Shown in pieces: positions 1-64,000 of a stretch of 64,000 nucleotides of DNA. The DNA comes from Nitrosomonas sp. (GTDB lineage: Bacteria; Pseudomonadota; Gammaproteobacteria; Burkholderiales; Nitrosomonadaceae), in the NCBI GenBank assembly GCA_024282035.1, contig JAMWZR010000008.1, positions 1 through 64,000 on the forward strand, in the 5' to 3' direction. Both the position numbers and the translations under genes were made by a program. Position 1 is the first letter of the stretch. Each line of letters begins with the position of its first letter. The notes below the pieces were generated by a model, which searched no databases, was not told where the DNA came from, and saw only the letters and a program-made list of their open reading frames with translations.

Positions 1-161
1 CCGGCGTTGAGGCCCACCGGTGCAGAGGCTAGCCGAATTAAGCGGCTAAAGCGTAGTTTTCGTCGTTTGCGACTATTGTTTTCAGATGGATTTACGAGGT
101 AATCTGATCCTCGGTATGCCCTGCGCTGCTTTGCAACCCACGTCGAAACCAGATCGTCCCC
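1..161 (-). ncRNA. ssrA: tmRNA (transfer-messenger RNA), 5' part only
   Basis: Rescues stalled ribosomes by adding a degradation tag to unfinished proteins. The minus strand reads GGGGACGAUCUGGUUUCGAC from about position 161, matching the conserved tmRNA 5' end, followed by GUGGGUUGCAAA. The tag reading frame lies at 70 down to 38 and encodes ANDENYALAA then UAA, the usual betaproteobacterial tag. The 3' half (pseudoknots and the tRNA-like acceptor end) lies beyond the left edge. No tRNA-like 3' end is visible, so this is a truncated view and not a broken gene. Confidence 0.97.
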
Positions 162-305
162 GGTATCGCTATTAGTGCTGCATAAGATAAAGTTTCTGCA
201 TGAAAGTTCAGCTGGATTTTATCGTTTCAGAATTTTAGCAGAAATATTCTGAAAATCATTGAAAGTAACTTTAAAAAAGGTAGCGAGTGCTCAGTGACGG
301 AGTGA

Positions 306-327
306 GACTGAGTGAAAACACTCAGTC
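306..327. other. perfect 9-bp hairpin downstream of gph
   Basis: GACTGAGTG, loop AAAA, CACTCAGTC form a perfect stem between the tmRNA promoter region and the 3' end of gph. No T-run follows on either strand, so it is not a standard intrinsic terminator. It may still slow or end minus-strand transcription after gph, or protect the mRNA end. The rest of the 162-400 gap shows nothing else I can name; it must hold the tmRNA promoter. Confidence 0.5.
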
Positions 328-400
328 TATGCATGGTGATAAAAAGGAATATTCAAAGTGTACATATAACGCAATTCGGTCGGGTCGTTTTCCGAATTTG

Positions 401-1048
401 TTAAAGATAAGCCAAAAGCTGTTCAGGATGGTCGATCAAATATCGTGCCCCCCATGTTTCCGGTGGTTGTGCGCTACCAAGATAGCCATAACGAGCCACG
501 ATGGGTTGCATGCCTGCTGCCAGACTGGCTTGAACATCACGGATGTCATCTCCTACATAAATACAATCGGTTGCATTGATGTTGATTTTTTGGCTGGCTG
601 TTAGAAGCGGCTCAGGGTGTGGTTTTGTATTTGCTATTTCATCGCCGCAAATGACACAAGCTACCCGATGAGCAAGTCCAAGGAGTTCAATCAGTGGGTA
701 TGCAAATCGTGCCGGTTTATTGGTGACTATACCCCAAGGAAGACCAAGCTGTTCGATTTGACTCAGCATTTCTTTGACGCCTGGGAACAGGCAGGTATCG
801 TGACACAATCGTTGTGTATAGAAATCTAGAAATTCGTCCCGCATGGCTTCATAACCATCGTCACCTGGTTTGATATTAAAGCCGAGACCCAGCAGACCGC
901 GTGATCCTGCCGAGGCTTGTGGACGAATGTGTTCGAGTGGCAATTCAGGCAGGCCACGTGCGATCCGCTGCCGATTCAAAGCATGACCGAGGTCGGGTGC
1001 AGTGTCGGCGAGCGTGCCATCGAAATCAAAAAGTACAGCCTTGATCAT
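401..1048 (-). CDS. gph: phosphoglycolate phosphatase (HAD family)
   Basis: Predicted to dephosphorylate 2-phosphoglycolate, a by-product of DNA repair and of RuBisCO oxygenation, in the cytoplasm. The 215-residue protein starts with the HAD motif I DFDGT (residues 8-12, nucleophile Asp8). It has a helical cap domain, the motif III lysine in NTKPHPEPL, and the motif IV acidic pair in YVGDDIRDV near residue 167. Its length is normal for Gph. It begins 21 nt after the ubiG stop, so it is probably the last gene of an mtaD-ubiG-gph transcript, an order I associate with betaproteobacteria. HAD specificity is hard to fix from sequence, and another small phosphate ester is possible. Confidence 0.9.
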   Translation of the reverse strand: MIKAVLFDFDGTLADTAPDLGHALNRQRIARGLPELPLEHIRPQASAGSRGLLGLGFNIKPGDDGYEAMRDEFLDFYTQRLCHDTCLFPGVKEMLSQIEQLGLPWGIVTNKPARFAYPLIELLGLAHRVACVICGDEIANTKPHPEPLLTASQKININATDCIYVGDDIRDVQASLAAGMQPIVARYGYLGSAQPPETWGARYLIDHPEQLLAYL

Positions 1049-1069
1049 GTTGGAGGTCAGTGGAGTGGA

Positions 1070-1777
1070 TCAGCTGCGATAGGCCATGATGTAGTTGACA
1101 TCTGTGTCATTTTCAAGTGCATAGATTTTTGTGATCGGATTATAAGTCATGCCAATGAGTTGTTCATCCGTCAGACCGGCGATCCGCGCCATACGTGCCA
1201 GCTCCGAGGGTTTGATGAATTTTGCATATTCGTGTGTGCCGCGAGGCAATAATTTCAGAACATATTCTGCACCGATAATGGCAAATAAATACGATTTGGG
1301 ATTGCGGTTAATGGTAGAGAAAAAAACCCATCCACCAGGCTTCACGAGTTGTGCGCAAGATTGGATGACACTCAACGGATCGGGGACGTGTTCAAGCATT
1401 TCCATGCAAGTGACGACATCATAATGATGCGGTTGCTCTTTGGCCAACGACTCTACGGTGATCTTGCGATAATCAATCTGGTAGCCGCTTTCCAGCAAAT
1501 GCAGTTTGGCCACCTTTAATGCTTTGTCGCTAAGGTCAATGCCCGTTACCTGTGCGCCCTTGGACTTCATGCCTTCGGACAGGATACCGCCACCGCATCC
1601 GACATCCAAGACGATTTTGTCTTCCAAGCCTCCGACTCGTTCATCGATGTAGTCGAGACGCAAAGGATTGATTTCATGAAGCGGCTTGAATTCACTATTG
1701 GGATCCCACCAGCGGTGCGCAAGCTGGCTAAATTTTTCTAGTTCCATTGGGTCAGCGTTGATGCCGTCATTTTCCAT
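1070..1777 (-). CDS. ubiG: ubiquinone biosynthesis O-methyltransferase
   Basis: Carries out both O-methylations of ubiquinone biosynthesis with S-adenosylmethionine. The 235-residue class I methyltransferase has the N-terminal HRWWDP segment typical of UbiG (21-26), SAM motif [10 protein letters not shown] (56-64), the acidic GIDLS segment after strand 2, and the [10 protein letters not shown] segment. It starts 18 nt after the mtaD stop. MtaD recycles products of SAM use and UbiG consumes SAM, so the grouping makes metabolic sense. The ubiquinone genes ubiB and ubiJ lie far away in the same window. Confidence 0.95.
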
Positions 1778-1795
1778 ATTTATTCCTTGCGACGA

Positions 1796-3115
1796 TTATT
1801 GTGTTGCGGAAGCAATCCGTTCTTGCCAGAAAACTGCACGTTGACGTAGATTTTGCTCGTTCAGTGTGGTCAATTCCTTGTCCTTTAGCAGCATTCTACC
1901 ATTTACCCAGACATGACTGACATGTTCCCGGCCAGCACAGTAGATCAAGTGGGATGTGGGGTCGTAGCATGGTGTGAGATTGATATCGGACAAATCGATT
2001 GCCGTCATGTCGGCCATCTTGCCAGTAACCAAGGAGCCGATTTTGTCACCCAGTCCTAGCGCCCGGGCGCCATTGAGTGTTGCCATTCTCAACACCTGAT
2101 GCGCAGGTAGTATATTGGCAAGTTGACTGGTCGCCTTGGCAATCAGGGCAGCCTGGCGCATTTCTTCAAGCATATCCAGACGATTGTTGCTGGCGGCGCC
2201 ATCGGTGCCCAGTCCGACATTGATATTGTGGTCCAATAGTTGTGGAACAGGTGCGAAACCACTTGCGAGCTTCATATTGGAGGATGGGCAATGCGCTACA
2301 TTACAGTCGTATCGCTGAATGAGTTTGAATTCATGGTCTGTGAGGTGAACCATATGAACCGCGATCAAATTCGGGCCAAGCAATCCCAATTGATGCATGC
2401 GTTCGATAGGACGCATACCGTGTTGTTCCATGCTGATGCGGATTTCATCTCTTGTTTCATGCAAATGCGTGTGTATTGAAACACCAAGTTGCTCCGCATA
2501 CGTGATGATGCGACGAAACGTTTTATCGCTAACCGTGTAAGGGGCGTGTGGAGCAAAGCAAAAAGACAGTAACGGATGATGTTGATATCGATCTCGCAGC
2601 GCCAGCCCCTTGGACAAATAATCATCAGCATCACTGGCATAGTTGGTCGGGAAATCAATCACGACCATGCCGATATTGGCTCGTAATCCTGCCGCGATTG
2701 CGGCATCCGTGCTGGATTCTGGAAAGAAGTACATGTCATTGAAGCAGGTGATGCCACTTTTGATCATTTCTGCGCATGCGAGCTGGGCGCCATCCCAGAC
2801 AAATTGGTTATCGGCGAACCGATTTTCGATGGGCCAGATGTGATCGTTGAGCCATGACATCAAGGACAAATCATCTGCCATTCCGCGCATTAATGTCATG
2901 GCAGCGTGGGTGTGCAAATTGATCAGTCCGGGAATGATGACGTGATTATTGAGTGTTACGAGTTGCCGAGGTTGATACTGTAGCCTGGCCTGACAAGCTG
3001 GGAGTAAATCCAGGATGATGCCTTTGTCGATGACAATGGCATGCTGGTGTAATATGGTGTCCGCGGGTTCAACTGGAATTATCCACTTGGCCTCAACTAG
3101 ACAATCTGTTTCCAT
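1796..3115 (-). CDS. mtaD: 5-methylthioadenosine/S-adenosylhomocysteine deaminase (amidohydrolase)
   Basis: TRZ/ATZ-family amidohydrolase, 439 residues, the expected size. Metal ligands are visible as HTH (68-70), a second HTHLHET near residue 215, HMVH, and GTDGAASNN near residue 305 carrying the catalytic Asp. HCPSSNMKLASG is characteristic of the MtaD/SsnA/TrzN branch. The likely role is deamination of methylthioadenosine or S-adenosylhomocysteine in methionine recycling. Some relatives act on guanine, triazines or 5'-deoxyadenosine, so the substrate is inferred. It begins downstream of the ompA terminator and probably has its own promoter in the roughly 70-nt gap. Confidence 0.85.
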   Translation of the reverse strand: METDCLVEAKWIIPVEPADTILHQHAIVIDKGIILDLLPACQARLQYQPRQLVTLNNHVIIPGLINLHTHAAMTLMRGMADDLSLMSWLNDHIWPIENRFADNQFVWDGAQLACAEMIKSGITCFNDMYFFPESSTDAAIAAGLRANIGMVVIDFPTNYASDADDYLSKGLALRDRYQHHPLLSFCFAPHAPYTVSDKTFRRIITYAEQLGVSIHTHLHETRDEIRISMEQHGMRPIERMHQLGLLGPNLIAVHMVHLTDHEFKLIQRYDCNVAHCPSSNMKLASGFAPVPQLLDHNINVGLGTDGAASNNRLDMLEEMRQAALIAKATSQLANILPAHQVLRMATLNGARALGLGDKIGSLVTGKMADMTAIDLSDINLTPCYDPTSHLIYCAGREHVSHVWVNGRMLLKDKELTTLNEQNLRQRAVFWQERIASATQ

Positions 3116-3142
3116 TCAGTCTTCCCTTCGCAATACAGAAAT

Positions 3143-3170
3143 AAAAAAGCCCTGCTTTCTAAGCAGGGCC
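3143..3170 (-). terminator. intrinsic terminator of ompA
   Basis: On the minus strand GCCCTGCTT, a short AGA loop and AAGCAGGGC pair into a GC-rich stem followed at once by TTTTTT. It lies 19 nt past the ompA stop and separates ompA from mtaD. Confidence 0.9.
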
Positions 3171-3188
3171 TTGAATGGAAAGGAAGTC

Positions 3189-3857
3189 TTATTTGATACC
3201 AATAACTTCAATTTCAACGCGGCGATCTGGTGCCAGACATTCTTTCAAAGCTTTGCCGTGACCTTGGCACGTGTTACCTGTAACGGGATCAGCTTCGCCT
3301 TTACCGTTTGCTACGATGCGATTAGGATCAATGCCTTTGGAAACCAAGTGGGCTTTTACTGCCTCAGCGCGTCGATGCGAGAGTTTATGGTTGTATTCAT
3401 CCGAACCGATTCTGTCGGCATATCCGACAACATCGATACGATCATACTTGACAGTCTGGATACCACTGACGAAATCATTCAGGGATTGAATACCGTGTCC
3501 ACCCGATTTTAACTTTGCGCTATCGAAGTCAAACAGTGCGTCGGCATGGAATGTCATTTTTTTCGATGTTGGTGCAGGAGCTGGTGCGGGAGCAGGCGCT
3601 GGAGCAGCAGCTTCTTTCTTGAATAAATCTGGGTCGCATTCTTGGATGGCCATGGCTGGTGTCCAGTAGCCAGTTCTCCAACATAAACCCGTGGTGTTTC
3701 TTGCAACTACACCGCGATCATCAACACCATAAGCTTCTGGTTTTTTAACAGATGGGTTTTGATCAATATTTGTTGTTTGTGCTAAGACAGCGCCAGAAAA
3801 CATTGCGGGTATAATGATCATTCCAAACAAAGCGTTTTTGGCTGATATTTTCTTCAT
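3189..3857 (-). CDS. OmpA-family outer-membrane/peptidoglycan-binding protein
   Basis: 222 residues. An N-terminal signal peptide (about 1-26, cleavage near VLA-QT) is followed by a short region with two cysteines (CWRTGYWTPAMAIQECD), an Ala-Pro repeat hinge (about 87-96), and a C-terminal OmpA domain. The peptidoglycan-binding motif is recognisable in DRIDVVGYADRIGSDEYN and LSHRRAEAVKAHLVSKGI. There is no room for an eight-strand barrel, so it should anchor to the cell wall as a periplasmic or lipid-free linker protein. The CWRTGYWTPA region is typical of abundant OmpA-like proteins of Nitrosomonas and relatives. Upstream AAAGGAC is a good ribosome binding site, and it has its own terminator. 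Confidence 0.88.
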   Translation of the reverse strand: MKKISAKNALFGMIIIPAMFSGAVLAQTTNIDQNPSVKKPEAYGVDDRGVVARNTTGLCWRTGYWTPAMAIQECDPDLFKKEAAAPAPAPAPAPAPTSKKMTFHADALFDFDSAKLKSGGHGIQSLNDFVSGIQTVKYDRIDVVGYADRIGSDEYNHKLSHRRAEAVKAHLVSKGIDPNRIVANGKGEADPVTGNTCQGHGKALKECLAPDRRVEIEVIGIK

Positions 3858-4250
3858 GCTGTTGTCCTTTTAATGAAAACTGCGGTTCTAAAATTTCTGA
3901 TGCAAATAATGAAAATGAAATGCAAACAATATGTCAATTGCATTGTACTACTTCGGATTCGTAATTGTTCGAATATTGAGTGGTTTGTTGATGACGGCCA
4001 AACAGGATGTTGTTAAATTACAACAATTTTGTGAAATAAGTCATCATTCATTTACACTGTCGATAATGTACATTTTTATAGTGAAGTGATGAATTATCGC
4101 TAAAATAGAGGTTGGCCATTGGTAATTGATACTAACGCTAAGTGGGTTCGAGGTGCAAATATCAAAACAATGATTGAAGATACTGACGTACATGGTAGCT
4201 AATAAATTAACCTTGATTTCGTATGCACGCTATGTGCGTAAACACTTGTC
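3858..4250. other. divergent intergenic region ompA / ABC exporter
   Basis: AT-rich spacer of about 390 bases between divergent genes. It must carry both promoters, but I could not single out convincing -35/-10 pairs. A small palindrome (GTTGT, TAAATT, ACAAC) sits at 4010-4024 and could be an operator. No ORF with a ribosome binding site is seen. Confidence 0.5.
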
Positions 4251-5009
4251 ATGACAACGGAAGCAACGAATCTCACCCTGTCGGTTAAAAACCTCTCGCA
4301 TCGTTACAGTGCAGCTACTGGAGTTAATTCCATCAATTTTGAGATGCGGCGTGGCGAGGTACTTGGCTTGCTGGGTCCGAATGGAGCTGGCAAATCAACA
4401 ACCATGCGCATGTTGACTGGAAACTTGGCACCCAGTACGGGAAGTGTGTTCATTTGTGGCGTGGATCTGCTGAAAAATCCCGGCTTAGCTAAGATACATC
4501 TGGGTTACTTGCCGGAGATACCTCCGCTATATCTGGATATGAGCGTGGATGAGTATCTTCGACTTGCTGCCACATTGCATCGAGTTGCAAGCTATTGCGT
4601 GGAATCTGCGGTGATAGAAGCACGGCACCGCTGTGGTTTGGATGGTCGCGGAAGACAGATCATCGGAACTTTGTCGAAGGGATTTCAGCAACGTGTCGGC
4701 ATTGCGCAGGCTATCGTACACAGCCCGGATGTCATTATCCTGGATGAACCAACGAGCGGTCTCGATCCCAATCAAATACGGGAAGTGCGGCACCTTATCA
4801 GAGCGCTCGCAACCTGCTCCTGTGTGATTTTTTCGACACATATTTTGTCTGAAGTAGAGAATGTCTGCGATCGCGTATTAATCATGCATCAGGGTGACAT
4901 TGTTTTTGATCGGAAGATGGACGATATCCATCAGCAACAAATTCGCCTGGATGTGATTTTTACTGATTTGACGCAGAAACATGAAGGCACTGAGGGACAA
5001 CGCCAATGA
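4251..5009 (+). CDS. ABC transporter ATP-binding protein (GldA-like)
   Basis: 252-residue ABC ATPase with Walker A GPNGAGKST (40-48), signature LSKGFQQR, Walker B VIILDEPTSGLD and the switch histidine in IFSTHILSE. The ABC-2 export type resembles GldA and NosF. It overlaps the next gene, a permease, by 4 nt (ATGA), so the two are translationally coupled. The operon continues with a GldG-like and a DUF4340 protein, an arrangement found in many bacteria that do not glide. The substrate is unknown; proposals for relatives include cell-envelope components. Confidence 0.92.
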   Translation: MTTEATNLTLSVKNLSHRYSAATGVNSINFEMRRGEVLGLLGPNGAGKSTTMRMLTGNLAPSTGSVFICGVDLLKNPGLAKIHLGYLPEIPPLYLDMSVDEYLRLAATLHRVASYCVESAVIEARHRCGLDGRGRQIIGTLSKGFQQRVGIAQAIVHSPDVIILDEPTSGLDPNQIREVRHLIRALATCSCVIFSTHILSEVENVCDRVLIMHQGDIVFDRKMDDIHQQQIRLDVIFTDLTQKHEGTEGQRQ

Positions 5010-5749
5010 TCGGAGTTATCCTGAAGAAAGAACTGCATATGCTGTTTGTATCTCCACTGGCGTGGATATTGCTGACGATCATCCAGATCATACTGACCTG
5101 GACTTTTCTGGGGCGACTCGATGTCTTTCTCGAGATTCAGCCACAATTGCTGCAAATTGCCAATCCTCCGGGATTTACCGAGATTATCATCACGCCTGTA
5201 TTTACGCTGGCTGCTATCGTCCTGCTGATGATCACACCTCTCTTATCCATGCGTTTGCTGGCTGAGGAACGTCGCAATCATACACTGACTTTGCTTATTT
5301 CGGCACCGCTTTCACTAACCGACATTGTGCTGGGGAAATTTCTCAGTGTGATGGTTTTCTTTGGGATGGTGATCGGGTTGTTGTCAGTACTCAGCGCTAC
5401 ACTGTCACTGGGCGGAACATTGGATTGGGGATTGTTATTCAGCAATGTACTCGGTTTGTTATTCGTTGCAGCCAGCTTTTCTGCCTTGGGTTTGTATTTA
5501 TCTAGCCTGACCAGCCAGCCTGTCATCGCTGCATTGAGTACGATGGGGATTCTGCTTGCGTTATGGGTGATCGATTTGGCGGCGGGTAACACAAATGCCT
5601 GGTTGCGCGATTTATCCTTGTTAAGACATTTCGAACACTTCAATCAAGGAGTGCTCGATACATTCAGTATTGTCTATTTCATCTTGTTCATTGCAACTTT
5701 CCTGATTCTGACGATTCGGCATCTGGATGCGGAACGTCTTCATGGATAA
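5006..5749 (+). CDS. ABC-2 type permease (GldF-like)
   Basis: 247 residues with about six hydrophobic segments: 10-32, 62-84, 102-125, 136-160, 165-190 and 222-242. It is the membrane partner of the preceding ATPase, with which it overlaps by 4 nt. The segment MRLLAEERRNHTLTLLISAPLS, seen in parts around residues 82-103, is the coupling-helix region typical of ABC-2 permeases of the GldF/NosY group. The substrate is not deducible. Confidence 0.9.
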   Translation: MIGVILKKELHMLFVSPLAWILLTIIQIILTWTFLGRLDVFLEIQPQLLQIANPPGFTEIIITPVFTLAAIVLLMITPLLSMRLLAEERRNHTLTLLISAPLSLTDIVLGKFLSVMVFFGMVIGLLSVLSATLSLGGTLDWGLLFSNVLGLLFVAASFSALGLYLSSLTSQPVIAALSTMGILLALWVIDLAAGNTNAWLRDLSLLRHFEHFNQGVLDTFSIVYFILFIATFLILTIRHLDAERLHG

Positions 5750-5755
5750 GGAGCT

Positions 5756-7117
5756 GTGATGATTTCGCGGGATCAAAAGATGACTTTGCTCAGTCGTATG
5801 CATCACCGGGTTTTTATCGTTCTTTTGTTTTCCTTGGTCATGTTGCTGGGTTTAGTAGCGATGCAAATTCGTCACCAGTGGGATGTCAGTCAGAATGGCC
5901 ATAACAGCCTGACTGAAGCCAGCCAGGAAATACTGCATGAGCTGCAAGGACCTGTTCAGGTTACAGCCTACGCTACCGAACACGATGCACAAACAGGAGA
6001 CATCCGGAAGTTGATTACGGATTTTGTGTCACTTTATCAGCGGGTTAAACCCGATATTTCGCTGACATTCGTTGATCCTGCCGAGCAGCCCATTCTGGCT
6101 CAGGAAGCAGGCGTACATATGAATGGTGAACTGGTGATTGTATTTCGTGATAAACGTGAACATCTGGCTCTCCTTAATGAACAGGCATTTACCAATGTTC
6201 TGATGCGATTGGCGCGTACGGAAAAAAGGCTTGTTGTGGCGTTGAGTGGTCACGGTGAACGCAAATTGGACGGCAATGCCAATTTTGATCTGGGTGATTT
6301 CGGTGCACAACTGCATAAAAATGGCCTGGCGAGCCAGAAGCTCAACCTCGCAGTCGATCGCGATATTCCGGTAGATACCAGTGTGTTGATAATTGCATCT
6401 CCACAAGTCGATCTACTAGAAGGTGAAGTCAACAAACTGCTCGATTATGTTGAACGGGGGGGGAATTTATTCTGGCTGGTTGATCAGGAAGCGATGCGCG
6501 GCCTGTCACCATTGGCAGAGAAACTTCATTTGACTCTGACACCGGGAATCGTCGTGGACCCAACCGCACAGCAACTCAAGGCACCCATTACATTTGCACT
6601 GGGAGCGAATTATGGACAACACGCCATTACCAATGATTTTGATTACATTACGGTGTTTCCATTTGCCAGGCAGATCACGATGAATGAAGGCAGCGAATGG
6701 AGTGGTGTCACGCTGGTTGAATCTGCGCCACAGGGCTGGGTCGAGAATGGTGATGTCAGTGGTGAAGTGCACTTTGATCAAACCACGGACGTAGCTGGAC
6801 CGATAGGGATCGCAGTGGCTCTAACCCGCAATGTGAATGACCGGGAACAGCGTATTGTGGTTGTCGGCAGCGGACATTTTCTTGCCAATACGTACCTTGG
6901 GAATGGCAGTAATCTCGATTTCGGCGTCAATATCATCAACTGGCTGGTCGGCGATGAAGAATTGATCGTCATTCAGCCTCGAGCAACCATCGATGACAGA
7001 CTGGTTCTAAGCGAATTTGAACTGACTGTCGTCGCCATTGGGTTTTTGATCGCGCTGCCACTGTGTTTCGTATTGTCTGGAACGATCATTTGGTGGCAGC
7101 GTAAAAGAAGGCAATAG
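5756..7117 (+). CDS. GldG-like ABC-type auxiliary membrane protein
   Basis: 453 residues. One N-terminal membrane segment (about 18-36), a large periplasmic domain of the GldG/IFT52-like ABC-associated type, and a C-terminal membrane segment (about 425-447) followed by a basic tail. Family features visible are the NSLTEASQEILHEL start, VVALSGHGERKL and LVDQEAM. It starts 6 nt after the permease stop with a clear AAGGAG. A run of eight G occurs at 6456-6463 within codons for ERGGN; the frame is intact. GldG partners with GldF/GldA in gliding bacteria, but here its role is unknown. Confidence 0.85.
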   Translation: MMISRDQKMTLLSRMHHRVFIVLLFSLVMLLGLVAMQIRHQWDVSQNGHNSLTEASQEILHELQGPVQVTAYATEHDAQTGDIRKLITDFVSLYQRVKPDISLTFVDPAEQPILAQEAGVHMNGELVIVFRDKREHLALLNEQAFTNVLMRLARTEKRLVVALSGHGERKLDGNANFDLGDFGAQLHKNGLASQKLNLAVDRDIPVDTSVLIIASPQVDLLEGEVNKLLDYVERGGNLFWLVDQEAMRGLSPLAEKLHLTLTPGIVVDPTAQQLKAPITFALGANYGQHAITNDFDYITVFPFARQITMNEGSEWSGVTLVESAPQGWVENGDVSGEVHFDQTTDVAGPIGIAVALTRNVNDREQRIVVVGSGHFLANTYLGNGSNLDFGVNIINWLVGDEELIVIQPRATIDDRLVLSEFELTVVAIGFLIALPLCFVLSGTIIWWQRKRRQ

Positions 7118-7119
7118 TC

Positions 7120-7962
7120 ATGACACACCACGCCCGTTTGAACTGGATCATGCTGAGTGCCATTGTTGGAGTGCTACTATTTCTGTACTTCAGACCGCAA
7201 CCGCAGGATTCCCGTGATTACCCCATTTTTACGAATTCTGCCGCAGCTACCAAAGCATTGCGTTTGGTTAGCAAGCACGGGGAGATTGTGCTAGAGCAGC
7301 GGCAGGATAACTGGTACGTAACCAAACCATTACGTGCACGCCCCGATACCGAAAAACTGAAAGCCATCGAGAAGATTCTGATTGCCAGGAGTCAGCAGCG
7401 ATTTCCTTTGAGCGATCTGGCTCGCTATGGTCTGGAGCATCCTTATCTCGAGCTTCATGCGGATTCGCAACGCGTGGCCTTTGGTGGATTTGCCCCCATT
7501 ACTAACCAGCAGTATGTAACCAGTGGTGATACTGTTTATTTGATTGCACCTCATTATGGACTGGCGCTGCCGCAGCAAGTAGATGGACTGATCGATCGGC
7601 GGTTGTTGGCAGCGCATGAAATACCAGTAAGATTTGACTGGGAAAATTCGACCGTCAAGCAGCTTGATGATGGGTGGCATCTGGATGTGACTGATGTGAG
7701 GACAGTATCGAACAATGCCGTACTGCAACAGTGGGTTCGGATGTGGCAAACAGCCATTGCGAGTGAACTGGCAATCAAACCACAAACTCAGGGAAATTCA
7801 TTTGTAAAGGTATCGTTGCAAAATGGGCAGGAATTGACCTTCTGGGTATCGAGGACGGCTGATGCAATCGTATTGCAGCGCCAGGATGAAGATATCGGAT
7901 ACCAGTTCAGTGTCGAAACTGGGCAACAATTGTTGGATCCCGGTTTGGTGCGGATCGATTAG
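7120..7962 (+). CDS. DUF4340 domain protein
   Basis: 280 residues with one N-terminal membrane anchor (about 8-24, ending YFRPQPQDS) and a periplasmic DUF4340-type domain. Its repeated pattern includes WYVTKPLRARPDTEKLKAI and LARYGLEHPYLELH. It follows the GldG-like gene after 2 nt. DUF4340 proteins almost always accompany GldA/F/G-like ABC genes and are presumed to be their periplasmic subunit. No catalytic motif is seen. Confidence 0.85.
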   Translation: MTHHARLNWIMLSAIVGVLLFLYFRPQPQDSRDYPIFTNSAAATKALRLVSKHGEIVLEQRQDNWYVTKPLRARPDTEKLKAIEKILIARSQQRFPLSDLARYGLEHPYLELHADSQRVAFGGFAPITNQQYVTSGDTVYLIAPHYGLALPQQVDGLIDRRLLAAHEIPVRFDWENSTVKQLDDGWHLDVTDVRTVSNNAVLQQWVRMWQTAIASELAIKPQTQGNSFVKVSLQNGQELTFWVSRTADAIVLQRQDEDIGYQFSVETGQQLLDPGLVRID

Positions 7963-7974
7963 ATTGCTTCGATA

Positions 7975-8805
7975 ATGCCAGAACTGCCGGAGGTCGAGAT
8001 AACACGTCGTGGCATTGCGCCGTATCTGGTTAATCAGACCGTTCATCATGTAACGATTCGTAATCCCAAATTGCGCTGGCCAATCCCGCAGGATTTGCCG
8101 CAACTTTTGCATGGATTGAAAATTTGTGCGGTGCAGCGACGGGCAAAATATTTATTGCTGGACTTTGGAAATGGAACGCTCATCATCCACCTGGGTATGT
8201 CTGGCAGCTTACGCATCTTGACTCGTGATCATGACAATCTGATGGTAAATCCCCAGAAACATGATCATTTTGATTTGGTACTGGACAACCAAGTTGTGTT
8301 GCGCTTACGTGATCCGCGTCGCTTTGGTGCTATTCTCTGGCAGCCTGCCGACGGATTGCCGCATCCGCTGCTGGTAAATCTCGGACCCGAGCCATTGACT
8401 GACGATTTCAATGCTCGTTATCTGTTTGATAAGACGCGAGGATGTCATACCAACATCAAGCAGATATTAATGAACAGTCATGTGGTGGTGGGGGTTGGTA
8501 ACATCTATGCAAATGAATCGCTGTTTGCAGCCGGAATTAGTCCGAGAAGCGCTGCAAATGCAATCGGATTGAAACGTTATGAAAAGTTGGTGACAGCAGT
8601 CAAGCAAACATTGCAGCTTGCGATAGCATCCGGTGGCAGTAGTTTGCGGGATTTCGTCCATAGTGATGGCAGTTCTGGATACTTTCAGCAACAATATTGG
8701 GTATACGGGCGGGCGGGTGAGCGTTGCAGACGTTGTGCAGGGGAGATTAAACAGATCAAGCAATGCCAACGTTCAAGTTTTTATTGCACAGATTGTCAAC
8801 ATTGA
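7975..8805 (+). CDS. mutM: formamidopyrimidine-DNA glycosylase
   Basis: Removes oxidised purines such as 8-oxoguanine and cuts the abasic site. The 276-residue protein starts MPELPEVE, giving the catalytic Pro after Met removal and the conserved Glu. It has the QRRAKYLLL lysine region, the helix-two-turn-helix segment [12 protein letters not shown], and a C-terminal zinc finger CRRC...CTDC. It starts only 12 nt after the DUF4340 gene, so it is probably read from the ABC operon. The pairing has no obvious functional logic. Confidence 0.97.
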
Positions 8806-8867
8806 ATTCTGTGTCAGCGATCCGGGTTTGGGGCGAGTTTGATTGAATGTAAGGATGAGTATTGGAT

Positions 8868-9680
8868 ATGAGAATCGTGTTTATCGGTGGTGGAAACATG
8901 GCCAGTGCACTGATCAGTGGTCTGCTTGCAAAAGGTTTTGCTCCACAACAATTGAGTGTGGTTGAGATCAATGTCGAAAACAGAGAAAAATTGAAACAGA
9001 TATTCGGCATCAACGTTGTCGAGAATCTGGCGGAAGGTGTTTCAGCCAGCGATGTTATCGTATTGGCTGTGAAGCCACAACAGCTATTCGAGTTGACTCG
9101 GCAACTTGCACCTTTACTTAGGCAACAGTTGATTCTATCGATTGCAGCCGGTATACAGGCAACCGATATCAGTCGCTGGTTGCAGGGGCATGAACGAATC
9201 GTGCGTGCTATGCCCAATACACCTTCCCTGGTCGGTTGTGGTGTTGCAGGACTTTATGCCATGCCGGGTGTCAGCGAATCGGACAAGCAGGATGCGGAAT
9301 CCATTCTGGCTGCAGTGGGCTCGGTATTGTGGGTAGATCAGGAAGATATGCTGCATGCTGTCACGGCGATTTCAGGTAGTGGACCTGCTTATGTTTTTTA
9401 TTTTATTGAGTCCATGCAACAAGCCGGAATAGAATTGGGTCTGAGTGCTGCACAGTCCAGGCAACTGAGTTTGCAGACATTTGCTGGTGCGAGTCGTCTG
9501 GCCAGTGTAAGCGAAGAAGATGCAGCGGTGCTGCGTGCTCGAGTGACTTCGAAAGGGGGAACGACTGAACAGGCTATTCAAGCCATGGAAAAAAATGAAA
9601 TTAAGAGTAAGATCATTGCTGCAATTCATGCATCAAATCAGCGGTCGCGGGAAATGAGCGATGAATACAGCAAGATTTAG
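8868..9680 (+). CDS. proC: pyrroline-5-carboxylate reductase
   Basis: Last step of proline synthesis, reducing pyrroline-5-carboxylate with NAD(P)H. The dinucleotide-binding motif is GGGNMASALISGL. The family signatures AVKPQQ, RAMPNTPSLVGCG, SGSGPAYVFYFIE and TSKGGTTEQAI are all present. The length of 270 residues is usual. I chose the ATG at 8868 over an in-frame TTG six bases earlier because AAGGATGAG at 8851-8859 is well spaced only for the ATG. Confidence 0.96.
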   Translation: MRIVFIGGGNMASALISGLLAKGFAPQQLSVVEINVENREKLKQIFGINVVENLAEGVSASDVIVLAVKPQQLFELTRQLAPLLRQQLILSIAAGIQATDISRWLQGHERIVRAMPNTPSLVGCGVAGLYAMPGVSESDKQDAESILAAVGSVLWVDQEDMLHAVTAISGSGPAYVFYFIESMQQAGIELGLSAAQSRQLSLQTFAGASRLASVSEEDAAVLRARVTSKGGTTEQAIQAMEKNEIKSKIIAAIHASNQRSREMSDEYSKI

Positions 9681-9739
9681 CGGAGCATTGGATTGACCAT
9701 AAGTGAATCCATCAACTTTGATTATCAGTTTTTCGGGAA

Positions 9740-10321
9740 ATGTACATGTCTAATCAGATCCTAATTTTTCTTCTTGATACCATTCTGGGCCTGTTCTCGC
9801 TGGCATTATTGTTGCGTTTCTATTTTCAGTTGCTCCGAGTGCCTTTCTACAATTCGGTATCGCAATTCCTGATTGCAGTCACTGATTTTATGGTGCGACC
9901 GGCAAGGCGTGTGATACCTGGGTGGGGAGGAATGGATTTGTCAACCCTGGTTTTGGCATGGCTGTTCGAATGTATCATCATGTCCAGCGTCTATTTGATA
10001 CAAGGTTATGATTTTGGCGGCAATATGATCGCTGCATCTGGTGTCATGGGTATGTTGGGTATTATGGAAATCATCAAAATGACGCTCTACATCGTGCTTA
10101 TGATGATTATCATGCAGGCTGTTTTGTCGTGGGTTAATCCACAAAGTCCTCTGATGCCATTGCTGGATAGTTTTACTCGTCCTTTCCTGGCGTTCTTTCG
10201 TAAAAACATTCCACCAATTGCCAATGTCGATTTGTCGCCATTATTTGTGTTGATTATCATCCAGTTGTTACTCATGGTCGTTGCCGGAGTGAGTATGGAA
10301 ATTACCATGATGCTGCGTTAG
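9740..10321 (+). CDS. YggT family integral membrane protein
   Basis: 193 residues with four to five hydrophobic segments arranged as two YggT repeats: about 8-28, 70-88, 97-120 and 165-188. Each repeat carries the conserved ...PFYNSVSQFLIAVTDFMVRPARRVIP or ...SPLMPLLDSFTRPFLAFFRKNIPP type core. It follows proC and precedes yggU, the standard proteobacterial order proC-yggT-yggU. YggT relatives have been linked to osmotic tolerance and cell division, but the function is open. An ATG six bases further in (9746) is an equally good start. Confidence 0.9.
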   Translation: MYMSNQILIFLLDTILGLFSLALLLRFYFQLLRVPFYNSVSQFLIAVTDFMVRPARRVIPGWGGMDLSTLVLAWLFECIIMSSVYLIQGYDFGGNMIAASGVMGMLGIMEIIKMTLYIVLMMIIMQAVLSWVNPQSPLMPLLDSFTRPFLAFFRKNIPPIANVDLSPLFVLIIIQLLLMVVAGVSMEITMMLR

Positions 10322-10325
10322 TTTC

Positions 10326-10616
10326 ATGGGCATGTCTTGGTATCGATATGATGATGCAAATAATCTGATTCTTACGCTGCATATTCAAACAGGCGCAAAA
10401 AATACGGTTGCAGCGGGCATTCATGGAGGTGCTCTGAAGATCAAGCTGGCTGCTGATCCTATCGACGGGAAGGCAAATGCGGCATTAATTAAGTTTCTGG
10501 CTCGGCATTTTGTTGTACCGGCATCGCAAGTGATTCTGAAGCAGGGCGATCGATCCAGGCATAAAGTTGTCGTGATTCAGCAACCTGGAAAAAATCCTGA
10601 AACCTTGTCGATATGA
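10326..10616 (+). CDS. DUF167 (YggU) family protein
   Basis: 96 residues, small conserved cytoplasmic protein. Family signatures are QTGAKNTVAAGIHGGALKIK, DGKANAALIKFLA and GDRSRHKVV. It starts 4 nt after yggT, and an ATG at 10332 is an alternative start. The fold is known from structural genomics but no activity is established. Confidence 0.92.
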   Translation: MGMSWYRYDDANNLILTLHIQTGAKNTVAAGIHGGALKIKLAADPIDGKANAALIKFLARHFVVPASQVILKQGDRSRHKVVVIQQPGKNPETLSI

Positions 10617-10687
10617 TCGGTTTTTGACGGATGCTGGAAATTTTTTGCATTTTGCTTTTACAGCGAATCCGGTAAAGGGGAAATTAC

Positions 10688-11140
10688 ATGGAACTGATTT
10701 TATGGCGACATGCCGAGGCGGAAGACGGGTTTCCAGATACATTGCGGCAATTAACGGCGACTGGACAGGATCAAGCTCGGCGAATGTCAAACTGGCTTAA
10801 ATCGCAATTGCCCGACAAAGTAGCAATCAAAGTTAGTCCGGCTATGCGTACGCAACAGACTGCAATGGCTTTGGGACTCTGCTTTGAGACATGCCCTGAG
10901 GTAAGACCAGGTGCTCGAGTTAGGGATATTCTCAGTGTTGCTAACTGGCCCGATGAACAAGGTGTCGTTCTGATTGTTGGTCATCAACCCACGCTGGGAG
11001 AGGTGGTAAGTCACCTGATTCCAGCTGCTCCTATGGGAATGGGGGTCAAAAAAGGGTCGGTGTGGTGGATCAAGAATCAGCAAAATAATGGTGTTGCTGA
11101 GTCGGTGCTGCATACAGTTATGTATCCCGAGATGTTGTGA
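10688..11140 (+). CDS. sixA: phosphohistidine phosphatase (SixA)
   Basis: 150 residues. The histidine phosphatase motif RHAEAE lies at 7-12, close to the N-terminus as in SixA. The second active-site histidine is in VLIVGHQPTLGEVVSHL. SixA dephosphorylates histidine in HPt domains of phosphorelays, and in enteric bacteria the PTS protein NPr. AAGGGG lies seven bases before the start. The partner here is unknown, although the window holds a two-component cluster at 34.6-38.7 kb. Confidence 0.9.
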   Translation: MELILWRHAEAEDGFPDTLRQLTATGQDQARRMSNWLKSQLPDKVAIKVSPAMRTQQTAMALGLCFETCPEVRPGARVRDILSVANWPDEQGVVLIVGHQPTLGEVVSHLIPAAPMGMGVKKGSVWWIKNQQNNGVAESVLHTVMYPEML

Positions 11141-11180
11141 AATCATTCTAAAAACTGGATTTCTTCGCTGAAGCAATGCC

Positions 11181-11738
11181 ATGTCACGCCTGATTTTGTT
11201 CAATAAACCTTATGGCGTTATCTGTCAATTTACACCCGAAAATGGTCATCAATCGTTGAAAGACTTTATCTCCCAGCCGGGCTTTTATCCTGCCGGAAGA
11301 TTGGATACGGATAGTGAAGGATTGGTGTTGCTGACTGATGACGGGAGATTGCAACATCAAATTACTGACCCCAGATTCAAGCTTCCCAAAGTCTATTGGG
11401 TACAGATTGAGGGTTTACCTGATGAAACGGCTCTAAATAACTTACGAAGCGGTGTGCAACTGAAGGATTTTAGGACACTGCCGGCACAGGTGAGTGTGAT
11501 GGATGAACCCGATAATCTATGGCCAAGAATTCCTCCCGTTCGTTTTCGAAAAAAAATTCCAACTAGCTGGCTGTCGTTAATTCTTCGGGAGGGGAAAAAT
11601 CGTCAAGTTAGACGAATGACGGCAGCGGTGATGTATCCAACGTTACGGCTAGTGCGATATGCAATCGGGAAATATAACGTTCAGGGTATAGCACCTGGAG
11701 AGTGGCGTATGGTGAATTATGAGCGCTCGGTACTTTAA
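11181..11738 (+). CDS. rluE: RluE-type 23S rRNA pseudouridine synthase
   Basis: 185 residues, RsuA/RluB/E/F family without an S4 domain, as in RluE. The catalytic motif GRLDTDSEGLVLLTDDG (about 38-54) contains the active-site Asp. Also visible are LFNKPYGVICQF at the start and LILREGKNRQVRRM in the second half. RluE modifies U2457 of 23S rRNA in E. coli. The stop is followed by AT-rich sequence with no clear terminator. Confidence 0.92.
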   Translation: MSRLILFNKPYGVICQFTPENGHQSLKDFISQPGFYPAGRLDTDSEGLVLLTDDGRLQHQITDPRFKLPKVYWVQIEGLPDETALNNLRSGVQLKDFRTLPAQVSVMDEPDNLWPRIPPVRFRKKIPTSWLSLILREGKNRQVRRMTAAVMYPTLRLVRYAIGKYNVQGIAPGEWRMVNYERSVL

Positions 11739-12008
11739 AAACACGATTTCGACATTATTTATATACTTTGTGAGTGAACTGACACTGGTTTTTTTGATAC
11801 TAATAAAGGCCGTAAAATTAAAGCATATAATTGATGCAAATTAATATTTTCTTTCGCACCAACGTGGTATAAAATTTATTTTGATTGCTTGACGGATAGA
11901 AAAAAGGTTAGTTGAGAAAGTTGTATTGCACAGTAGTTGCATTTGTTGAGTAAGTAGTGGTTTTTATAGATTAAGTCCATACTTGATGGCCTTTAAAAGG
12001 ATAATTTT

Positions 12009-13199
12009 ATGATCTCTGATTTTTTGACCTTGATATCTGGAGTAGTCGATATGCCATGGTGGGGGTATGTCGTCGTAACTCTGGTATTGACACATATTAC
12101 GATTGCTTCGATCACAATCTATTTGCATCGTCATTCGGCGCATAGAGCGCTGGAATTGCATCCAATACCCAGTCATTTTTTTCGTTTTTGGTTGTGGCTG
12201 ACCACAGGAATGGTCACCAAACAATGGACAGCGGTACACCGCAAACATCATGCCAAATGTGAATCACAAGATGATCCACATAGCCCGGTTATTTACGGCA
12301 TCAAAAAGGTGTTGGCGGAAGGGTCCGAACTTTATCGCATCGAAGCGAAAAATCCTGAAACTTTGAAGCGGTACGGATATGGTACTCCGGACGACTGGGT
12401 CGAACGCAATATCTACACCAAACATAGCGCAAAAGGCGTATCACTGATGCTGATTATCAACGTGATACTGTTCGGACCCATTGGTATTACGATTTGGGCC
12501 GTTCAAATGATGTGGGCCCCTATTTTTGCTGCGGGTGTCATCAATGGAGTGGGGCATTTCTGGGGGTACCGTAATTTTCGTGCCGAAGACGCCAGTACCA
12601 ACATCGTTCCATGGGGGATTCTGATTGGTGGTGAAGAGTTGCATAATAATCATCATGCTTATGCTACATCGGCACGTTTGTCCAACAAATGGTACGAGTT
12701 TGATATCGGCTGGCTTTATATTCGCATTCTGGAAATGATGGGATTGGCCAAGGTCAAGAAGATCGCACCTAAGTTGCGTATTGATAAAGGTAAAACTCAG
12801 TGTGATCTGGATACCTTACAAGCGGTCATTGCTCATCGCTATGAAGTATTGGCCAAATATACCAAATCATTGAAAGTTACTTTTGCAAATGAAATGATTC
12901 ATCTGAAAGAGGCAACGGCTCAGTATGGAGTGGATAATTCAACCTTAAAACGTTGGGTTCTGGCCGATGCAAGAACACTGCAAGAGCACGAACGTGAAAA
13001 ATTGAGTCAGGTGCTAAGTAACGCTAAAACATTGGATAAAGTATATACCATGCGTGAAGAATTGGCCGAAATCTGGCAGCGCTCAACTGCATCGACTGAA
13101 GAATTGGTCAAGCAGCTTGAGGATTGGTGTCGACGCGCCGAAGAGAGTGGAATCGAAGTACTGAGAACATTTTCTCAGCGGTTGCGTTGTTATGCATGA
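12009..13199 (+). CDS. acyl-lipid/acyl-CoA fatty acid desaturase with C-terminal extension
   Basis: 396 residues. The three His boxes of membrane desaturases are present: HRHSAH (about 40), HRKHH (about 78-82) and HNNHH (about 215-219). Two pairs of membrane segments lie near 15-35/55-70 and 145-185. It should introduce a cis double bond, most likely delta-9, using a di-iron centre. After the usual end near residue 260 there are about 135 extra, soluble, helix-rich residues. Their last 55, with IW, LEDWCRRAEESGI and L-x-x-F, resemble the end of ISL3-type transposases (inference by eye). A terminator follows 22 nt after the stop. Confidence 0.88.
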   Translation: MISDFLTLISGVVDMPWWGYVVVTLVLTHITIASITIYLHRHSAHRALELHPIPSHFFRFWLWLTTGMVTKQWTAVHRKHHAKCESQDDPHSPVIYGIKKVLAEGSELYRIEAKNPETLKRYGYGTPDDWVERNIYTKHSAKGVSLMLIINVILFGPIGITIWAVQMMWAPIFAAGVINGVGHFWGYRNFRAEDASTNIVPWGILIGGEELHNNHHAYATSARLSNKWYEFDIGWLYIRILEMMGLAKVKKIAPKLRIDKGKTQCDLDTLQAVIAHRYEVLAKYTKSLKVTFANEMIHLKEATAQYGVDNSTLKRWVLADARTLQEHEREKLSQVLSNAKTLDKVYTMREELAEIWQRSTASTEELVKQLEDWCRRAEESGIEVLRTFSQRLRCYA

Positions 13200-13221
13200 T
13201 TGAGTTAAATCTCGGAAAAAT

Positions 13222-13252
13222 AAAAAAACCCGCAATTTAGCGGGTTTTTTTA
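13222..13252. terminator. bidirectional intrinsic terminator
   Basis: AAACCCGC, loop AATTTA, GCGGGTTT with T-runs on both strands. It lies between the convergent desaturase gene and rpmG and probably serves both. Confidence 0.93.
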
Positions 13253-13293
13253 TTTCATGAGACTGAAATCAGATCAACGTCGAGATAAAAAAG

Positions 13294-13449
13294 TTACTTC
13301 AGTTTCGTTTCTTTGTATTTCACGTGTTTACGTGCAACAGGATCGAATTTAGAAAGTTCCAATTTTTCAGGTTTGGCACGCTTGTTTTTAGTCGTCGTAT
13401 AAAAATGACCTGTTCCTGCCGTTGATTCCAGCTTGATTTTTTCACGCAT
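13294..13449 (-). CDS. rpmG: 50S ribosomal protein L33
   Basis: 51 residues beginning [17 protein letters not shown] and ending KYKETKLK. The whole sequence follows the proteobacterial L33 pattern ([22 protein letters not shown]). It lacks the CxxC zinc pairs, so it is the zinc-independent form. It lies 41 nt downstream of rpmB on the same strand, the usual rpmB-rpmG operon, and ends before the shared terminator. Confidence 0.98.
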
Positions 13450-13490
13450 CGCAATGACTCCTTGGTTGATTACCAGTGATGTTAATCAGA

Positions 13491-13727
13491 TTATATTTTT
13501 TTGCCTTCTGATCGCATCTTGGCCAATACTGCGTCAATGCCGTTTTTGTCTATCGTACGTAATGCAGCATTAGACAATCGTAAACTAACCCAACGATTTT
13601 CGCTCTCAACCCAAAAGTTACGGTGTTGAAGATTTGGTAAAAAACGTCTTTTGGTTTTGTTGTTGGCGTGAGAAACATTGTGCCCAGACATTGGTTTTTT
13701 ACCTGTTATTTCACATACTCGTGCCAT
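13491..13727 (-). CDS. rpmB: 50S ribosomal protein L28
   Basis: 78 residues, the standard size. [20 protein letters not shown] and the [15 protein letters not shown] core are diagnostic for L28. It is the first gene of the rpmB-rpmG operon, with GGAGTG before the start. The promoter should lie in the gap after 13727. Confidence 0.98.
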
Positions 13728-14136
13728 GATGACGCACTCCAGAAACTAAAAACCGCGATTATATCCTGATTTAATCGTTTTACTCAAATGCAACTGATTC
13801 ATGTTAAACAGATTCGTATGAATTCTATGTCCTGAGACTGGGTTCACTGACATCAAATAACAATTAATGGTGATTGCACTCAACATCGCAGTTGCCAGCA
13901 GTATGATTCGTTACATCAATTTTTCCTTCCTTCTTATCTTTTCTCGATTGTTTTAACAAGACTGCGCAAGCATGGCGCAACTTCATCGGCGTAGGTTCGT
14001 ACCTTGAATATGAAGGTTCAGTGAATTTCTGCTGGCGACGGGTTTCATGTGAATGTCATGAAAATGCAATATTGAACTTTTAGTATGCGCTAGCTAATAA
14101 CAAGCAGGATTGATCGAAGTATCGATCGTTTTATAG
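13728..14136. other. divergent spacer rpmB / TtpC-TonB operon
   Basis: About 410 bases. It must carry the rpmB promoter on the minus strand and the promoter of the DUF3450-TtpC operon on the plus strand. I found no tRNA, no good ORF and no convincing Fur-box-like palindrome. Confidence 0.5.
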
Positions 14137-14925
14137 ATGACGGAAACAAGATGTATGCAGAAATCAATTTCAAAAAAGTTAATGGTAAAAATTGGCGTGT
14201 CATTGCTATGTTCTTTTGTGCCAATGGTGATGGCCAGCAATGTTGAAAATCTAGCGAAGTCGCTGGCCAAAATCCGCGGCGAGGTCGAGACCTTGCAGTC
14301 GCAGTTGGATATCGAGAAGGAAAAGCACGGTAGCAAAATGGCGGCACTCAATTCGCAATTGGCTGATCTGAGCGTCGAGGAAAGAAGGCAAAAGCTGAGC
14401 ATCGAAAAGTTGCAACACTCCATCGGGAAGTTATCTGAAAACACCCAAAAAGCCGAAGAATCAGGGGAAACTCTCAAGCCGATCTTGTTGGCAGCACTGG
14501 GGGATTATAAGCGACATGTCGAGTCGGGTTTTCCGTTCAAGATCGAAGACCGCGTGCGGGCGATTACCGATTTGGAGAGGAATATTGCCAATCGCTTGAT
14601 CGATCCAAATAAGGCGGTCAATCAAGCATGGTCGCTCATCGAAGACGAAGTGCGTTTGAGCAAGGAAAATGGCATTTACCAGCAAACTATCGCACTCAAT
14701 GGCGAAAGAATGCTGGTGGACATTGCCAAGCTAGGCACGGTATTGCTTTATTTTCAAACGAAGGATAACCAGGCAGGGATGGCCAAACGCAATCCGGAAG
14801 GCGCGTGGAGATTCGAAACCGTTGAAAGTACGGACGAGGCAGAACGCATCAAGATTTTATTCGATTCGTTGAAAAAGCAGATACGCCAGGGCTATTTTGA
14901 ATTACCCAATCCATTAAGAAAATGA
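14137..14925 (+). CDS. DUF3450 family periplasmic coiled-coil protein (TonB-system associated)
   Basis: Up to 262 residues. An ATG six codons in (14155) follows GGAAACAAG better and leaves a cleaner signal peptide ending near VMA-SN. After the signal comes a long coiled coil (about 38-112, with heptads such as KIRGEVETLQSQLDIEKEKH), then a globular DUF3450 part (LKPILLAALGDYKRHVESGFPF, RLIDPNKAVNQAWSLIEDEVR). DUF3450 genes sit in front of ttpC-exbB-exbD-tonB in Vibrio and Shewanella TonB2-type clusters, exactly as here. It overlaps ttpC by 4 nt. The presumed role is a periplasmic accessory to the TonB motor; the mechanism is unknown. Confidence 0.85.
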   Translation: MTETRCMQKSISKKLMVKIGVSLLCSFVPMVMASNVENLAKSLAKIRGEVETLQSQLDIEKEKHGSKMAALNSQLADLSVEERRQKLSIEKLQHSIGKLSENTQKAEESGETLKPILLAALGDYKRHVESGFPFKIEDRVRAITDLERNIANRLIDPNKAVNQAWSLIEDEVRLSKENGIYQQTIALNGERMLVDIAKLGTVLLYFQTKDNQAGMAKRNPEGAWRFETVESTDEAERIKILFDSLKKQIRQGYFELPNPLRK

Positions 14926-16436
14926 ACAAAGTATATACAGTGCTGCTGTTGCTGATAACGGTTATCGGTGCAGCAGAAGCAAAAGATAATCAAGCTACGG
15001 CCAACGTCAATACGGAAGAAGTATCAGCGCCGGCAGTAGCGGATAAAGCTGAAACCGCGCCAGCAAAAAAGCAGGGCGCATCCAAAGCGGAGGTGGTCAA
15101 TCTGGAAACTGCCTACAAGCGCGAGTTTGCTTTTCTGGAAGCACAGAAACGGGAATTGACCGAGCGCCTGAAAACCTATCAATCGACAGCAGTTCGCGAG
15201 GAACAGGCACTCAGCGCCAAAATCGGCGCGCTGGAGCGACAATCGGTCGAACGCTCGGCCAAAATCGATCAGCTAACAAGCCAATTATCCGAGGTTGAGC
15301 GCAAGGAAGCGGCTGCTTCCGAACGTAATGATTCGCTGGAAAATACTTATTTGCAAGCAGAAGCAACACTGAAAAATTACGCGATCACGATGCCAGCCAC
15401 TCTGAAAGAGGCAAAAGGCAATGAACAGGCAAAAGTTGATTTTGTGTTCAGACAAGCATTGCCGCTGCTACAGGAACTGGGAGCCATTAAAACCAAACCG
15501 GGAAAATTTTATCTGGAAAATGGCAAGCAGGCGGAAGGATCACTGTTGTTCCTGGGCAACATCGCAGCTTATGGCATCAGTAACGAGGGTAGCGGTAGCC
15601 TGGCACCAGCAGGGGGGGGCGAATTCAAGGTGTGGAAAGGCATGGGTGCTGAAAGTGCTGTGGCGATGAGCAAAAACGAACAGCCCAATGCATTGCAATT
15701 GTTCTTGTTTGAATCGCGCACTACGGCTGTCGATGAAATGCCAGAGAAAACGCTGATGCAGCATATTGATTCGGGTGGTCCGATTGGTTGGATCATCGTG
15801 CTGCTGGGTGTCATTGCAGCACTTCTTGTCGTGATACGTATGGTGGCATTGCGCACCAACAGTACGGACACACAACAGCTTTCCGATCGGATTCTGCAGC
15901 AAATGATCAAAGGCGATCTGGATGTGGCGAGAAAGAGTTGCGAAAGTAATGCATCCGCGATAGGCCGTGTCCTGCTGTATACCCTAAGGCATTTGAAGGA
16001 TGACCGGGACCATATGGAAGGTATCGTATACGAAGCAATCCTGCAGGAATCCGGCCCGCTGGATCGCTTTGGTCCGGCGATTCTGGTCATTGCTTCGGTA
16101 GCGCCCTTGCTCGGTCTGTTGGGAACGGTGACCGGGATGATTGAAACATTCGATTCGATTACTCAATTTGGTACCAGCGATCCGAGATTGCTATCCGAAG
16201 GCATTGCGATTGCGTTGGTGACAACTGAACTCGGATTGGTGGTGGCGATCCCGACACTACTAATAGGCTCATTGCTGTCGGCGTGGGCGCGTAACATCAA
16301 ACGCGATATGGAACATGCTGCACTCAAGATTATTAACACATTTCTGGCAGGTGGCGTCGATGTGGATGAATCAATCGAATTACAACAGACGACTGATCGT
16401 AGCTTGCTGGTGACAGAAACAGCAGGCGCTTATTGA
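14922..16436 (+). CDS. ttpC: TtpC-type MotA/TolQ/ExbB proton channel family protein
   Basis: 504 residues. Signal peptide (about 1-21), a periplasmic coiled coil (about 60-170) related to DUF3450, then a MotA/TolQ/ExbB domain with membrane segments near 290-310, 385-410 and 430-455. The conserved LGLLGTVTGMIETF is typical of the channel domain. In Vibrio TonB2 systems TtpC joins ExbB2, ExbD2 and TonB2 and is needed for energy transfer. Four bases overlap the preceding gene. A run of eight G at 15612-15619 lies within the frame and does not break it. Confidence 0.9.
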   Translation: MNKVYTVLLLLITVIGAAEAKDNQATANVNTEEVSAPAVADKAETAPAKKQGASKAEVVNLETAYKREFAFLEAQKRELTERLKTYQSTAVREEQALSAKIGALERQSVERSAKIDQLTSQLSEVERKEAAASERNDSLENTYLQAEATLKNYAITMPATLKEAKGNEQAKVDFVFRQALPLLQELGAIKTKPGKFYLENGKQAEGSLLFLGNIAAYGISNEGSGSLAPAGGGEFKVWKGMGAESAVAMSKNEQPNALQLFLFESRTTAVDEMPEKTLMQHIDSGGPIGWIIVLLGVIAALLVVIRMVALRTNSTDTQQLSDRILQQMIKGDLDVARKSCESNASAIGRVLLYTLRHLKDDRDHMEGIVYEAILQESGPLDRFGPAILVIASVAPLLGLLGTVTGMIETFDSITQFGTSDPRLLSEGIAIALVTTELGLVVAIPTLLIGSLLSAWARNIKRDMEHAALKIINTFLAGGVDVDESIELQQTTDRSLLVTETAGAY

Positions 16437-16439
16437 ATC

Positions 16440-17033
16440 ATGACATCGATCGATCTGATCCTTTGGGTCAAGGAACTGTTCGTCATCGGCGGGATCGTCA
16501 TGCCGCCGCTGGTGTTGTGTACTTTGCTGCTGTGGTATGGCGTGGGCTATCGGTTCTGGGTCATGAAGGAACCGAAGCTGATGGGGGTGCGCGATATGCT
16601 GAAAGACTATCAGCTTCATGGCGATAAACCGGCTAGGAGTATCGTTGCCAAGGCCATCAAACAAGGTATTGAATTAAAACGGCAGGGTGCAACCCATTTG
16701 CGACGCCAACTGGATGCAGCTTTTTACGAATATGAACGGGATATCGCCCGATTCTCCGTGTTGATCAAGGTGGTTGTTCTGATCGCTCCCTTGCTGGGTT
16801 TGCTGGGGACAGTCAGCGGCATGATCGAGACCTTTCAATCGCTATCCACCATGACCCTGCATTCGCAGACAGGTGGTATTGCGGGTGGTATTGCCGAGGC
16901 GCTGTTCACGACCCAGATGGGATTGACCGTGGCGGTACCGGGATTACTGGCAAACAGTATGCTGAACAGGAAGCAGCAGCAAATCGAACAGGATCTTTCT
17001 CAGGTGAAAGACTTGTTGTGTCATCAAATTTGA
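16440..17033 (+). CDS. exbB: ExbB-like proton channel protein
   Basis: 197 residues, MotA/TolQ/ExbB family. Membrane segments lie near 15-38, 112-135 and 155-178. APLLGLLGTVSGMIETFQSL and FTTQMGLTVAVPGLLANSM are the channel-forming signatures. It starts 3 nt after ttpC and is shorter than E. coli ExbB, like the ExbB2 forms of TtpC systems. It should form the pentameric proton channel with ExbD that powers TonB. Confidence 0.93.
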   Translation: MTSIDLILWVKELFVIGGIVMPPLVLCTLLLWYGVGYRFWVMKEPKLMGVRDMLKDYQLHGDKPARSIVAKAIKQGIELKRQGATHLRRQLDAAFYEYERDIARFSVLIKVVVLIAPLLGLLGTVSGMIETFQSLSTMTLHSQTGGIAGGIAEALFTTQMGLTVAVPGLLANSMLNRKQQQIEQDLSQVKDLLCHQI

Positions 17034-17052
17034 TCAAAAAGTGTAAACCAAG

Positions 17053-17457
17053 ATGAGAAATAACGAATCACCCGAAGCCGAAGCTACCATCGACATGGCG
17101 CCATTGATTGACATGGTGTTCATCCTGCTAATTTTTTTTATGGTGACCACGACCTTCGTCAAAGACATGAAACTGGAATTGGAGCGTCCCAAGGCAAACA
17201 GCGCTGTGGTGGCGTCGAGCAAAGCAATTCGCCTGTTCATTGATCGCAATGGCGACACTTACCTGGATGGAGAGCCGATACGGTTGTGGCTGATACAGAG
17301 CAAATTGCGCGATTTACTGGCGAGTGCAGCCAGCAAAGTGGTGTTGGTGGTAACGGACGAGGGCGTACCGGCGGGTAAGCTGGTCGAAGTCGTAGATCAG
17401 GCGCGCCTGGCCGGTGCCGAGAGTGTGGGTGTTGCTACGAAAAAAGAAGCGGGGTAG
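17053..17457 (+). CDS. exbD: ExbD/TolR-like biopolymer transport protein
   Basis: 134 residues with one membrane segment (about 18-38). It contains the critical Asp in MAPLIDMVFILLIFFM, a conserved proton-carrying residue of ExbD/TolR. The periplasmic part ends in the usual ExbD fold (LVVTDEGVPAGKLVEVVDQARLAG). It lies 19 nt after exbB and 6 nt before tonB. Confidence 0.94.
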   Translation: MRNNESPEAEATIDMAPLIDMVFILLIFFMVTTTFVKDMKLELERPKANSAVVASSKAIRLFIDRNGDTYLDGEPIRLWLIQSKLRDLLASAASKVVLVVTDEGVPAGKLVEVVDQARLAGAESVGVATKKEAG

Positions 17458-17463
17458 AGACAA

Positions 17464-18102
17464 ATGCAAACAATACAGTTTAAACGTCATGCGGTTGGTT
17501 TCATCACCATGTTATTGGGATTGATTCTGGTATTTGGCATGATTTTGTGGATGAATCGTTTTATGAGTGAAATGCAGAAACCGGCTGCTCAGGAAGTAAC
17601 CGAAATTGCGATGACCAAGGAAATCAAGCCGGAACCGAAGAAGGAAATCAAAAAGCCAGAACCGAAAAAACAGGTGTCGCGTCCACAAGCGCCAGCGCCT
17701 TTCAAAGGATTGGATACAGTTTTGTCGGGTATTGATCTGGGACTACTGGGACTGGATGGAGGGACCGACAGGAATATGGATGATGGATTGCTGGGTAAAA
17801 CCGGTAATGCCGTCATGACTGCCGATTTGGTGGATGTGCCGCCGAAGCCAGTGGCGCGTGGTTCCTTCAAGTATCCTCCAGCAGCCAAGAAGAATGGCGT
17901 CAAGGGATATGTGGTGTTGTCGGTGCTGGTGGAAGCGGATGGTTCAGTCAATCAGGTACAGGTTCTGGAGTCCAGTCCATCAGGAATTTTTGATGCGTCG
18001 GCTTTGCAAGGCATCCGTAACTGGCATTTCGAGCCAGCCAAATATAAAGGCGAAACCGTTCGGGTTTGGGCGAAACAGAAAATTCGCTTCGACCTATCCT
18101 GA
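17464..18102 (+). CDS. tonB: TonB energy transducer
   Basis: 212 residues. Short cytoplasmic part with His10 near the membrane, one membrane segment (about 14-32), a Lys/Glu/Pro-rich spacer (EIKPEPKKEIKKPEPKK, about 56-72), and a C-terminal TonB domain. That domain ends GIRNWHFEPAKYKGETVRVWAKQ, a family hallmark. The TonB2-like short length fits TtpC systems. It contacts the TonB box of outer-membrane receptors, most likely the one encoded just downstream. Confidence 0.95.
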   Translation: MQTIQFKRHAVGFITMLLGLILVFGMILWMNRFMSEMQKPAAQEVTEIAMTKEIKPEPKKEIKKPEPKKQVSRPQAPAPFKGLDTVLSGIDLGLLGLDGGTDRNMDDGLLGKTGNAVMTADLVDVPPKPVARGSFKYPPAAKKNGVKGYVVLSVLVEADGSVNQVQVLESSPSGIFDASALQGIRNWHFEPAKYKGETVRVWAKQKIRFDLS

Positions 18103-18105
18103 TGC

Positions 18106-19317
18106 ATGATGACGATGTGGGATTTGAGTAGAAAACAAATCATGAACAGCTATCGTTTTGAGGTATGGATCAACTCGCTTGTAGTAGCAGTATTTATTGG
18201 ATTATTGAGTACGACACTCGAAGCCGCCGACAACAAAAAGGGACAGACGACCGATTTTATCGAACTGGCTGCGATCATGCTTCGAGACAGCCATCACGAT
18301 CGGGCGTTACTGGCTTTACAGAGTGTCGATCTTGACAATGAAAAAACCGATCTAGTGCGTTTTTATACCCTGCAGGGCTTGGCTTACATGGGATTGAACG
18401 ACCTGGAAGCCGCCAAAACCAGTTTGCAGCAGGCCATCGCAAAGGGGCAGACGGATAAGTCGATCTTCATTTATCTGGCGCAAACGCATTTCGGTTTAAA
18501 GGAATACCGGCAAGTTCTCGATGCGATGAATAAAGCGGGTGATCTGGTGAGTAAAGATCCCTTGTCGCTCAGTATCAAAGCAGAATCGCATTGGCATTTG
18601 CAGCAAACCGATGCAGCGATCGAAACACTGAATGTGGCACAGAAAAAATTTCCAACCGATTTCCGATTCAGCAAACGTACGGTGTTCTATTTTGTGGAAC
18701 TTGGTCTGTACCAGGAAGCCGTCAGACTGGGCCGGGATTATTTGCACCGCTCCAAGGCCAGTGCAGCGGATTACGTGGCGCTGGGCAATGCTTTGCGGTT
18801 GAGTCGAGAGTATCAGGAAGCGCTGAATATTCTGGAAGTCGCTCGTCTGAAATTTCCACAGGATGAAATGGTGGCCAAATTACTGGTGCACACCTATCTG
18901 GATCAAGGCAAGCCGAATTCAGCAGCATTCATTCTGGAGCAGGCGGCGTTATTGAATCCCAATCTGCAAGCGGAAGCGGCAGAAATTTACCGGCGTGCTG
19001 GGCGGTTTCACAAGGCTCTGACGTTGAATGAGAGCATTGGCGATCAGAAAGTCAAACTGAAGCAGCGGCTTTCCATTCTTCTGGCGTTAAAACAGTACGA
19101 GCGCGCTGCCAATATGGAATCCAGTCTGTACCGCACCGGTTTGCTGGAAGATCAGGATGTACGCTATGCGCTGGCCTATGCCCTGTTTTCCAGTCGACGC
19201 TTTGCCGATGCCAACAAGCACCTCGATCATCTGAAAAATGCCGAGTTGTTCAGAAAAGGCACTGAATTGCGTCGGCTGATGGAAATCTGCAAAAACGAGC
19301 CATGGCAATGTACCTGA
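18106..19317 (+). CDS. TPR-repeat periplasmic protein of the TonB operon
   Basis: 403 residues. An in-frame ATG at 18142 (MNSYRFEVW) gives a better signal peptide ending near LEA-AD, so the real start may be there. The mature part is made of about eight TPR-like helix pairs (ALLALQSVDL..., LQGLAYMGLNDLEAAKTSLQQAI, and so on). A TPR protein is the last gene of many DUF3450-TtpC-ExbBD-TonB operons and is thought to be a scaffold in the periplasm. It starts 3 nt after the tonB stop. Confidence 0.85.
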   Translation: MMTMWDLSRKQIMNSYRFEVWINSLVVAVFIGLLSTTLEAADNKKGQTTDFIELAAIMLRDSHHDRALLALQSVDLDNEKTDLVRFYTLQGLAYMGLNDLEAAKTSLQQAIAKGQTDKSIFIYLAQTHFGLKEYRQVLDAMNKAGDLVSKDPLSLSIKAESHWHLQQTDAAIETLNVAQKKFPTDFRFSKRTVFYFVELGLYQEAVRLGRDYLHRSKASAADYVALGNALRLSREYQEALNILEVARLKFPQDEMVAKLLVHTYLDQGKPNSAAFILEQAALLNPNLQAEAAEIYRRAGRFHKALTLNESIGDQKVKLKQRLSILLALKQYERAANMESSLYRTGLLEDQDVRYALAYALFSSRRFADANKHLDHLKNAELFRKGTELRRLMEICKNEPWQCT

Positions 19318-19476
19318 TACCCCTATGCCGGACTTCCGGGTGTTTTGATGGTATGGCATGCATGGGTTCTTTCTTCATGATGCCGCCTTGATTATTCCTT
19401 CCTAGAACCTTCCAACTTTTAGACATTTCATCACTCCATGGTGTGACAGCGATGGAGAAGGGGCCTGATACGCCAA

Positions 19477-22400
19477 ATGAACACAGAATTGAATCGAGAT
19501 TTGAGTTTTTTTACCCAACGGACAAAGACCTTTCGCCTGCTTGTTGCGTTACTGCTGTGGATGGGTGTGTTGATCAGCACGGCAGCTTGGGCGGATTCGG
19601 ACAAGGCCGAGTTTTCACTCCATTTGTTCCAGAATGGCTTGCCGATTGCGGATGCCGAATTATCGATACGCAGCGAGTCGTATGAAAAAACAACGGCGAA
19701 GCTGATTTTTGAAACTATTCCGTCGACCTATTCCTGGAAGCCAGGCGGCGATGCTCCTTTGAAAACCAACTCCAATGGCAGTATTGCCGGAAAATTGCCT
19801 CCGGGAGTGTATCAATTTGTCCTCAAAACCCGTCAGCAGGATTTTACTTTCGATTTACCGTTGCGTTCGGCAGAAAATGTACAGATTCTGGTGACTTTTT
19901 ACTCTAGCAAGAAAAAGCCCTTGCTCAATATCGAAAGTTCCCTGGCGGGGACGCAGGCCGGATCTAGCGGCGCTGCCAAAGCCGATGATCGTATCCAGGG
20001 CGAGGGGACGCTGGCGGTGCAGGTCGTATCGGCAGAAACCGGGAAACCGGTCAGGGATGCTCAGGTTTTTCTCAGTGGCACCCAGAGCAAGCTGCGGACC
20101 GATGATCAAGGACGGATCACGACAACCGTACCGGCAGGCAGTTATAGTGTTTCATTGTTACACAGCGCTTTCAGCAGCCAGACGCAGGATGAAGTCAAGA
20201 TCGAACCGGCGCAAACAACTGAACTGAGTTTCAAGTTGACGCCGGCTGGTGTGGAACTGGCCGAGTATGTGGTGCTGGAACCGCACCTGGCTGGTACCGT
20301 GGCTTCAATCATCGAAGAGCAACGCACGGCGACATCCGTTTCAACTGTGTTGGGCGCGGAGCAGTTCAGCCGGGCCGGGGACAGCGATGCAGCCAGTGCG
20401 CTGCGCAGGGCATCGGGATTGACACTGGTGGGCGGGCAGTACATTTTCATTCGCGGTTTGGGTGAGCGATTCTCAACCACACTGGTGAACGGTGCGGCTG
20501 TCCCCAGTCCAGATCCGACGCGACGTGTTGTGCCCATGGATCTTTTTCCAACCAGTATTCTGGAAAGTGTGCTGGTGCAGAAAACGTATTCTCCGGAACG
20601 TCCAGCGGAATTTGCCGGCGGCACGGTGGAACTGCGCACACGAGGTATTCCCGATGCTTTCTTTTTTAATCTGAATCTGCAAGTTGGCGCCAATGACAAT
20701 ACGACTTTCCAGGATGGACTGACTTACAAGGGTGGTGGCGCGGATTTCACCAGCTACGATGACGGCGCACGTGACATGCCGGAAACACTGGCTCAGGCCA
20801 CCCAGAATGGCAACTTGCAGCCGGCTTCGGCGTTTAATCCCAACGGGGTGACGCCAGGGCAACTGGAGAAACTGGGGGAAGATTTATCAGGTGGCTGGGA
20901 TGTGAATCGCAAGTCGCGTCCGCCCGATTCCGGTTTTCAGGCATCGGTGGGTGACAGTTTTACCTGGGGTGATTTCAGGTTGGGCTATATCGGCGCAGCT
21001 GGCTGGAAGCGGGAATTCAGAAAACAGAATGAAGTTAATCGTGAGTTTGCATCCGAAAAACTGATCAATACGCAGGATCTGGATGTGCAGCGTTCATTGC
21101 AGGAGGTGGCCATAACGGGTTATGCGGCAACCGAACTGGAATACAAGGATACCCACAAGTTATTTGCCAGAACCATGTTTTTGCGCCAGTCGGTTGATGA
21201 AGCCAGGATTTCACAGGGATTTGTCGATGCGGAGACGACAAATGTCCGAAGATCCCGGTTGCGGTTTTTTTCCAATCAATTGCTGATGAACCAATTTGGT
21301 GGAGAACACCGATTCGACTGGCTGAAGGATTTTTCCATCAACTGGCTCTACACTGATGCCACGGCCAATCGCGACGAGCCCAAGACCCGGGATTACCGTT
21401 ACGATGTCAGCCAGCAGACCGGTCAGTACATTTTTTCTCAACGTGTAGACAGTAACGTCATTTCGTATTCTGATCTGGTCGACAAGGATCAGAGCTGGCG
21501 GGTGGATGGCAAATTACCCTTGCAGCCCACGATAGAGCACAAATTGACCCTCAGCGGTGGACTCATTGCGCAAAGCAAGAGCCGCGATGCCAGTTCACAA
21601 CGCTTCAGTTACTATCGCTTTGGTCCAGATGCATCGAATACGGGTATTACCTCGCAGCCATCGCTGGAGAGCATCCTGCGGCCACAGTATATCGGTGCCA
21701 ATGGTTTCCAGCTACGCGATGTGACACGCAAGAGCGATCAATATACGGCGACTCAGGATTTGTTTTCATATTATGGGAAAATTGACTGGACCCTGTATGA
21801 CCGGTTGAATATTACTGGTGGATTGCGCTGGGAGGATAACGATCAGCAGGTGCATACTTTTTTGCGAAGCCAACCGACAACCGCTCGACTAAACAAGTTG
21901 GACATGCTGCCATCGGTAGTCGCAACCCTGCATCTGACCGACAAGCAGCAGCTGCGTGCGGGCTTCAGCCAAACCCTGTCGCGGCCGGATTTCAGGGAAC
22001 TGTCATCCGCTCCCTTTTTTGACATGAATACCAATCAGGAAACGGTCGGTAACCCTGAACTGAAACAGACAGCGATCACCAATTGGGATTTGCGCTGGGA
22101 ATATTACTTGTCGCCGACGGAAAATATCTTTGCCGGTTTTTTCTGGAAAGATCTGACCAGTCCAATCGAGTTGGTGGCGCAACCGGGTACGGGTGCCCTG
22201 AACACGTATCAGAACGCGGATAAGGCCAATGTGTTTGGATTTGAGTGGGAAGTGTTGAAAAAACTCGATTTCGTGCATCCACAGCTACAGAATTTTTATG
22301 TCGGAGGCAACTATACCTGGTCACATTCCAATGTGCAGTTGACGGCACAGAATCTGATCGCCCAAACCACCAATAACCGGCCACTGCAAGGTCATTCCGA

Positions 22401-22704
22401 GCATATCGTGAATTTCCAGCTCGGTTACGACAATCCCAAATGGAAAACGCAGGCGACACTGCTGTATAACGTGTCGAGCAAGCGCATCATGGCCGCCGGG
22501 GTGCAAACGGCACCGGACAAGTATGAACAGCCCGTGCATCAACTGGATTTCGTATTCAGTCAGAATCTGTACAAAGGCTTGTCTATGCAGGCTTCGGTGC
22601 AGAACATGCTGGACGACGATATTCGTATCACACAGGGCGATGAAGTGGCACGCAGGTATCGCCGCGGGCGCTTTTACAATCTAAGTCTGCGGTTGGCGTT
22701 TTGA
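19477..22704 (+). CDS. TonB-dependent outer-membrane receptor with two N-terminal Ig/CarboxypepD-like domains
   Basis: 1075 residues. Signal peptide ends near AWA-DS (about 40). Domain 1 (about 43-150) is a beta-rich Ig-like unit. Domain 2 (about 168-262) is a carboxypeptidase-regulatory-like fold (GTLAVQVVSAETGKPVRDAQV, TTTVPAGSYSVSL). Next come a possible TonB box near AEYVVLEP, the plug (SALRRASGLTLVGGQYIFIRGLGERF) and a barrel ending with aromatic Phe (LSLRLAF). The Ig-plus-plug design is that of Oar-type transporters, one of which is needed for PopC secretion in Myxococcus. It lies 159 nt after the TonB operon. Substrate unknown; no iron-regulation box was recognised. Confidence 0.9.
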   Translation: MNTELNRDLSFFTQRTKTFRLLVALLLWMGVLISTAAWADSDKAEFSLHLFQNGLPIADAELSIRSESYEKTTAKLIFETIPSTYSWKPGGDAPLKTNSNGSIAGKLPPGVYQFVLKTRQQDFTFDLPLRSAENVQILVTFYSSKKKPLLNIESSLAGTQAGSSGAAKADDRIQGEGTLAVQVVSAETGKPVRDAQVFLSGTQSKLRTDDQGRITTTVPAGSYSVSLLHSAFSSQTQDEVKIEPAQTTELSFKLTPAGVELAEYVVLEPHLAGTVASIIEEQRTATSVSTVLGAEQFSRAGDSDAASALRRASGLTLVGGQYIFIRGLGERFSTTLVNGAAVPSPDPTRRVVPMDLFPTSILESVLVQKTYSPERPAEFAGGTVELRTRGIPDAFFFNLNLQVGANDNTTFQDGLTYKGGGADFTSYDDGARDMPETLAQATQNGNLQPASAFNPNGVTPGQLEKLGEDLSGGWDVNRKSRPPDSGFQASVGDSFTWGDFRLGYIGAAGWKREFRKQNEVNREFASEKLINTQDLDVQRSLQEVAITGYAATELEYKDTHKLFARTMFLRQSVDEARISQGFVDAETTNVRRSRLRFFSNQLLMNQFGGEHRFDWLKDFSINWLYTDATANRDEPKTRDYRYDVSQQTGQYIFSQRVDSNVISYSDLVDKDQSWRVDGKLPLQPTIEHKLTLSGGLIAQSKSRDASSQRFSYYRFGPDASNTGITSQPSLESILRPQYIGANGFQLRDVTRKSDQYTATQDLFSYYGKIDWTLYDRLNITGGLRWEDNDQQVHTFLRSQPTTARLNKLDMLPSVVATLHLTDKQQLRAGFSQTLSRPDFRELSSAPFFDMNTNQETVGNPELKQTAITNWDLRWEYYLSPTENIFAGFFWKDLTSPIELVAQPGTGALNTYQNADKANVFGFEWEVLKKLDFVHPQLQNFYVGGNYTWSHSNVQLTAQNLIAQTTNNRPLQGHSEHIVNFQLGYDNPKWKTQATLLYNVSSKRIMAAGVQTAPDKYEQPVHQLDFVFSQNLYKGLSMQASVQNMLDDDIRITQGDEVARRYRRGRFYNLSLRLAF

Positions 22705-22890
22705 TACCGGATGGCTCAGTGTAGTTTTCTATTCATAATTTATCGTGAAGTTTGATGGATCGATGTCTCGAGGTCATAACCCTCTGAAATAATGATTTCG
22801 CTTTATTCAGCCTGTATTAACGTTCGCTGATCTATAGTCATACTCGTCAGTGGGGGAAATTCAACGAGAACGTTAAGAAAGGATCTGATC

Positions 22891-23169
22891 ATGAAAAAGT
22901 TACTGTGTGCTGTCATTGTTATCCTGCTGCTGTGTGGATTTCGTGCGCCGAACGGCAATATCATTTCCAAGGGTGAAATGTCGGATAAATTACTGCTGAA
23001 TTTGGGGCAACCCCATGTTCGTACTGATCTGGGACTGATACAGACACGCGCATTTGGCGGGTTGATGTATGTCAAGCGAGAGATATGGACTTACCGTATC
23101 GATGACTATAACTACCGTTTTGTCATACAAAATGGACAGATCGTGGATGAACACTGGACACGGTTCTGA
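22891..23169 (+). CDS. DUF2845 family small secreted protein
   Basis: 92 residues. N-terminal signal sequence (about 1-18), then the DUF2845 core in which GDxKxxxLxxxGxP appears as SKGEMSDKLLLNLGQPHVR and a REIWTYRIDDYNYRFVIQNGQI strand pattern. AGAAAGGATC is the ribosome binding site. The function of the family is unknown; its fold resembles SmpA/OmlA-like periplasmic proteins. It sits between the receptor and the beta-helix protein and may belong to that system. Confidence 0.8.
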   Translation: MKKLLCAVIVILLLCGFRAPNGNIISKGEMSDKLLLNLGQPHVRTDLGLIQTRAFGGLMYVKREIWTYRIDDYNYRFVIQNGQIVDEHWTRF

Positions 23170-23409
23170 ATTGTACGTGTCGATCCAGTCATGATCGTTC
23201 CGGATGCCATGCCTGTTATGCCATAACGTGGGGTGCAGCATGCATCCGGGATACCCTTCCGTTCTACAGTTTTGACTCTGACGAGACTGGGATTGCAAGG
23301 ACGTGACATGTAAACTCAATGTAGTGGATTTGACATCAGTCTGTCATATCGCTGTCATACCTGCCTGTTAGATTGACTCACCCTTATATACACAGGAGGT
23401 GGGTAAATC

Positions 23410-25017
23410 ATGTATCAACTAGAATATTTAAAAAAACAATTCATCACGACGTCTGCCATTTTATTTAGCAGCATCGCTTTCAACGCATATGCGGCCACGG
23501 CTACATTCGATCCTGCAACTGGCATTGTCGATCTTCCCGTTGTGGAAGTACTAGGAGGAGGCTCATCGGCTTTTTATAAAGCACAATTACAACTGAACGG
23601 AAACGAACTGCAACTGATTTCTGCTGAATCGATTGCAGCAGTAACAGGACAACGCAATGTCTATGATTCTGACACCAGTGCAGTGCATGTAGCCTCGGTA
23701 ACCGTTGGTGCTGACGATTTCTACGCTAAGCTCAGACTCGTACCAGGATCCAATCCCATGCGCTTCACCGTGGATCAATTGGTCAGTAATGCATTCCAGG
23801 GTTGCCCGAGCTTTGCACAACCAGGACCGATTGCCAATTCCTGCAGCTTGAGCGGTACGATTACAACTGATGTCACGCTGACCAAGAATGTCGAGTGGGT
23901 ATTGAATGGCCCGGTTTATGTTGGGGGCGATAACACCCAGAGTGCGACACTGACCATCAATCCCGGAACCAAAATTGTGGGAGTTGGTGGGCAAGGTGAT
24001 CAGGCGGCTTATCTGTGGGTCAGACGAGGTTCAAAAATCATGTCAGAAGGCACACCGGATAATCCTGTCGTCATGACGGGGCCGAGTGAACTGGCTGCAG
24101 GAGAGTGGGGCGGTTTCCTCATTTCAGGTAATGCACCGGTGAATGGCTGCAATGAAAGCACCCCCTTGTGTGAAGTACCATTTGAGGCGATTGTCAGTGA
24201 GACATACGGTGGAAATAATCCAGCCGATAATAGTGGGGTGATTAAATATACCCAGGTTCGTTTTGCCGGAACTGCCGTGCGTCCGGATGAAGAGCTCAAT
24301 GGTGTTACGTTCAATGGTGTGGGCTCAGGAACGCTTATTGATTATTTGCAAGTACACGAAGGCCTGGATGATGGTATAGAAGTATTTGGCGGTACCGTAC
24401 AGATGAAACATCTGGTAGTAACCAATGCCCAGGATGATTCGCTGGATTGGACCAACGGCTGGCAAGGACGTGTGCAGTTTGCGTTGTTGAAACAATCGGC
24501 ACTGATTGGCGATCGTGGTATTGAAGCGGATAACAATGAGAAAAACCAGGATAGCATTCCACGTGCACAACCGATTTTGTCAAATATCACCGTGCTAGGT
24601 CGTAGTGGAGACTCTGCATCCCAGAGCGTGCTTCTGCGCCGTGGAACGGGTGCGAACATCTGGAATTCTGTGTTTACCGGTTCACCCGTTTGTCTGATGA
24701 TCGATAGCCCATCGACCTATGCCAATGCGGATACCAACCCTGACAGTCTGAAGATTAGTAATTCTTTCGTTAATTGTTCAACCAACTTTCAGGATGGTGA
24801 AGGTGTCACTTTTACTGTTGAAAGCTGGTTTTCATCCGAACCGACCAACAAAGCCGGAGATCCGTTGCTGACCGGTTATCTGCCTGCTTCTGGGTCACCG
24901 CTGACTTTGGGTGGTACAGCGGTAAGCGATCCGTTCTTTACTCCTGTTGATTATGCAGGTGCGTTCAAGGACGCCAACAGCGATTGGACCAAGGAATGGA
25001 CTTTCAACGTTAATTAA
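23410..25017 (+). CDS. secreted beta-helix-like surface protein, function unknown
   Basis: 535 residues. Signal peptide ends near AYA-AT (about 29). Residues about 30-120 form a small beta domain; from about 135 (CSLSGTITTDVTLTKNVEW) to 480 there are irregular 20-25 residue beta-helix-like turns (WGGFLISGNAPVNG, GVIKYTQVRFAG, IDYLQVHEGLDDGIEVFGG, VTNAQDDSLDWTNGW). Conserved cysteine pairs (CSLS, CNESTPLCE) suggest disulphides in an exported protein. A near-consensus AGGAGGTG at 23395-23402 predicts strong expression. I recall similar proteins near TonB2 loci of marine gammaproteobacteria. It could be the receptor's cargo, its cell-surface partner or simply a neighbour. Confidence 0.75.
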   Translation: MYQLEYLKKQFITTSAILFSSIAFNAYAATATFDPATGIVDLPVVEVLGGGSSAFYKAQLQLNGNELQLISAESIAAVTGQRNVYDSDTSAVHVASVTVGADDFYAKLRLVPGSNPMRFTVDQLVSNAFQGCPSFAQPGPIANSCSLSGTITTDVTLTKNVEWVLNGPVYVGGDNTQSATLTINPGTKIVGVGGQGDQAAYLWVRRGSKIMSEGTPDNPVVMTGPSELAAGEWGGFLISGNAPVNGCNESTPLCEVPFEAIVSETYGGNNPADNSGVIKYTQVRFAGTAVRPDEELNGVTFNGVGSGTLIDYLQVHEGLDDGIEVFGGTVQMKHLVVTNAQDDSLDWTNGWQGRVQFALLKQSALIGDRGIEADNNEKNQDSIPRAQPILSNITVLGRSGDSASQSVLLRRGTGANIWNSVFTGSPVCLMIDSPSTYANADTNPDSLKISNSFVNCSTNFQDGEGVTFTVESWFSSEPTNKAGDPLLTGYLPASGSPLTLGGTAVSDPFFTPVDYAGAFKDANSDWTKEWTFNVN

Positions 25018-25659
25018 TCAGTACTGTTGCAATCAGCTTCTTTACTTTTAAATAGGTAAGGAAGCTTTCTAGGTTGGTACGATGAATGCGCACAGACAAA
25101 ATTTGGTGAATTTGACTGTTGACTTGTCCCTACTTGATAGATTTGGGGTTGTTATCTTCTGTCGATCACATTATGTTTTCTGCTAAAGGAGAAGAGATAT
25201 GTCGCAAAGCTACAAATGTATTTACTCGATAGGATTACGCTATAAATATATATGAACTTATCTTTCTTAAACCTTCTGCCATAATTCTTTCTGTTAGCGT
25301 ATTAAGCTCATTCCCCTCGATTAATCAAAATAATTAGTCATTTATATTCATACTAAAATGAGATAATTTATAAATTAAAAACTAATCTTGTAATTTTGTA
25401 AATTTAGTATAAAATTATTGTGAAATTTTTGTGAATAAGCATTTTGATCATTAAATCGATTTAGATTGCATTTTTTATGAATTTTTTACAATTTGTTGTT
25501 TGGGCAGTGGATTAGTAATTCTTTTTTTGATGATTGAATCAATCGTAACAGCAAAAAAATTTTTGTTTAGAAATGATTGATTTATTTAATCAAAGCAAAG
25601 AAATAAATGTGACTAATTTGATAAATTTCCGACATCAAAATATCAGTATTAAAATTTCC
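25018..25659. other. long AT-rich intergenic region
   Basis: About 640 bases, visibly richer in A and T than its surroundings, especially 25300-25620. It contains many short A and T runs and TTAATCAAAATAATTAGT-type stretches. No ORF with a ribosome binding site, tRNA or insertion sequence end is recognisable. It leads into the structured RNA candidate at 25668-25736. Confidence 0.6.
25035..25066 (+). terminator. hairpin after the beta-helix gene
   Basis: AGCTTCTTTAC, a ten-base loop and GTAAGGAAGCT pair with one mismatch, starting 18 nt after the stop. The following TTTCT is a poor T-run, so termination is probable but not certain. Confidence 0.5.
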
Positions 25660-25667
25660 CTTTCGGA

Positions 25668-25736
25668 GCGTTGCTAACTGTTTGAGAGCACAGTTAGAGG
25701 GCCAAGTCACTAAATAGTGAGCTTGGCCATTTTTTT
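25668..25736 (+). ncRNA. candidate small RNA 3' end: two stems and intrinsic terminator
   Basis: CTAACTGT, loop, ACAGTTAG forms the first stem. Then GGCCAAG-TCACT, loop AAAT, AGTGA-GCTTGGCC forms a long second stem with one bulge, followed by ATTTTTTT. This is a textbook intrinsic terminator on the plus strand, but no plus-strand gene lies within 650 bases upstream, and the next gene is on the other strand. It suggests the end of an unannotated RNA. Its 5' end and promoter cannot be placed. A terminator for the adjacent minus-strand gene is less likely because the T-run is on the plus strand. Confidence 0.5.
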
Positions 25737-26733
25737 ATGCCACAGTTAACACTACCTTTCCGATCGGCCTTCCGGTTTCAAGATAATCTTGTGCGGTTGC
25801 GGCCTGATTCAGCTTGAAATTTTGAGCAATTGAAACAACCAATTTCTGTTGATCAAATAATGTTGCACATTGCTGCAAAATATATCCCTGATGAATTTGG
25901 GCGGACTTTAAGTCCAACATCACGGGACTTAACATTAATTCCAGGCTAAAGCGCGTATTACGTTTGCGTGCTTCACTCCAGTTTGTTTCAGTTGTGGGTT
26001 GTAAAATAGTCACTACATCGCCATAGGGCTTGACGCAATTGAAGCAATTTTGTAGTACTGTTGTTCCGACAGTATCAAAAGCGATATCTACACCTTGGCC
26101 ATGAGTCCATTCCAGAACTTCGGACGTGACATCTTGTTTGGTGTAATCGATGACTTTGTCCGCTCCAATACTTTTTACAAATTCAGCCTTAGAGTCATTA
26201 CTGACGGTCGTGATCACACGATTATCAAACAACTTTGCCAGTTGAATGGCTGCATGACCAACACCGCCAGCGCCAGCATGAATTAATACTGATTTTCCGC
26301 TTGTCATGTTAGCCCGATCAAAAAGGGCTTCCCAAGCCGTTATAAAAACCAGTGGTGCTGCGGCAGCCTCCACAAAGGAAAGAGATCGCGGTTTAAGTGC
26401 CAATAAGCTGGCTTCAACCACAACATACTCTGCGTAAGTACCTTGACGACCATTAAATCCTGGTTGAGAAAAATATACTTCATCGCCCAAGTTGAAGTGT
26501 TTTACTTTATTACCAAGAGCACAGATAATTCCGGCGCCATCACAACCAGGGATGGCAGGAAGTGAGACAGGAAAGCGATCAGGAGTCGTACGGATTTTAA
26601 TATCAATTGGATTGATTCCAGCTGCTTTCAATTGAACAATTACTTGTTCATCACCACATTCACTTGGGGTAGGCCAGTTTGTGTAAGTGAGTACTCCGGT
26701 TGTTCCAGCTTGATTGAATGAAATGGCATGCAT
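25735..26733 (-). CDS. zinc-independent MDR-family NADPH oxidoreductase (quinone reductase-like)
   Basis: 332 residues, medium-chain dehydrogenase/reductase. GroES-like N-terminal half with LKAAGINPIDIKIR and PGCDGAGII, then a Rossmann fold with VLIHAGAGGVGHAAIQLAK (about 148-166), the NADPH-binding motif of quinone oxidoreductases and enoyl reductases. The zinc-binding cysteine cluster of alcohol dehydrogenases is missing. It probably reduces an enone or quinone. It is monocistronic, ends at the small RNA terminator on the opposite strand, and starts with a long gap before purB. Confidence 0.88.
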   Translation of the reverse strand: MHAISFNQAGTTGVLTYTNWPTPSECGDEQVIVQLKAAGINPIDIKIRTTPDRFPVSLPAIPGCDGAGIICALGNKVKHFNLGDEVYFSQPGFNGRQGTYAEYVVVEASLLALKPRSLSFVEAAAAPLVFITAWEALFDRANMTSGKSVLIHAGAGGVGHAAIQLAKLFDNRVITTVSNDSKAEFVKSIGADKVIDYTKQDVTSEVLEWTHGQGVDIAFDTVGTTVLQNCFNCVKPYGDVVTILQPTTETNWSEARKRNTRFSLELMLSPVMLDLKSAQIHQGYILQQCATLFDQQKLVVSIAQNFKLNQAATAQDYLETGRPIGKVVLTVA

Positions 26734-26941
26734 GGTTTATTGAAATAATTGGGTTAATAAGAAGGTGAAGTTCAAGTTTCATGATCTGTATGTTTCTACC
26801 TTACGAGATAGCACAAGTTTAAGGTCTATTCTAATCAGGATTTGAGGTTAGGCGCAAAGACTGGAAAGTACAGAAAGACATTAAGTTGAAGCAAACGAAA
26901 TTCCTCGCACCATGTGTAGCAGAATTCCCATGGTAAAATAG

Positions 26942-28342
<1,401 letters not shown>

Positions 28343-28427
28343 ATCAGTTTTTGCTATCATTATTAAAATTATTCTTCATACTAATTAATGATTTAGTTGA
28401 GATGGTTGCGTTTTTGAGGATAAGGGG

Positions 28428-28455
28428 CTTGAAATTTGTCTACTCGTCCCAATTT
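28428..28455 (+). promoter_or_regulatory. sigma-32-like heat-shock promoter of grpE
   Basis: CTTGAAA at 28428-28434, a 13-base spacer, then CCCAATTT at 28448-28455. This fits the sigma-32 pattern CTTGAAA...CCCCATNT with one mismatch. It lies 28 bases before the grpE start and a strong AGGAGG at 28473-28478. Confidence 0.75.
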
Positions 28456-28482
28456 TCGTCCCAATAATTATCAGGAGGAACG

Positions 28483-29079
28483 ATGCAAAAACCAGAAAAT
28501 CCCCAGCAACAGTCAGCTAACCAGACAATCGACAATGAAGCGGTGCAAAGTGATGCCAAAGCAGCTGGCATATCCAATGACAGCACCATCCAGACCCATA
28601 TCGAATCTGATTCGCACCCCAATCTGGAGCATCTGCTCAAGGAAGCCGAGATAAGAGCAGCTGAGCATCATGATGCGTGGATGCGTGCTAAAGCAGAAGC
28701 GGACAATATCCGCAAACGCGCGCAACTCGATGTCGCCAATGCACATAAATTTGCCATTGAAAATTTTTCCACGGCCTTGCTGACGGTCATGGATAGTCTG
28801 GATGCAGCATTGATGGTCGAGAATGCAAGCCTAGAGAACTACAAGAGTGGTGTGGAGTTGACGCAAAAGCAGTTGATCGGTGCGTTTGAAAAATTCGGAA
28901 TCACGATAATCGATCCCAAAGGGGACAAATTCGATCCGCATCAACATCAGGCCATGTGCATGGTTGACTCCGATCTTGCGCCCAATACTGTGGTGCAGGT
29001 CATGCAAAAAGGCTATAAGTTGCATGACCGGATCATACGACCGGCTCTGGTTTCGGTTTCTAAAGCCCAAGGCACTTGA
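28483..29079 (+). CDS. grpE: GrpE nucleotide exchange factor
   Basis: Exchanges ADP for ATP on DnaK. The 198 residues comprise a disordered Gln/Asn-rich N-terminus, a long coiled helix (about 45-95), and the C-terminal beta domain with FDPHQHQAMCMVDSDLAPNTVVQVMQKGYKLHDRIIRPALVSV-type signatures around 145-190. It is the first gene of a grpE-dnaK-dnaJ set and follows a sigma-32-like promoter and AGGAGG. Confidence 0.97.
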   Translation: MQKPENPQQQSANQTIDNEAVQSDAKAAGISNDSTIQTHIESDSHPNLEHLLKEAEIRAAEHHDAWMRAKAEADNIRKRAQLDVANAHKFAIENFSTALLTVMDSLDAALMVENASLENYKSGVELTQKQLIGAFEKFGITIIDPKGDKFDPHQHQAMCMVDSDLAPNTVVQVMQKGYKLHDRIIRPALVSVSKAQGT

Positions 29080-29143
29080 TTTTTTTCTGGTTAACCCCAT
29101 TATCTGCACATTGAATAGAATTACATTTTAAAAGGATCAAAAC

Positions 29144-31084
29144 ATGGCAAAAATTATCGGTATCGATCTGGGTACGACCAATTCCTGTATCGCAGTTATG
29201 GAAAGCGGCAATCCAAAAGTCGTGGAGAACTCGGAAGGTACGCGTACAACGCCCTCCATCGTGGCTTATACCGAAGATAATGAAATCCTGGTCGGTGCTT
29301 CGGCTAAACGTCAGGCTATTACCAATCCCAAAAACACCTTGTTTGCGGTCAAACGGTTGATCGGACGTCGATTCGATGAAGATATGGTGCAGCGGGATAT
29401 CAAAATGGTGCCTTACGGTATCGTCAAAGCGGACAACAATGATGCGTGGGTAGAAGTGCGTGGCAAAAAAATCGCGCCACCAGAAGTGTCGGCTCAAGTA
29501 TTGATGAAGATGAAAAAAACAGCAGAGGATTATTTGGGTGAAACCGTAACCGAGGCTGTCATTACCGTACCTGCGTATTTTAACGATTCGCAGCGTCAGG
29601 CCACCAAGGATGCCGGGCGTATTGCCGGTCTGGAGGTAAAGCGGATCATTAATGAACCTACAGCTGCGGCATTGGCTTTTGGGCTGGATAAAAAAGAGGG
29701 TGACCGCAAGATTGCTGTCTATGACTTGGGTGGTGGTACCTTTGATATTTCCATCATTGAAATTGCCGAAGTCGAGGGTGAACACCAATTCGAAGTGCTG
29801 GCCACCAATGGTGACACCTTCCTTGGTGGTGAGGATTTTGATTCGCGCGTTATCGAGTACCTGGTTGATGAATTCAAGAAAGAGACCGGTATTGATCTGA
29901 AGAAAGATATGTTGGCTCTGCAACGTCTGAAAGATGCTGCTGAGAAAACGAAAATCGAATTGTCTTCGAGCCAGCAGACCGAGGTCAATCTGCCTTATAT
30001 CACGGCAGATGCGTCGGGACCCAAGCACTTGGCTGTGAAGATTACACGGGCCAAACTGGAAAGTCTGGTCGAGGATCTGATTGAGCGTACCGCTGGACCT
30101 TGCAGAACTGCGATAAAGGATGCTGGTTTGACAGCTTCGGAAATCGATGATGTGATTCTGGTCGGTGGTCAGACTCGTATGCCCAAGGTGCAGGATAAAG
30201 TAAAAGAGATCTTTGGCAAGGAGCCGCGAAAGGATGTCAATCCAGATGAGGCAGTTGCTGTTGGTGCAGCGATTCAGGGTGGGGTTCTAAAGGGTGATGT
30301 CAAAGATGTGTTGTTGCTTGATGTGACACCGCTGTCACTGGGTATCGAAACGCTGGGTGGAGTGATGACCAAGCTGATCCAGAAAAATACCACGATTCCT
30401 ACCAAAGCACAGCAGGTGTTTTCAACGGCTGATGATAGCCAGACAGCGGTGACCATTCATGTATTGCAGGGTGAGCGAGAAATGGCATCGGGTAACAAGA
30501 GTCTGGGTCAGTTCAATCTGACGGATATTCCACCTGCACCACGTGGCATGCCGCAAATCGAAGTGACATTCGATATCGATGCCAACGGCATATTGCATGT
30601 GTCTGCCAAGGATAAGGCGACGGGTAAGGAGAACAAGATCAAGATTCAGGCCAGTTCGGGATTGTCCGACGAAGAGATCGACCGTATGGTCAAGGATGCC
30701 GAAGCGCATGCTGAAGAAGATCATAAATCGCTGGAACTCATTTCGAGTCGAAATCAATGCGATGCCATGATTCACTCAGTCAAGAAATCACTGAAAGAAT
30801 ATGGCGATCAACTGGATGGGGCTGAGAAATCGAAAATTGAGGCAGCATTGAAAGATGCTGAAGATGTTCTCAAAACAGACAAGAAAGAAGATATTGATGC
30901 CAAGACGCAAGCCCTGACTGAAGCTGCGCATAAGCTTGCCGAAAAAATGTATCAACAGAACGATGCACAAGGTGGTCAGCAAGCACAGCCTGGACCAGGA
31001 TCAACGGCTTCGCATCAAGGTGAAAAACCCGTTGAAGGGGAAGTGGTTGATGCAGAATTTGAAGAAGTGAAAAACAAGAAATAA
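29144..31084 (+). CDS. dnaK: Hsp70 chaperone DnaK
   Basis: 646 residues. The ATPase domain starts [17 protein letters not shown] and contains [15 protein letters not shown] and [14 protein letters not shown]. The substrate domain has [20 protein letters not shown], and the C-terminus ends with a Gln-rich linker and [14 protein letters not shown]. The gene lies 64 nt after grpE with AAAAGGATC before the start. A long hairpin separates it from dnaJ. Confidence 0.99.
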
Positions 31085-31101
31085 GTATTGATTAGCGTTA
31101 T

Positions 31102-31154
31102 AAACGCAGAGACGCAGAAAAGAGGATGGCAATCCTCTGGCGTACTCTGCGTTT
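31102..31154 (+). other. strong two-level hairpin between dnaK and dnaJ
   Basis: AAACGCAGAG pairs perfectly with CTCTGCGTTT, and inside it AGAGGAT pairs with ATCCTCT. It is placed 17 nt after the dnaK stop and 65 nt before dnaJ. The trailing TTTT is short. It may act as a partial terminator or as an mRNA-stabilising or processing site that sets the DnaK to DnaJ ratio. Confidence 0.7.
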
Positions 31155-31219
31155 TAGTATTTGTAACCAGAATGTTCATTAAATCAACATTAAAATTTAA
31201 TAGATAGCAGAGAAAAAAC

Positions 31220-32326
31220 ATGAGTAAGCGCGATTACTATCAAGTGCTCGGTGTGGCCCGAGACGCCGATGAGGCTGCAATAAAGAAGGCCTATCGCAAA
31301 CTGGCGATGAAATATCATCCGGACCGCAATGCTGGCGATGTCAAATCGGAGGAAATGTTCAAGGAAGCCAAGGAAGCTTACGAAGTGTTGACGGATAGCA
31401 GCAAGCGGGCAGCGTATGATCAGTTCGGACATGCCGGTGTCAACGCCGGAGCAGGAGGAGGGGGAGCGCAAGGATTCAGCGATGCGTTCAGTGATATTTT
31501 TGGAGATATTTTTGGTTCCAGGAATTCGCGTTCCAATATGCACCGGGGAGCTGATTTGCGCTATAACCTAGAGATTACTCTGGAGCAGGCGGCACATGGG
31601 ACGGAAACCAAAATTCGTATTCCAACCATGGAGAAATGTGAAACCTGCCACGGTGACGGAGCAAAGCCGGGTACTTCTCCCAAAACCTGTACAACGTGTA
31701 ATGGTCATGGACAGGTCAGGATGCAGCAGGGTTTCTTTTCCATTCAACAAACCTGTCCAAAATGCCAAGGCACCGGCAAGGTTATAGCTCATCCTTGTTC
31801 AACTTGTAATGGTGTGGGACTGGTTAAACAGCACAAGACCCTGAATGTGAAAATTCCGATGGGAGTGGACGATGGTGATCGCATTCGGGTGTCGGGAGAG
31901 GGCGAGGCTGGATTGAACGGTGGGCCCCCAGGAGATCTGTATGTGGTCGTTCATCTGGCGGCGCATTCCGTGTTCCGACGGGAGGGAGATCACTTGCATT
32001 GTGAGATCCCAATTAGCTTCACCGTGGCCGCACTGGGTGGAGAAATTGAGGTACCGACATTGGAAGGGCATGCCAAGATCAAGATTCCAGCAGAAACTCA
32101 GACAGGAAAGGTTTTCAGGCTACGCAGTAAAGGGATTAAAGGGGTGCGCAGTCACGATAAAGGCGATTTACTCTGTCATGTCGTAGTGGAAACCCCAGTC
32201 AAACTGACAGCACGACAAAAGGAATTACTTGAGGAGCTTGAGGACATCAGCCTTAAGGATGGACCAAGACATAGTCCACGGGCGAAATCGTGGATGGACA
32301 AAGCACGTGAGTTTTTCTCCGAGTAA
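31220..32326 (+). CDS. dnaJ: DnaJ co-chaperone
   Basis: 368 residues, type I DnaJ. The J-domain carries HPD in KYHPDRNAG (about 33-35), followed by a Gly/Phe-rich linker (about 73-105, [12 protein letters not shown]). Four zinc repeats are [24 protein letters not shown] and CSTCNGVG, then the two C-terminal beta domains. It stimulates DnaK ATPase and binds unfolded proteins. The ribosome binding site is weak (AGCAGAG). Confidence 0.98.
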
Positions 32327-32439
32327 AGTATTACAACCTGACAGGTTGAAGCAATATACCCACATGTAGTAAGGCACGAGATGAATTGCTGCATGAGGTA
32401 AAATTCAGCACTCATTTGTGTCAGTATTCAATATCAGGA

Positions 32440-34068
32440 TCAGGTTGCTGAATCTCCGGGAGATGTTTCTGGGGTGACGGGACTATGATCGATAACGTTG
32501 AATATCGAAACTGCATTGACCAGTTCATTGGCTTGTTGCTGCAGTGAAGAGGTTGCCGTGGTGGCTTCTTCAACCAGTGTGGCATTTTGCTGTGTCACTT
32601 TTTCCATTTGTGAGATTGCTTGATGCATCTGCTCGATACCGATGCTTTGCTCTTTCGATGTGGTGGTGATGTCGGACATGATTTCGGTAACTTGTTGGAT
32701 TGAATTGACTATTTCATCCATGGTTTTTCCTGCGCCATTGACCAGTGTGGCGCCTTCGTCCACCTTGTGAACTGAATCCTCGATCAGCGTTTTTATTTCT
32801 TTGGCTGCCTTGGCGCTGCGCTGTGCCAGATTGCGAACTTCAGTAGCCACCACGGCAAATCCTCTTCCCTGTTCTCCTGCACGTGCAGCCTCGACGGCTG
32901 CATTGAGCGCCAGGATGCTGGTTTGAAATGCAATGCCGTCGATGACATTGATTATATGTGCAATCCGGCTGGAGCTTTCACTGATCGACGACATGGTCGC
33001 AATCACATCTTTCATCATGATGCCGCCTTTTGCTGTAATTTCACTTGCGGATTGTGAAAGCCGGTTGGCATTCATGGAATTGTCGGTATTTTGTCGAACG
33101 GTTGCCGTGAGCGCTTCCATGCGTGATGCTGTTTTTGCCAGCGACGAAGCTTGATGTTCCGTTCTGCGAGATAGATTCAGATTGCCTGTGGAGATCTCGG
33201 ATGTGGCTTGGCGGACTGTGGCTGCATTTCTCTGGATATCGTATACGGTCGCCCTTAAATTAATGCTCATTTGACCGATCGATTTCGATAGCTGTCCGAA
33301 CTCATCTTTGTGATTAATTTCGATTTGATGGGTTAGGTCCCCAGTGGCAAGTGTGTTGGCAATATCGATCATTTGCTTTAGCGGAGACAAGATGTTTTTT
33401 GACATATTAAAAGCAAAATACAGCATGAGCGATACACTGGCCAATGTCATAGCGGCGATAATTTTACTCAGAGCAGAGAAGTCTGGTAACTGAGATAGAT
33501 GCCACCAGCTCAAGCCACCGATGAGGAGCAGACACAATGCTGGAACAGTCATGCATAAAGCAATGCGCTTGCCAATGGTGAGATTCAGTAGAGCCCTGAG
33601 TTTGCCGATAAAATCGGTTCTCATGACCTGTCCCGATTCTATTTTTAGATCACCGGCCTTGCCTTCCAAGAATTTTTTGTAAATGGGACCGACTTCGTCG
33701 ATGCTCTCTCGAGAGGGTTTGATTCGTACGGATAGATATCCGGTGAGCTTTCCATTCTCACGCAGGGGTATTGCATTGGCATTGACCCAATAAAAATCGC
33801 CATTTTTTCGTCTGTTTTTGACCAATCCTGTCCAAGGTTGACCTTTTTTTAGCGTATTCCATAAGTCTGCAAATGCTTCAGGAGGCATGTCAGGGTGGCG
33901 GATGATATTGTGCGCTTTGCCGAGCAATTCTTCCTCAGTGTAACCACTGGCCTCGATAAATGCCTGGTTGACGTGAGTGATCCTGCCTTTGGTGTCGGTA
34001 GTGGAGAGTAATAACCTGTTATCTTTGATAATGTATTCATTATTCGTAACAGGAAGATTTATTTTCAT
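32440..34068 (-). CDS. PAS-domain methyl-accepting chemotaxis protein (Aer-like)
   Basis: 542 residues. N-terminal PAS domain (about 15-120, with [21 protein letters not shown] and [17 protein letters not shown]) of the Aer type that often binds FAD. Two membrane segments near 182-200 and 203-224, a HAMP-like region, then the signalling domain with the tip [20 protein letters not shown]. It probably senses redox state or oxygen and steers motility. It stands alone, facing dnaJ, and no che or flagellar genes are in the window. Confidence 0.93.
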
Positions 34069-34553
34069 GCCAATCCTTTGGTTTTTCTTTGGAGTATCGT
34101 TGCAATAACGGTTAGTGAATAAATATATTGTGTAGGTAGGTTCTCATTATTAGTTAGTCGATCATGATCATTAAGTGTAAGAATAATCTCTCATTTTTGG
34201 ATGATTGGCGAAACTTTGATTTGCTAATTCTGATACGGATCAAATTGACAATCTCATAATATGTTTTAATGGCAGAAAATCTTGTCTGAAAGCCATTCCT
34301 AGTTAGATATGCAATTTCTGAACCATTCAAGGTTGGATTGGGATGTAATACGCAAGTGGTGACTCAAATCTTAGGACAAGCGGTTAACGAAATTCATGGT
34401 TCTTTTCTATTCAATGAGATAGTAAGAAATTTCCTATAGTTTTTAATCTGATGGATAGATACTATTGGACCCTTCGATAAAATGTGTCTGTAATTTTGCA
34501 AGTTTGCAGGAATGAGGAAAATTTGATGCAGTCGTCACAAAAAAATTAATAAT
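34069..34553. other. divergent spacer chemoreceptor / sensor kinase cluster
   Basis: About 485 AT-rich bases between divergent genes. It should hold both promoters, but I could not assign convincing boxes. No RNA gene or repeat was recognised. Confidence 0.5.
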
Positions 34554-36155
34554 ATGACTGTTCGTAATCGAGCCCATAATCTTAATCGGATGAATCCATC
34601 AATGGTGGTGCATGCTGGTAAATTGAACAGAAAAACACTTTCCAGGAAATCATCGAGTAGTGCGCAGTGTCTGGAGAGTAGGCGTGATGAAATGACTGTG
34701 AGACAGAAAATCATCAAACAAGCGGCGTGTTATGACATTTCGCGTTTGATGCTCAAGAATCAGCCCGTGGAGGACATGTGCCAGCAAATCGTCAATTTAC
34801 TGAAACAGGCCTGGTCTTCAAGCGATAGTGTATGGCCTTTTATTGAAGTCTTTAATAAGTGCTACAAATTCAGTATGTTTGCTGAATCTGCGAAGCAGAA
34901 ATTCTGTATTCCGGTCATGGTAAACGGGGCAATTTGTGGACAACTTTGTCTTTTCTATGATGAAAGCAGCCCAGTTCAATGGGAAGATGAAGATGATTTT
35001 GTGTTACTAAAAAATGTGGCAGAAGACTTGGGCTTGTGGCTGGAGAGACAACGGACTGCGGAGGGTGGACAGAATATTTCCGATCGGACCGGAATGATTG
35101 AAAAAGGTGTGCATGAACATGGCTGTGTGATCATTACCGATCAAGATGGAAGAATCGAGTATGCCAATCAAAATTTTTGTCTGATTTCCAAATTTTCCAC
35201 GGAAGAATTACTGGGACAGAATATTCGTATCATTAACTCCGGTTTTCACGATAGTGCCTTTATTCAGACTTTCTGGAACACGCTAAAAAGTGGCAAGACT
35301 TGGAAAGGTGAATTCAAGAATCGTGCGAAGGATGGCACATTTTATTGGGTGGATGCGACGGTTTTTCCCATTCTGGATGACAGTACAGGGATGTCAAAAC
35401 GATACGTGACAATCTGGACTGATGTTACTGCCTACAAAAAACTGGAGCAGAAAATGGAAATGCAGGTCAAGGAATTGGCCAGATCCAACGATGAACTGGA
35501 ACAATTCGCTTACGTCGTGACGCATGATTTGCAGGAACCACTCCGAGCAATTAACAGTTTTGTACAACTGCTGAAAAAGTATTGTGATGAGCGCCTGGAT
35601 GTTCGTGCGAATGAGTTGATTGCACATGCCGTGGCGGGAACCCAAAGAATGCAGATGCTGATCGATGATTTGTTAACTTATGCACAGGTTAACGCAAACC
35701 AAACATTGGTGGATGTCGATTGTGAACTGTTACTGACCAACGTGTTGACTGATCTGTCAGTCATCATTGGTGAATGTCAGGCCGAAGTTGAATATCAGAA
35801 ATTACCGGTAATCAGAGGTATTCCATTTCAGTTCATACAGTTATTTACGAATTTGATCAATAATGCGCTCAAATTTCAGCGTGAGCAGCCACCCAAGATC
35901 TGTATCGGTGTCCAGGAAAACTTGGACAAGTGGATTTTTTCTGTTAGCGATAATGGCATAGGCATTGAAGAGCAGTATCTGGAGCGGATTTTCAGGGTAT
36001 TCCAACGGTTGCATAGTCGTAAAGAATATGTCGGTACGGGGATTGGATTGGCGATATGTAAAAAAGTGGTCGAACATCACGGCGGACGTATCTGGATTAA
36101 ATCGCAGCCCAATGTAGGCTCTACCGTTTACTTTACAATTCCGAAGCTTAATTAA
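34554..36155 (+). CDS. GAF-PAS sensor histidine kinase
   Basis: Up to 533 residues. The first 46 are basic, low-complexity and lack a ribosome binding site. An in-frame ATG at 34692, preceded by GGAGAGTAGGCGTGATGA, may be the real start. Domain order is a GAF-like domain (about 55-165), PAS (about 180-300), a HisKA with the phosphorylated His in THDLQEPLRAINSF, and an ATPase with NNALKFQ, DNGIGIEEQY and GTGIGLAICKK. No membrane segment, so the kinase is soluble. HDLQEPLR-type kinases typically signal to Rcp1-like receivers, and such a receiver follows 11 nt later. Confidence 0.9.
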   Translation: MTVRNRAHNLNRMNPSMVVHAGKLNRKTLSRKSSSSAQCLESRRDEMTVRQKIIKQAACYDISRLMLKNQPVEDMCQQIVNLLKQAWSSSDSVWPFIEVFNKCYKFSMFAESAKQKFCIPVMVNGAICGQLCLFYDESSPVQWEDEDDFVLLKNVAEDLGLWLERQRTAEGGQNISDRTGMIEKGVHEHGCVIITDQDGRIEYANQNFCLISKFSTEELLGQNIRIINSGFHDSAFIQTFWNTLKSGKTWKGEFKNRAKDGTFYWVDATVFPILDDSTGMSKRYVTIWTDVTAYKKLEQKMEMQVKELARSNDELEQFAYVVTHDLQEPLRAINSFVQLLKKYCDERLDVRANELIAHAVAGTQRMQMLIDDLLTYAQVNANQTLVDVDCELLLTNVLTDLSVIIGECQAEVEYQKLPVIRGIPFQFIQLFTNLINNALKFQREQPPKICIGVQENLDKWIFSVSDNGIGIEEQYLERIFRVFQRLHSRKEYVGTGIGLAICKKVVEHHGGRIWIKSQPNVGSTVYFTIPKLN

Positions 36156-36166
36156 TCGACTACGAC

Positions 36167-36613
36167 ATGCGCAATAATAAGAATAATCGCTTGAATGTGA
36201 TCTTGATGATTGATGACAACCCAACGGATGTTTTATTAATCAAGGAGGCTTTTGCATTTTGTGAAGGTGATTTTGAGATTCAGGTAGCTGAAGATGGTGT
36301 TTTTGCGATGGAATTTCTCAGAAAGAAAGGGCAATTTCTTGACGTGCCGCGCCCCGATATTATTTTGCTGGATTTGAACATGCCACGTAAAAATGGCCTG
36401 GAAGTCCTGACGGAAATCAAGGCAGATAAGAATTTGAAAAGTATACCTACTATGATTTATACCTCTTCGGCGGTGAAAGAAGATATCAAGGCGGCCTATA
36501 ACAATCATGCCAATGGCTATATCAGAAAATCTGTCGATTTTGATGAATGTATCAACACAGCCAGAGCGATCAAGGATTTCTGGTTTACCGCGTCGATCTT
36601 GTACGAGCCCTGA
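36167..36613 (+). CDS. Rcp1-type single-domain response regulator
   Basis: 148 residues, receiver domain only. Acidic pair in MIDDNPTDVLLIKEAF, phosphorylated Asp in IILLDLNMPRKNG (near residue 66), Thr/Ser in MIYTSSAV, Lys in GYIRKSVDF. This wording is typical of Rcp1, the partner of bacterial phytochromes, although the kinase upstream has GAF and PAS domains without a recognisable chromophore motif. It lacks an output domain, so it probably acts by binding another protein or within a phosphorelay. Confidence 0.93.
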   Translation: MRNNKNNRLNVILMIDDNPTDVLLIKEAFAFCEGDFEIQVAEDGVFAMEFLRKKGQFLDVPRPDIILLDLNMPRKNGLEVLTEIKADKNLKSIPTMIYTSSAVKEDIKAAYNNHANGYIRKSVDFDECINTARAIKDFWFTASILYEP

Positions 36614-36619
36614 ACGACC

Positions 36620-38074
36620 ATGACTGCTTCTCCCATTCATATTTTATTGATCGAAGATAACGAAACGGATGCAATACTGGTTCAGAGTGACCTGCAGCAG
36701 GCCATGAAGGATCAGTTAAGCCTAGTGCATACCGAAAGATTAAACTCGGCTCTGGAGTTGATCAAACAGCAATCATTTGATCTTATTTTGTCGGATCTAA
36801 CCTTGCCCGATAGCGATGGCGTGACGACCATCAACCGTTTGCGTGAGCATGCTGCAAGTATTCCTATTGCAGTTTTATCCTTTCGTGACGACGAGAAGCT
36901 GGCGATCACGGCGATCAAGGCGGGTGCGCAGGATTATTTGGTCAAGGGCAGTTTGACAGAAGGTGTTTTGGCACGCGTTATCCGTTATTCGATTGAAAGA
37001 AAGAGAATCGAGGAAAGCAATAAAAAAGCGCAACAAAGGTTTCAGACCATCTTTGAGAAAGCCCCATTGGGCATAGCGCTAGTTAATCTGCAGACGGGAC
37101 GATACTACGATGTCAATCCCAAATATGCGGAGATAGTCAAAAGAAGTGTCGAAGAATTACGAGTAATCAATCAGTCCGATATCATTCACCCGGATGACAT
37201 ACCGGACTATGAAAATGAAATTCGCCAGATCGTAAATCAGCAGGTACCGGATTCCAAGATAGTAAAAAGAATCGTGCGCTCTGATCATACGGTGATCTGG
37301 CTGGAAATGTCTATTGTGCCATTCGAACTGATCGGTAATACCGAGATGTGCTACTTGTGCATGATCGAAGATGTCACCGAACGGAAACGTTTGATCGAAA
37401 ACTTGCGGCATTTGACGACACACTTGCAGGATGTCAGAGAAGAAGAACGAACCCGGATAGGTAGAGAGATCCACGACGTACTGGGTGGAACACTGACTGT
37501 ATTGAAAATGGATCTGGACTGGCTATCCAAGAAAATTACCAAGGAACCCTTGCATGAGCGGGTCATGTCCCTATATCGATTAACCGGTGAAGCTATTGAA
37601 ACGGCACGCAGGGTATCTGTCAATTTACGCCCCAATGTGTTGGATAATCTGGGGTTATGCGGAGCAATCGAATGGCTGGTGCGTGAAATTGAACAACGAA
37701 CAAGCATCAAGTGCGCATTAGAATCTTCTATTTCACACTTATCATTTTTGGACGAGCATGATGAAACGAATGTTTTCAGGATAGTTCAGGAAGTTTTCAT
37801 CAATATCACTTTACATGCCAATGCAACAAAGGTTGAAGTGGAACTTTTCGAAGAGGATTCAGGACTTGTCATCATTGTAAGAGACAATGGCATTGGCATA
37901 ACGGAATCGCAATTGCTAGACCCCGGATCTTTTGGAATAATCGGAATGAATGAAAGAATACAGCAGCTAGGTGGAAAACTGGAAATCTGTGGTTCGCCAT
38001 CCCAAGGCAGTGTGGTAACGCTTAAAATACCGCGATCAGCGATTGAAACCGTAGAGGAGTCCACAAATGATTAA
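36620..38074 (+). CDS. receiver-PAS-histidine kinase (NarX-type HisKA_3)
   Basis: 484 residues. Order: receiver (about 5-120, with LLIEDNETD, phospho-Asp in LILSDLTLPDSDG), coiled linker, PAS (about 145-260, APLGIALVNLQTGRYYDVN), HisKA_3 with His in REIHDVLGGTLTVLKMD, and ATPase with DNGIGITESQL and GIIGMNERIQQLGGKL. Starting with a receiver rather than a membrane sensor makes it an intermediate in a chain. It starts 6 nt after the Rcp1-like gene and overlaps the next gene by 8 nt. The overlapping NarL-type regulator should be its target. Confidence 0.93.
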   Translation: MTASPIHILLIEDNETDAILVQSDLQQAMKDQLSLVHTERLNSALELIKQQSFDLILSDLTLPDSDGVTTINRLREHAASIPIAVLSFRDDEKLAITAIKAGAQDYLVKGSLTEGVLARVIRYSIERKRIEESNKKAQQRFQTIFEKAPLGIALVNLQTGRYYDVNPKYAEIVKRSVEELRVINQSDIIHPDDIPDYENEIRQIVNQQVPDSKIVKRIVRSDHTVIWLEMSIVPFELIGNTEMCYLCMIEDVTERKRLIENLRHLTTHLQDVREEERTRIGREIHDVLGGTLTVLKMDLDWLSKKITKEPLHERVMSLYRLTGEAIETARRVSVNLRPNVLDNLGLCGAIEWLVREIEQRTSIKCALESSISHLSFLDEHDETNVFRIVQEVFINITLHANATKVEVELFEEDSGLVIIVRDNGIGITESQLLDPGSFGIIGMNERIQQLGGKLEICGSPSQGSVVTLKIPRSAIETVEESTND

Positions 38075-38699
38075 GGTACTGGTTGCTGATGATCATGCCC
38101 TGTTTCGCGATGGTCTGAGACGTATCTTTAGTGAAACGGATGATATTCAGGTTGTTGCAGAAGCAATCGATGGCAAGGATATTCTCAAGAAAACCCGGGA
38201 GACTGAATGGGATGTTTTATTGCTGGATATCAATTTGCCGGATATGAATGGTCTGGACATCCTGAAAAGGGTGTTGTCGGCGCATCCCTCTGCACGGATA
38301 CTGGTGCTCAGCATGTATCCCGAAGAAGAGTATGCCATTCGGGCCATACGCTCGGGTGCATCGGGCTATCTGACCAAGGATAGTCCTACGGACCAACTGA
38401 TCAACGTCATCCGCCGCTTGTCCAAAGGCGGAAAATATGTCAATCCCGAACTTGCTGAAAAGTTGCTGTTTAATCCGGTCTTGGATTCAGGAATACTGAC
38501 GCATACCACTTTTTCGGATCGGGAACTGCATGTTTTTAAGCTGATTGTTGCCGGTGAATCGCTGACTGCGATTGCCAACAAGCTGTCGCTGAGCGTGAAA
38601 ACGGTCAGCACTTATCGTTCGAGAATTCTAGAAAAGATGAATATGCGTAATAACGCGCAGCTGGTTCGATATGCTATTCAGCATCGGCTGGTTGAATGA
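38067..38699 (+). CDS. NarL/FixJ-family response regulator
   Basis: 210 residues. Receiver with intact pocket: acidic pair D8 and D9 in VLVADDHALFRDGL, phospho-Asp D54 in LLLDINLPDMNG, then Ser in VLSMY and Lys in YLTKDSP. C-terminal LuxR-type helix-turn-helix (about 145-205, LTAIANKLSLSVKTVSTYRSRI). It is the DNA-binding output of the kinase whose gene it overlaps. Its last 26 bases overlap the convergent hydrolase gene. Confidence 0.95.
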   Translation: MIKVLVADDHALFRDGLRRIFSETDDIQVVAEAIDGKDILKKTRETEWDVLLLDINLPDMNGLDILKRVLSAHPSARILVLSMYPEEEYAIRAIRSGASGYLTKDSPTDQLINVIRRLSKGGKYVNPELAEKLLFNPVLDSGILTHTTFSDRELHVFKLIVAGESLTAIANKLSLSVKTVSTYRSRILEKMNMRNNAQLVRYAIQHRLVE

Positions 38700-39330
38700 T
38701 CGGGTAGCTAAATTCTCTTGTAATCAATTGCTTGAGTATCAGCAATTTTCCATGAAAAAAATGCTCAGCCCCCGGAATGAACACGACTGGTTGTGAAGTG
38801 GGGGCAGCCCAGTCCAGTACTGCTTCGGGTGGGACGATGTCGTCCTTGTCGCCCTGAACGATCAAGGCATAGGCGGTGAATTCGGGTACTGGGGGTGCCT
38901 GTAAATGCACAACTGAGGGTGCAACCAAGATCAGGTACTGTGGATTGAGTATCTGTGCAGCATGTAACTGCACTGCGCCCCCAAATGAAAAACCAGCCAG
39001 CAACAATGGTAACCGAGGTAAAAGCGTAGGATACTGATCACGGATGCTTTGGGTGACAGCAATCACGTCGGCAATTTCGCCTATCCCATGATCAAAGCTT
39101 CCCTGGCTTTGTTCGACACCCCGAAAATTGAATTTGACACACAGAAAACCAAGTTGCAGCAGGGTGGTGAAGATGGTTTGCACCACCTTATTGTTCATGG
39201 TGCCACCGTGCAGAGGATGAGGATGGGCTACTATGGCCATGCCTATAGGTGTCGATGCCGGTATGCCCAGGAGTGCCTCGAGCTTTCCGGCAGGACCATC
39301 GATCATCATCTTGTGCAGCTGATTCTGCAT
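38674..39330 (-). CDS. alpha/beta hydrolase, CocE/dienelactone-like
   Basis: 218 residues, serine hydrolase fold. The nucleophile elbow is GFSFGGAVQ, an HPHPLHGGTMNN segment forms the oxyanion region, and the acid and histidine of the triad are in IVQGDKDDIVPP and PGAEHFFHGKL. Family members with AHPHPxxGGTMxN are described as alpha/beta hydrolases of unknown substrate. Convergent 26-bp overlap with the response regulator gene. Confidence 0.88.
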   Translation of the reverse strand: MQNQLHKMMIDGPAGKLEALLGIPASTPIGMAIVAHPHPLHGGTMNNKVVQTIFTTLLQLGFLCVKFNFRGVEQSQGSFDHGIGEIADVIAVTQSIRDQYPTLLPRLPLLLAGFSFGGAVQLHAAQILNPQYLILVAPSVVHLQAPPVPEFTAYALIVQGDKDDIVPPEAVLDWAAPTSQPVVFIPGAEHFFHGKLLILKQLITREFSYPIIQPADAE

Positions 39331-39362
39331 GACTAAACCATGCCTCGTCTGTCGAGAGCCAG

Positions 39363-39671
39363 TCAGATCTTCAGTCGTTCGACAATTTTGCCTTTGATCA
39401 GATGCTCATCGATGATTTCATCGATATCTTCCTGATCGATATAGGTATACCAGGTTTCATCGGGGTAAATGACAATGATCGGACCTTCGTCACAGCGATC
39501 TAGGCAACCGGCATTATTGATGCGAATCTTGCTTTTTCCACTGAGTTTCAGGGATTTGATACGCTGCTTGGCGTAATCGCGCAATTCCTGTGCGTTGAAA
39601 TTGTTGCAGCATTTGGCGTTGCCTTCGCGTTGGTTGGTACAGAAAAAAACATGGTGTCGATAATAACTCAT
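39363..39671 (-). CDS. thioredoxin-like [2Fe-2S] ferredoxin
   Basis: 102 residues from MSYYRHHVFFCTN. I prefer this start to an upstream in-frame ATG because the extension would reach back into the preceding gene and is not like the family. Cluster cysteines are in FFCTN, NAKCCNNF and NAGCLDRCDEGP, the arrangement of Azotobacter-type 2Fe-2S ferredoxin and of NuoE. It probably carries electrons in the cytoplasm, partner unknown. It lies 35 nt after the polyamine-binding protein gene. Confidence 0.9.
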   Translation of the reverse strand: MSYYRHHVFFCTNQREGNAKCCNNFNAQELRDYAKQRIKSLKLSGKSKIRINNAGCLDRCDEGPIIVIYPDETWYTYIDQEDIDEIIDEHLIKGKIVERLKI

Positions 39672-39706
39672 GATGTATGGATAAGAATTAAGATAGAGAA
39701 GATAGT

Positions 39707-40807
39707 TTAACGCAATTTGATTTCTGTCCAAATGCGACTGAGGGCACGCCGTTGTTTGTGATTCAAGTCAGTAAGCATTTCAAGGTGCAATAGTGCCGAC
39801 GGATCGGGGAAAATGACAGGGTAGTGTGTTAATTCGGGACGAATGAATGCTGTTGCATCCCGGTTAGGATTGCCGGAGCCGATCAGGTTGGTCAATTCAG
39901 CTGAATTTTTTCCATCCATCATGAAATTGATGAATTGATGAGCCAGGTCTGGGTGCTGACCGCTGCGGTGAATAACCATGCTATCCAACGACATGACGGC
40001 TCCCTGTCTCGGTATCGTGTAATCGATCGCAAATGAGCGGCCGGTCTTGTGTGCATCCAGGGCTGCCTGAAACAGATCATTGGAATACCCCTGGACAACC
40101 CACAAATCGCCAATGGCAAGCTCGCGAATGTAACTGGTATTGCTAAACGCAGCCCAGTAAGGCTTGGCACGAATGATCAACGCCTCGGCCTGGTTCCAGT
40201 GTGCTTCATCCTGATCGTTGGCTGAATAACCCAGGTACAGTAGCGCGGAGGCCATCAATTCACGTGGGCTGTCCAGAACCGTGACACGATGTTTGATCTT
40301 TTGCAGATATTCCGGTTCGAAGATGAGCGCCCAGGTGTCGGTTGGCAAACCCAATTCCTGAATTTTATTCTTGTTGTATCCGAGCAGAGTCAGTGTGTAA
40401 GCATAAGGAACGGAAAATTGATTGTCCGGATCAAACCGCGTGTTCAAATAAGCGGACTCGATATTCTTCAGGTTTGGCAGTTGTGCTTTGTTCAAAGGCA
40501 ACAGTGCCTGCTGCCGGATCAGAGTATGCAAGGCGTTACCGGTCGGTACGATCAAGTCGTAACCTGTTGCACCTGCTGCCAGCTTGGCCAGCATTTCCTC
40601 GTTGTCGGAAAAATAGTCTTGTTTGACCTGACAATTACAAGTTGTTTCAAAGCGTTGAATGGTCTCCGGAGCAATATAATTGTTCCAGTTGAATAATTGC
40701 AGGGTGCGGGTATTCGTTTTGTCGGAAGTCATGGAATCCATTCCGGAGCAACCGCTCAGCCATACTACCAGGATAAGTGCCAGATTGCGTATTGATAGAC
40801 CTAACAT
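39707..40807 (-). CDS. potD: spermidine/putrescine-binding lipoprotein (PotD/PotF-like)
   Basis: 366 residues. Lipoprotein signal with lipobox LSGC, so it is anchored in the membrane. The mature domain has the family start LQLFNWNNYIAPETIQRFE, AAGATGYDLIVPTGNAL and LWVVQGYSNDLFQAAL. It should bind polyamines and pass them to the PotH/PotI channel. It is the last gene of the potA-H-I-D run, the order of E. coli potABCD. Confidence 0.9.
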   Translation of the reverse strand: MLGLSIRNLALILVVWLSGCSGMDSMTSDKTNTRTLQLFNWNNYIAPETIQRFETTCNCQVKQDYFSDNEEMLAKLAAGATGYDLIVPTGNALHTLIRQQALLPLNKAQLPNLKNIESAYLNTRFDPDNQFSVPYAYTLTLLGYNKNKIQELGLPTDTWALIFEPEYLQKIKHRVTVLDSPRELMASALLYLGYSANDQDEAHWNQAEALIIRAKPYWAAFSNTSYIRELAIGDLWVVQGYSNDLFQAALDAHKTGRSFAIDYTIPRQGAVMSLDSMVIHRSGQHPDLAHQFINFMMDGKNSAELTNLIGSGNPNRDATAFIRPELTHYPVIFPDPSALLHLEMLTDLNHKQRRALSRIWTEIKLR

Positions 40808-40822
40808 TTCAGGAAGTCTGGT

Positions 40823-41605
40823 TTAACGGGATGGATCGCGCAGCATACTGCTGTCGAAGCGGCTTGCAAGGATGATCAGGGTGAGTGTCAATAGCATCAG
40901 CAACGTGGAGATGGCATTGACTTCCGGTGTCACTGCCACTTTGATCATGGTGTAGATCTGAATCGGCAGAATGGGTTCACCGATACCTTTGGTAAAGAAT
41001 GTGATGACGAAATCGTCAATCGATAGTGTGAATGACATTAGCGCGCCTGCGATGATGGCTGGCTTGATCAACGGTAGGGTCACGTGATAGAAGGCTTGCC
41101 AGGGCGTGGCACCCAGATCGCGCGCAGCTTCAAAAATCGACTCATCCATGCCCTGCAGGCGTGCCCGTACGATGATGGCGACAAAGCCGATACAAAAAGT
41201 CGTATGGGCGAGGATGATGGATAGCAGACCCAACGTCAGGTTCAGTACCTGCAAATAGAAAAGCAGCAGTGAAACACCTAGCAGAATTTCTGGCATGGCC
41301 AGCGGTGTGAAGGCCAAAATGGGTAATACTTTCAGCTTATAACGGTGAATCGCCAGACCAGCCATGGTGCCCAGGATGGTGGCTGATGTGCTGGCACAGC
41401 AGGCAATGAACAGAGAATTGCGCACAGCAAGCAACATTTCGTGATCGTGCCAAAGAGTCTGGTACCAATGCAGTGTAAATCCCACCCATTCGGCATTGAG
41501 CTTGGAGTCATTGAAAGAAAATACAATGACGATGCACAAGGGGATATAAAGGAAAGCATAAACCAGCATGGCAATCAGTCGGAGTAGAGGGGAAGAATGG
41601 CGCAT
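40823..41605 (-). CDS. potI: polyamine ABC transporter permease (PotI/PotC)
   Basis: 260 residues from MRHSSPLLRL. A longer in-frame reading upstream lies inside potH and is not membrane-like, so I reject it. Six membrane segments and the coupling loop EAARDLGATPWQAFYHVTLPLIKPAI identify a binding-protein-dependent permease of the PotC/PotI type. It starts 29 nt after potH. Confidence 0.92.
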   Translation of the reverse strand: MRHSSPLLRLIAMLVYAFLYIPLCIVIVFSFNDSKLNAEWVGFTLHWYQTLWHDHEMLLAVRNSLFIACCASTSATILGTMAGLAIHRYKLKVLPILAFTPLAMPEILLGVSLLLFYLQVLNLTLGLLSIILAHTTFCIGFVAIIVRARLQGMDESIFEAARDLGATPWQAFYHVTLPLIKPAIIAGALMSFTLSIDDFVITFFTKGIGEPILPIQIYTMIKVAVTPEVNAISTLLMLLTLTLIILASRFDSSMLRDPSR

Positions 41606-41634
41606 GGTTTTTTCGGGTATATCCGCGATTTCTT

Positions 41635-42531
41635 TCAAGGAGATCGCATGACAGACCGGGCAAGCCAGGTAAAAAAAACGGTCGCACCCAGTACGGCAAT
41701 GGTCAGCATGATGGAGAGTGTTGAACCGAATGGCCAGTCCCGGGTACCCAGGAATTGATCCTTGATGAGATTGCCGATCATGATATCTCCGGTTCCGCCC
41801 AAGATATCGGGAATGGCAAACATGCCAAGAACCGGGATGAATACCAGTGCCGATCCTGAAAAAATCCCAGGCAGAGACAATGGCCAGGTGACGCACCAGA
41901 ATTGCTGCCAGCGATTTGCACCCAGATCCTGGGCAGCATCGAGCAGAATCGGATCATGTTTCTCCAGGTTGGTGTACAGCGGTAGAATCATGAAAGGCAG
42001 GTGTACATAAACCATGCCGATCAAAACTGCAAATGGGGAGAATAGCAGTGTTACCGGTTCAAGACCCAGCACACCCAGAATGTGATTGATCACGTGACTG
42101 AGCGTGGATTCTGGGCCAAGTATGATCATCCAGGCATAGACACGAATCAGAAAATTGCTGGCGAAGGGCAGGACGACCAGCATGATCATCAGGTTACGGA
42201 ATTTTCTGGGGCTATTGGCGATCAGCAGTGCCAGTGGATAGGCCATGGCGATGCAGATGATCGTGGTCAGGGTGGCAATGAAAAACGATTTGAGAAAAAT
42301 TTCCAGGTATATCCAGTCGCTCAGAAAGAACTGATAGGTTTCCAGGGTTAGGCCCGAATCTATGCTGGTGTGCTCGGAGAAAATAGTCAGAGGAGCAAGA
42401 CCGCCGAACTCCCCGGGCAGACGGAATGATGTGACTATCATGATCAGGCTGGGTGCCACAAAGAAGATCAGTAGAAATACGAGTGGTGGTCCACTGATGA
42501 GCCATTTGATCAGGCGGTTTGATAATTGCAT
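41635..42531 (-). CDS. potH: polyamine ABC transporter permease (PotH/PotB)
   Basis: 298 residues, six membrane segments, and the EAA loop LLDAAQDLGANRWQQFWCVTWPLSLPGI. It is the heterodimer partner of PotI. It lies 24 nt after potA, and the region VFIPVLGMFAIPDILGG is typical of PotB/PotH. Confidence 0.93.
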   Translation of the reverse strand: MQLSNRLIKWLISGPPLVFLLIFFVAPSLIMIVTSFRLPGEFGGLAPLTIFSEHTSIDSGLTLETYQFFLSDWIYLEIFLKSFFIATLTTIICIAMAYPLALLIANSPRKFRNLMIMLVVLPFASNFLIRVYAWMIILGPESTLSHVINHILGVLGLEPVTLLFSPFAVLIGMVYVHLPFMILPLYTNLEKHDPILLDAAQDLGANRWQQFWCVTWPLSLPGIFSGSALVFIPVLGMFAIPDILGGTGDIMIGNLIKDQFLGTRDWPFGSTLSIMLTIAVLGATVFFTWLARSVMRSP

Positions 42532-42555
42532 GGTCGATCAAGTACGCGCATTGAA

Positions 42556-43641
42556 TCAATCCGGAAAGAAATGTGCTGCATTTTCCTGCCAGTTTATCGC
42601 AACCGGGTCACCTATTTCAAAGAGTTGAGCCTGACCGGGTACAGAATTGGCCAGAAGAGCCTCGATATGAATTTGATCAGCGAGCTCAATGATATAGGTG
42701 GTGACATCGCCAATATACAGAAAATCCCGGATACGTCCCACTCGTTTTCCGTCATTTGGAGTGTGCGGATCAAGTGCAGTGATATTGACCTGTTCCGGGC
42801 GGATGGCCATGACCCCCTTGTCATTGACATTGACAGATGCTTTGGACGGTATCCTGATTTCCCCGAGATGACTGACATTCAACGTCAAATGCTGAGTCGA
42901 GACGGCTATCACCTGTGCGCCCAGCAAGTTAATCTTGCCAATGAAATCCGCTACGAAACGATTGACTGGAAAATTATAGATAGTGGCGGAAGTATCCACC
43001 TGTTCGATCCGGCCACGATTCATGACCGCGATGCGGTGCGACAGCGCCAATGCTTCGTTTTGTGCATGAGTCACATAAATGAAGGTGACACCGGCATCAG
43101 CTTGAAGATTGATCAATTCTCTCTGCATGCTTTCACGCAATTTCTCGTCAAGTGCACCGAGAGGTTCATCAAGCAGCAACAGGCGCGGTTCGTTGATCAG
43201 TCCGCGCGCAAAAGCAACACGCTGCTTTTGTCCCCCCGATAATTCATGTGGGTAACGGTCCGAAAATTGAGTAAGCTCGACTTCGGCCAGTGTTCGGGTT
43301 ACACGTTGTTCGATTTTCTCAGGCGATTTTCCCGCCATTTTCAATGGAAATCCAATATTGCCGGCAACGGTCATGTGTGGAAACAGGGCGTAACTCTGGA
43401 ACACGGTATGAAATGGCCGTTTTTCTGGTGGAACTGAAATGATATCTTCGTTATCCAGCAAAATTTGACCTGCATCCGGCGCATCAAAACCGGCAATCAT
43501 ACGCAGTAATGTAGTTTTTCCGCACCCGGAGGGGCCGAGCAGGGTAAAGAATTCCCCTGCCTCGATCTTGAGACTGACATCATCAACTGCGACAAAGCTG
43601 CCGAAGCGCTTGGTTACATTGCGAATTTCGATGAGTGACAT
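42556..43641 (-). CDS. potA: polyamine ABC transporter ATP-binding protein
   Basis: 361 residues. Walker A GPSGCGKTT (34-42), signature LSGGQKQRVAFARG, Walker B LLLDEPLGALDEKLR and switch His in VTHAQ. A C-terminal regulatory TOBE-like domain (about 270-361) is typical of PotA/PotG. It energises import of putrescine or spermidine and is the first gene of the operon. Confidence 0.94.
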   Translation of the reverse strand: MSLIEIRNVTKRFGSFVAVDDVSLKIEAGEFFTLLGPSGCGKTTLLRMIAGFDAPDAGQILLDNEDIISVPPEKRPFHTVFQSYALFPHMTVAGNIGFPLKMAGKSPEKIEQRVTRTLAEVELTQFSDRYPHELSGGQKQRVAFARGLINEPRLLLLDEPLGALDEKLRESMQRELINLQADAGVTFIYVTHAQNEALALSHRIAVMNRGRIEQVDTSATIYNFPVNRFVADFIGKINLLGAQVIAVSTQHLTLNVSHLGEIRIPSKASVNVNDKGVMAIRPEQVNITALDPHTPNDGKRVGRIRDFLYIGDVTTYIIELADQIHIEALLANSVPGQAQLFEIGDPVAINWQENAAHFFPD

Positions 43642-43734
43642 GATCGCGCGCCAAGGCAGATTGGTCGTTGATCAATCTAATGAAGTGCTGGAAGATGCAT
43701 TTGCTGGCCGGCACCGGCAGATCAGTTGCAGAAG

Positions 43735-45249
43735 CTATTGTAAAACCTGCCACATCAGCATGGCGGTCAATAGAATCGCTATGAGTGCCAGTAATCGATT
43801 CTGACGTTTTTCTTCAGCTACCAGATCTGCCATACGCTTCTCCAGTTCATGATTGCGGTTTTCTGCCAGCGCTTGATGCACCAGACGGGGAAATTCCGGC
43901 AGAATCACAGCCCAATTCGGGGCCTCTTTTTCAACTCGACTGGCAAAACCACGCCAGCCAATTTGTTCCGCCATCCAGCGTTCCAGGAAAGGCTTGGCCG
44001 TTTTCCATAGATCGAGATCGGGGTCAAGATCGCGTCCCAGTCCTTCGATGTTTAATAATGTTTTTTGCAGTAACACCAGTTGCGGCTGGATCTCGACGTT
44101 GAATTGCCGTGAAGCTTGAAACAGTTGCAGCAGCACACGCCCGAAGGAAATCTCTTTCAGTGGTTTATCGAAAATGGGTTCGCACACGGCACGAATGGCT
44201 GCTTCGAAATCATCTACACGCGTTTCCTTGGGAGCCCAGCCAGCTTCAACGTGGGCTTGTGCGACGCGTCCATAATCGCGCCTGAAGAAAGCGAGGAAGT
44301 TTTGCGCCAGATAGTTCTTGTCTTCATCGCTTAATGTACCCATGATGCCGAAATCAACTGCGATATAACGGCCATTTTCCCCGACAAAAATATTTCCAGG
44401 GTGCATGTCCGCATGGAAGTACCCATCTCGGAATACTTGGGTGAAAAATATTTCCACGCCGGAACGTGCCAGTTGCGGAATGTCGATGCCGTGTTCCCGC
44501 AGAGTGTCGACATGACTGATCGGAATACCTTTGACGCGTTCCATGACCATGACACTGCTGCGGCAGTAATCCCAATATACTTCTGGTACAAACAGTAACG
44601 GTGAATTGAGGAAATTGCGTCGTAACTGGCTGCAGTTTGCGGCTTCTCGCATCAGATCGAGTTCATCATCCAGGTGGCGTGCAAATTCAGAGACAACCTG
44701 GCGTAATTTCAGTCGCTTGCCATCCGACCAGACCGATTCCGCCAACCATGCACCAGTATCCATCAATGCAATGTCATGCATGATGATAGGAGCCAGATTG
44801 GGGCGTAAAATTTTTACCGCAACTTCGGTGCCATCGTGCAATTCAGCAAGATGAACCTGTGCTACGGAAGCACTGGCAATGGGTGTAGGGTAGAATTTGA
44901 AAAAAACCTGTTCGATTTTTTGCTCATATTCCTTTTCCAGTGTAGATAGAACCAGTTCATAGGAAAAAGGGGGAACCTGGTCCTGCAGTTTGGCCAGTTC
45001 ATCAGCAATGTCCTGAGGCAGGATGTCGCGTCGGGTCGAAAGCATCTGTCCAAATTTAACAAAAATCGGTCCCAATGCTTCCAGTGCCAGGCGTAATCTT
45101 TCTCCCCGAGGTTTGTCGAGGTTACGCCAGAATGTCAGAACCCGAATAATGGGGCGCAAGAATCTCAGCCGACTGTGGCTCAGTACAAACTCGTCTAACC
45201 CAAACCGGAAGGCAACATAAAATATTTTTAGAAAGCGGAATAGGCGCAT
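43735..45249 (-). CDS. ubiB: ubiquinone biosynthesis protein UbiB (atypical kinase)
   Basis: 504 residues. ADCK-type kinase-like domain with [11 protein letters not shown] (the KxGQ motif), the unusual nucleotide loop [37 protein letters not shown] and VDFGIMG. One or two C-terminal membrane segments (about 480-500). UbiB is needed for coenzyme Q synthesis, probably by handling lipid intermediates with UbiJ. It lies 69 nt downstream of ubiJ. Confidence 0.96.
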
Positions 45250-45318
45250 GAGTTGGTCAATTCTGGGATGAAGAGGGAAATCCTGATGACATTTGCTGAT
45301 CCTTGTGAGCGTAACTAT

Positions 45319-45897
45319 TTATCGCAGTGACAGTTGATCGAGTCGTTGCTCCAGTTGATCCGTTTGCAACTGCAGGGCCTTAATATCGGCAGCAAAATAT
45401 GTGAAAGTAGCGGCCTTAGCCAGAATAGACTGTTCTTCCGTACAATATTCTGTCCAGGATTGGCGTAAAAGCGACATGCTTTCGGTGTGCCAATGCAGCA
45501 GACGCATGCCGGATTGGGCAAGACGATGGGCAGGAATGTCTCCAAAGGTTTTGCTCATTTCCGATTCCAGAAGTACTCCAATATCGAGCGATTTGGCGAT
45601 GCTGATTAGTGCGTCACCCAGAGATCGATTGCCAGTAATGGAGATCTGTTCAAAAGCACTGACTTCTTTTGCCAGTAACCGAGGCAGAATCGACGGTGAT
45701 AGCGTCAGAGTGACATCAGGATCGGTATCATCCTGCATGGGTTGCATGACTCCCGACTCGTCGATGCGCATGCGGTGAGTCAATAAGGGGAAAAGGCGAA
45801 TACCAATCGCCATTCCGGCAAAAGATTGCAGTCTTTTGGAGGCCCATTGTTCATTGTACAAAATATGATTGATCGGTGCGATGCAGGATATCAACAT
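45319..45897 (-). CDS. ubiJ: UbiJ, SCP2-domain ubiquinone accessory factor
   Basis: 192 residues. N-terminal SCP2-like lipid-binding domain (about 20-120, with SPSILPRLLAKEVSAFEQISITGNRSLGDALISI-type core) and a C-terminal helix ending in a coiled coil (LQTDQLEQRLDQLSLR). UbiJ and UbiK form a scaffold for the soluble Q-synthesis complex. It is paired with ubiB as usual, but ubiE, which commonly precedes ubiJ, is absent from this window. Confidence 0.9.
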   Translation of the reverse strand: MLISCIAPINHILYNEQWASKRLQSFAGMAIGIRLFPLLTHRMRIDESGVMQPMQDDTDPDVTLTLSPSILPRLLAKEVSAFEQISITGNRSLGDALISIAKSLDIGVLLESEMSKTFGDIPAHRLAQSGMRLLHWHTESMSLLRQSWTEYCTEEQSILAKAATFTYFAADIKALQLQTDQLEQRLDQLSLR

Positions 45898-46422
45898 TTT
45901 TGTTCTAATTGCCCGAGATTTCTATCGATCCTAATTACGAATACGGTTATGACTGCTCGATCACGTGATTGTATGGAACATACAATGCATGTTACGCATG
46001 ACATCGTGCAATCCTTTTTGCTTGTGAGTATAGCATCATAAATTGAGTGAATCGCAAACCTGAGCCAAAGTTGCTGCAGTGATCCAGCGAAATGCTCAGT
46101 CTAGGGAAAAATGAGTCTGGGGTGTAACTCGACCCAAGATCGAATGAATAGTCTTGAAAGTATACGACGTCATACCGGGAGCGATATCACTAGGTATCAG
46201 CGCGAATGTGGGAAATATCACCGTCAAAACCAGAATATGAGGGTATATTCCCTATCTGTTTTCAGCTTTGCAAACAACTGACCGGGATTACACTTTCACT
46301 CAGATATCGTAATGCGGCGTAAGGATGAGATGAGATGAGATGAGATGCGCTGTAACACCTTGCTGAGGTAGATGTCCGGTATGCAATCCAAGTTTTGATT
46401 AATGATTTTGACGAGGCCCTTT
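45898..46422. other. intergenic region with (GATGA)n repeat and orphan transcript
   Basis: About 525 bases between ubiJ and rlpA. A tandem pentanucleotide GATGA repeats 4.8 times at 46324-46347. A plus-strand terminator lies at the right end with no gene feeding it. No ORF with a ribosome binding site is seen. The first part must hold the ubiJ promoter on the minus strand. Confidence 0.55.
46324..46347. repeat. pentanucleotide tandem repeat (GATGA)4.8
   Basis: Four complete GATGA copies and a partial GATG in non-coding sequence 76 bases before the plus-strand terminator. Direct reading; such repeats can change length by slippage. Confidence 0.9.
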
Positions 46423-46454
46423 AATCCCTATTGCTTGCAATAGGGATTTTTTTT
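46423..46454 (+). terminator. plus-strand intrinsic terminator without an upstream gene
   Basis: AATCCCTATTG, a short loop, CAATAGGGATT and then TTTTTT. The T-run is on the plus strand, while both neighbouring genes (rlpA, ubiJ) are on the minus strand. The rlpA stop codon overlaps it. It points to a short plus-strand RNA ending here. Confidence 0.75.
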
Positions 46455-47427
46455 AGTCGATCACAACGACCGGGGTGACAGCAAGATGCTGAGAAATGGT
46501 GTTCGCGGCTTGTTTTGCCAGAATGGTATCGGAATAAGGACCTGCATGAACCCTGTATAAACCGTTGTTCTTGGTTACGTTGATGGTGGTATCGAGCCAA
46601 GGCAGTTTCTTGCGGGCCCGTGACAGAAAATTATGTGCATTGTCCTGCGAACCAAAAGCACCTAACTGCAGGTAAACCGTATTCACTGCAGATGGATTGC
46701 TGCCCGTATTCTGTGTTATCGGAATCGGCATGTCCGAAGATTTTCGAGCTAGGCGTGTGCGATCATCATCCAGTAAGATACTTTCGACTTCAACATGTCC
46801 GCTGCCGCCGTCCAAAATACCTAGTTTAAGTGCGGCGGTATAAGACAAATCAATCAGGCGATCGGACAGGAAGGGGCCACGATCGTTCAAACGCACCACG
46901 ACGGATTTTCCATTGGTCAGATTAGTAACGCGCGCATAACTGGGCAGGGGCAGGGTAGGATGTGCAGCTGTCATGGCATACATATCATAAATTTCACCTG
47001 TGGCCGTATTGTTGCCGTGGTATCGGCGACCGTACCAGGAGGCAATGCCACGTTCTTTATAAGCATTGAGCTCAGTCATCGGTCTGAACAATTTCCCCAT
47101 GGCAACGTAAGGTTGCATATTTGCTGCCCGCAACGGTTCACTTCTGGGAACAGCATCCGGGGTCAAATGTAAATTGGGAGGGGGATTGTCACCTGGTCCA
47201 TCATCAAGATAATAACCGCCTCCTTTTCCGACTGATCGGCCGGTGTGAGAGGATGTTTCTCCCTTGGCAAGGTTTGATGAAGATCTCGCTTTGGATTTGT
47301 GCTGGTTACCGTATTGAGGCGGGCTACTGCAAGCAGACAGTAGAATCACGGTCGAGAGCGAGACACCGGCAAGAAACCTCAATCGCCTTTTGAAGCCATG
47401 ATATAAAACCGAATCCGTATCTGTCAT
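46453..47427 (-). CDS. rlpA: RlpA septal-ring lytic transglycosylase
   Basis: 324 residues. Lipoprotein signal with LSAC (lipidated Cys near 33), a Gly-rich linker, then the double-psi beta-barrel with GIASWYGRRYHGNNTATGEIYDMYAMTAAHPTLP-type catalytic region (about 130-165) and NDRGPF. A C-terminal SPOR domain (about 245-322) binds denuded glycan. It overlaps rodA by 4 nt and ends the mre-mrd cluster. Confidence 0.95.
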   Translation of the reverse strand: MTDTDSVLYHGFKRRLRFLAGVSLSTVILLSACSSPPQYGNQHKSKARSSSNLAKGETSSHTGRSVGKGGGYYLDDGPGDNPPPNLHLTPDAVPRSEPLRAANMQPYVAMGKLFRPMTELNAYKERGIASWYGRRYHGNNTATGEIYDMYAMTAAHPTLPLPSYARVTNLTNGKSVVVRLNDRGPFLSDRLIDLSYTAALKLGILDGGSGHVEVESILLDDDRTRLARKSSDMPIPITQNTGSNPSAVNTVYLQLGAFGSQDNAHNFLSRARKKLPWLDTTINVTKNNGLYRVHAGPYSDTILAKQAANTISQHLAVTPVVVID

Positions 47428-48524
47428 GTTTTTATGAGTTTAGGATGTGTTTGAATACTCATCAAAATACCAAATCCGAGCAACATTGTCACCATTGATG
47501 TCCCACCATAGCTGATCAAAGGCAATGGCACGCCGACAACGGGTAGGATACCACTAACCATGCCCATGTTAACGAAGATATAAGTGAAAAAAGTCAGTGT
47601 AATTGATCCAGCAATCAAACGGGTGAATTGTGTGGAGGCATTGGCGGTAATGATCATGCAGCGTCCGATAACCGCTAAATACAATAGTAACAGCAGTGTA
47701 TTACCGATCAATCCGAATTCCTCGGAAAAGACTGCGAAGATAAAATCCGTGCTTTGCTCAGGTAAAAAATCCAGTTGAGTCTGTGTGCCATTTTGCCACC
47801 CCTTGCCAACAAGGCCGCCGGATCCAATGGCAATTGAAGACTGGATGGTGTGATATCCGGCGCCAAGCGGGTCTTGTGATGGATCAAGCAGGGTCATGAT
47901 GCGCTGCCGCTGGTAATCGTGCATGTACGACCACATCACCGGGAAGCTTGCAGCTGCAGCTACGATCAGACCGGCAATGATGCGCCAGGACAGACCTGCA
48001 AGAAACAACACATAAAAGCCGCTGGCCGCAATCAGAATGGCCGTTCCGAGATCGGGCTGTTTGAGTATCAGTGCGACGGGCAACATCAATACGATCACGG
48101 CTCCTAGATAATCGCGCAGACGCAGTGTGATTTCATGTTTGTCAAAATACCAGGCCATCATCAGTGGGATAGCGATTTTCATCAATTCCGAAGGCTGGAT
48201 TTTGGTGACCCAGATGTCAAGCCAGCGTCGTGCGCCATTGCTGATCTCGCCGAACAGAGCCACGGCAATCAATAATGCAAAGCCCAGAACGTACATCGGC
48301 AAAGCCAGTCGCTTGATTTGTTGTAATGGAATATTGGCTACCAGCCACATGATGACCAAGGCAATGACCATATTGACCATTTGGTGACTGACCTTGTTGA
48401 TATTGGCGCCAGTTGCGCTATACAGCACGGTCAAACCGACTAGCATCAGGGCGAGGATACCGGCAAGCAGCAATCCATCGATGTAGCGCGTCAGGTAGTA
48501 CCAGATTTTGCGTATGTCGATCAT
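47424..48524 (-). CDS. rodA: RodA peptidoglycan glycosyltransferase (SEDS)
   Basis: 366 residues with ten predicted membrane segments. SEDS signatures are SNGARRWL, IQPSELMKIA, LVGKGWQNGTQTQLDFLPEQSTDFIFAV and GGTSMVTMLLGFGILMS. It polymerises glycan during elongation with PBP2. The start ATG lies 39 nt after the PBP2 stop. Confidence 0.97.
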   Translation of the reverse strand: MIDIRKIWYYLTRYIDGLLLAGILALMLVGLTVLYSATGANINKVSHQMVNMVIALVIMWLVANIPLQQIKRLALPMYVLGFALLIAVALFGEISNGARRWLDIWVTKIQPSELMKIAIPLMMAWYFDKHEITLRLRDYLGAVIVLMLPVALILKQPDLGTAILIAASGFYVLFLAGLSWRIIAGLIVAAAASFPVMWSYMHDYQRQRIMTLLDPSQDPLGAGYHTIQSSIAIGSGGLVGKGWQNGTQTQLDFLPEQSTDFIFAVFSEEFGLIGNTLLLLLYLAVIGRCMIITANASTQFTRLIAGSITLTFFTYIFVNMGMVSGILPVVGVPLPLISYGGTSMVTMLLGFGILMSIQTHPKLIKT

Positions 48525-48563
48525 GGTGTTGCTGGCATGAATGCGCGCTGTAATTGTTGTCGA

Positions 48564-50477
48564 TTACAGATGGTCATGCTGATGCTCATCGACAGGTTCG
48601 GATAACTGTGCAATTGTGGGTTCGGGGTGTTGTCCGAGCAAGTAGTAATCAAAAACCTTGCGGGCAATCGGTGCTGCGGTCGAACCGCCTGTACCGCTAT
48701 TTTCGACCAGCACAGCCAGTGCAATCTTGGGGTTATCCGCTGGGGCGTAAGCAATGAACATGGCATGATCCCGATGCCGCTCATTGATAGATTTCTCATT
48801 GTATCGCTCCCCCTGCTTGATACCGATCACTTGTGACGTGCCGGTTTTTCCGGCAAACGAGTAACCGGCATTGATACCGGCTTTTGCTGCCGTGCCGCCA
48901 GGACGAGTGACATCGACAAGAGCATTCTTGACGATTTCCAGATGACTGGGTTTCATGCTGACTTGGTAGAGCAATTTGGCAGGTACTTCCTCGGTATTGC
49001 CCGTTTTGCTGTTTTGAATTTGCTTGACTAGATGAGGCAGGTATGCTTTGCCATTGTTGGCGATGATCATGGTTGCGAATGCCAGCTGCAGTGGTGTGGT
49101 CAGATTGTATCCCTGTCCTATGGCAACCGATATGGTGTCTCCGGCATACCATTTCTGTTTGTATTGCTTCATTTTCCAGGCTGCCGAGGGCAGGAGTCCG
49201 GAAACTTCTCCTTCGATATCAATACCTGTTTTTTTGCCCAATCCGAACTGGCCAATGAAGTTGTGAATGTTGTCGATGCCAAGATCATTGGCTAGGCTGT
49301 AGTAATAAGTGTCACAGGAGACGACCAGGGAGCGGTGCAGGTTGACACGTCCATGTCCCCCGGGCTTCCAGTCGCGATAACGGCGATCCACTCCAGGTAA
49401 AGAAAAGAATCCCGGATCGCTCATGGTATATTCGGGCGAACGTTTTCCTAGTTCCAGTGCAGCCAGTGCCATGAATGGTTTGAATGTAGAACCCGGAGGA
49501 TAGACGCCGCGCAGCGCACGGTTGTTCAGGGGGCGATCGATAGAATTGTTGAGCAGATTCCAGTTTTCCTGATCGATGCCGCCAATGAACAAGTTGTTGT
49601 CATAACCCGGCTTGCTGACAAAAGCGAGAATTTCGCCGTTATTCGGATCCAGTGCCACGAGAGCACCACGAAAGTCGCCAAAAGCTCTCTCGGCCGCTTC
49701 CTGTAATCCCAAATCCAGAGTCAGGACCAGATTGTTACCCGGGGTGGGAGGAGTGCGCGACAAGACCCGGATGGAGCGACCAGCTGCATCCGTTTCCACC
49801 TCCTCAAAACCGGCGATACCGTGCAACTGTCTTTCGTAACTTTGCTCTATGCCGATTTTGCCGATATGTTGCGAGCCGCGATAGTTATTCAGTTCACCGT
49901 TGGATTCGAGTTGCTCCAGATCCTGGTCGTTGATACGGCTGATATAACCGACAACATGCGATACCCGCTCTTTTTCCGGATACTGCCGAAACACGCGAGC
50001 CTTGATCTCGATACCGGGGAAACGGTAGCGGTTAACGGCAAAACTGGCGATTTCCAAGTCGGTCAACCGGCTACGAATGGGTAAGCTCTTGAAGCGCTTG
50101 CTTTCCCGGAGCAATTTCTTGAAACGCTGGCGATCGGTGGGAGTGATCTCGATTAGCGTTGCCAGTTCATCGAGTGTGGCATCGAGATTCGGTACCTTAC
50201 TGGGTATCACTTCCAGTGTATACGCTGAATAATTCTGTGCCAGTGTTTTGCCGTGCCGATCAAAGATCAGGCCGCGATTGGGAACCAGTGGCAATATGGA
50301 AATCCGGTTGGCTTCCGCTAATGTATGGTAATGATCTTGCTGGGTGACCTGCAGATAGTAAAAACGGACATACAGAATCGAAAAGAACAGGATTACGAAT
50401 CCGCTACTGACTGCCAGGCGGATGCGAAATTTACGCAGTTCTTCAGGATGATTTCGTAGTTCGACCTTGTGATTCAT
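48564..50477 (-). CDS. mrdA: penicillin-binding protein 2
   Basis: 637 residues. Short cytoplasmic tail, one membrane segment (about 23-42), dimerisation domain, then transpeptidase with STFK (active Ser), SCD, and KTGTSQV. It cross-links elongation peptidoglycan and activates RodA. It overlaps mreD by 4 nt. Confidence 0.97.
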   Translation of the reverse strand: MNHKVELRNHPEELRKFRIRLAVSSGFVILFFSILYVRFYYLQVTQQDHYHTLAEANRISILPLVPNRGLIFDRHGKTLAQNYSAYTLEVIPSKVPNLDATLDELATLIEITPTDRQRFKKLLRESKRFKSLPIRSRLTDLEIASFAVNRYRFPGIEIKARVFRQYPEKERVSHVVGYISRINDQDLEQLESNGELNNYRGSQHIGKIGIEQSYERQLHGIAGFEEVETDAAGRSIRVLSRTPPTPGNNLVLTLDLGLQEAAERAFGDFRGALVALDPNNGEILAFVSKPGYDNNLFIGGIDQENWNLLNNSIDRPLNNRALRGVYPPGSTFKPFMALAALELGKRSPEYTMSDPGFFSLPGVDRRYRDWKPGGHGRVNLHRSLVVSCDTYYYSLANDLGIDNIHNFIGQFGLGKKTGIDIEGEVSGLLPSAAWKMKQYKQKWYAGDTISVAIGQGYNLTTPLQLAFATMIIANNGKAYLPHLVKQIQNSKTGNTEEVPAKLLYQVSMKPSHLEIVKNALVDVTRPGGTAAKAGINAGYSFAGKTGTSQVIGIKQGERYNEKSINERHRDHAMFIAYAPADNPKIALAVLVENSGTGGSTAAPIARKVFDYYLLGQHPEPTIAQLSEPVDEHQHDHL

Positions 50478-51043
50478 AGGGCATCGGGATCAGGTTTTTG
50501 TTTCAGCGGTATGCTGATCAGAACAGCAATGGGCGCCCAAAGCAGGATACCGGAGAGGGTAGCCGAAAAATAATGCCATCCAGGAAAATTGGAACCACCA
50601 GCCATGGCAACCAGAACAATGATAGCTTGCATGACAAACAGGATTAAACCGACTTGTGGAGCTTGTTGCATCAGGTTGAAGATGCGTAACCTACGTCCGA
50701 GAATCAACGCAAGGTAAACGGCAATGCAATAAGCCAGTGCATGTTGTCCGAAAATGCTGGTATTGCCGGCATCCATCATCAATCCCATGAGAAATGCAAT
50801 GCTCATGCCCATTTTGTGGGATTCATTGACGCACCAGTAAATTAACGTAATGGCAACGAAATCGGGACGGAAGATCAGAAATTCCTGTTGCAGCGGCAGC
50901 AGATTCAGTGTGAGTGCGATAATCAGGCTGAGCAGGATATACCCTGTGCTGGCCGGCAAGTAGATCTCTTCTCGAAAATAACCCTCTGTATCAGAGTGAT
51001 TGTCATTATTTACTTTGCGATTCAATTTTGACTGTCTCTGCAA
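50474..51043 (-). CDS. mreD: MreD rod-shape protein
   Basis: 189 residues with about five membrane segments. MreD pattern FRPDFVAITLIYWCVNESHKMGMSIAF and LMMDAGNTSIFGQHALAYC. The first in-frame ATG overlaps mreC by 38 bases; no later ATG precedes the first membrane segment, so the long overlap is probably real. Confidence 0.93.
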   Translation of the reverse strand: MQRQSKLNRKVNNDNHSDTEGYFREEIYLPASTGYILLSLIIALTLNLLPLQQEFLIFRPDFVAITLIYWCVNESHKMGMSIAFLMGLMMDAGNTSIFGQHALAYCIAVYLALILGRRLRIFNLMQQAPQVGLILFVMQAIIVLVAMAGGSNFPGWHYFSATLSGILLWAPIAVLISIPLKQKPDPDAL

Positions 51044-51896
51044 GTTCGTCCGTAGGAGGCGGTGTTAACGATAAAATCAGGACTTGGCGATTGCGATCGA
51101 CGCCGGCGATTGGTGTGCCGATGATATGTGCAAAATCATCAACAGGATCCCGCTCTATTTTATCAACCGTTGCAACTGGAATACCGGGGGGATAAATACC
51201 ACCAATTCCTGATGTGACTAACAGATCGCCGGGAATGATATCCGTATTGACGGACAAATAACGTAACAGTAGAGCGTCCTGCTTTCCCGTACCGGAAATG
51301 ACAGAGCGCAACCCGTTGCGGACTACTTGTACCGGAACCGAATGATTCTTGTCAATCAATAACGTGACTTCCGAAGACCAAGGATAAATACGCGTAATTT
51401 GTCCGACAATGCCCTGATCATCAATGACGGCCTGCCCCAGCTTGATGTCGTGCTGACTACCTTTGTTGAGCGTAATTTTATGATTGAATGGATCACGGGG
51501 CGTGTATAGGATTTCTGCCATCACAGCTTGGGTATGTGTGTCAGCCTCGATACCTTGCATGGCGCCCAGCAGCTTGCGCAATTGCACATTTTCCGCTTCC
51601 AGCGACTGTAATTTCAGTAATTTCTCCCGGTCTTCCTGGTATTGCTGTTTCAACCACTGATTTTCTTCAACGAGATAGAAACTGGCGATCAGTTTTTCGA
51701 TTTGATCATAAATGTTGGTCGGGATATAGGCAATTTTTTGTAGGGGAAAAATGACGATGCCGACAGCTTGGCGTAACTCCGGAAACCGCTTGAATCGCAA
51801 GTCTTCGGCGATAAGAATGCAAGCGAGCAGTGCGAATACGAACAGTCGCGCAAATGGACCGGGTCCATGCCGGAAAAACTGAGGATCAGCTGTCAT
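51006..51896 (-). CDS. mreC: MreC rod-shape protein
   Basis: 296 residues. N-terminal basic tail, one membrane segment (about 15-30), a coiled coil (about 66-100) and the beta-barrel domain with VMAEILYTPRDPFNHKITLNKGS and GGIYPPGIPVATV. It links MreB to PBP2-RodA in the periplasm. Confidence 0.95.
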   Translation of the reverse strand: MTADPQFFRHGPGPFARLFVFALLACILIAEDLRFKRFPELRQAVGIVIFPLQKIAYIPTNIYDQIEKLIASFYLVEENQWLKQQYQEDREKLLKLQSLEAENVQLRKLLGAMQGIEADTHTQAVMAEILYTPRDPFNHKITLNKGSQHDIKLGQAVIDDQGIVGQITRIYPWSSEVTLLIDKNHSVPVQVVRNGLRSVISGTGKQDALLLRYLSVNTDIIPGDLLVTSGIGGIYPPGIPVATVDKIERDPVDDFAHIIGTPIAGVDRNRQVLILSLTPPPTDELAETVKIESQSK

Positions 51897-51964
51897 GACT
51901 TCCAGTGTTGATTATTCTGGCAGTCCGTCATTCAAGGATTTGAAAAGTGAACTGCCGGATTGAC

Positions 51965-53152
<1,188 letters not shown>

Positions 53153-53157
53153 TTAAC

Positions 53158-53445
53158 ATGACTCTGACTGTCGATGATGTAAAACGTATTGCTGATCTCG
53201 CATACATTGAAATTAATGAAGATGAAGCCCATGCTGCGTTGACCCAGCTTTCGGGGATCTTTGGTCTGATTGAATCCATGCAAGCTGTAGATGCATCGAA
53301 TGTCGAACCCATGTCACATGCCCAGAGTGTGACGCAGCGCTTGCGCGAGGATACGGTCACCGAAATGGATCAACGCGAACTGTTTCAATCCATTGCACCT
53401 GACGTAGAAGCCGGGTTATATCTGGTTCCCAAAGTTATCGAATGA
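53158..53445 (+). CDS. gatC: Asp/Glu-tRNA amidotransferase subunit C
   Basis: 95 residues. The family pattern [17 protein letters not shown] and [16 protein letters not shown] is clear. It stabilises GatA in the GatCAB complex, which amidates Glu-tRNA(Gln) and Asp-tRNA(Asn). It heads the gatCAB operon and is divergent from mreB; the 134-bp gap holds both promoters. Confidence 0.97.
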
Positions 53446-53530
53446 TGGTCGTGGATAATCGGAACGTTTCTGTTCAGACGAGCATCTGTTAAACCTTGTT
53501 TTAAGCGAATTCTATCTTTTTTCATAAATC

Positions 53531-54979
53531 ATGCTAAATGCCAGCCTCAAGCAGTTGTCCGCTCAACTTGCTCAGAAAAAAATTTCCAGTGTCGAGCTGA
53601 CGACAGAATGCCTCGATCGCATCAAGCGCCTGAACCCTGAGTACAATGCCTTCATCACGGTGAACGAGGAAATGAGTCTGGCACAGGCACAAGCAGCGGA
53701 TGCCATGATTGCTTCCGGCCAATCTGGACCGTTGACCGGCATTCCGGTGGCGCAAAAGGATATTTTTTGTGCCAAAGGCTGGTTGACCACATGTGGATCA
53801 AAAATGTTGTCGAATTTTGTGTCACCTTACGATGCAGGCGTCATCGAACGTTTCAATGCAGCGGGAGCAGTCAATATCGGCAAGACCAACATGGACGAGT
53901 TCGCCATGGGATCGAGTAATGAAACCTCGTATTTTGGTTTCGTTAGAAACCCTTGGGATATCAACGCCGTACCGGGGGGCAGTTCAGGTGGTGCGGCTTG
54001 CGCCGTTGCAGCCCGCTTGGCACCGGCCGCCACCGGTACTGACACGGGTGGTTCCATCCGGCAACCTGCTGCATTGTGTGGCATTTCAGGAATCAAACCC
54101 ACTTACGGTCTGGTATCGCGATATGGCATGATCGCTTTTGCATCCAGCCTGGATCAAGGTGGACCAATGGCTAAATCGGCTGAAGACCTGGCGATGCTGC
54201 TGAATGTCATGGTGGGTTTCGATGTACGTGATTCCACAAGCCTGCAGCGCGATGTGGAAGATTATGCTGGTGAACTGCAGAAGCCGTTGCACGGTTTGCG
54301 TATCGGCTTGCCGAAGGAATACTTTGCTGCCGGAATGAGTAGCGAGGTTGAACTGGCAGTGACCAACGCCCTGGAAGAATTTCGCAAACTGGGTGCTCAG
54401 ACGATTGAAGTATCGCTGCCAAATGTGCCCTTATCGATTCCTGTCTATTATGTGCTGGCGCCAGCGGAGGCCTCGAGTAACTTGTCGCGTTTCGATGGAG
54501 TGCGCTATGGCCATCGTGCCGAATCCTATACCGATCTGGCAGATATGTACCGTAAATCCCGAGCGCAAGGTTTTGGTGCCGAGGTCAAGCGCCGAATCCT
54601 GATCGGTACGTATGTGTTGTCTCACGGATACTATGATGCGTATTACATCAAGGCGCAGAAACTGCGGCGGCTGATCGCACAGGATTTTGCCGATGCCTAT
54701 CAACAATGTGATGTCATCATGGGACCCACGACACCTACTGTTGCATTCAATCTGGGAGAAAAGAGTGGTGATCCGATCCAAATGTATCTGTCGGATATCT
54801 ACACCAGTGCGGCCAATCTGACCGGAATGCCAGCGATGTCGATTCCGGTGGGATTCGGTGAGAAAAAGAGACCTATCGGCCTGCATCTCATCGGTAATTA
54901 TTTTAGGGAAGCACAATTATTGAATATTGCCCATCAGTATCAGCAGGTCACTGACTGGCATGTGCAATCGCCAGTCTGA
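53531..54979 (+). CDS. gatA: Asp/Glu-tRNA amidotransferase subunit A
   Basis: 482 residues, amidase-signature family. Catalytic Lys in [12 protein letters not shown], cis-Ser and nucleophile Ser in [33 protein letters not shown]-type region (about 150-180). It releases ammonia from glutamine and channels it to GatB. It follows gatC after 85 bases. Confidence 0.98.
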
Positions 54980-55025
54980 GTTTGTTTGTTATCGTGAAAC
55001 CCAATTTATAGCCGGAAATCAAATC

Positions 55026-56465
55026 ATGCAGTGGGAAATTGTCATTGGTCTGGAAGTGCATGCTCAACTTTCAACACGATCCAAAATTTTTTCAGGGGCT
55101 TCAACAGCCTATGGTGCGCCACCCAATACTCAGGCGTGTGTTATCGATCTGGCATTACCTGGTGTACTGCCGGTATTGAACAAAGGTGCGGTGGAACGCG
55201 CCATCCGCTTTGGATTGTCGGTTGGAGCAGCCATCAATTCACCATCCATTTTTGCACGCAAAAATTATTTTTATCCGGATTTACCAAAAGGTTATCAGAT
55301 CAGTCAGTATGAGTTGCCGGTGGTGCAGGGTGGAACCATCCAGATTCAAACAGAAAGTGGAGAGAAAATAATCCGGTTGACGCGTGCGCATCTGGAAGAA
55401 GATGCCGGCAAATCATTGCATGAGGATTTCCATGGTATGAGCGGTATCGATCTGAATCGCGCAGGCACGCCGCTGTTAGAAATAGTGTCCGAACCCGATA
55501 TACGTAGCAGTGCCGAAGCCGTGGCTTATGCCAAGACATTACATACGCTGGTACGCTGGATTGGGATTTGTGATGGCAACATGCAGGAAGGATCGTTTCG
55601 TTGTGATGCTAATGTTTCGGTGCGCCCCAAAGGTACGGAGAAACTCGGTACACGATGCGAAATCAAAAATCTCAATTCATTTCGTTTTCTGGAGAAAGCT
55701 ATTGATTTCGAAGTGGGCCGGCAAGTCGAGATTCTGGAAGATGGTGGAGTAATTCGTCAGGAGACCCGTTTGTACGATGCCAATCGGGACGAAACGCGCA
55801 CCATGCGAACCAAAGAAGATGCCAACGATTACCGCTATTTTCCCGATCCGGATTTATTACCGTTGGAAATTTCTCCAGCATGGATAGAGCAGATTGGACA
55901 AACATTGCCGGAATTACCTCGTGCTCGCCAGCAGCGTTACATGGCCGAATTTGCGCTGTCGCAGTACGATGCGTCGGTACTGACCGCTTCACGCGAAACC
56001 GCCGATTTTTTTGAAGCAACGGTCAGACATTTGCCAGGTCATGGAAAATTGTGTGCCAACTGGATCATGGGAGAAATCAGTGGGCAATTGAACAAGGATG
56101 GTATCGAGGTTGGTTCCTGCCCGATCGGTCCGGACCGGCTAGCGACTCTGCTGGCACGGATTGTCGATGAAACCATTTCAGGTAAGGCGGCTAAAACGAT
56201 ATTTGACAGTCTGTGGAAGGGTGAGTCTGGACAGGATGTCGATATCATTATCGCCGAGAAAGGGCTGAAACAGATCACCGACGATGGTGCTCTTGAAACT
56301 CTGGTCGATCAGGTGCTGGCAGCCAACCCACAACAGGTTGCCGATTATCGTGGTGGTAAGGAGAAGGCTTTCAACTCACTGATTGGTCAGATCATGAAGG
56401 CCACACAAGGTAAGGCAAATCCTGCGCAAGTAAATGCCATGCTCAAAAGAAAGCTGGAAGCCTGA
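55026..56465 (+). CDS. gatB: Asp/Glu-tRNA amidotransferase subunit B
   Basis: 479 residues from [15 protein letters not shown], the standard N-terminus; a longer in-frame start would overlap gatA and is rejected. Kinase-like catalytic domain ([28 protein letters not shown]-type segment seen as [15 protein letters not shown]) and the C-terminal YqeY-like tail ending [11 protein letters not shown]. It starts 46 bases after gatA. Confidence 0.98.
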
Positions 56466-56888
56466 TTGACCGGTCTTCTGAACAGAATAAAACGAGGTTG
56501 TTTTTTCCTATCCAGCCGGTCTATGGATGTGAAAAGGAGAAGGTTCGCAATATCAGGTGCATCATTTTTTTATCGTGTCATATTTCCGTAGTTTCTTCCG
56601 AGGCAACTATCCGTTAGGATTTTGCGTTCAATCAACATACTGAATCCATCACCCCGTAATATATCTCCAGTCGTACACCCGCTTTAAAATGAGTTGACCG
56701 TTTTGTCAGTGGCAAATGTCACAGCAATGCTAAGTGCATGTGCTGATAATGGAATGTCACGAGTCTGGCAAGGCATTGTGGTGGCGAGACGCGCATTTTC
56801 TGGGAAGATCAATTATCTGGTATGCGACCAATGAAAAAAGGTTATTCAGGGTAAATCAATACAATATGGATTTTTGCGAGCTTTTACC
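56466..56888. other. intergenic region between gatB and a LuxR-type regulator
   Basis: About 420 bases. No ORF with a ribosome binding site and no clear terminator; GTGGCAAATGTCAC at 56708-56721 resembles the first block of the duplicated element further right but is shorter and may be chance. Confidence 0.45.
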
Positions 56889-58028
56889 ATGCAATATGAC
56901 TTAGAAAAAGTAAATGCACTGATCGCTCAAATTTATGACGCCGCTCTGGATGACGCGCAGTGGCCTGTTGTAGTGCAGGGACTTGCACGCCTTCTCAAGG
57001 CTGAAGACAGTATTTTGTTTGGTTCACCTGAAAACACCAGTAATCAGATGATTGTGCTGTCCCCATTGCTTCATGCCGGCATTGATGCCGCAAAAGCGTA
57101 TGAAGCTTACTACTGGAAACATGATATTTGGCGGGCTGGCGCCACACAACATCAGTTAGATTATAGTGGCGCCATTTTTCACGGAGACCAGTTTATTGAT
57201 CGACGTTCATTCAAGGATACCGAGATCTATTGTGATTTTTTTAAACCTATGATGAATGGAACCGGGGTCGTTCTGACCTCGATTATCGAAGAGTCTGCGC
57301 AACAGCACCCCAATCCGGTTGTACTCAGTTTTTATAAATCATTCTCGGCTGAACCGTTCAATCGACAGGATGAAGATTTGATCCGGCATTTGATGCCACA
57401 TTTTCAACGTTCGCTACTGATTCGCCGCAAAATGATGGAAGAAAAGCTGAGGCGTCAGTTGATGGAACAAGCTTTTGATCAGGGTAAGGATGCTACTCTT
57501 CTTCTGGATGAAGCATGTAGGGTATTGTTTGCTAACCGAAAAGCCGAGTCAATGCTGAGCTGGGGCAATCTGACCATCAAGCAAAATCAGTTATTCAGTC
57601 ATGATTCGACCGAAAATAGCGCGCTCAAAGTTGCTTTACATAGTGCGATGAGAGGTGTTGGTGGTGTACAGAAATTTGATCACTTTTCCTCTTCTGCCAC
57701 TCGAATCGCATTATTTTCGCCTATTAAAGCCATACAAGGAGAGCAATCAAACGCGGCAGCAAGGATTATGGTGATCATTACCGAAATTGGTCAGTGTAAG
57801 AATAGCGAGCTTGCGAGTTTTGCTAGGCTGTATGGATTGACGAATGCAGAGACGCGTGTCCTTGAGCAATTGTTGCAACAACAGGATACTCGCGAAATAT
57901 CCAGCATATTGAAGATCAGTATCAATACGTTACGCTCTCACCTCAAGGCGTTGTTTGCAAAAACACATACCAAGAATCAACGTGATCTGGTCAATTTCTG
58001 TCGATCGCATCCCACGATTAATTTTTGA
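56889..58028 (+). CDS. LuxR-type transcriptional regulator, N-terminal sensor-like domain
   Basis: 379 residues from MQYDLEKVNAL; I prefer this ATG over an in-frame TTG five codons upstream. Residues 1-250 form a GAF/PAS-like part (IAQIYDAALDDAQWPVVVQGLARLL, DGTLLLDEACRVLFANRKAESML-type segment as ATLLLDEACRVLFANRKAE). The C-terminal helix-turn-helix (about 310-370) has LTNAETRVLEQLLQQQDTREISSIL and SINTLRSHLKALFAKTHT. It lacks a receiver, so it probably senses a ligand directly. Function unknown. Confidence 0.8.
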   Translation: MQYDLEKVNALIAQIYDAALDDAQWPVVVQGLARLLKAEDSILFGSPENTSNQMIVLSPLLHAGIDAAKAYEAYYWKHDIWRAGATQHQLDYSGAIFHGDQFIDRRSFKDTEIYCDFFKPMMNGTGVVLTSIIEESAQQHPNPVVLSFYKSFSAEPFNRQDEDLIRHLMPHFQRSLLIRRKMMEEKLRRQLMEQAFDQGKDATLLLDEACRVLFANRKAESMLSWGNLTIKQNQLFSHDSTENSALKVALHSAMRGVGGVQKFDHFSSSATRIALFSPIKAIQGEQSNAAARIMVIITEIGQCKNSELASFARLYGLTNAETRVLEQLLQQQDTREISSILKISINTLRSHLKALFAKTHTKNQRDLVNFCRSHPTINF

Positions 58029-58446
58029 GGTTTTTTAATATGGGAGCAAGTAAGGAAGTAGAAATGTATCTCACCCATATAGATGATGTTCTGAAAAGAT
58101 AGATCTGTAATCATGATAAGTATGCATAAATGAAATACTCTTAATACATTGAATTTATGTAGGTAGAGTGTATTTCCTTAAGTTTTGGACTGAGAAGAAA
58201 TGGACAGTTTGCAGCGATACTTTAAGTTTGTATTTGAGTGTTGTTGAAACAAAAATTGAGTTGATTAGTGATAGAGAGTGTGAGTTAGCATGCTATATAA
58301 AGAACAGATTGAGATAGAGTGTTCAGAAATTTTCTGCCGATCCTTCTATAGGGAGAGAGCTAATCGCATACGCTGAAACAGTCGCCAGAACTCATGATCC
58401 TATGTTCGTTGTCGTTAGATGAAGGATCAAAATTAGGGGGCACATA
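58029..58446. other. intergenic region before the orphan response regulators
   Basis: About 420 AT-rich bases. A 20-codon ORF at 58040-58102 has no good ribosome binding site and I do not call it. TTAGATGAAGGATCAA just before the next gene is echoed by CTAGATGAAGGCTCAA before its paralogue, so the two leaders share ancestry. Confidence 0.5.
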
Positions 58447-59127
58447 ATGAAATCAAGCAATACAAAGATAAATATTCTGGTGGCTGAAAGTATAGAGTTG
58501 GTCCGTATCGGATTGCGGTCTCTATTCAGTGAACACGCATCGTTTCATCTGGTTGCTGAAACAGCTTATATGATGGAGCTGCTTAATCTGGCCAAATTAC
58601 ATAAACCGGATGTCGTAATCTTAGATTTGCAATTGAGCGATGGCAACAATGTTGCAGAATCGATTGCTCGGCTGACGTATGCAAGTCCTGGTAGCAGGGT
58701 GCTAGCTTTCTCACAGAATAATTCTGAAAACGCCTATTTGCAGGCATTGCATTCCGGGGCTGCTGGGATCATTAGTAAAGGACATTCCTGTAAGATGATA
58801 CTCAAGGCGATTAATGCCATTGCATCGGATGAAGGTTGGTTTGATCGTCCGATGGTTCGGTCGACAAGAGTGTCGAATAGAGTTCACAATAAACTGGTCA
58901 GTGTACAAAATGATGATGTGTTAATTGATTCTTCAAAATTGAGCAACTGTGAACGCCGCGTTGCTGGCCTAGCAAGTCAAGGGTTGTCCGCAAAGGAAAT
59001 TGGCGCAAGGCTATTGATATCAGAAAAGACGGTGCGTAACCAATTATCTGTAATATATAAAAAAATGGGTGTTAAGAAACAAGTGGAACTGTGCCTGAAG
59101 GCTCATGAATACAAATATTTTCAGTGA
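58447..59127 (+). CDS. NarL-like response regulator with altered acidic pocket (paralogue 1)
   Basis: 226 residues. Receiver (about 8-125) and LuxR-type helix-turn-helix (about 160-215, LSAKEIGARLLISEKTVRNQL). The phospho-acceptor Asp60 (VVILDLQLSDG), Ser89 and Lys111 are present, but the metal-binding acidic pair is reduced to E14-S15 (LVAESIELV instead of ADDH). It may be phosphorylated poorly or act without phosphorylation. No kinase is adjacent. It is about half identical by eye to the next gene, clearly a tandem duplication. Confidence 0.88.
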   Translation: MKSSNTKINILVAESIELVRIGLRSLFSEHASFHLVAETAYMMELLNLAKLHKPDVVILDLQLSDGNNVAESIARLTYASPGSRVLAFSQNNSENAYLQALHSGAAGIISKGHSCKMILKAINAIASDEGWFDRPMVRSTRVSNRVHNKLVSVQNDDVLIDSSKLSNCERRVAGLASQGLSAKEIGARLLISEKTVRNQLSVIYKKMGVKKQVELCLKAHEYKYFQ

Positions 59128-59180
59128 AGAATAAATTCGGGATATTTTGTCTGAAAAAAACTAAAAAAGACCACAATGCT

Positions 59181-59258
59181 GGGACAAATGCCATCTATTC
59201 TATCAAATCCCAATTTGATAAAATCAAAAGCCAAATAAATTAGATAGATAGTGGCGAC
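59181..59258 (+). promoter_or_regulatory. duplicated upstream element, copy 1 (before response regulator 2)
   Basis: GGGACAAATG-C-CATCTATT, 14 variable bases, TTTGATAAAAT, then TAGATAG and GG-GA. Copy 2 at 60121 has the same blocks at the same spacing (33 bases from first block to TTTGATAAAAT). TTTGATAAAAT could be a -10 region with the first block as an activator site. ATCTA and TAGAT are inverted repeats of each other. It lies between the two regulator genes. Confidence 0.75.
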
Positions 59259-59381
59259 TCTGGTTTCTTCCGTGTTGTTGCGAGTCTTTAGAAATAAAAA
59301 TAACAACGGCTAGATGAAGGCTCAAGCGCTTGCTCCAAGTCTCCTGATTTTGGCCATAGGACTGATGTCCATTGCCCAAAT

Positions 59382-60110
59382 ATGGTTGAACGATCTCAAA
59401 ACAAAATTCGTATTTTGGTTGCGGAAAGCTTCGAACTGGTTCGTATCGGATTACGTTCCTTGTTTGAAAATCATGCTTCCATCCGGCTTGTCGCTGATAC
59501 CAGTTGTATTGAAGAGCTCATCAATCTGACTCTACAGCACAAACCGGATGTGATTCTGGTCGATCTGCAATTAAACAATGGTAATTGTGTTGGCCATATT
59601 TCCAAATTACTGAACGCCTGCCCGCAAAGTAAAGTTCTGGCTTTCTCACACCAGAATAATGAAACTATCTATCTACAAACTTTTCGTGCCGGTGCAGTAG
59701 GTATTATTAGTAAGCATCATTCTTCTGAATTGTTGTTAAAAGCCATCTATGCCATTCATGCTGGTCAGGTTTGGTATGACCGACATATTACCAAGCTGTT
59801 GTGGCAAGCCCAATTTGATCATCACCCGGCACAGGTTGAAGCGTTGCCTGACGCACAATCCATACCGCAACCTAAATTGAGTGATAGTGAGCGCCATATT
59901 GCTTTTTTGGCATGCAGAGGGCTTTCAGCCAAGCAAATTAGTACACAATTATTTGTAACGGAAAAGACAGTCAGAAATCAGTTGTCTGTAATTTATAAAA
60001 AGATTGGTGTAAAGAAACAAATCGAATTGTGCTTGAAAGCACCACTCTATAACTACTTCAGGGATTCCTACAATACCGGGATGTTTAACCCGGAAGATTC
60101 CGAGAAATAG
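59382..60110 (+). CDS. NarL-like response regulator with altered acidic pocket (paralogue 2)
   Basis: 242 residues. Same design as its neighbour: receiver with E15-S16 in place of the acidic pair, Asp61, Ser89 and Lys111 retained, helix-turn-helix with LSAKQISTQLFVTEKTVRNQL. It has a longer linker (about 140-165, HHPAQVEALPDAQSIPQPK) and a 20-residue C-terminal tail. The start lacks a strong ribosome binding site. It sits just before the multicopper oxidase locus, and its own upstream element is repeated in front of that locus, so the locus is a likely target or co-regulated set. Confidence 0.87.
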   Translation: MVERSQNKIRILVAESFELVRIGLRSLFENHASIRLVADTSCIEELINLTLQHKPDVILVDLQLNNGNCVGHISKLLNACPQSKVLAFSHQNNETIYLQTFRAGAVGIISKHHSSELLLKAIYAIHAGQVWYDRHITKLLWQAQFDHHPAQVEALPDAQSIPQPKLSDSERHIAFLACRGLSAKQISTQLFVTEKTVRNQLSVIYKKIGVKKQIELCLKAPLYNYFRDSYNTGMFNPEDSEK

Positions 60111-60120
60111 CTTCACTTCG

Positions 60121-60197
60121 GGGACAAATGACATCTATTTCCCCATAATCCCCTTTGATAAAATATTTTATCGCTAATTGAAGTAGATAGCGGTGAA
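60121..60197 (+). promoter_or_regulatory. duplicated upstream element, copy 2 (before multicopper oxidase genes)
   Basis: GGGACAAATG-A-CATCTATT, 14 variable bases, TTTGATAAAAT, TAGATAG and GG-GA. The first block and TTTGATAAAAT match copy 1 in 29 of 30 conserved positions, while the 14 bases between them differ in most positions. Begins 10 bases after the response regulator stop and 163 bases before the leader ORF. Confidence 0.75.
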
Positions 60198-60283
60198 TTG
60201 CATGACTGTGTTTTGTTGTCGTATTGGCGTGAATCGCGGATTTCGGAATGACAATTACTGACAGTTGTCGAGGAGGGTTTCGA

Positions 60284-60337
60284 ATGTTTACCGTATTCCG
60301 CCAGTTATGTTTTATTACATTTATGGAGGGGTGTTAA
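60284..60337 (+). CDS. 17-residue leader ORF before multicopper oxidase 1
   Basis: MFTVFRQLCFITFMEGC then TAA. AGGAGGG at 60271-60277 sits six bases before the ATG, one of the best ribosome binding sites in the window. The stop is two bases before the ATG of the next gene, and the GGAGGGG that serves that gene lies inside this ORF. The arrangement predicts translational coupling or a regulatory leader peptide. The two Cys, Met and Phe content is notable beside a copper protein. It could still be a non-functional ORF. Confidence 0.5.
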   Translation: MFTVFRQLCFITFMEGC

Positions 60338-60339
60338 AA

Positions 60340-61341
60340 ATGCTGTTTCAATCAAACCAGTTGCCTGGTGCACTAGAACACGAAGAAGGTTCTAGCGCTG
60401 CGCAACCAGTAATGAACCAGCCTTCTCTGAAGCAAAAGCTTCTGAGGCTTGGTATGGGTGCGATGGTGTCTTTCCTGATGGTTCAAAGCTGTTTCGCTGC
60501 TCAACACGTCATTTCACTGACTGCAGAAGAGACACGTGATGATGGTTTCGGTAACAAATTGCTGGCTTACAAAATGGTGAGCCATCATATTGATGGTCAT
60601 AATGTAACCGACCGCTACAGCCCAGACGCAACGATTCCAGGGCCGACGATCGAGCTGACTGAAGGCGACAAAGTCAAAATATCCATTTTCAATGCGATAC
60701 CTAATAACAATGTTGCGGTAGCTGGTATCAGCAAACAGGTCAGTATTCACGTGCATGGCGTTCACTACAATATTTTGAGTGATGGTACGTTGAAAGTGAT
60801 CAACCAAGTCGATGACGAAGGTGCAGGTGCTGGCCTAGTACAAACTTATTCTGTATATGAATATGAATGGGATGTTGCACCCGGAACAGCAGGTACATGG
60901 GCATATCATGATCACAATTTTGAAACCCATAACGGTTCAGAACACAGAGGTTTATTCGGTGCCATCATTGTCAACCCTGTTGGTGGCCCAACTTTTGCCA
61001 GGGAATATGTGCTGTATTTAGGTGACGATGCATTCTGGGGTATGGAAATCGTTGGTCATACCAAGAAGCAAACCAAACATGGCCCGAATCCTACCTTATC
61101 TGCCAAAGCAGGAACTCGAGTACGTTTCCATCTGATTGCCTTGGGAACAGACATTCACACATTCAGACTGAATGGCTATCAATGGTTTGATCCAGGTACA
61201 AACAATCTTATCAGTCAAGTTGCGATTGGTCCGCTCGAAAAGCATGTGTTCAGCGTGAAGGCACTGCAAGATGCGCAGTATGTCGATACAAACCTGACAA
61301 ACAGGCTGCTGGGTATGAGAGGTAAATTCGATGTTCAATAA
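60340..61341 (+). CDS. two-domain multicopper oxidase-like protein, ligand set only in domain 1
   Basis: 333 residues from MLFQSNQLPG, chosen because GGAGGGG lies eight bases upstream; a longer TTG reading is rejected. A long N-terminal part with signal peptide ends near CFA-AQ (about 56). Domain 1 has HVHGVHY (H137, H139) and YHDH (H190, H192), the trinuclear-cluster ligands. Domain 2 keeps the fold (HTFRLNGY at 273-280, YVDTN...LLGM at 314-326) but has lost the T2, T3 and T1 ligands: R276, N278, V315, D316, T317, N321 replace His, His, His, Cys, His, His. The next gene supplies exactly those. It should be exported to the periplasm. Confidence 0.85.
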   Translation: MLFQSNQLPGALEHEEGSSAAQPVMNQPSLKQKLLRLGMGAMVSFLMVQSCFAAQHVISLTAEETRDDGFGNKLLAYKMVSHHIDGHNVTDRYSPDATIPGPTIELTEGDKVKISIFNAIPNNNVAVAGISKQVSIHVHGVHYNILSDGTLKVINQVDDEGAGAGLVQTYSVYEYEWDVAPGTAGTWAYHDHNFETHNGSEHRGLFGAIIVNPVGGPTFAREYVLYLGDDAFWGMEIVGHTKKQTKHGPNPTLSAKAGTRVRFHLIALGTDIHTFRLNGYQWFDPGTNNLISQVAIGPLEKHVFSVKALQDAQYVDTNLTNRLLGMRGKFDVQ

Positions 61342-61378
61342 AATAGAGAACAAGCACCTAATTGATAAGGATAGTGCA

Positions 61379-64000
61379 ATGAACAATAAGAATTCATCGG
61401 GTACCAGAAAACAGGCACTAATGATCCTGTTTTTTGTCGCTACATTTTTGACCTCTGCGATAGCATTTGCTGCGGTTCATAGTTTTAATCTGACTGCTAC
61501 AACATTGCCAAATGGTCAATTGGCTTATGCATTGGGAGCGAATGAGGCCGTTATTCCCGGACCGGCGCTGTTTGTAAAGGAAGGCGATACCCTCAAGGTT
61601 TCGCTGAAAAACGATACCAGTGCCGCTGTTAGTTTCAAGGTTCCAGGTTTGTCTGTAGCAAATCCTGCTAAGGTTAATCCGGGTCAAACCAAAAATTTTA
61701 CGGTACAAGCCAGCAAGGCAGGTACCTATGTTTATCATGGCGACATGAACGGTAAGGAATTGCTGGGATTGTTTGGTGCGCTGGTGGTGGATAAAGCCAC
61801 GGGGCCAGTAGATCGCTATGTAGAAGACAATGGTAAAATCGTTTCTGTGAGCAGAAATAATATCGACAAACAGTTCGTTCTGTTCATGGTCGGATCTACT
61901 TTTTGGGGTACGGAAGTCGCTGCGGACGGCACGCAAAAACCACTGTGGGCCAATCCTCATCCCGGTGCAGTTGAAAACGACATCGTGCGTTTCCACATTC
62001 TGTCGATTGGCCCCGGCCATACCTTCCACTTGCATGCTCATCGCTGGTTGAAGAAAGACACACAGGAAGTGATCGATACCAAATTGCTGGCTGAAGGTAC
62101 GGATACGCATTCATTTACCATCAAAGCCGGAACAGGTGTTGGTGCAGGTGCTTGGCAGTATCATTGTCATCTGATTGCGCACATGGAAGCAGGCATGCAT
62201 GGCAACTTCAAGGTGGAAGCTTTGGGAGGAACTGGAACCAGTGTCGTAGGTGCATCGCCTTACGGCAGGATTTTGCTGGGGCCGAAAGATGAGCCTGGCT
62301 TGGTGACCTTTGAAGTGAGTGACGAGCCTGCAAGCTGGTTTAGAAGCGCACGTGGCGATGCCATCGTGGAACTGAGCAAGCCAAGTGCTACCGGCTCACC
62401 ACTCCAAGGTGCAGACATCAAGACCAAGTCTCTGGATGTGATTGTTCCCGGCAGCAGTGTGAATTTCATCATGTCGGACACCAATGGCGTGCATACCATC
62501 AGTTCCCTGTTATGGCCAAGCGGGGCTGAACACATGCCCTATGATCAAAGCAGTGCATACCGTGGCGGGGGATTTGTCACCTTACATACGCCAGGGCTGT
62601 ATGTCTTTACCTGTAAGGTTCATCCGTACATGTTTGGTGCCGTGATTGTCGACGACCCTGCTACTGAAGGTCTTGATTTGGGTAATCCTGCCAGAAACTT
62701 CACAATCGATCTGGTTACCGGCATCAAAGATTTGCCAACCAGCAGCGATTTGGCAGTGCGTTTGCTGAAAACTTTCTTTATTGCCACAGCACCTGATAAC
62801 TGGCAAGACTACTCATCGGGATTGTGGAATGTCAGATTCCCGACTTTACCAGTGAGAATTTCCGGTGCGCCATTTGGAAATGTTCAAGATGGAGGGTTGG
62901 CTGCACCACTGTCGATTTTGAATGTTAACAATCAAGCTTTGACTGTTGGAGCTGCTCCAGCAACACCTGGTGTTGGTGAGGTGTGGGTCAATACCCAGTT
63001 TGAAAAAACTGCCGGAAAATACAAACCCGGAACCTCGACTGTTGTGGATACCACCACATGGAAAGTTAAACGTAAGGTTGCGTTGCCGCAAATCAACAAC
63101 AACAATCCGCACAATATGTGGTCAAGCCGTGACCAGTCGGTGATTTACCAGACACAGTGGTTTGATAACAAGTTCTCGATGATCGACCGTGAAACGGGCT
63201 CGCTGATCAAGAACATTACCGTGGGTTATTCACCTTCGCACGTGGTGACTTTGCCAACCAATGATGACATTACTATTGCTGTCAACGGTGAGAACGGTGT
63301 CATGGTCATTCCGGCAGGCACGACGAATGTCACCAAAATGATGCCAACACAGGCACAAGGCCATATTTCTGCCAATCCGCATGGTCACTGGATCAGTGCT
63401 GATGGTAAGAAAATCGTGACGCCAAACATCAATACCGATGATATCGGTATCTATGGTGCCAACGGTGGTATCCAGGCACGGACACCAACCGGGAACAATG
63501 CACCAGGCGCGCATCCGATCGCGATCGGTATGATGCCGGATTCCAGCAAGATTTATGCGGCGAATCTGTTGCACCATTCCATGACCGTTTTGAACGGAAA
63601 TAATGGTGCACTTTTGAAAACTATTAACCTGATTGCAGATTACAACCCCATCGATGGTACCTTTGCTGATAATGATGCAAATGGCGAAATTGCAGTAGGA
63701 GTATTGCCAATCCAGTCACCAGTATCTCCAGATGGCAAAGCAGTTGTTGTTGCCGCAACAGGTGGTCAGATCGTCATCATTGATACAGCTACAGATGAAA
63801 TCGTCAAGATGCTGCCTTGCGACCCAGGTTGTCATGGCGCCAACTTTGGTGCAAAAGCTGGCGGCGGGTATTACGCTTATGTCACGACGAAATTTGGTAA
63901 CAGACTGACTGTGGTTGATATCGATCCAGATAATAATGGCAATATCAGTGATGCAGCTATCGCGGGTTATGTCTCTTTGGTTGATGATGTCAATACGGCC
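61379..64000 (+). CDS. multicopper oxidase / plastocyanin-like / beta-propeller fusion, 3' end beyond window
   Basis: 874 residues visible, open to the right edge. Signal peptide ends near AFA-AV (about 32). Cupredoxin 1 (about 33-135) has lost its ligands: HVH became K87-V-P89, and YHDH became YHGD (H120, D122). Cupredoxin 2 (about 150-285) has HTFHLHAH (214-221) and HCHLIAHMEAGM (262-273), a complete T1, T2 and T3 set with Met axial ligand. A third cupredoxin, plastocyanin-like, has CKVHPYM near 411-417. From about 545 a beta-propeller with repeated SxDGKxI-type strands and conserved His (NPHNMW, SHVVTL, NPHGHW, AHPIAIG, LLHHSM, CHGANF) continues past the edge. AAGGATA precedes the start; gap to the previous gene 37 bases. 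Confidence 0.88.
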   Translation, partial: MNNKNSSGTRKQALMILFFVATFLTSAIAFAAVHSFNLTATTLPNGQLAYALGANEAVIPGPALFVKEGDTLKVSLKNDTSAAVSFKVPGLSVANPAKVNPGQTKNFTVQASKAGTYVYHGDMNGKELLGLFGALVVDKATGPVDRYVEDNGKIVSVSRNNIDKQFVLFMVGSTFWGTEVAADGTQKPLWANPHPGAVENDIVRFHILSIGPGHTFHLHAHRWLKKDTQEVIDTKLLAEGTDTHSFTIKAGTGVGAGAWQYHCHLIAHMEAGMHGNFKVEALGGTGTSVVGASPYGRILLGPKDEPGLVTFEVSDEPASWFRSARGDAIVELSKPSATGSPLQGADIKTKSLDVIVPGSSVNFIMSDTNGVHTISSLLWPSGAEHMPYDQSSAYRGGGFVTLHTPGLYVFTCKVHPYMFGAVIVDDPATEGLDLGNPARNFTIDLVTGIKDLPTSSDLAVRLLKTFFIATAPDNWQDYSSGLWNVRFPTLPVRISGAPFGNVQDGGLAAPLSILNVNNQALTVGAAPATPGVGEVWVNTQFEKTAGKYKPGTSTVVDTTTWKVKRKVALPQINNNNPHNMWSSRDQSVIYQTQWFDNKFSMIDRETGSLIKNITVGYSPSHVVTLPTNDDITIAVNGENGVMVIPAGTTNVTKMMPTQAQGHISANPHGHWISADGKKIVTPNINTDDIGIYGANGGIQARTPTGNNAPGAHPIAIGMMPDSSKIYAANLLHHSMTVLNGNNGALLKTINLIADYNPIDGTFADNDANGEIAVGVLPIQSPVSPDGKAVVVAATGGQIVIIDTATDEIVKMLPCDPGCHGANFGAKAGGGYYAYVTTKFGNRLTVVDIDPDNNGNISDAAIAGYVSLVDDVNTA

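Follow-up and report, generated by a model that had tools for sequence, protein, structure and literature searches.

Some multicopper oxidases combine different subunits, among them the MnxEFG manganese oxidase and heterodimeric fungal laccases, in which the catalytic chain alone contains a full site and the partner chains are not known to be half-site paralogues of it. Known type B two-domain oxidases (small laccase, SLAC; CjMCO) are homotrimers in which a single type of chain provides every ligand and the trinuclear cluster sits at the subunit interface, according to PMC13151041; the original prediction for the present locus had taken this interfacial cluster as its premise. Six-domain oxidases (ceruloplasmin, hephaestin, and algal or bacterial enzymes) have lost redundant trinuclear sites, leaving at most one in the cupredoxin ring, as stated in PMC3600357.

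Two adjacent Nitrosomonas genes, here termed A and B, have the fold, ligand motifs, and domain-2 T1 site of type B oxidases in common, and small laccases are the nearest solved relatives of A and of domains 1–2 of B. Two multicopper-oxidase-type cupredoxin domains are present, with the T1 site in domain 2 (of B). A and B depart from known type B members in dividing the ligands over a pair of genes and in the fusion of B to a further cupredoxin domain and a propeller. Six-domain oxidases are one polypeptide, whereas here the loss has occurred in trans between two genes, with two cupredoxin domains in A and three in B. We hypothesize, with a probability of roughly 0.85 and from sequence comparison, that A and B form one obligate hetero-oligomeric multicopper oxidase, its trinuclear site built in trans from domain 1 of A and domain 2 of B, which would have arisen when a gene was duplicated, the copies lost complementary half-sites, and one of them underwent fusion. 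Open-licence papers yielded no account of such a split or reciprocal pair of oxidases, which is not proof of absence. PMC10781756 names a type I oxidase of N. europaea (NE1543) that could not be matched to A or B, and the passages of PMC13356812 on two induced oxidases give no locus tags by which to equate them with A and B.

Gene content and copper ligands

The window is the whole 64,000-nucleotide stretch of DNA that was analysed, and its features are listed in Table 1. Gene B continues to a stop at contig position 64141, 141 bp past the window edge. Twelve ligand columns were put in register by alignment with a Streptomyces small-laccase homologue and complete methanotroph-type relatives, and named genomes supplied the main set of rows, 69 for A and 66 for B.

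Table 1 Features of the A/B locus (positions in the window).
Feature	Position	Strand	Description
NarL-type response regulator	59382..60110	+	Directly upstream of A; Pfam Response_reg and GerE
Gene A	60340..61341	+	Two-domain multicopper oxidase-like, 333 aa; live domain 1, dead domain 2
A domain 1 HVH	60748..60756	+	Two trinuclear-cluster His kept; H in 68/69 named-genome A rows
A domain 1 YHDH	60904..60915	+	Two trinuclear-cluster His kept; H in 68/69 named-genome A rows
A domain 2 relic DIHTFRLNGYQW	61150..61185	+	Neither cluster His remains; first T1 His retained
A domain 2 relic QYVDTNLTNRLLGM	61276..61317	+	HCH absent; Asp in place of the T1 Cys; axial Met retained
Gene B	61379..64000 in window	+	920 aa; domain 1 dead and domain 2 live, followed by a third cupredoxin domain and a beta-propeller
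B domain 1 relic SFKVPGLSV	61631..61657	+	HxH lost; either His in 0/66 named-genome B rows
B domain 1 relic YVYHGDMN	61727..61750	+	One His of two left
B domain 2 GHTFHLHAHRW	62015..62047	+	T1 His and two cluster His kept; 63–64/66 named-genome B rows
B domain 2 QYHCHLIAHMEAGM	62156..62197	+	Two cluster His and T1 Cys, His, Met kept; 64–65/66 named-genome B rows
B domain 3, pseudoazurin-like cupredoxin	62276..62698 (limits approximate)	+	Own type 1 copper motif VHTISS ... FTCKVHPYMFG
B beta-propeller, YVTN/lactonase type	62876..64000 (start approximate), runs beyond window	+	Pfam Lactonase above cut-off

Both proteins begin, as judged by eye, with a Sec-like signal sequence. Domain 1 of A carries intact SIHVHG and WAYHDHN motifs, and its domain 2 reads HTFRLNGY and YVDTNLTNRLLGM where HTFHLHxH and YHCHxxxHxxxGM are expected. 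Among the 69 A rows, the cluster His at the first of the two relic sites occur in none at either position and the T1 His in 61; at the second, Asp is found in 59 and Met in 65, and the exchange of Cys for Asp leaves the T1 site of this domain incomplete. Pfam places Cu-oxidase_3 above cut-off over domain 1 of A only, with domain 2 not called. The latter aligns with small laccases both by sequence and in the AF2 model (pLDDT 81.8), for which small two-domain laccases are the top Foldseek matches.

Gene B is the mirror image, with SFKVPG and YHGD in domain 1 where HxHG and YHDH are expected, and HTFHLHAH and YHCHLIAHMEAGM intact in domain 2, where the T1 site has its His, Cys, His, and Met. Both domains are called above cut-off (Cu-oxidase_3 for domain 1, Cu-oxidase_2 for domain 2), and the AF2 model (843 aa) has a pLDDT of 85.7. 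The best solved match to domain 3 is pseudoazurin 2ux6 (E 2.5e-6), and the His, Cys, His, and Met of this domain occur in every one of 20 rows aligned, among them that of the window. For the propeller, Foldseek returned the YVTN propeller 1l0q, and NCBIfam PQQ_ABC_repeats scored far under its cut-off. The original prediction made no mention of the third cupredoxin domain, the propeller, or the unsplit methanotroph-type counterpart described below.

The sequence and the aligned relatives bear out the predicted pair of ORFs with reciprocal ligand loss at this place, with some revision of the ligand tally. One domain-2 ligand had been allowed to A, in which all four trinuclear His are indeed lost and two positions are kept (the first T1 His and the axial Met). 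The single domain-1 ligand allowed to B is present as one His in the window protein, and is lost in many relatives (first His of the YHGD site in 36/66 B rows, second in 0/66).

Conservation of the reciprocal pattern

Outside broken ORFs, the reciprocal ligand pattern has no exception in the 69 A and 66 B rows, and the same picture emerges from a second row set (52 A and 52 B), which is drawn largely from the same genomes and so is not independent. The sole A row without the four domain-1 His is a 103-aa fragment (L126). Four B rows deviate, and all are broken ORFs: L111 accounts for two, the halves of a single interrupted frame, the L147 ORF has an internal deletion, and the L126 ORF is truncated where its contig ends. 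A chance origin of the pattern can be excluded because the His of the live halves are conserved across rows. A has four cluster His, all in domain 1, and B has four or five; together they supply the eight of a complete site, which neither chain carries alone.

Methanotroph-type loci (L164–L178 and L180) contain a homologous system that is not split. A single complete oxidase with all 12 ligands was found in 15/15, and in 14/15 it is followed by a separate cupredoxin-propeller gene, as it is also at L180. This second gene has the same third domain and propeller as B; the locus differs in that its oxidase gene is complete and its propeller is encoded apart from it. No paper on this oxidase/propeller pair surfaced in the literature. 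With ligand columns left out, mean identity to the complete relative is 55% for domain 1 of A vs 37% for its domain 2, and 47% for domain 2 of B vs 37% for its domain 1. A tree of A, B, and the methanotroph-type enzyme neither shows nor rejects an A+B clade (AU p 0.30); in the best tree A joins the complete enzyme (support 65/34), and the outgroup branches are long. Since the tree does not settle the root, the order of duplication and loss is drawn from ligands and gene order.

Proposed assembly

We propose that A and B encode the subunits of a single periplasmic enzyme. The ancestor would have been an ordinary type B homotrimer, each cluster lying between domain 1 and the next subunit's domain 2, and after duplication each copy would have lost the half-site kept by the other; the present reciprocal state is visible in the sequences. 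By analogy with the structures of the family, a working cluster would form only where domain 1 of A meets domain 2 of B, with four His from each, and electrons would enter via the T1 copper of B domain 2. Domain 3 of B, with its second T1 site, and the propeller may dock the donor or substrate and pass electrons to the domain-2 T1 site. Domain 2 of A and domain 1 of B, both folded in the models, may persist as ring scaffold.

By ligand count, neither a homotrimer of A nor one of B can make a cluster. An obligate hetero-oligomer in which each gene gives half the active site, as originally predicted, is the best reading and is supported by the co-occurrence of homologues; the proposed 3+3 arrangement needs change. 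Two kinds of subunit cannot alternate around a three-membered ring, which limits a trimer to a single live cluster at most, the number that ceruloplasmin has; all sites could be live only in an even-numbered ring, and an A2B or AB2 trimer with just one live site is no less probable. One live site per two-subunit trimer is an apparent cost that the heteromer model accepts. One search with B recovered no further relative in the window's genome as a candidate third subunit.

The same ligand counts bear on an alternative without a shared cluster, which we consider unlikely: B would be an electron carrier with T1 coppers in domains 2 and 3, A a copper-binding pseudo-oxidase or chaperone, and the two would be adjacent for regulation or copper delivery. 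In its favour, A alone has only four cluster His, and domains 2 and 3 of B each have an intact T1 motif. However, broken ORFs aside, A keeps its domain-1 cluster His and B its domain-2 cluster His, with no evident use in a pure carrier or without partner contact, and complete methanotroph-type relatives carry exactly these eight His in one protein. The domain-2 cluster His of B are moreover as invariant as its T1 ligands in the 66 B rows, which argues for the heteromer, as a pure electron carrier would not need them.

Distribution and gene neighbourhood

A survey of 61 genomes of the genus found both genes in 44, neither in 16, and a broken B remnant with two stops in one (G051). A adjoins B on the same strand for 62/68 A ORFs from named genomes and 46/51 of the second set. 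The six named-genome A ORFs without a recognised B lie at contig ends (L119, L141), in broken frames (L111, L126, where B also runs into the contig end), at a scaffold break (L128), or beside an internally deleted B (L147). The check proposed with the original prediction, whether homologues are always neighbours with the same losses, thus came out in its favour. Also in support of a shared enzyme, A and B distances correlate over 28 loci (r 0.87, a value that includes shared phylogeny). A-profile matches occurred in 4/369 genomes of the class (the window's own, G006, G122, and G349), and complete-enzyme matches in 2/398 genomes of the phylum (its own and G006; E 1e-18). In 32/82 loci (L098–L179; 33 with looser clustering) a homologue of the response regulator is encoded no more than 900 bp upstream of A and in the same orientation, and no other family recurs in more than 16/82.

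The 16 genomes without either gene, the G051 remnant, and a N. communis MAG whose B has an internal deletion could be taken as signs of a duplicate oxidase degenerating to non-function. Such decay is very improbable given that the live halves, broken ORFs excepted, are invariant across Nitrosomonas, Nitrosospira, and Nitrosovibrio. The dead halves drift in sequence, yet both are predicted by AF2 to be folded (pLDDT near 90 in most blocks of 10 residues), and identity is higher in the live domain of each protein (A, 65% for domain 1 vs 59% for domain 2; B, 67% for domain 2 vs 56% for domain 1). A and B distances correlate over 28 loci (r 0.87, a value that includes shared phylogeny).

Relation to other copper enzymes and to ammonia and methane oxidation

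In copper nitrite reductase (NirK) the T1 site lies in domain 1. A real heteromer that is nitrite-reductase-like, with one type 2 copper at the interface, would fit the weak similarity of B domain 1 to TIGR02376 (41.7 bits vs a cut-off of 296.3), but is scarcely credible with the T1 ligands in domain 2 and all eight oxidase cluster His present across A and B. NirK identity was rejected on that score and ligand placement, no match being listed for A, as was a CopA-type oxidase (TIGR01480; 44 bits for A and 58.6 for B vs a cut-off of 478.95). PDB 9cck, a nitrite reductase with two chain types, may be a heteromeric precedent.

Association with other copper genes was assessed in the 61 genus genomes (pair in 44, absent from 17 including G051) by Fisher tests on counts made by eye and uncorrected for relatedness. 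Nitrosocyanin above cut-off showed no association with the pair (26/44 vs 9/17, p 0.78). NirK above the TIGR02376 cut-off was found in 38/44 genomes with the pair vs 9/17 without (p 0.014), and adding divergent NirK-like matches (184–194 bits) gave 41/44 vs 14/17 (p 0.34); any link to one NirK type is at most weak.

Carriers of A/B or of the complete oxidase show a strong, though not absolute, association with ammonia/methane monooxygenase. AmoA/PmoA was present in 11 of the 14 methanotroph-type carriers tested (missing from L164, L175, and G122) and in L127 and L130, and was not found in the MAGs L138, L141, and L157. None of the six carriers in which it was missing had AmoB/PmoB either, and a strict tie was accordingly rejected. 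In the window's own genome no AmoA was detected and AmoB is represented by just one end, at the edge of a contig, which we read as assembly loss.

Implications

More tentatively, the locus might be regarded as a "ceruloplasmin in pieces": an obligate A/B ring with a single trans-built live cluster, produced when the ammonia-oxidiser lineage lost complementary half-sites, and serving as a periplasmic redox partner of ammonia oxidation. It might, for instance, oxidise copper, nitrogen, or electron-carrier species via the fused cupredoxin and propeller.

If the hetero-oligomeric reading is true, A and B would represent a new architecture among multicopper oxidases and a clean natural case in which complementary losses, each of half an active site, turned a homo-oligomer into an obligate hetero-oligomer. 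The unsplit methanotroph counterpart is still present, and the steps of the split are therefore testable. For the bacterial ammonia oxidisers, in which part of the copper redox chemistry still awaits assignment, the finding would add a widely kept and, judging from its ligands, probably oxygen-reducing enzyme.

Gene organization and domain content

Genes A and B lie on contig C31 (the window being C31:1-64000); the genome assembly comprises 97 contigs and totals 2.93 Mb. The start of B lies 37 bp beyond the stop of A, and an alternative, earlier in-frame ATG for B at 61331 overlaps A. Pfam calls multicopper-oxidase domains in domain 1 of A and in domains 1 and 2 of B, and among solved structures both A and B domains 1–2 are closest to small two-domain laccases. 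Domain 3 of B is a cupredoxin whose best solved match is pseudoazurin, and the C-terminal part is a lactonase/YVTN-type propeller by both Pfam and structure search. No AmoA was found in this genome. Because the nearest loci among named records are from Nitrosomonas, and the end of AmoB is present at a contig edge of this genome, we take the organism to be an ammonia oxidizer.

Coordinates of the A/B genes and associated features
Feature	Position	Strand	Details
Three consecutive regulators upstream of A, each with a LuxR-type (GerE) domain	window 56874-60110		two are NarL-type response regulators
Gene A	60340-61341	+	333 aa
A domain 2, altered type 1 (T1) copper site	window 61150-61317	+	ligand-column counts, 69 rows
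Gene B	61379 to contig position 64141	+	920 aa; 141 bp past window end
Stand-alone B paralogue, same genome (C85)	L008:4461-6293	-	610 aa; 51% identity to B
B remnant in genome G051	C125:31274-31780		two in-frame stops; genome without A

Reciprocal ligand loss

Ligands were placed in register by aligning the proteins to complete relatives and to a homologue of small laccase from Streptomyces. In the window, A retains all four domain-1 histidines of the trinuclear cluster and none of the four in domain 2, and B shows the reverse. This split is real and well conserved. Among named genomes (69 A rows, 66 B rows), each domain-1 cluster histidine of A is present in 68/69 rows, the remaining row being a fragment, and those of domain 2 in 0, 0, 0, and 2 of 69. 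The domain-2 cluster histidines of B are kept in 63, 63, 64, and 64 of 66 rows, the four deviating rows being broken ORFs, and its T1 cysteine in 65/66. The original prediction is thus borne out for both intact halves. For the degenerate halves it holds in part: A domain 2 has lost its cluster histidines, but it retains more than a single ligand, since the first T1 histidine (61/69) and the axial methionine (65/69) persist. Likewise, the one histidine left in domain 1 of B describes the window but is no general rule (0, 0, 36, and 0 of 66 rows, site by site). A second set of 52 A and 52 B rows, drawn mostly from the same genomes and so not independent, gave the same pattern.

Aspartate replaces the T1 cysteine of A in 59/69 rows. 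In the seven rows where the T1 histidine has become asparagine, the aspartate position has changed too (asparagine in six, threonine in one), and this joint change suggests that the two positions act as a pair. From these columns, the former T1 site of A persists in altered form; it may now bind a metal in a new way, or the two residues may pair for structural reasons.

Single-chain AlphaFold2 models were obtained for A (pLDDT 81.8, pTM 0.81; TM 0.63–0.73 against small laccases) and B (843 aa; pLDDT 85.7, pTM 0.86), the latter matching small laccases over domains 1–2 and, as its best match, a YVTN propeller. The domains that have lost their cluster histidines (about residues 180–302 of the A model and 10–110 of the B model) are predicted to be folded, as ten-residue pLDDT blocks are mostly near 90.

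Co-occurrence and distribution

The expectation that homologues of A and B occur as neighbors was confirmed, with a same-strand B adjoining 62/68 named A ORFs and 46/51 in the second genome set. The six named misses are contig ends (L119, L141), broken frames (L111, and L126, where B is also cut by the contig end), a break in the scaffold marked by an N run (L128), and, in an N. communis MAG (L147), a B with an internal deletion. In a survey of the genus that covered the window's own genome and 60 others (61 in all; threshold for A E < 1e-60), 44 carried A and B, 16 neither, and one (G051) a piece of B alone; no A-only genome was seen among the 61. The 44 include G011 (the L147 genome), where the internal deletion of B leaves A as the protein matched by the B model. 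Tandem A-B-A-B arrangements occur at L139 and L148, and N. supralitoralis has three A-B pairs (L105, L142, L143).

A NarL-type regulator lies upstream of A at 32/82 loci; no other neighbor family was found near A in more than 16 of the 82. Across the 61 genomes, A/B presence showed no association with nitrosocyanin and at most a weak one with one NirK type.

A single named-genome scan (best 80 of 99 relatives, 79 loci) recovered A from Nitrosomonas, Nitrosospira, and Nitrosovibrio, and also from MAGs labeled otherwise. Three of these labels are oddly placed (Chromatiales, L138; Pseudomonadales, L157; Nitrospirae, L141). L138 and L157 also carry B, and in the A part of the tree as well as the B part they cluster with N. 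marina and its relatives. Neither AmoA nor AmoB was detected in these three genomes, and their copies of A, with B in two of them, reflect either transfer or contamination.

Unsplit counterparts

Fifteen methanotroph-type loci (L164–L178; 13 from named genomes plus L177 and L178) encode the A homologue as a single complete oxidase, with all 12 ligands in 15/15. Downstream of it in 14/15 lies a homologue of B domain 3 plus propeller, usually about 616 aa; none was recognized at L173. Twelve of these proteins were compared and are 45–50% identical to that part of B. The C85 paralogue likewise consists of the third cupredoxin domain and propeller only. One complete oxidase, in a Methyloversatilis MAG (L164) with no detected AmoA, is very near that of Methylocaldum (end branches 0.03–0.04) and is possibly contamination. 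A Methylocystis rosea plasmid (L180) has the same arrangement of complete oxidase and propeller gene, behind a sigma-70 family factor; as it is typed mobilizable, the unsplit system may be capable of transfer.

In the tree, which does not resolve the root between them, A, B, and complete-enzyme sequences form three separate groups. Computed without ligand columns, identity to the complete enzyme is 55% for A domain 1 versus 37% for A domain 2, and 47% for B domain 2 versus 37% for B domain 1, the asymmetry that complementary degeneration predicts.

A putative shared active site

Type B two-domain oxidases are described as trimers in which domain 1 of each monomer and domain 2 of its neighbor enclose the cluster (PMC13151041). 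By this geometry, A domain 1 with B domain 2 would be the sole complete interface among A and B. An AAB or ABB ring would hold one live cluster, because any mixed ring of three contains a single step from B to A; by the same reasoning, even-numbered rings could alternate A and B. Six-domain oxidases have at most one cluster (PMC3600357) and so reach the same end, but in one chain. Dealing with the electron donor is probably the task of the separate T1 site in B domain 3 together with the propeller. The best available reading of the ligand pattern is that A and B would form one oxidase with a shared cluster; this split enzyme would be a new form within the known multicopper oxidase family.
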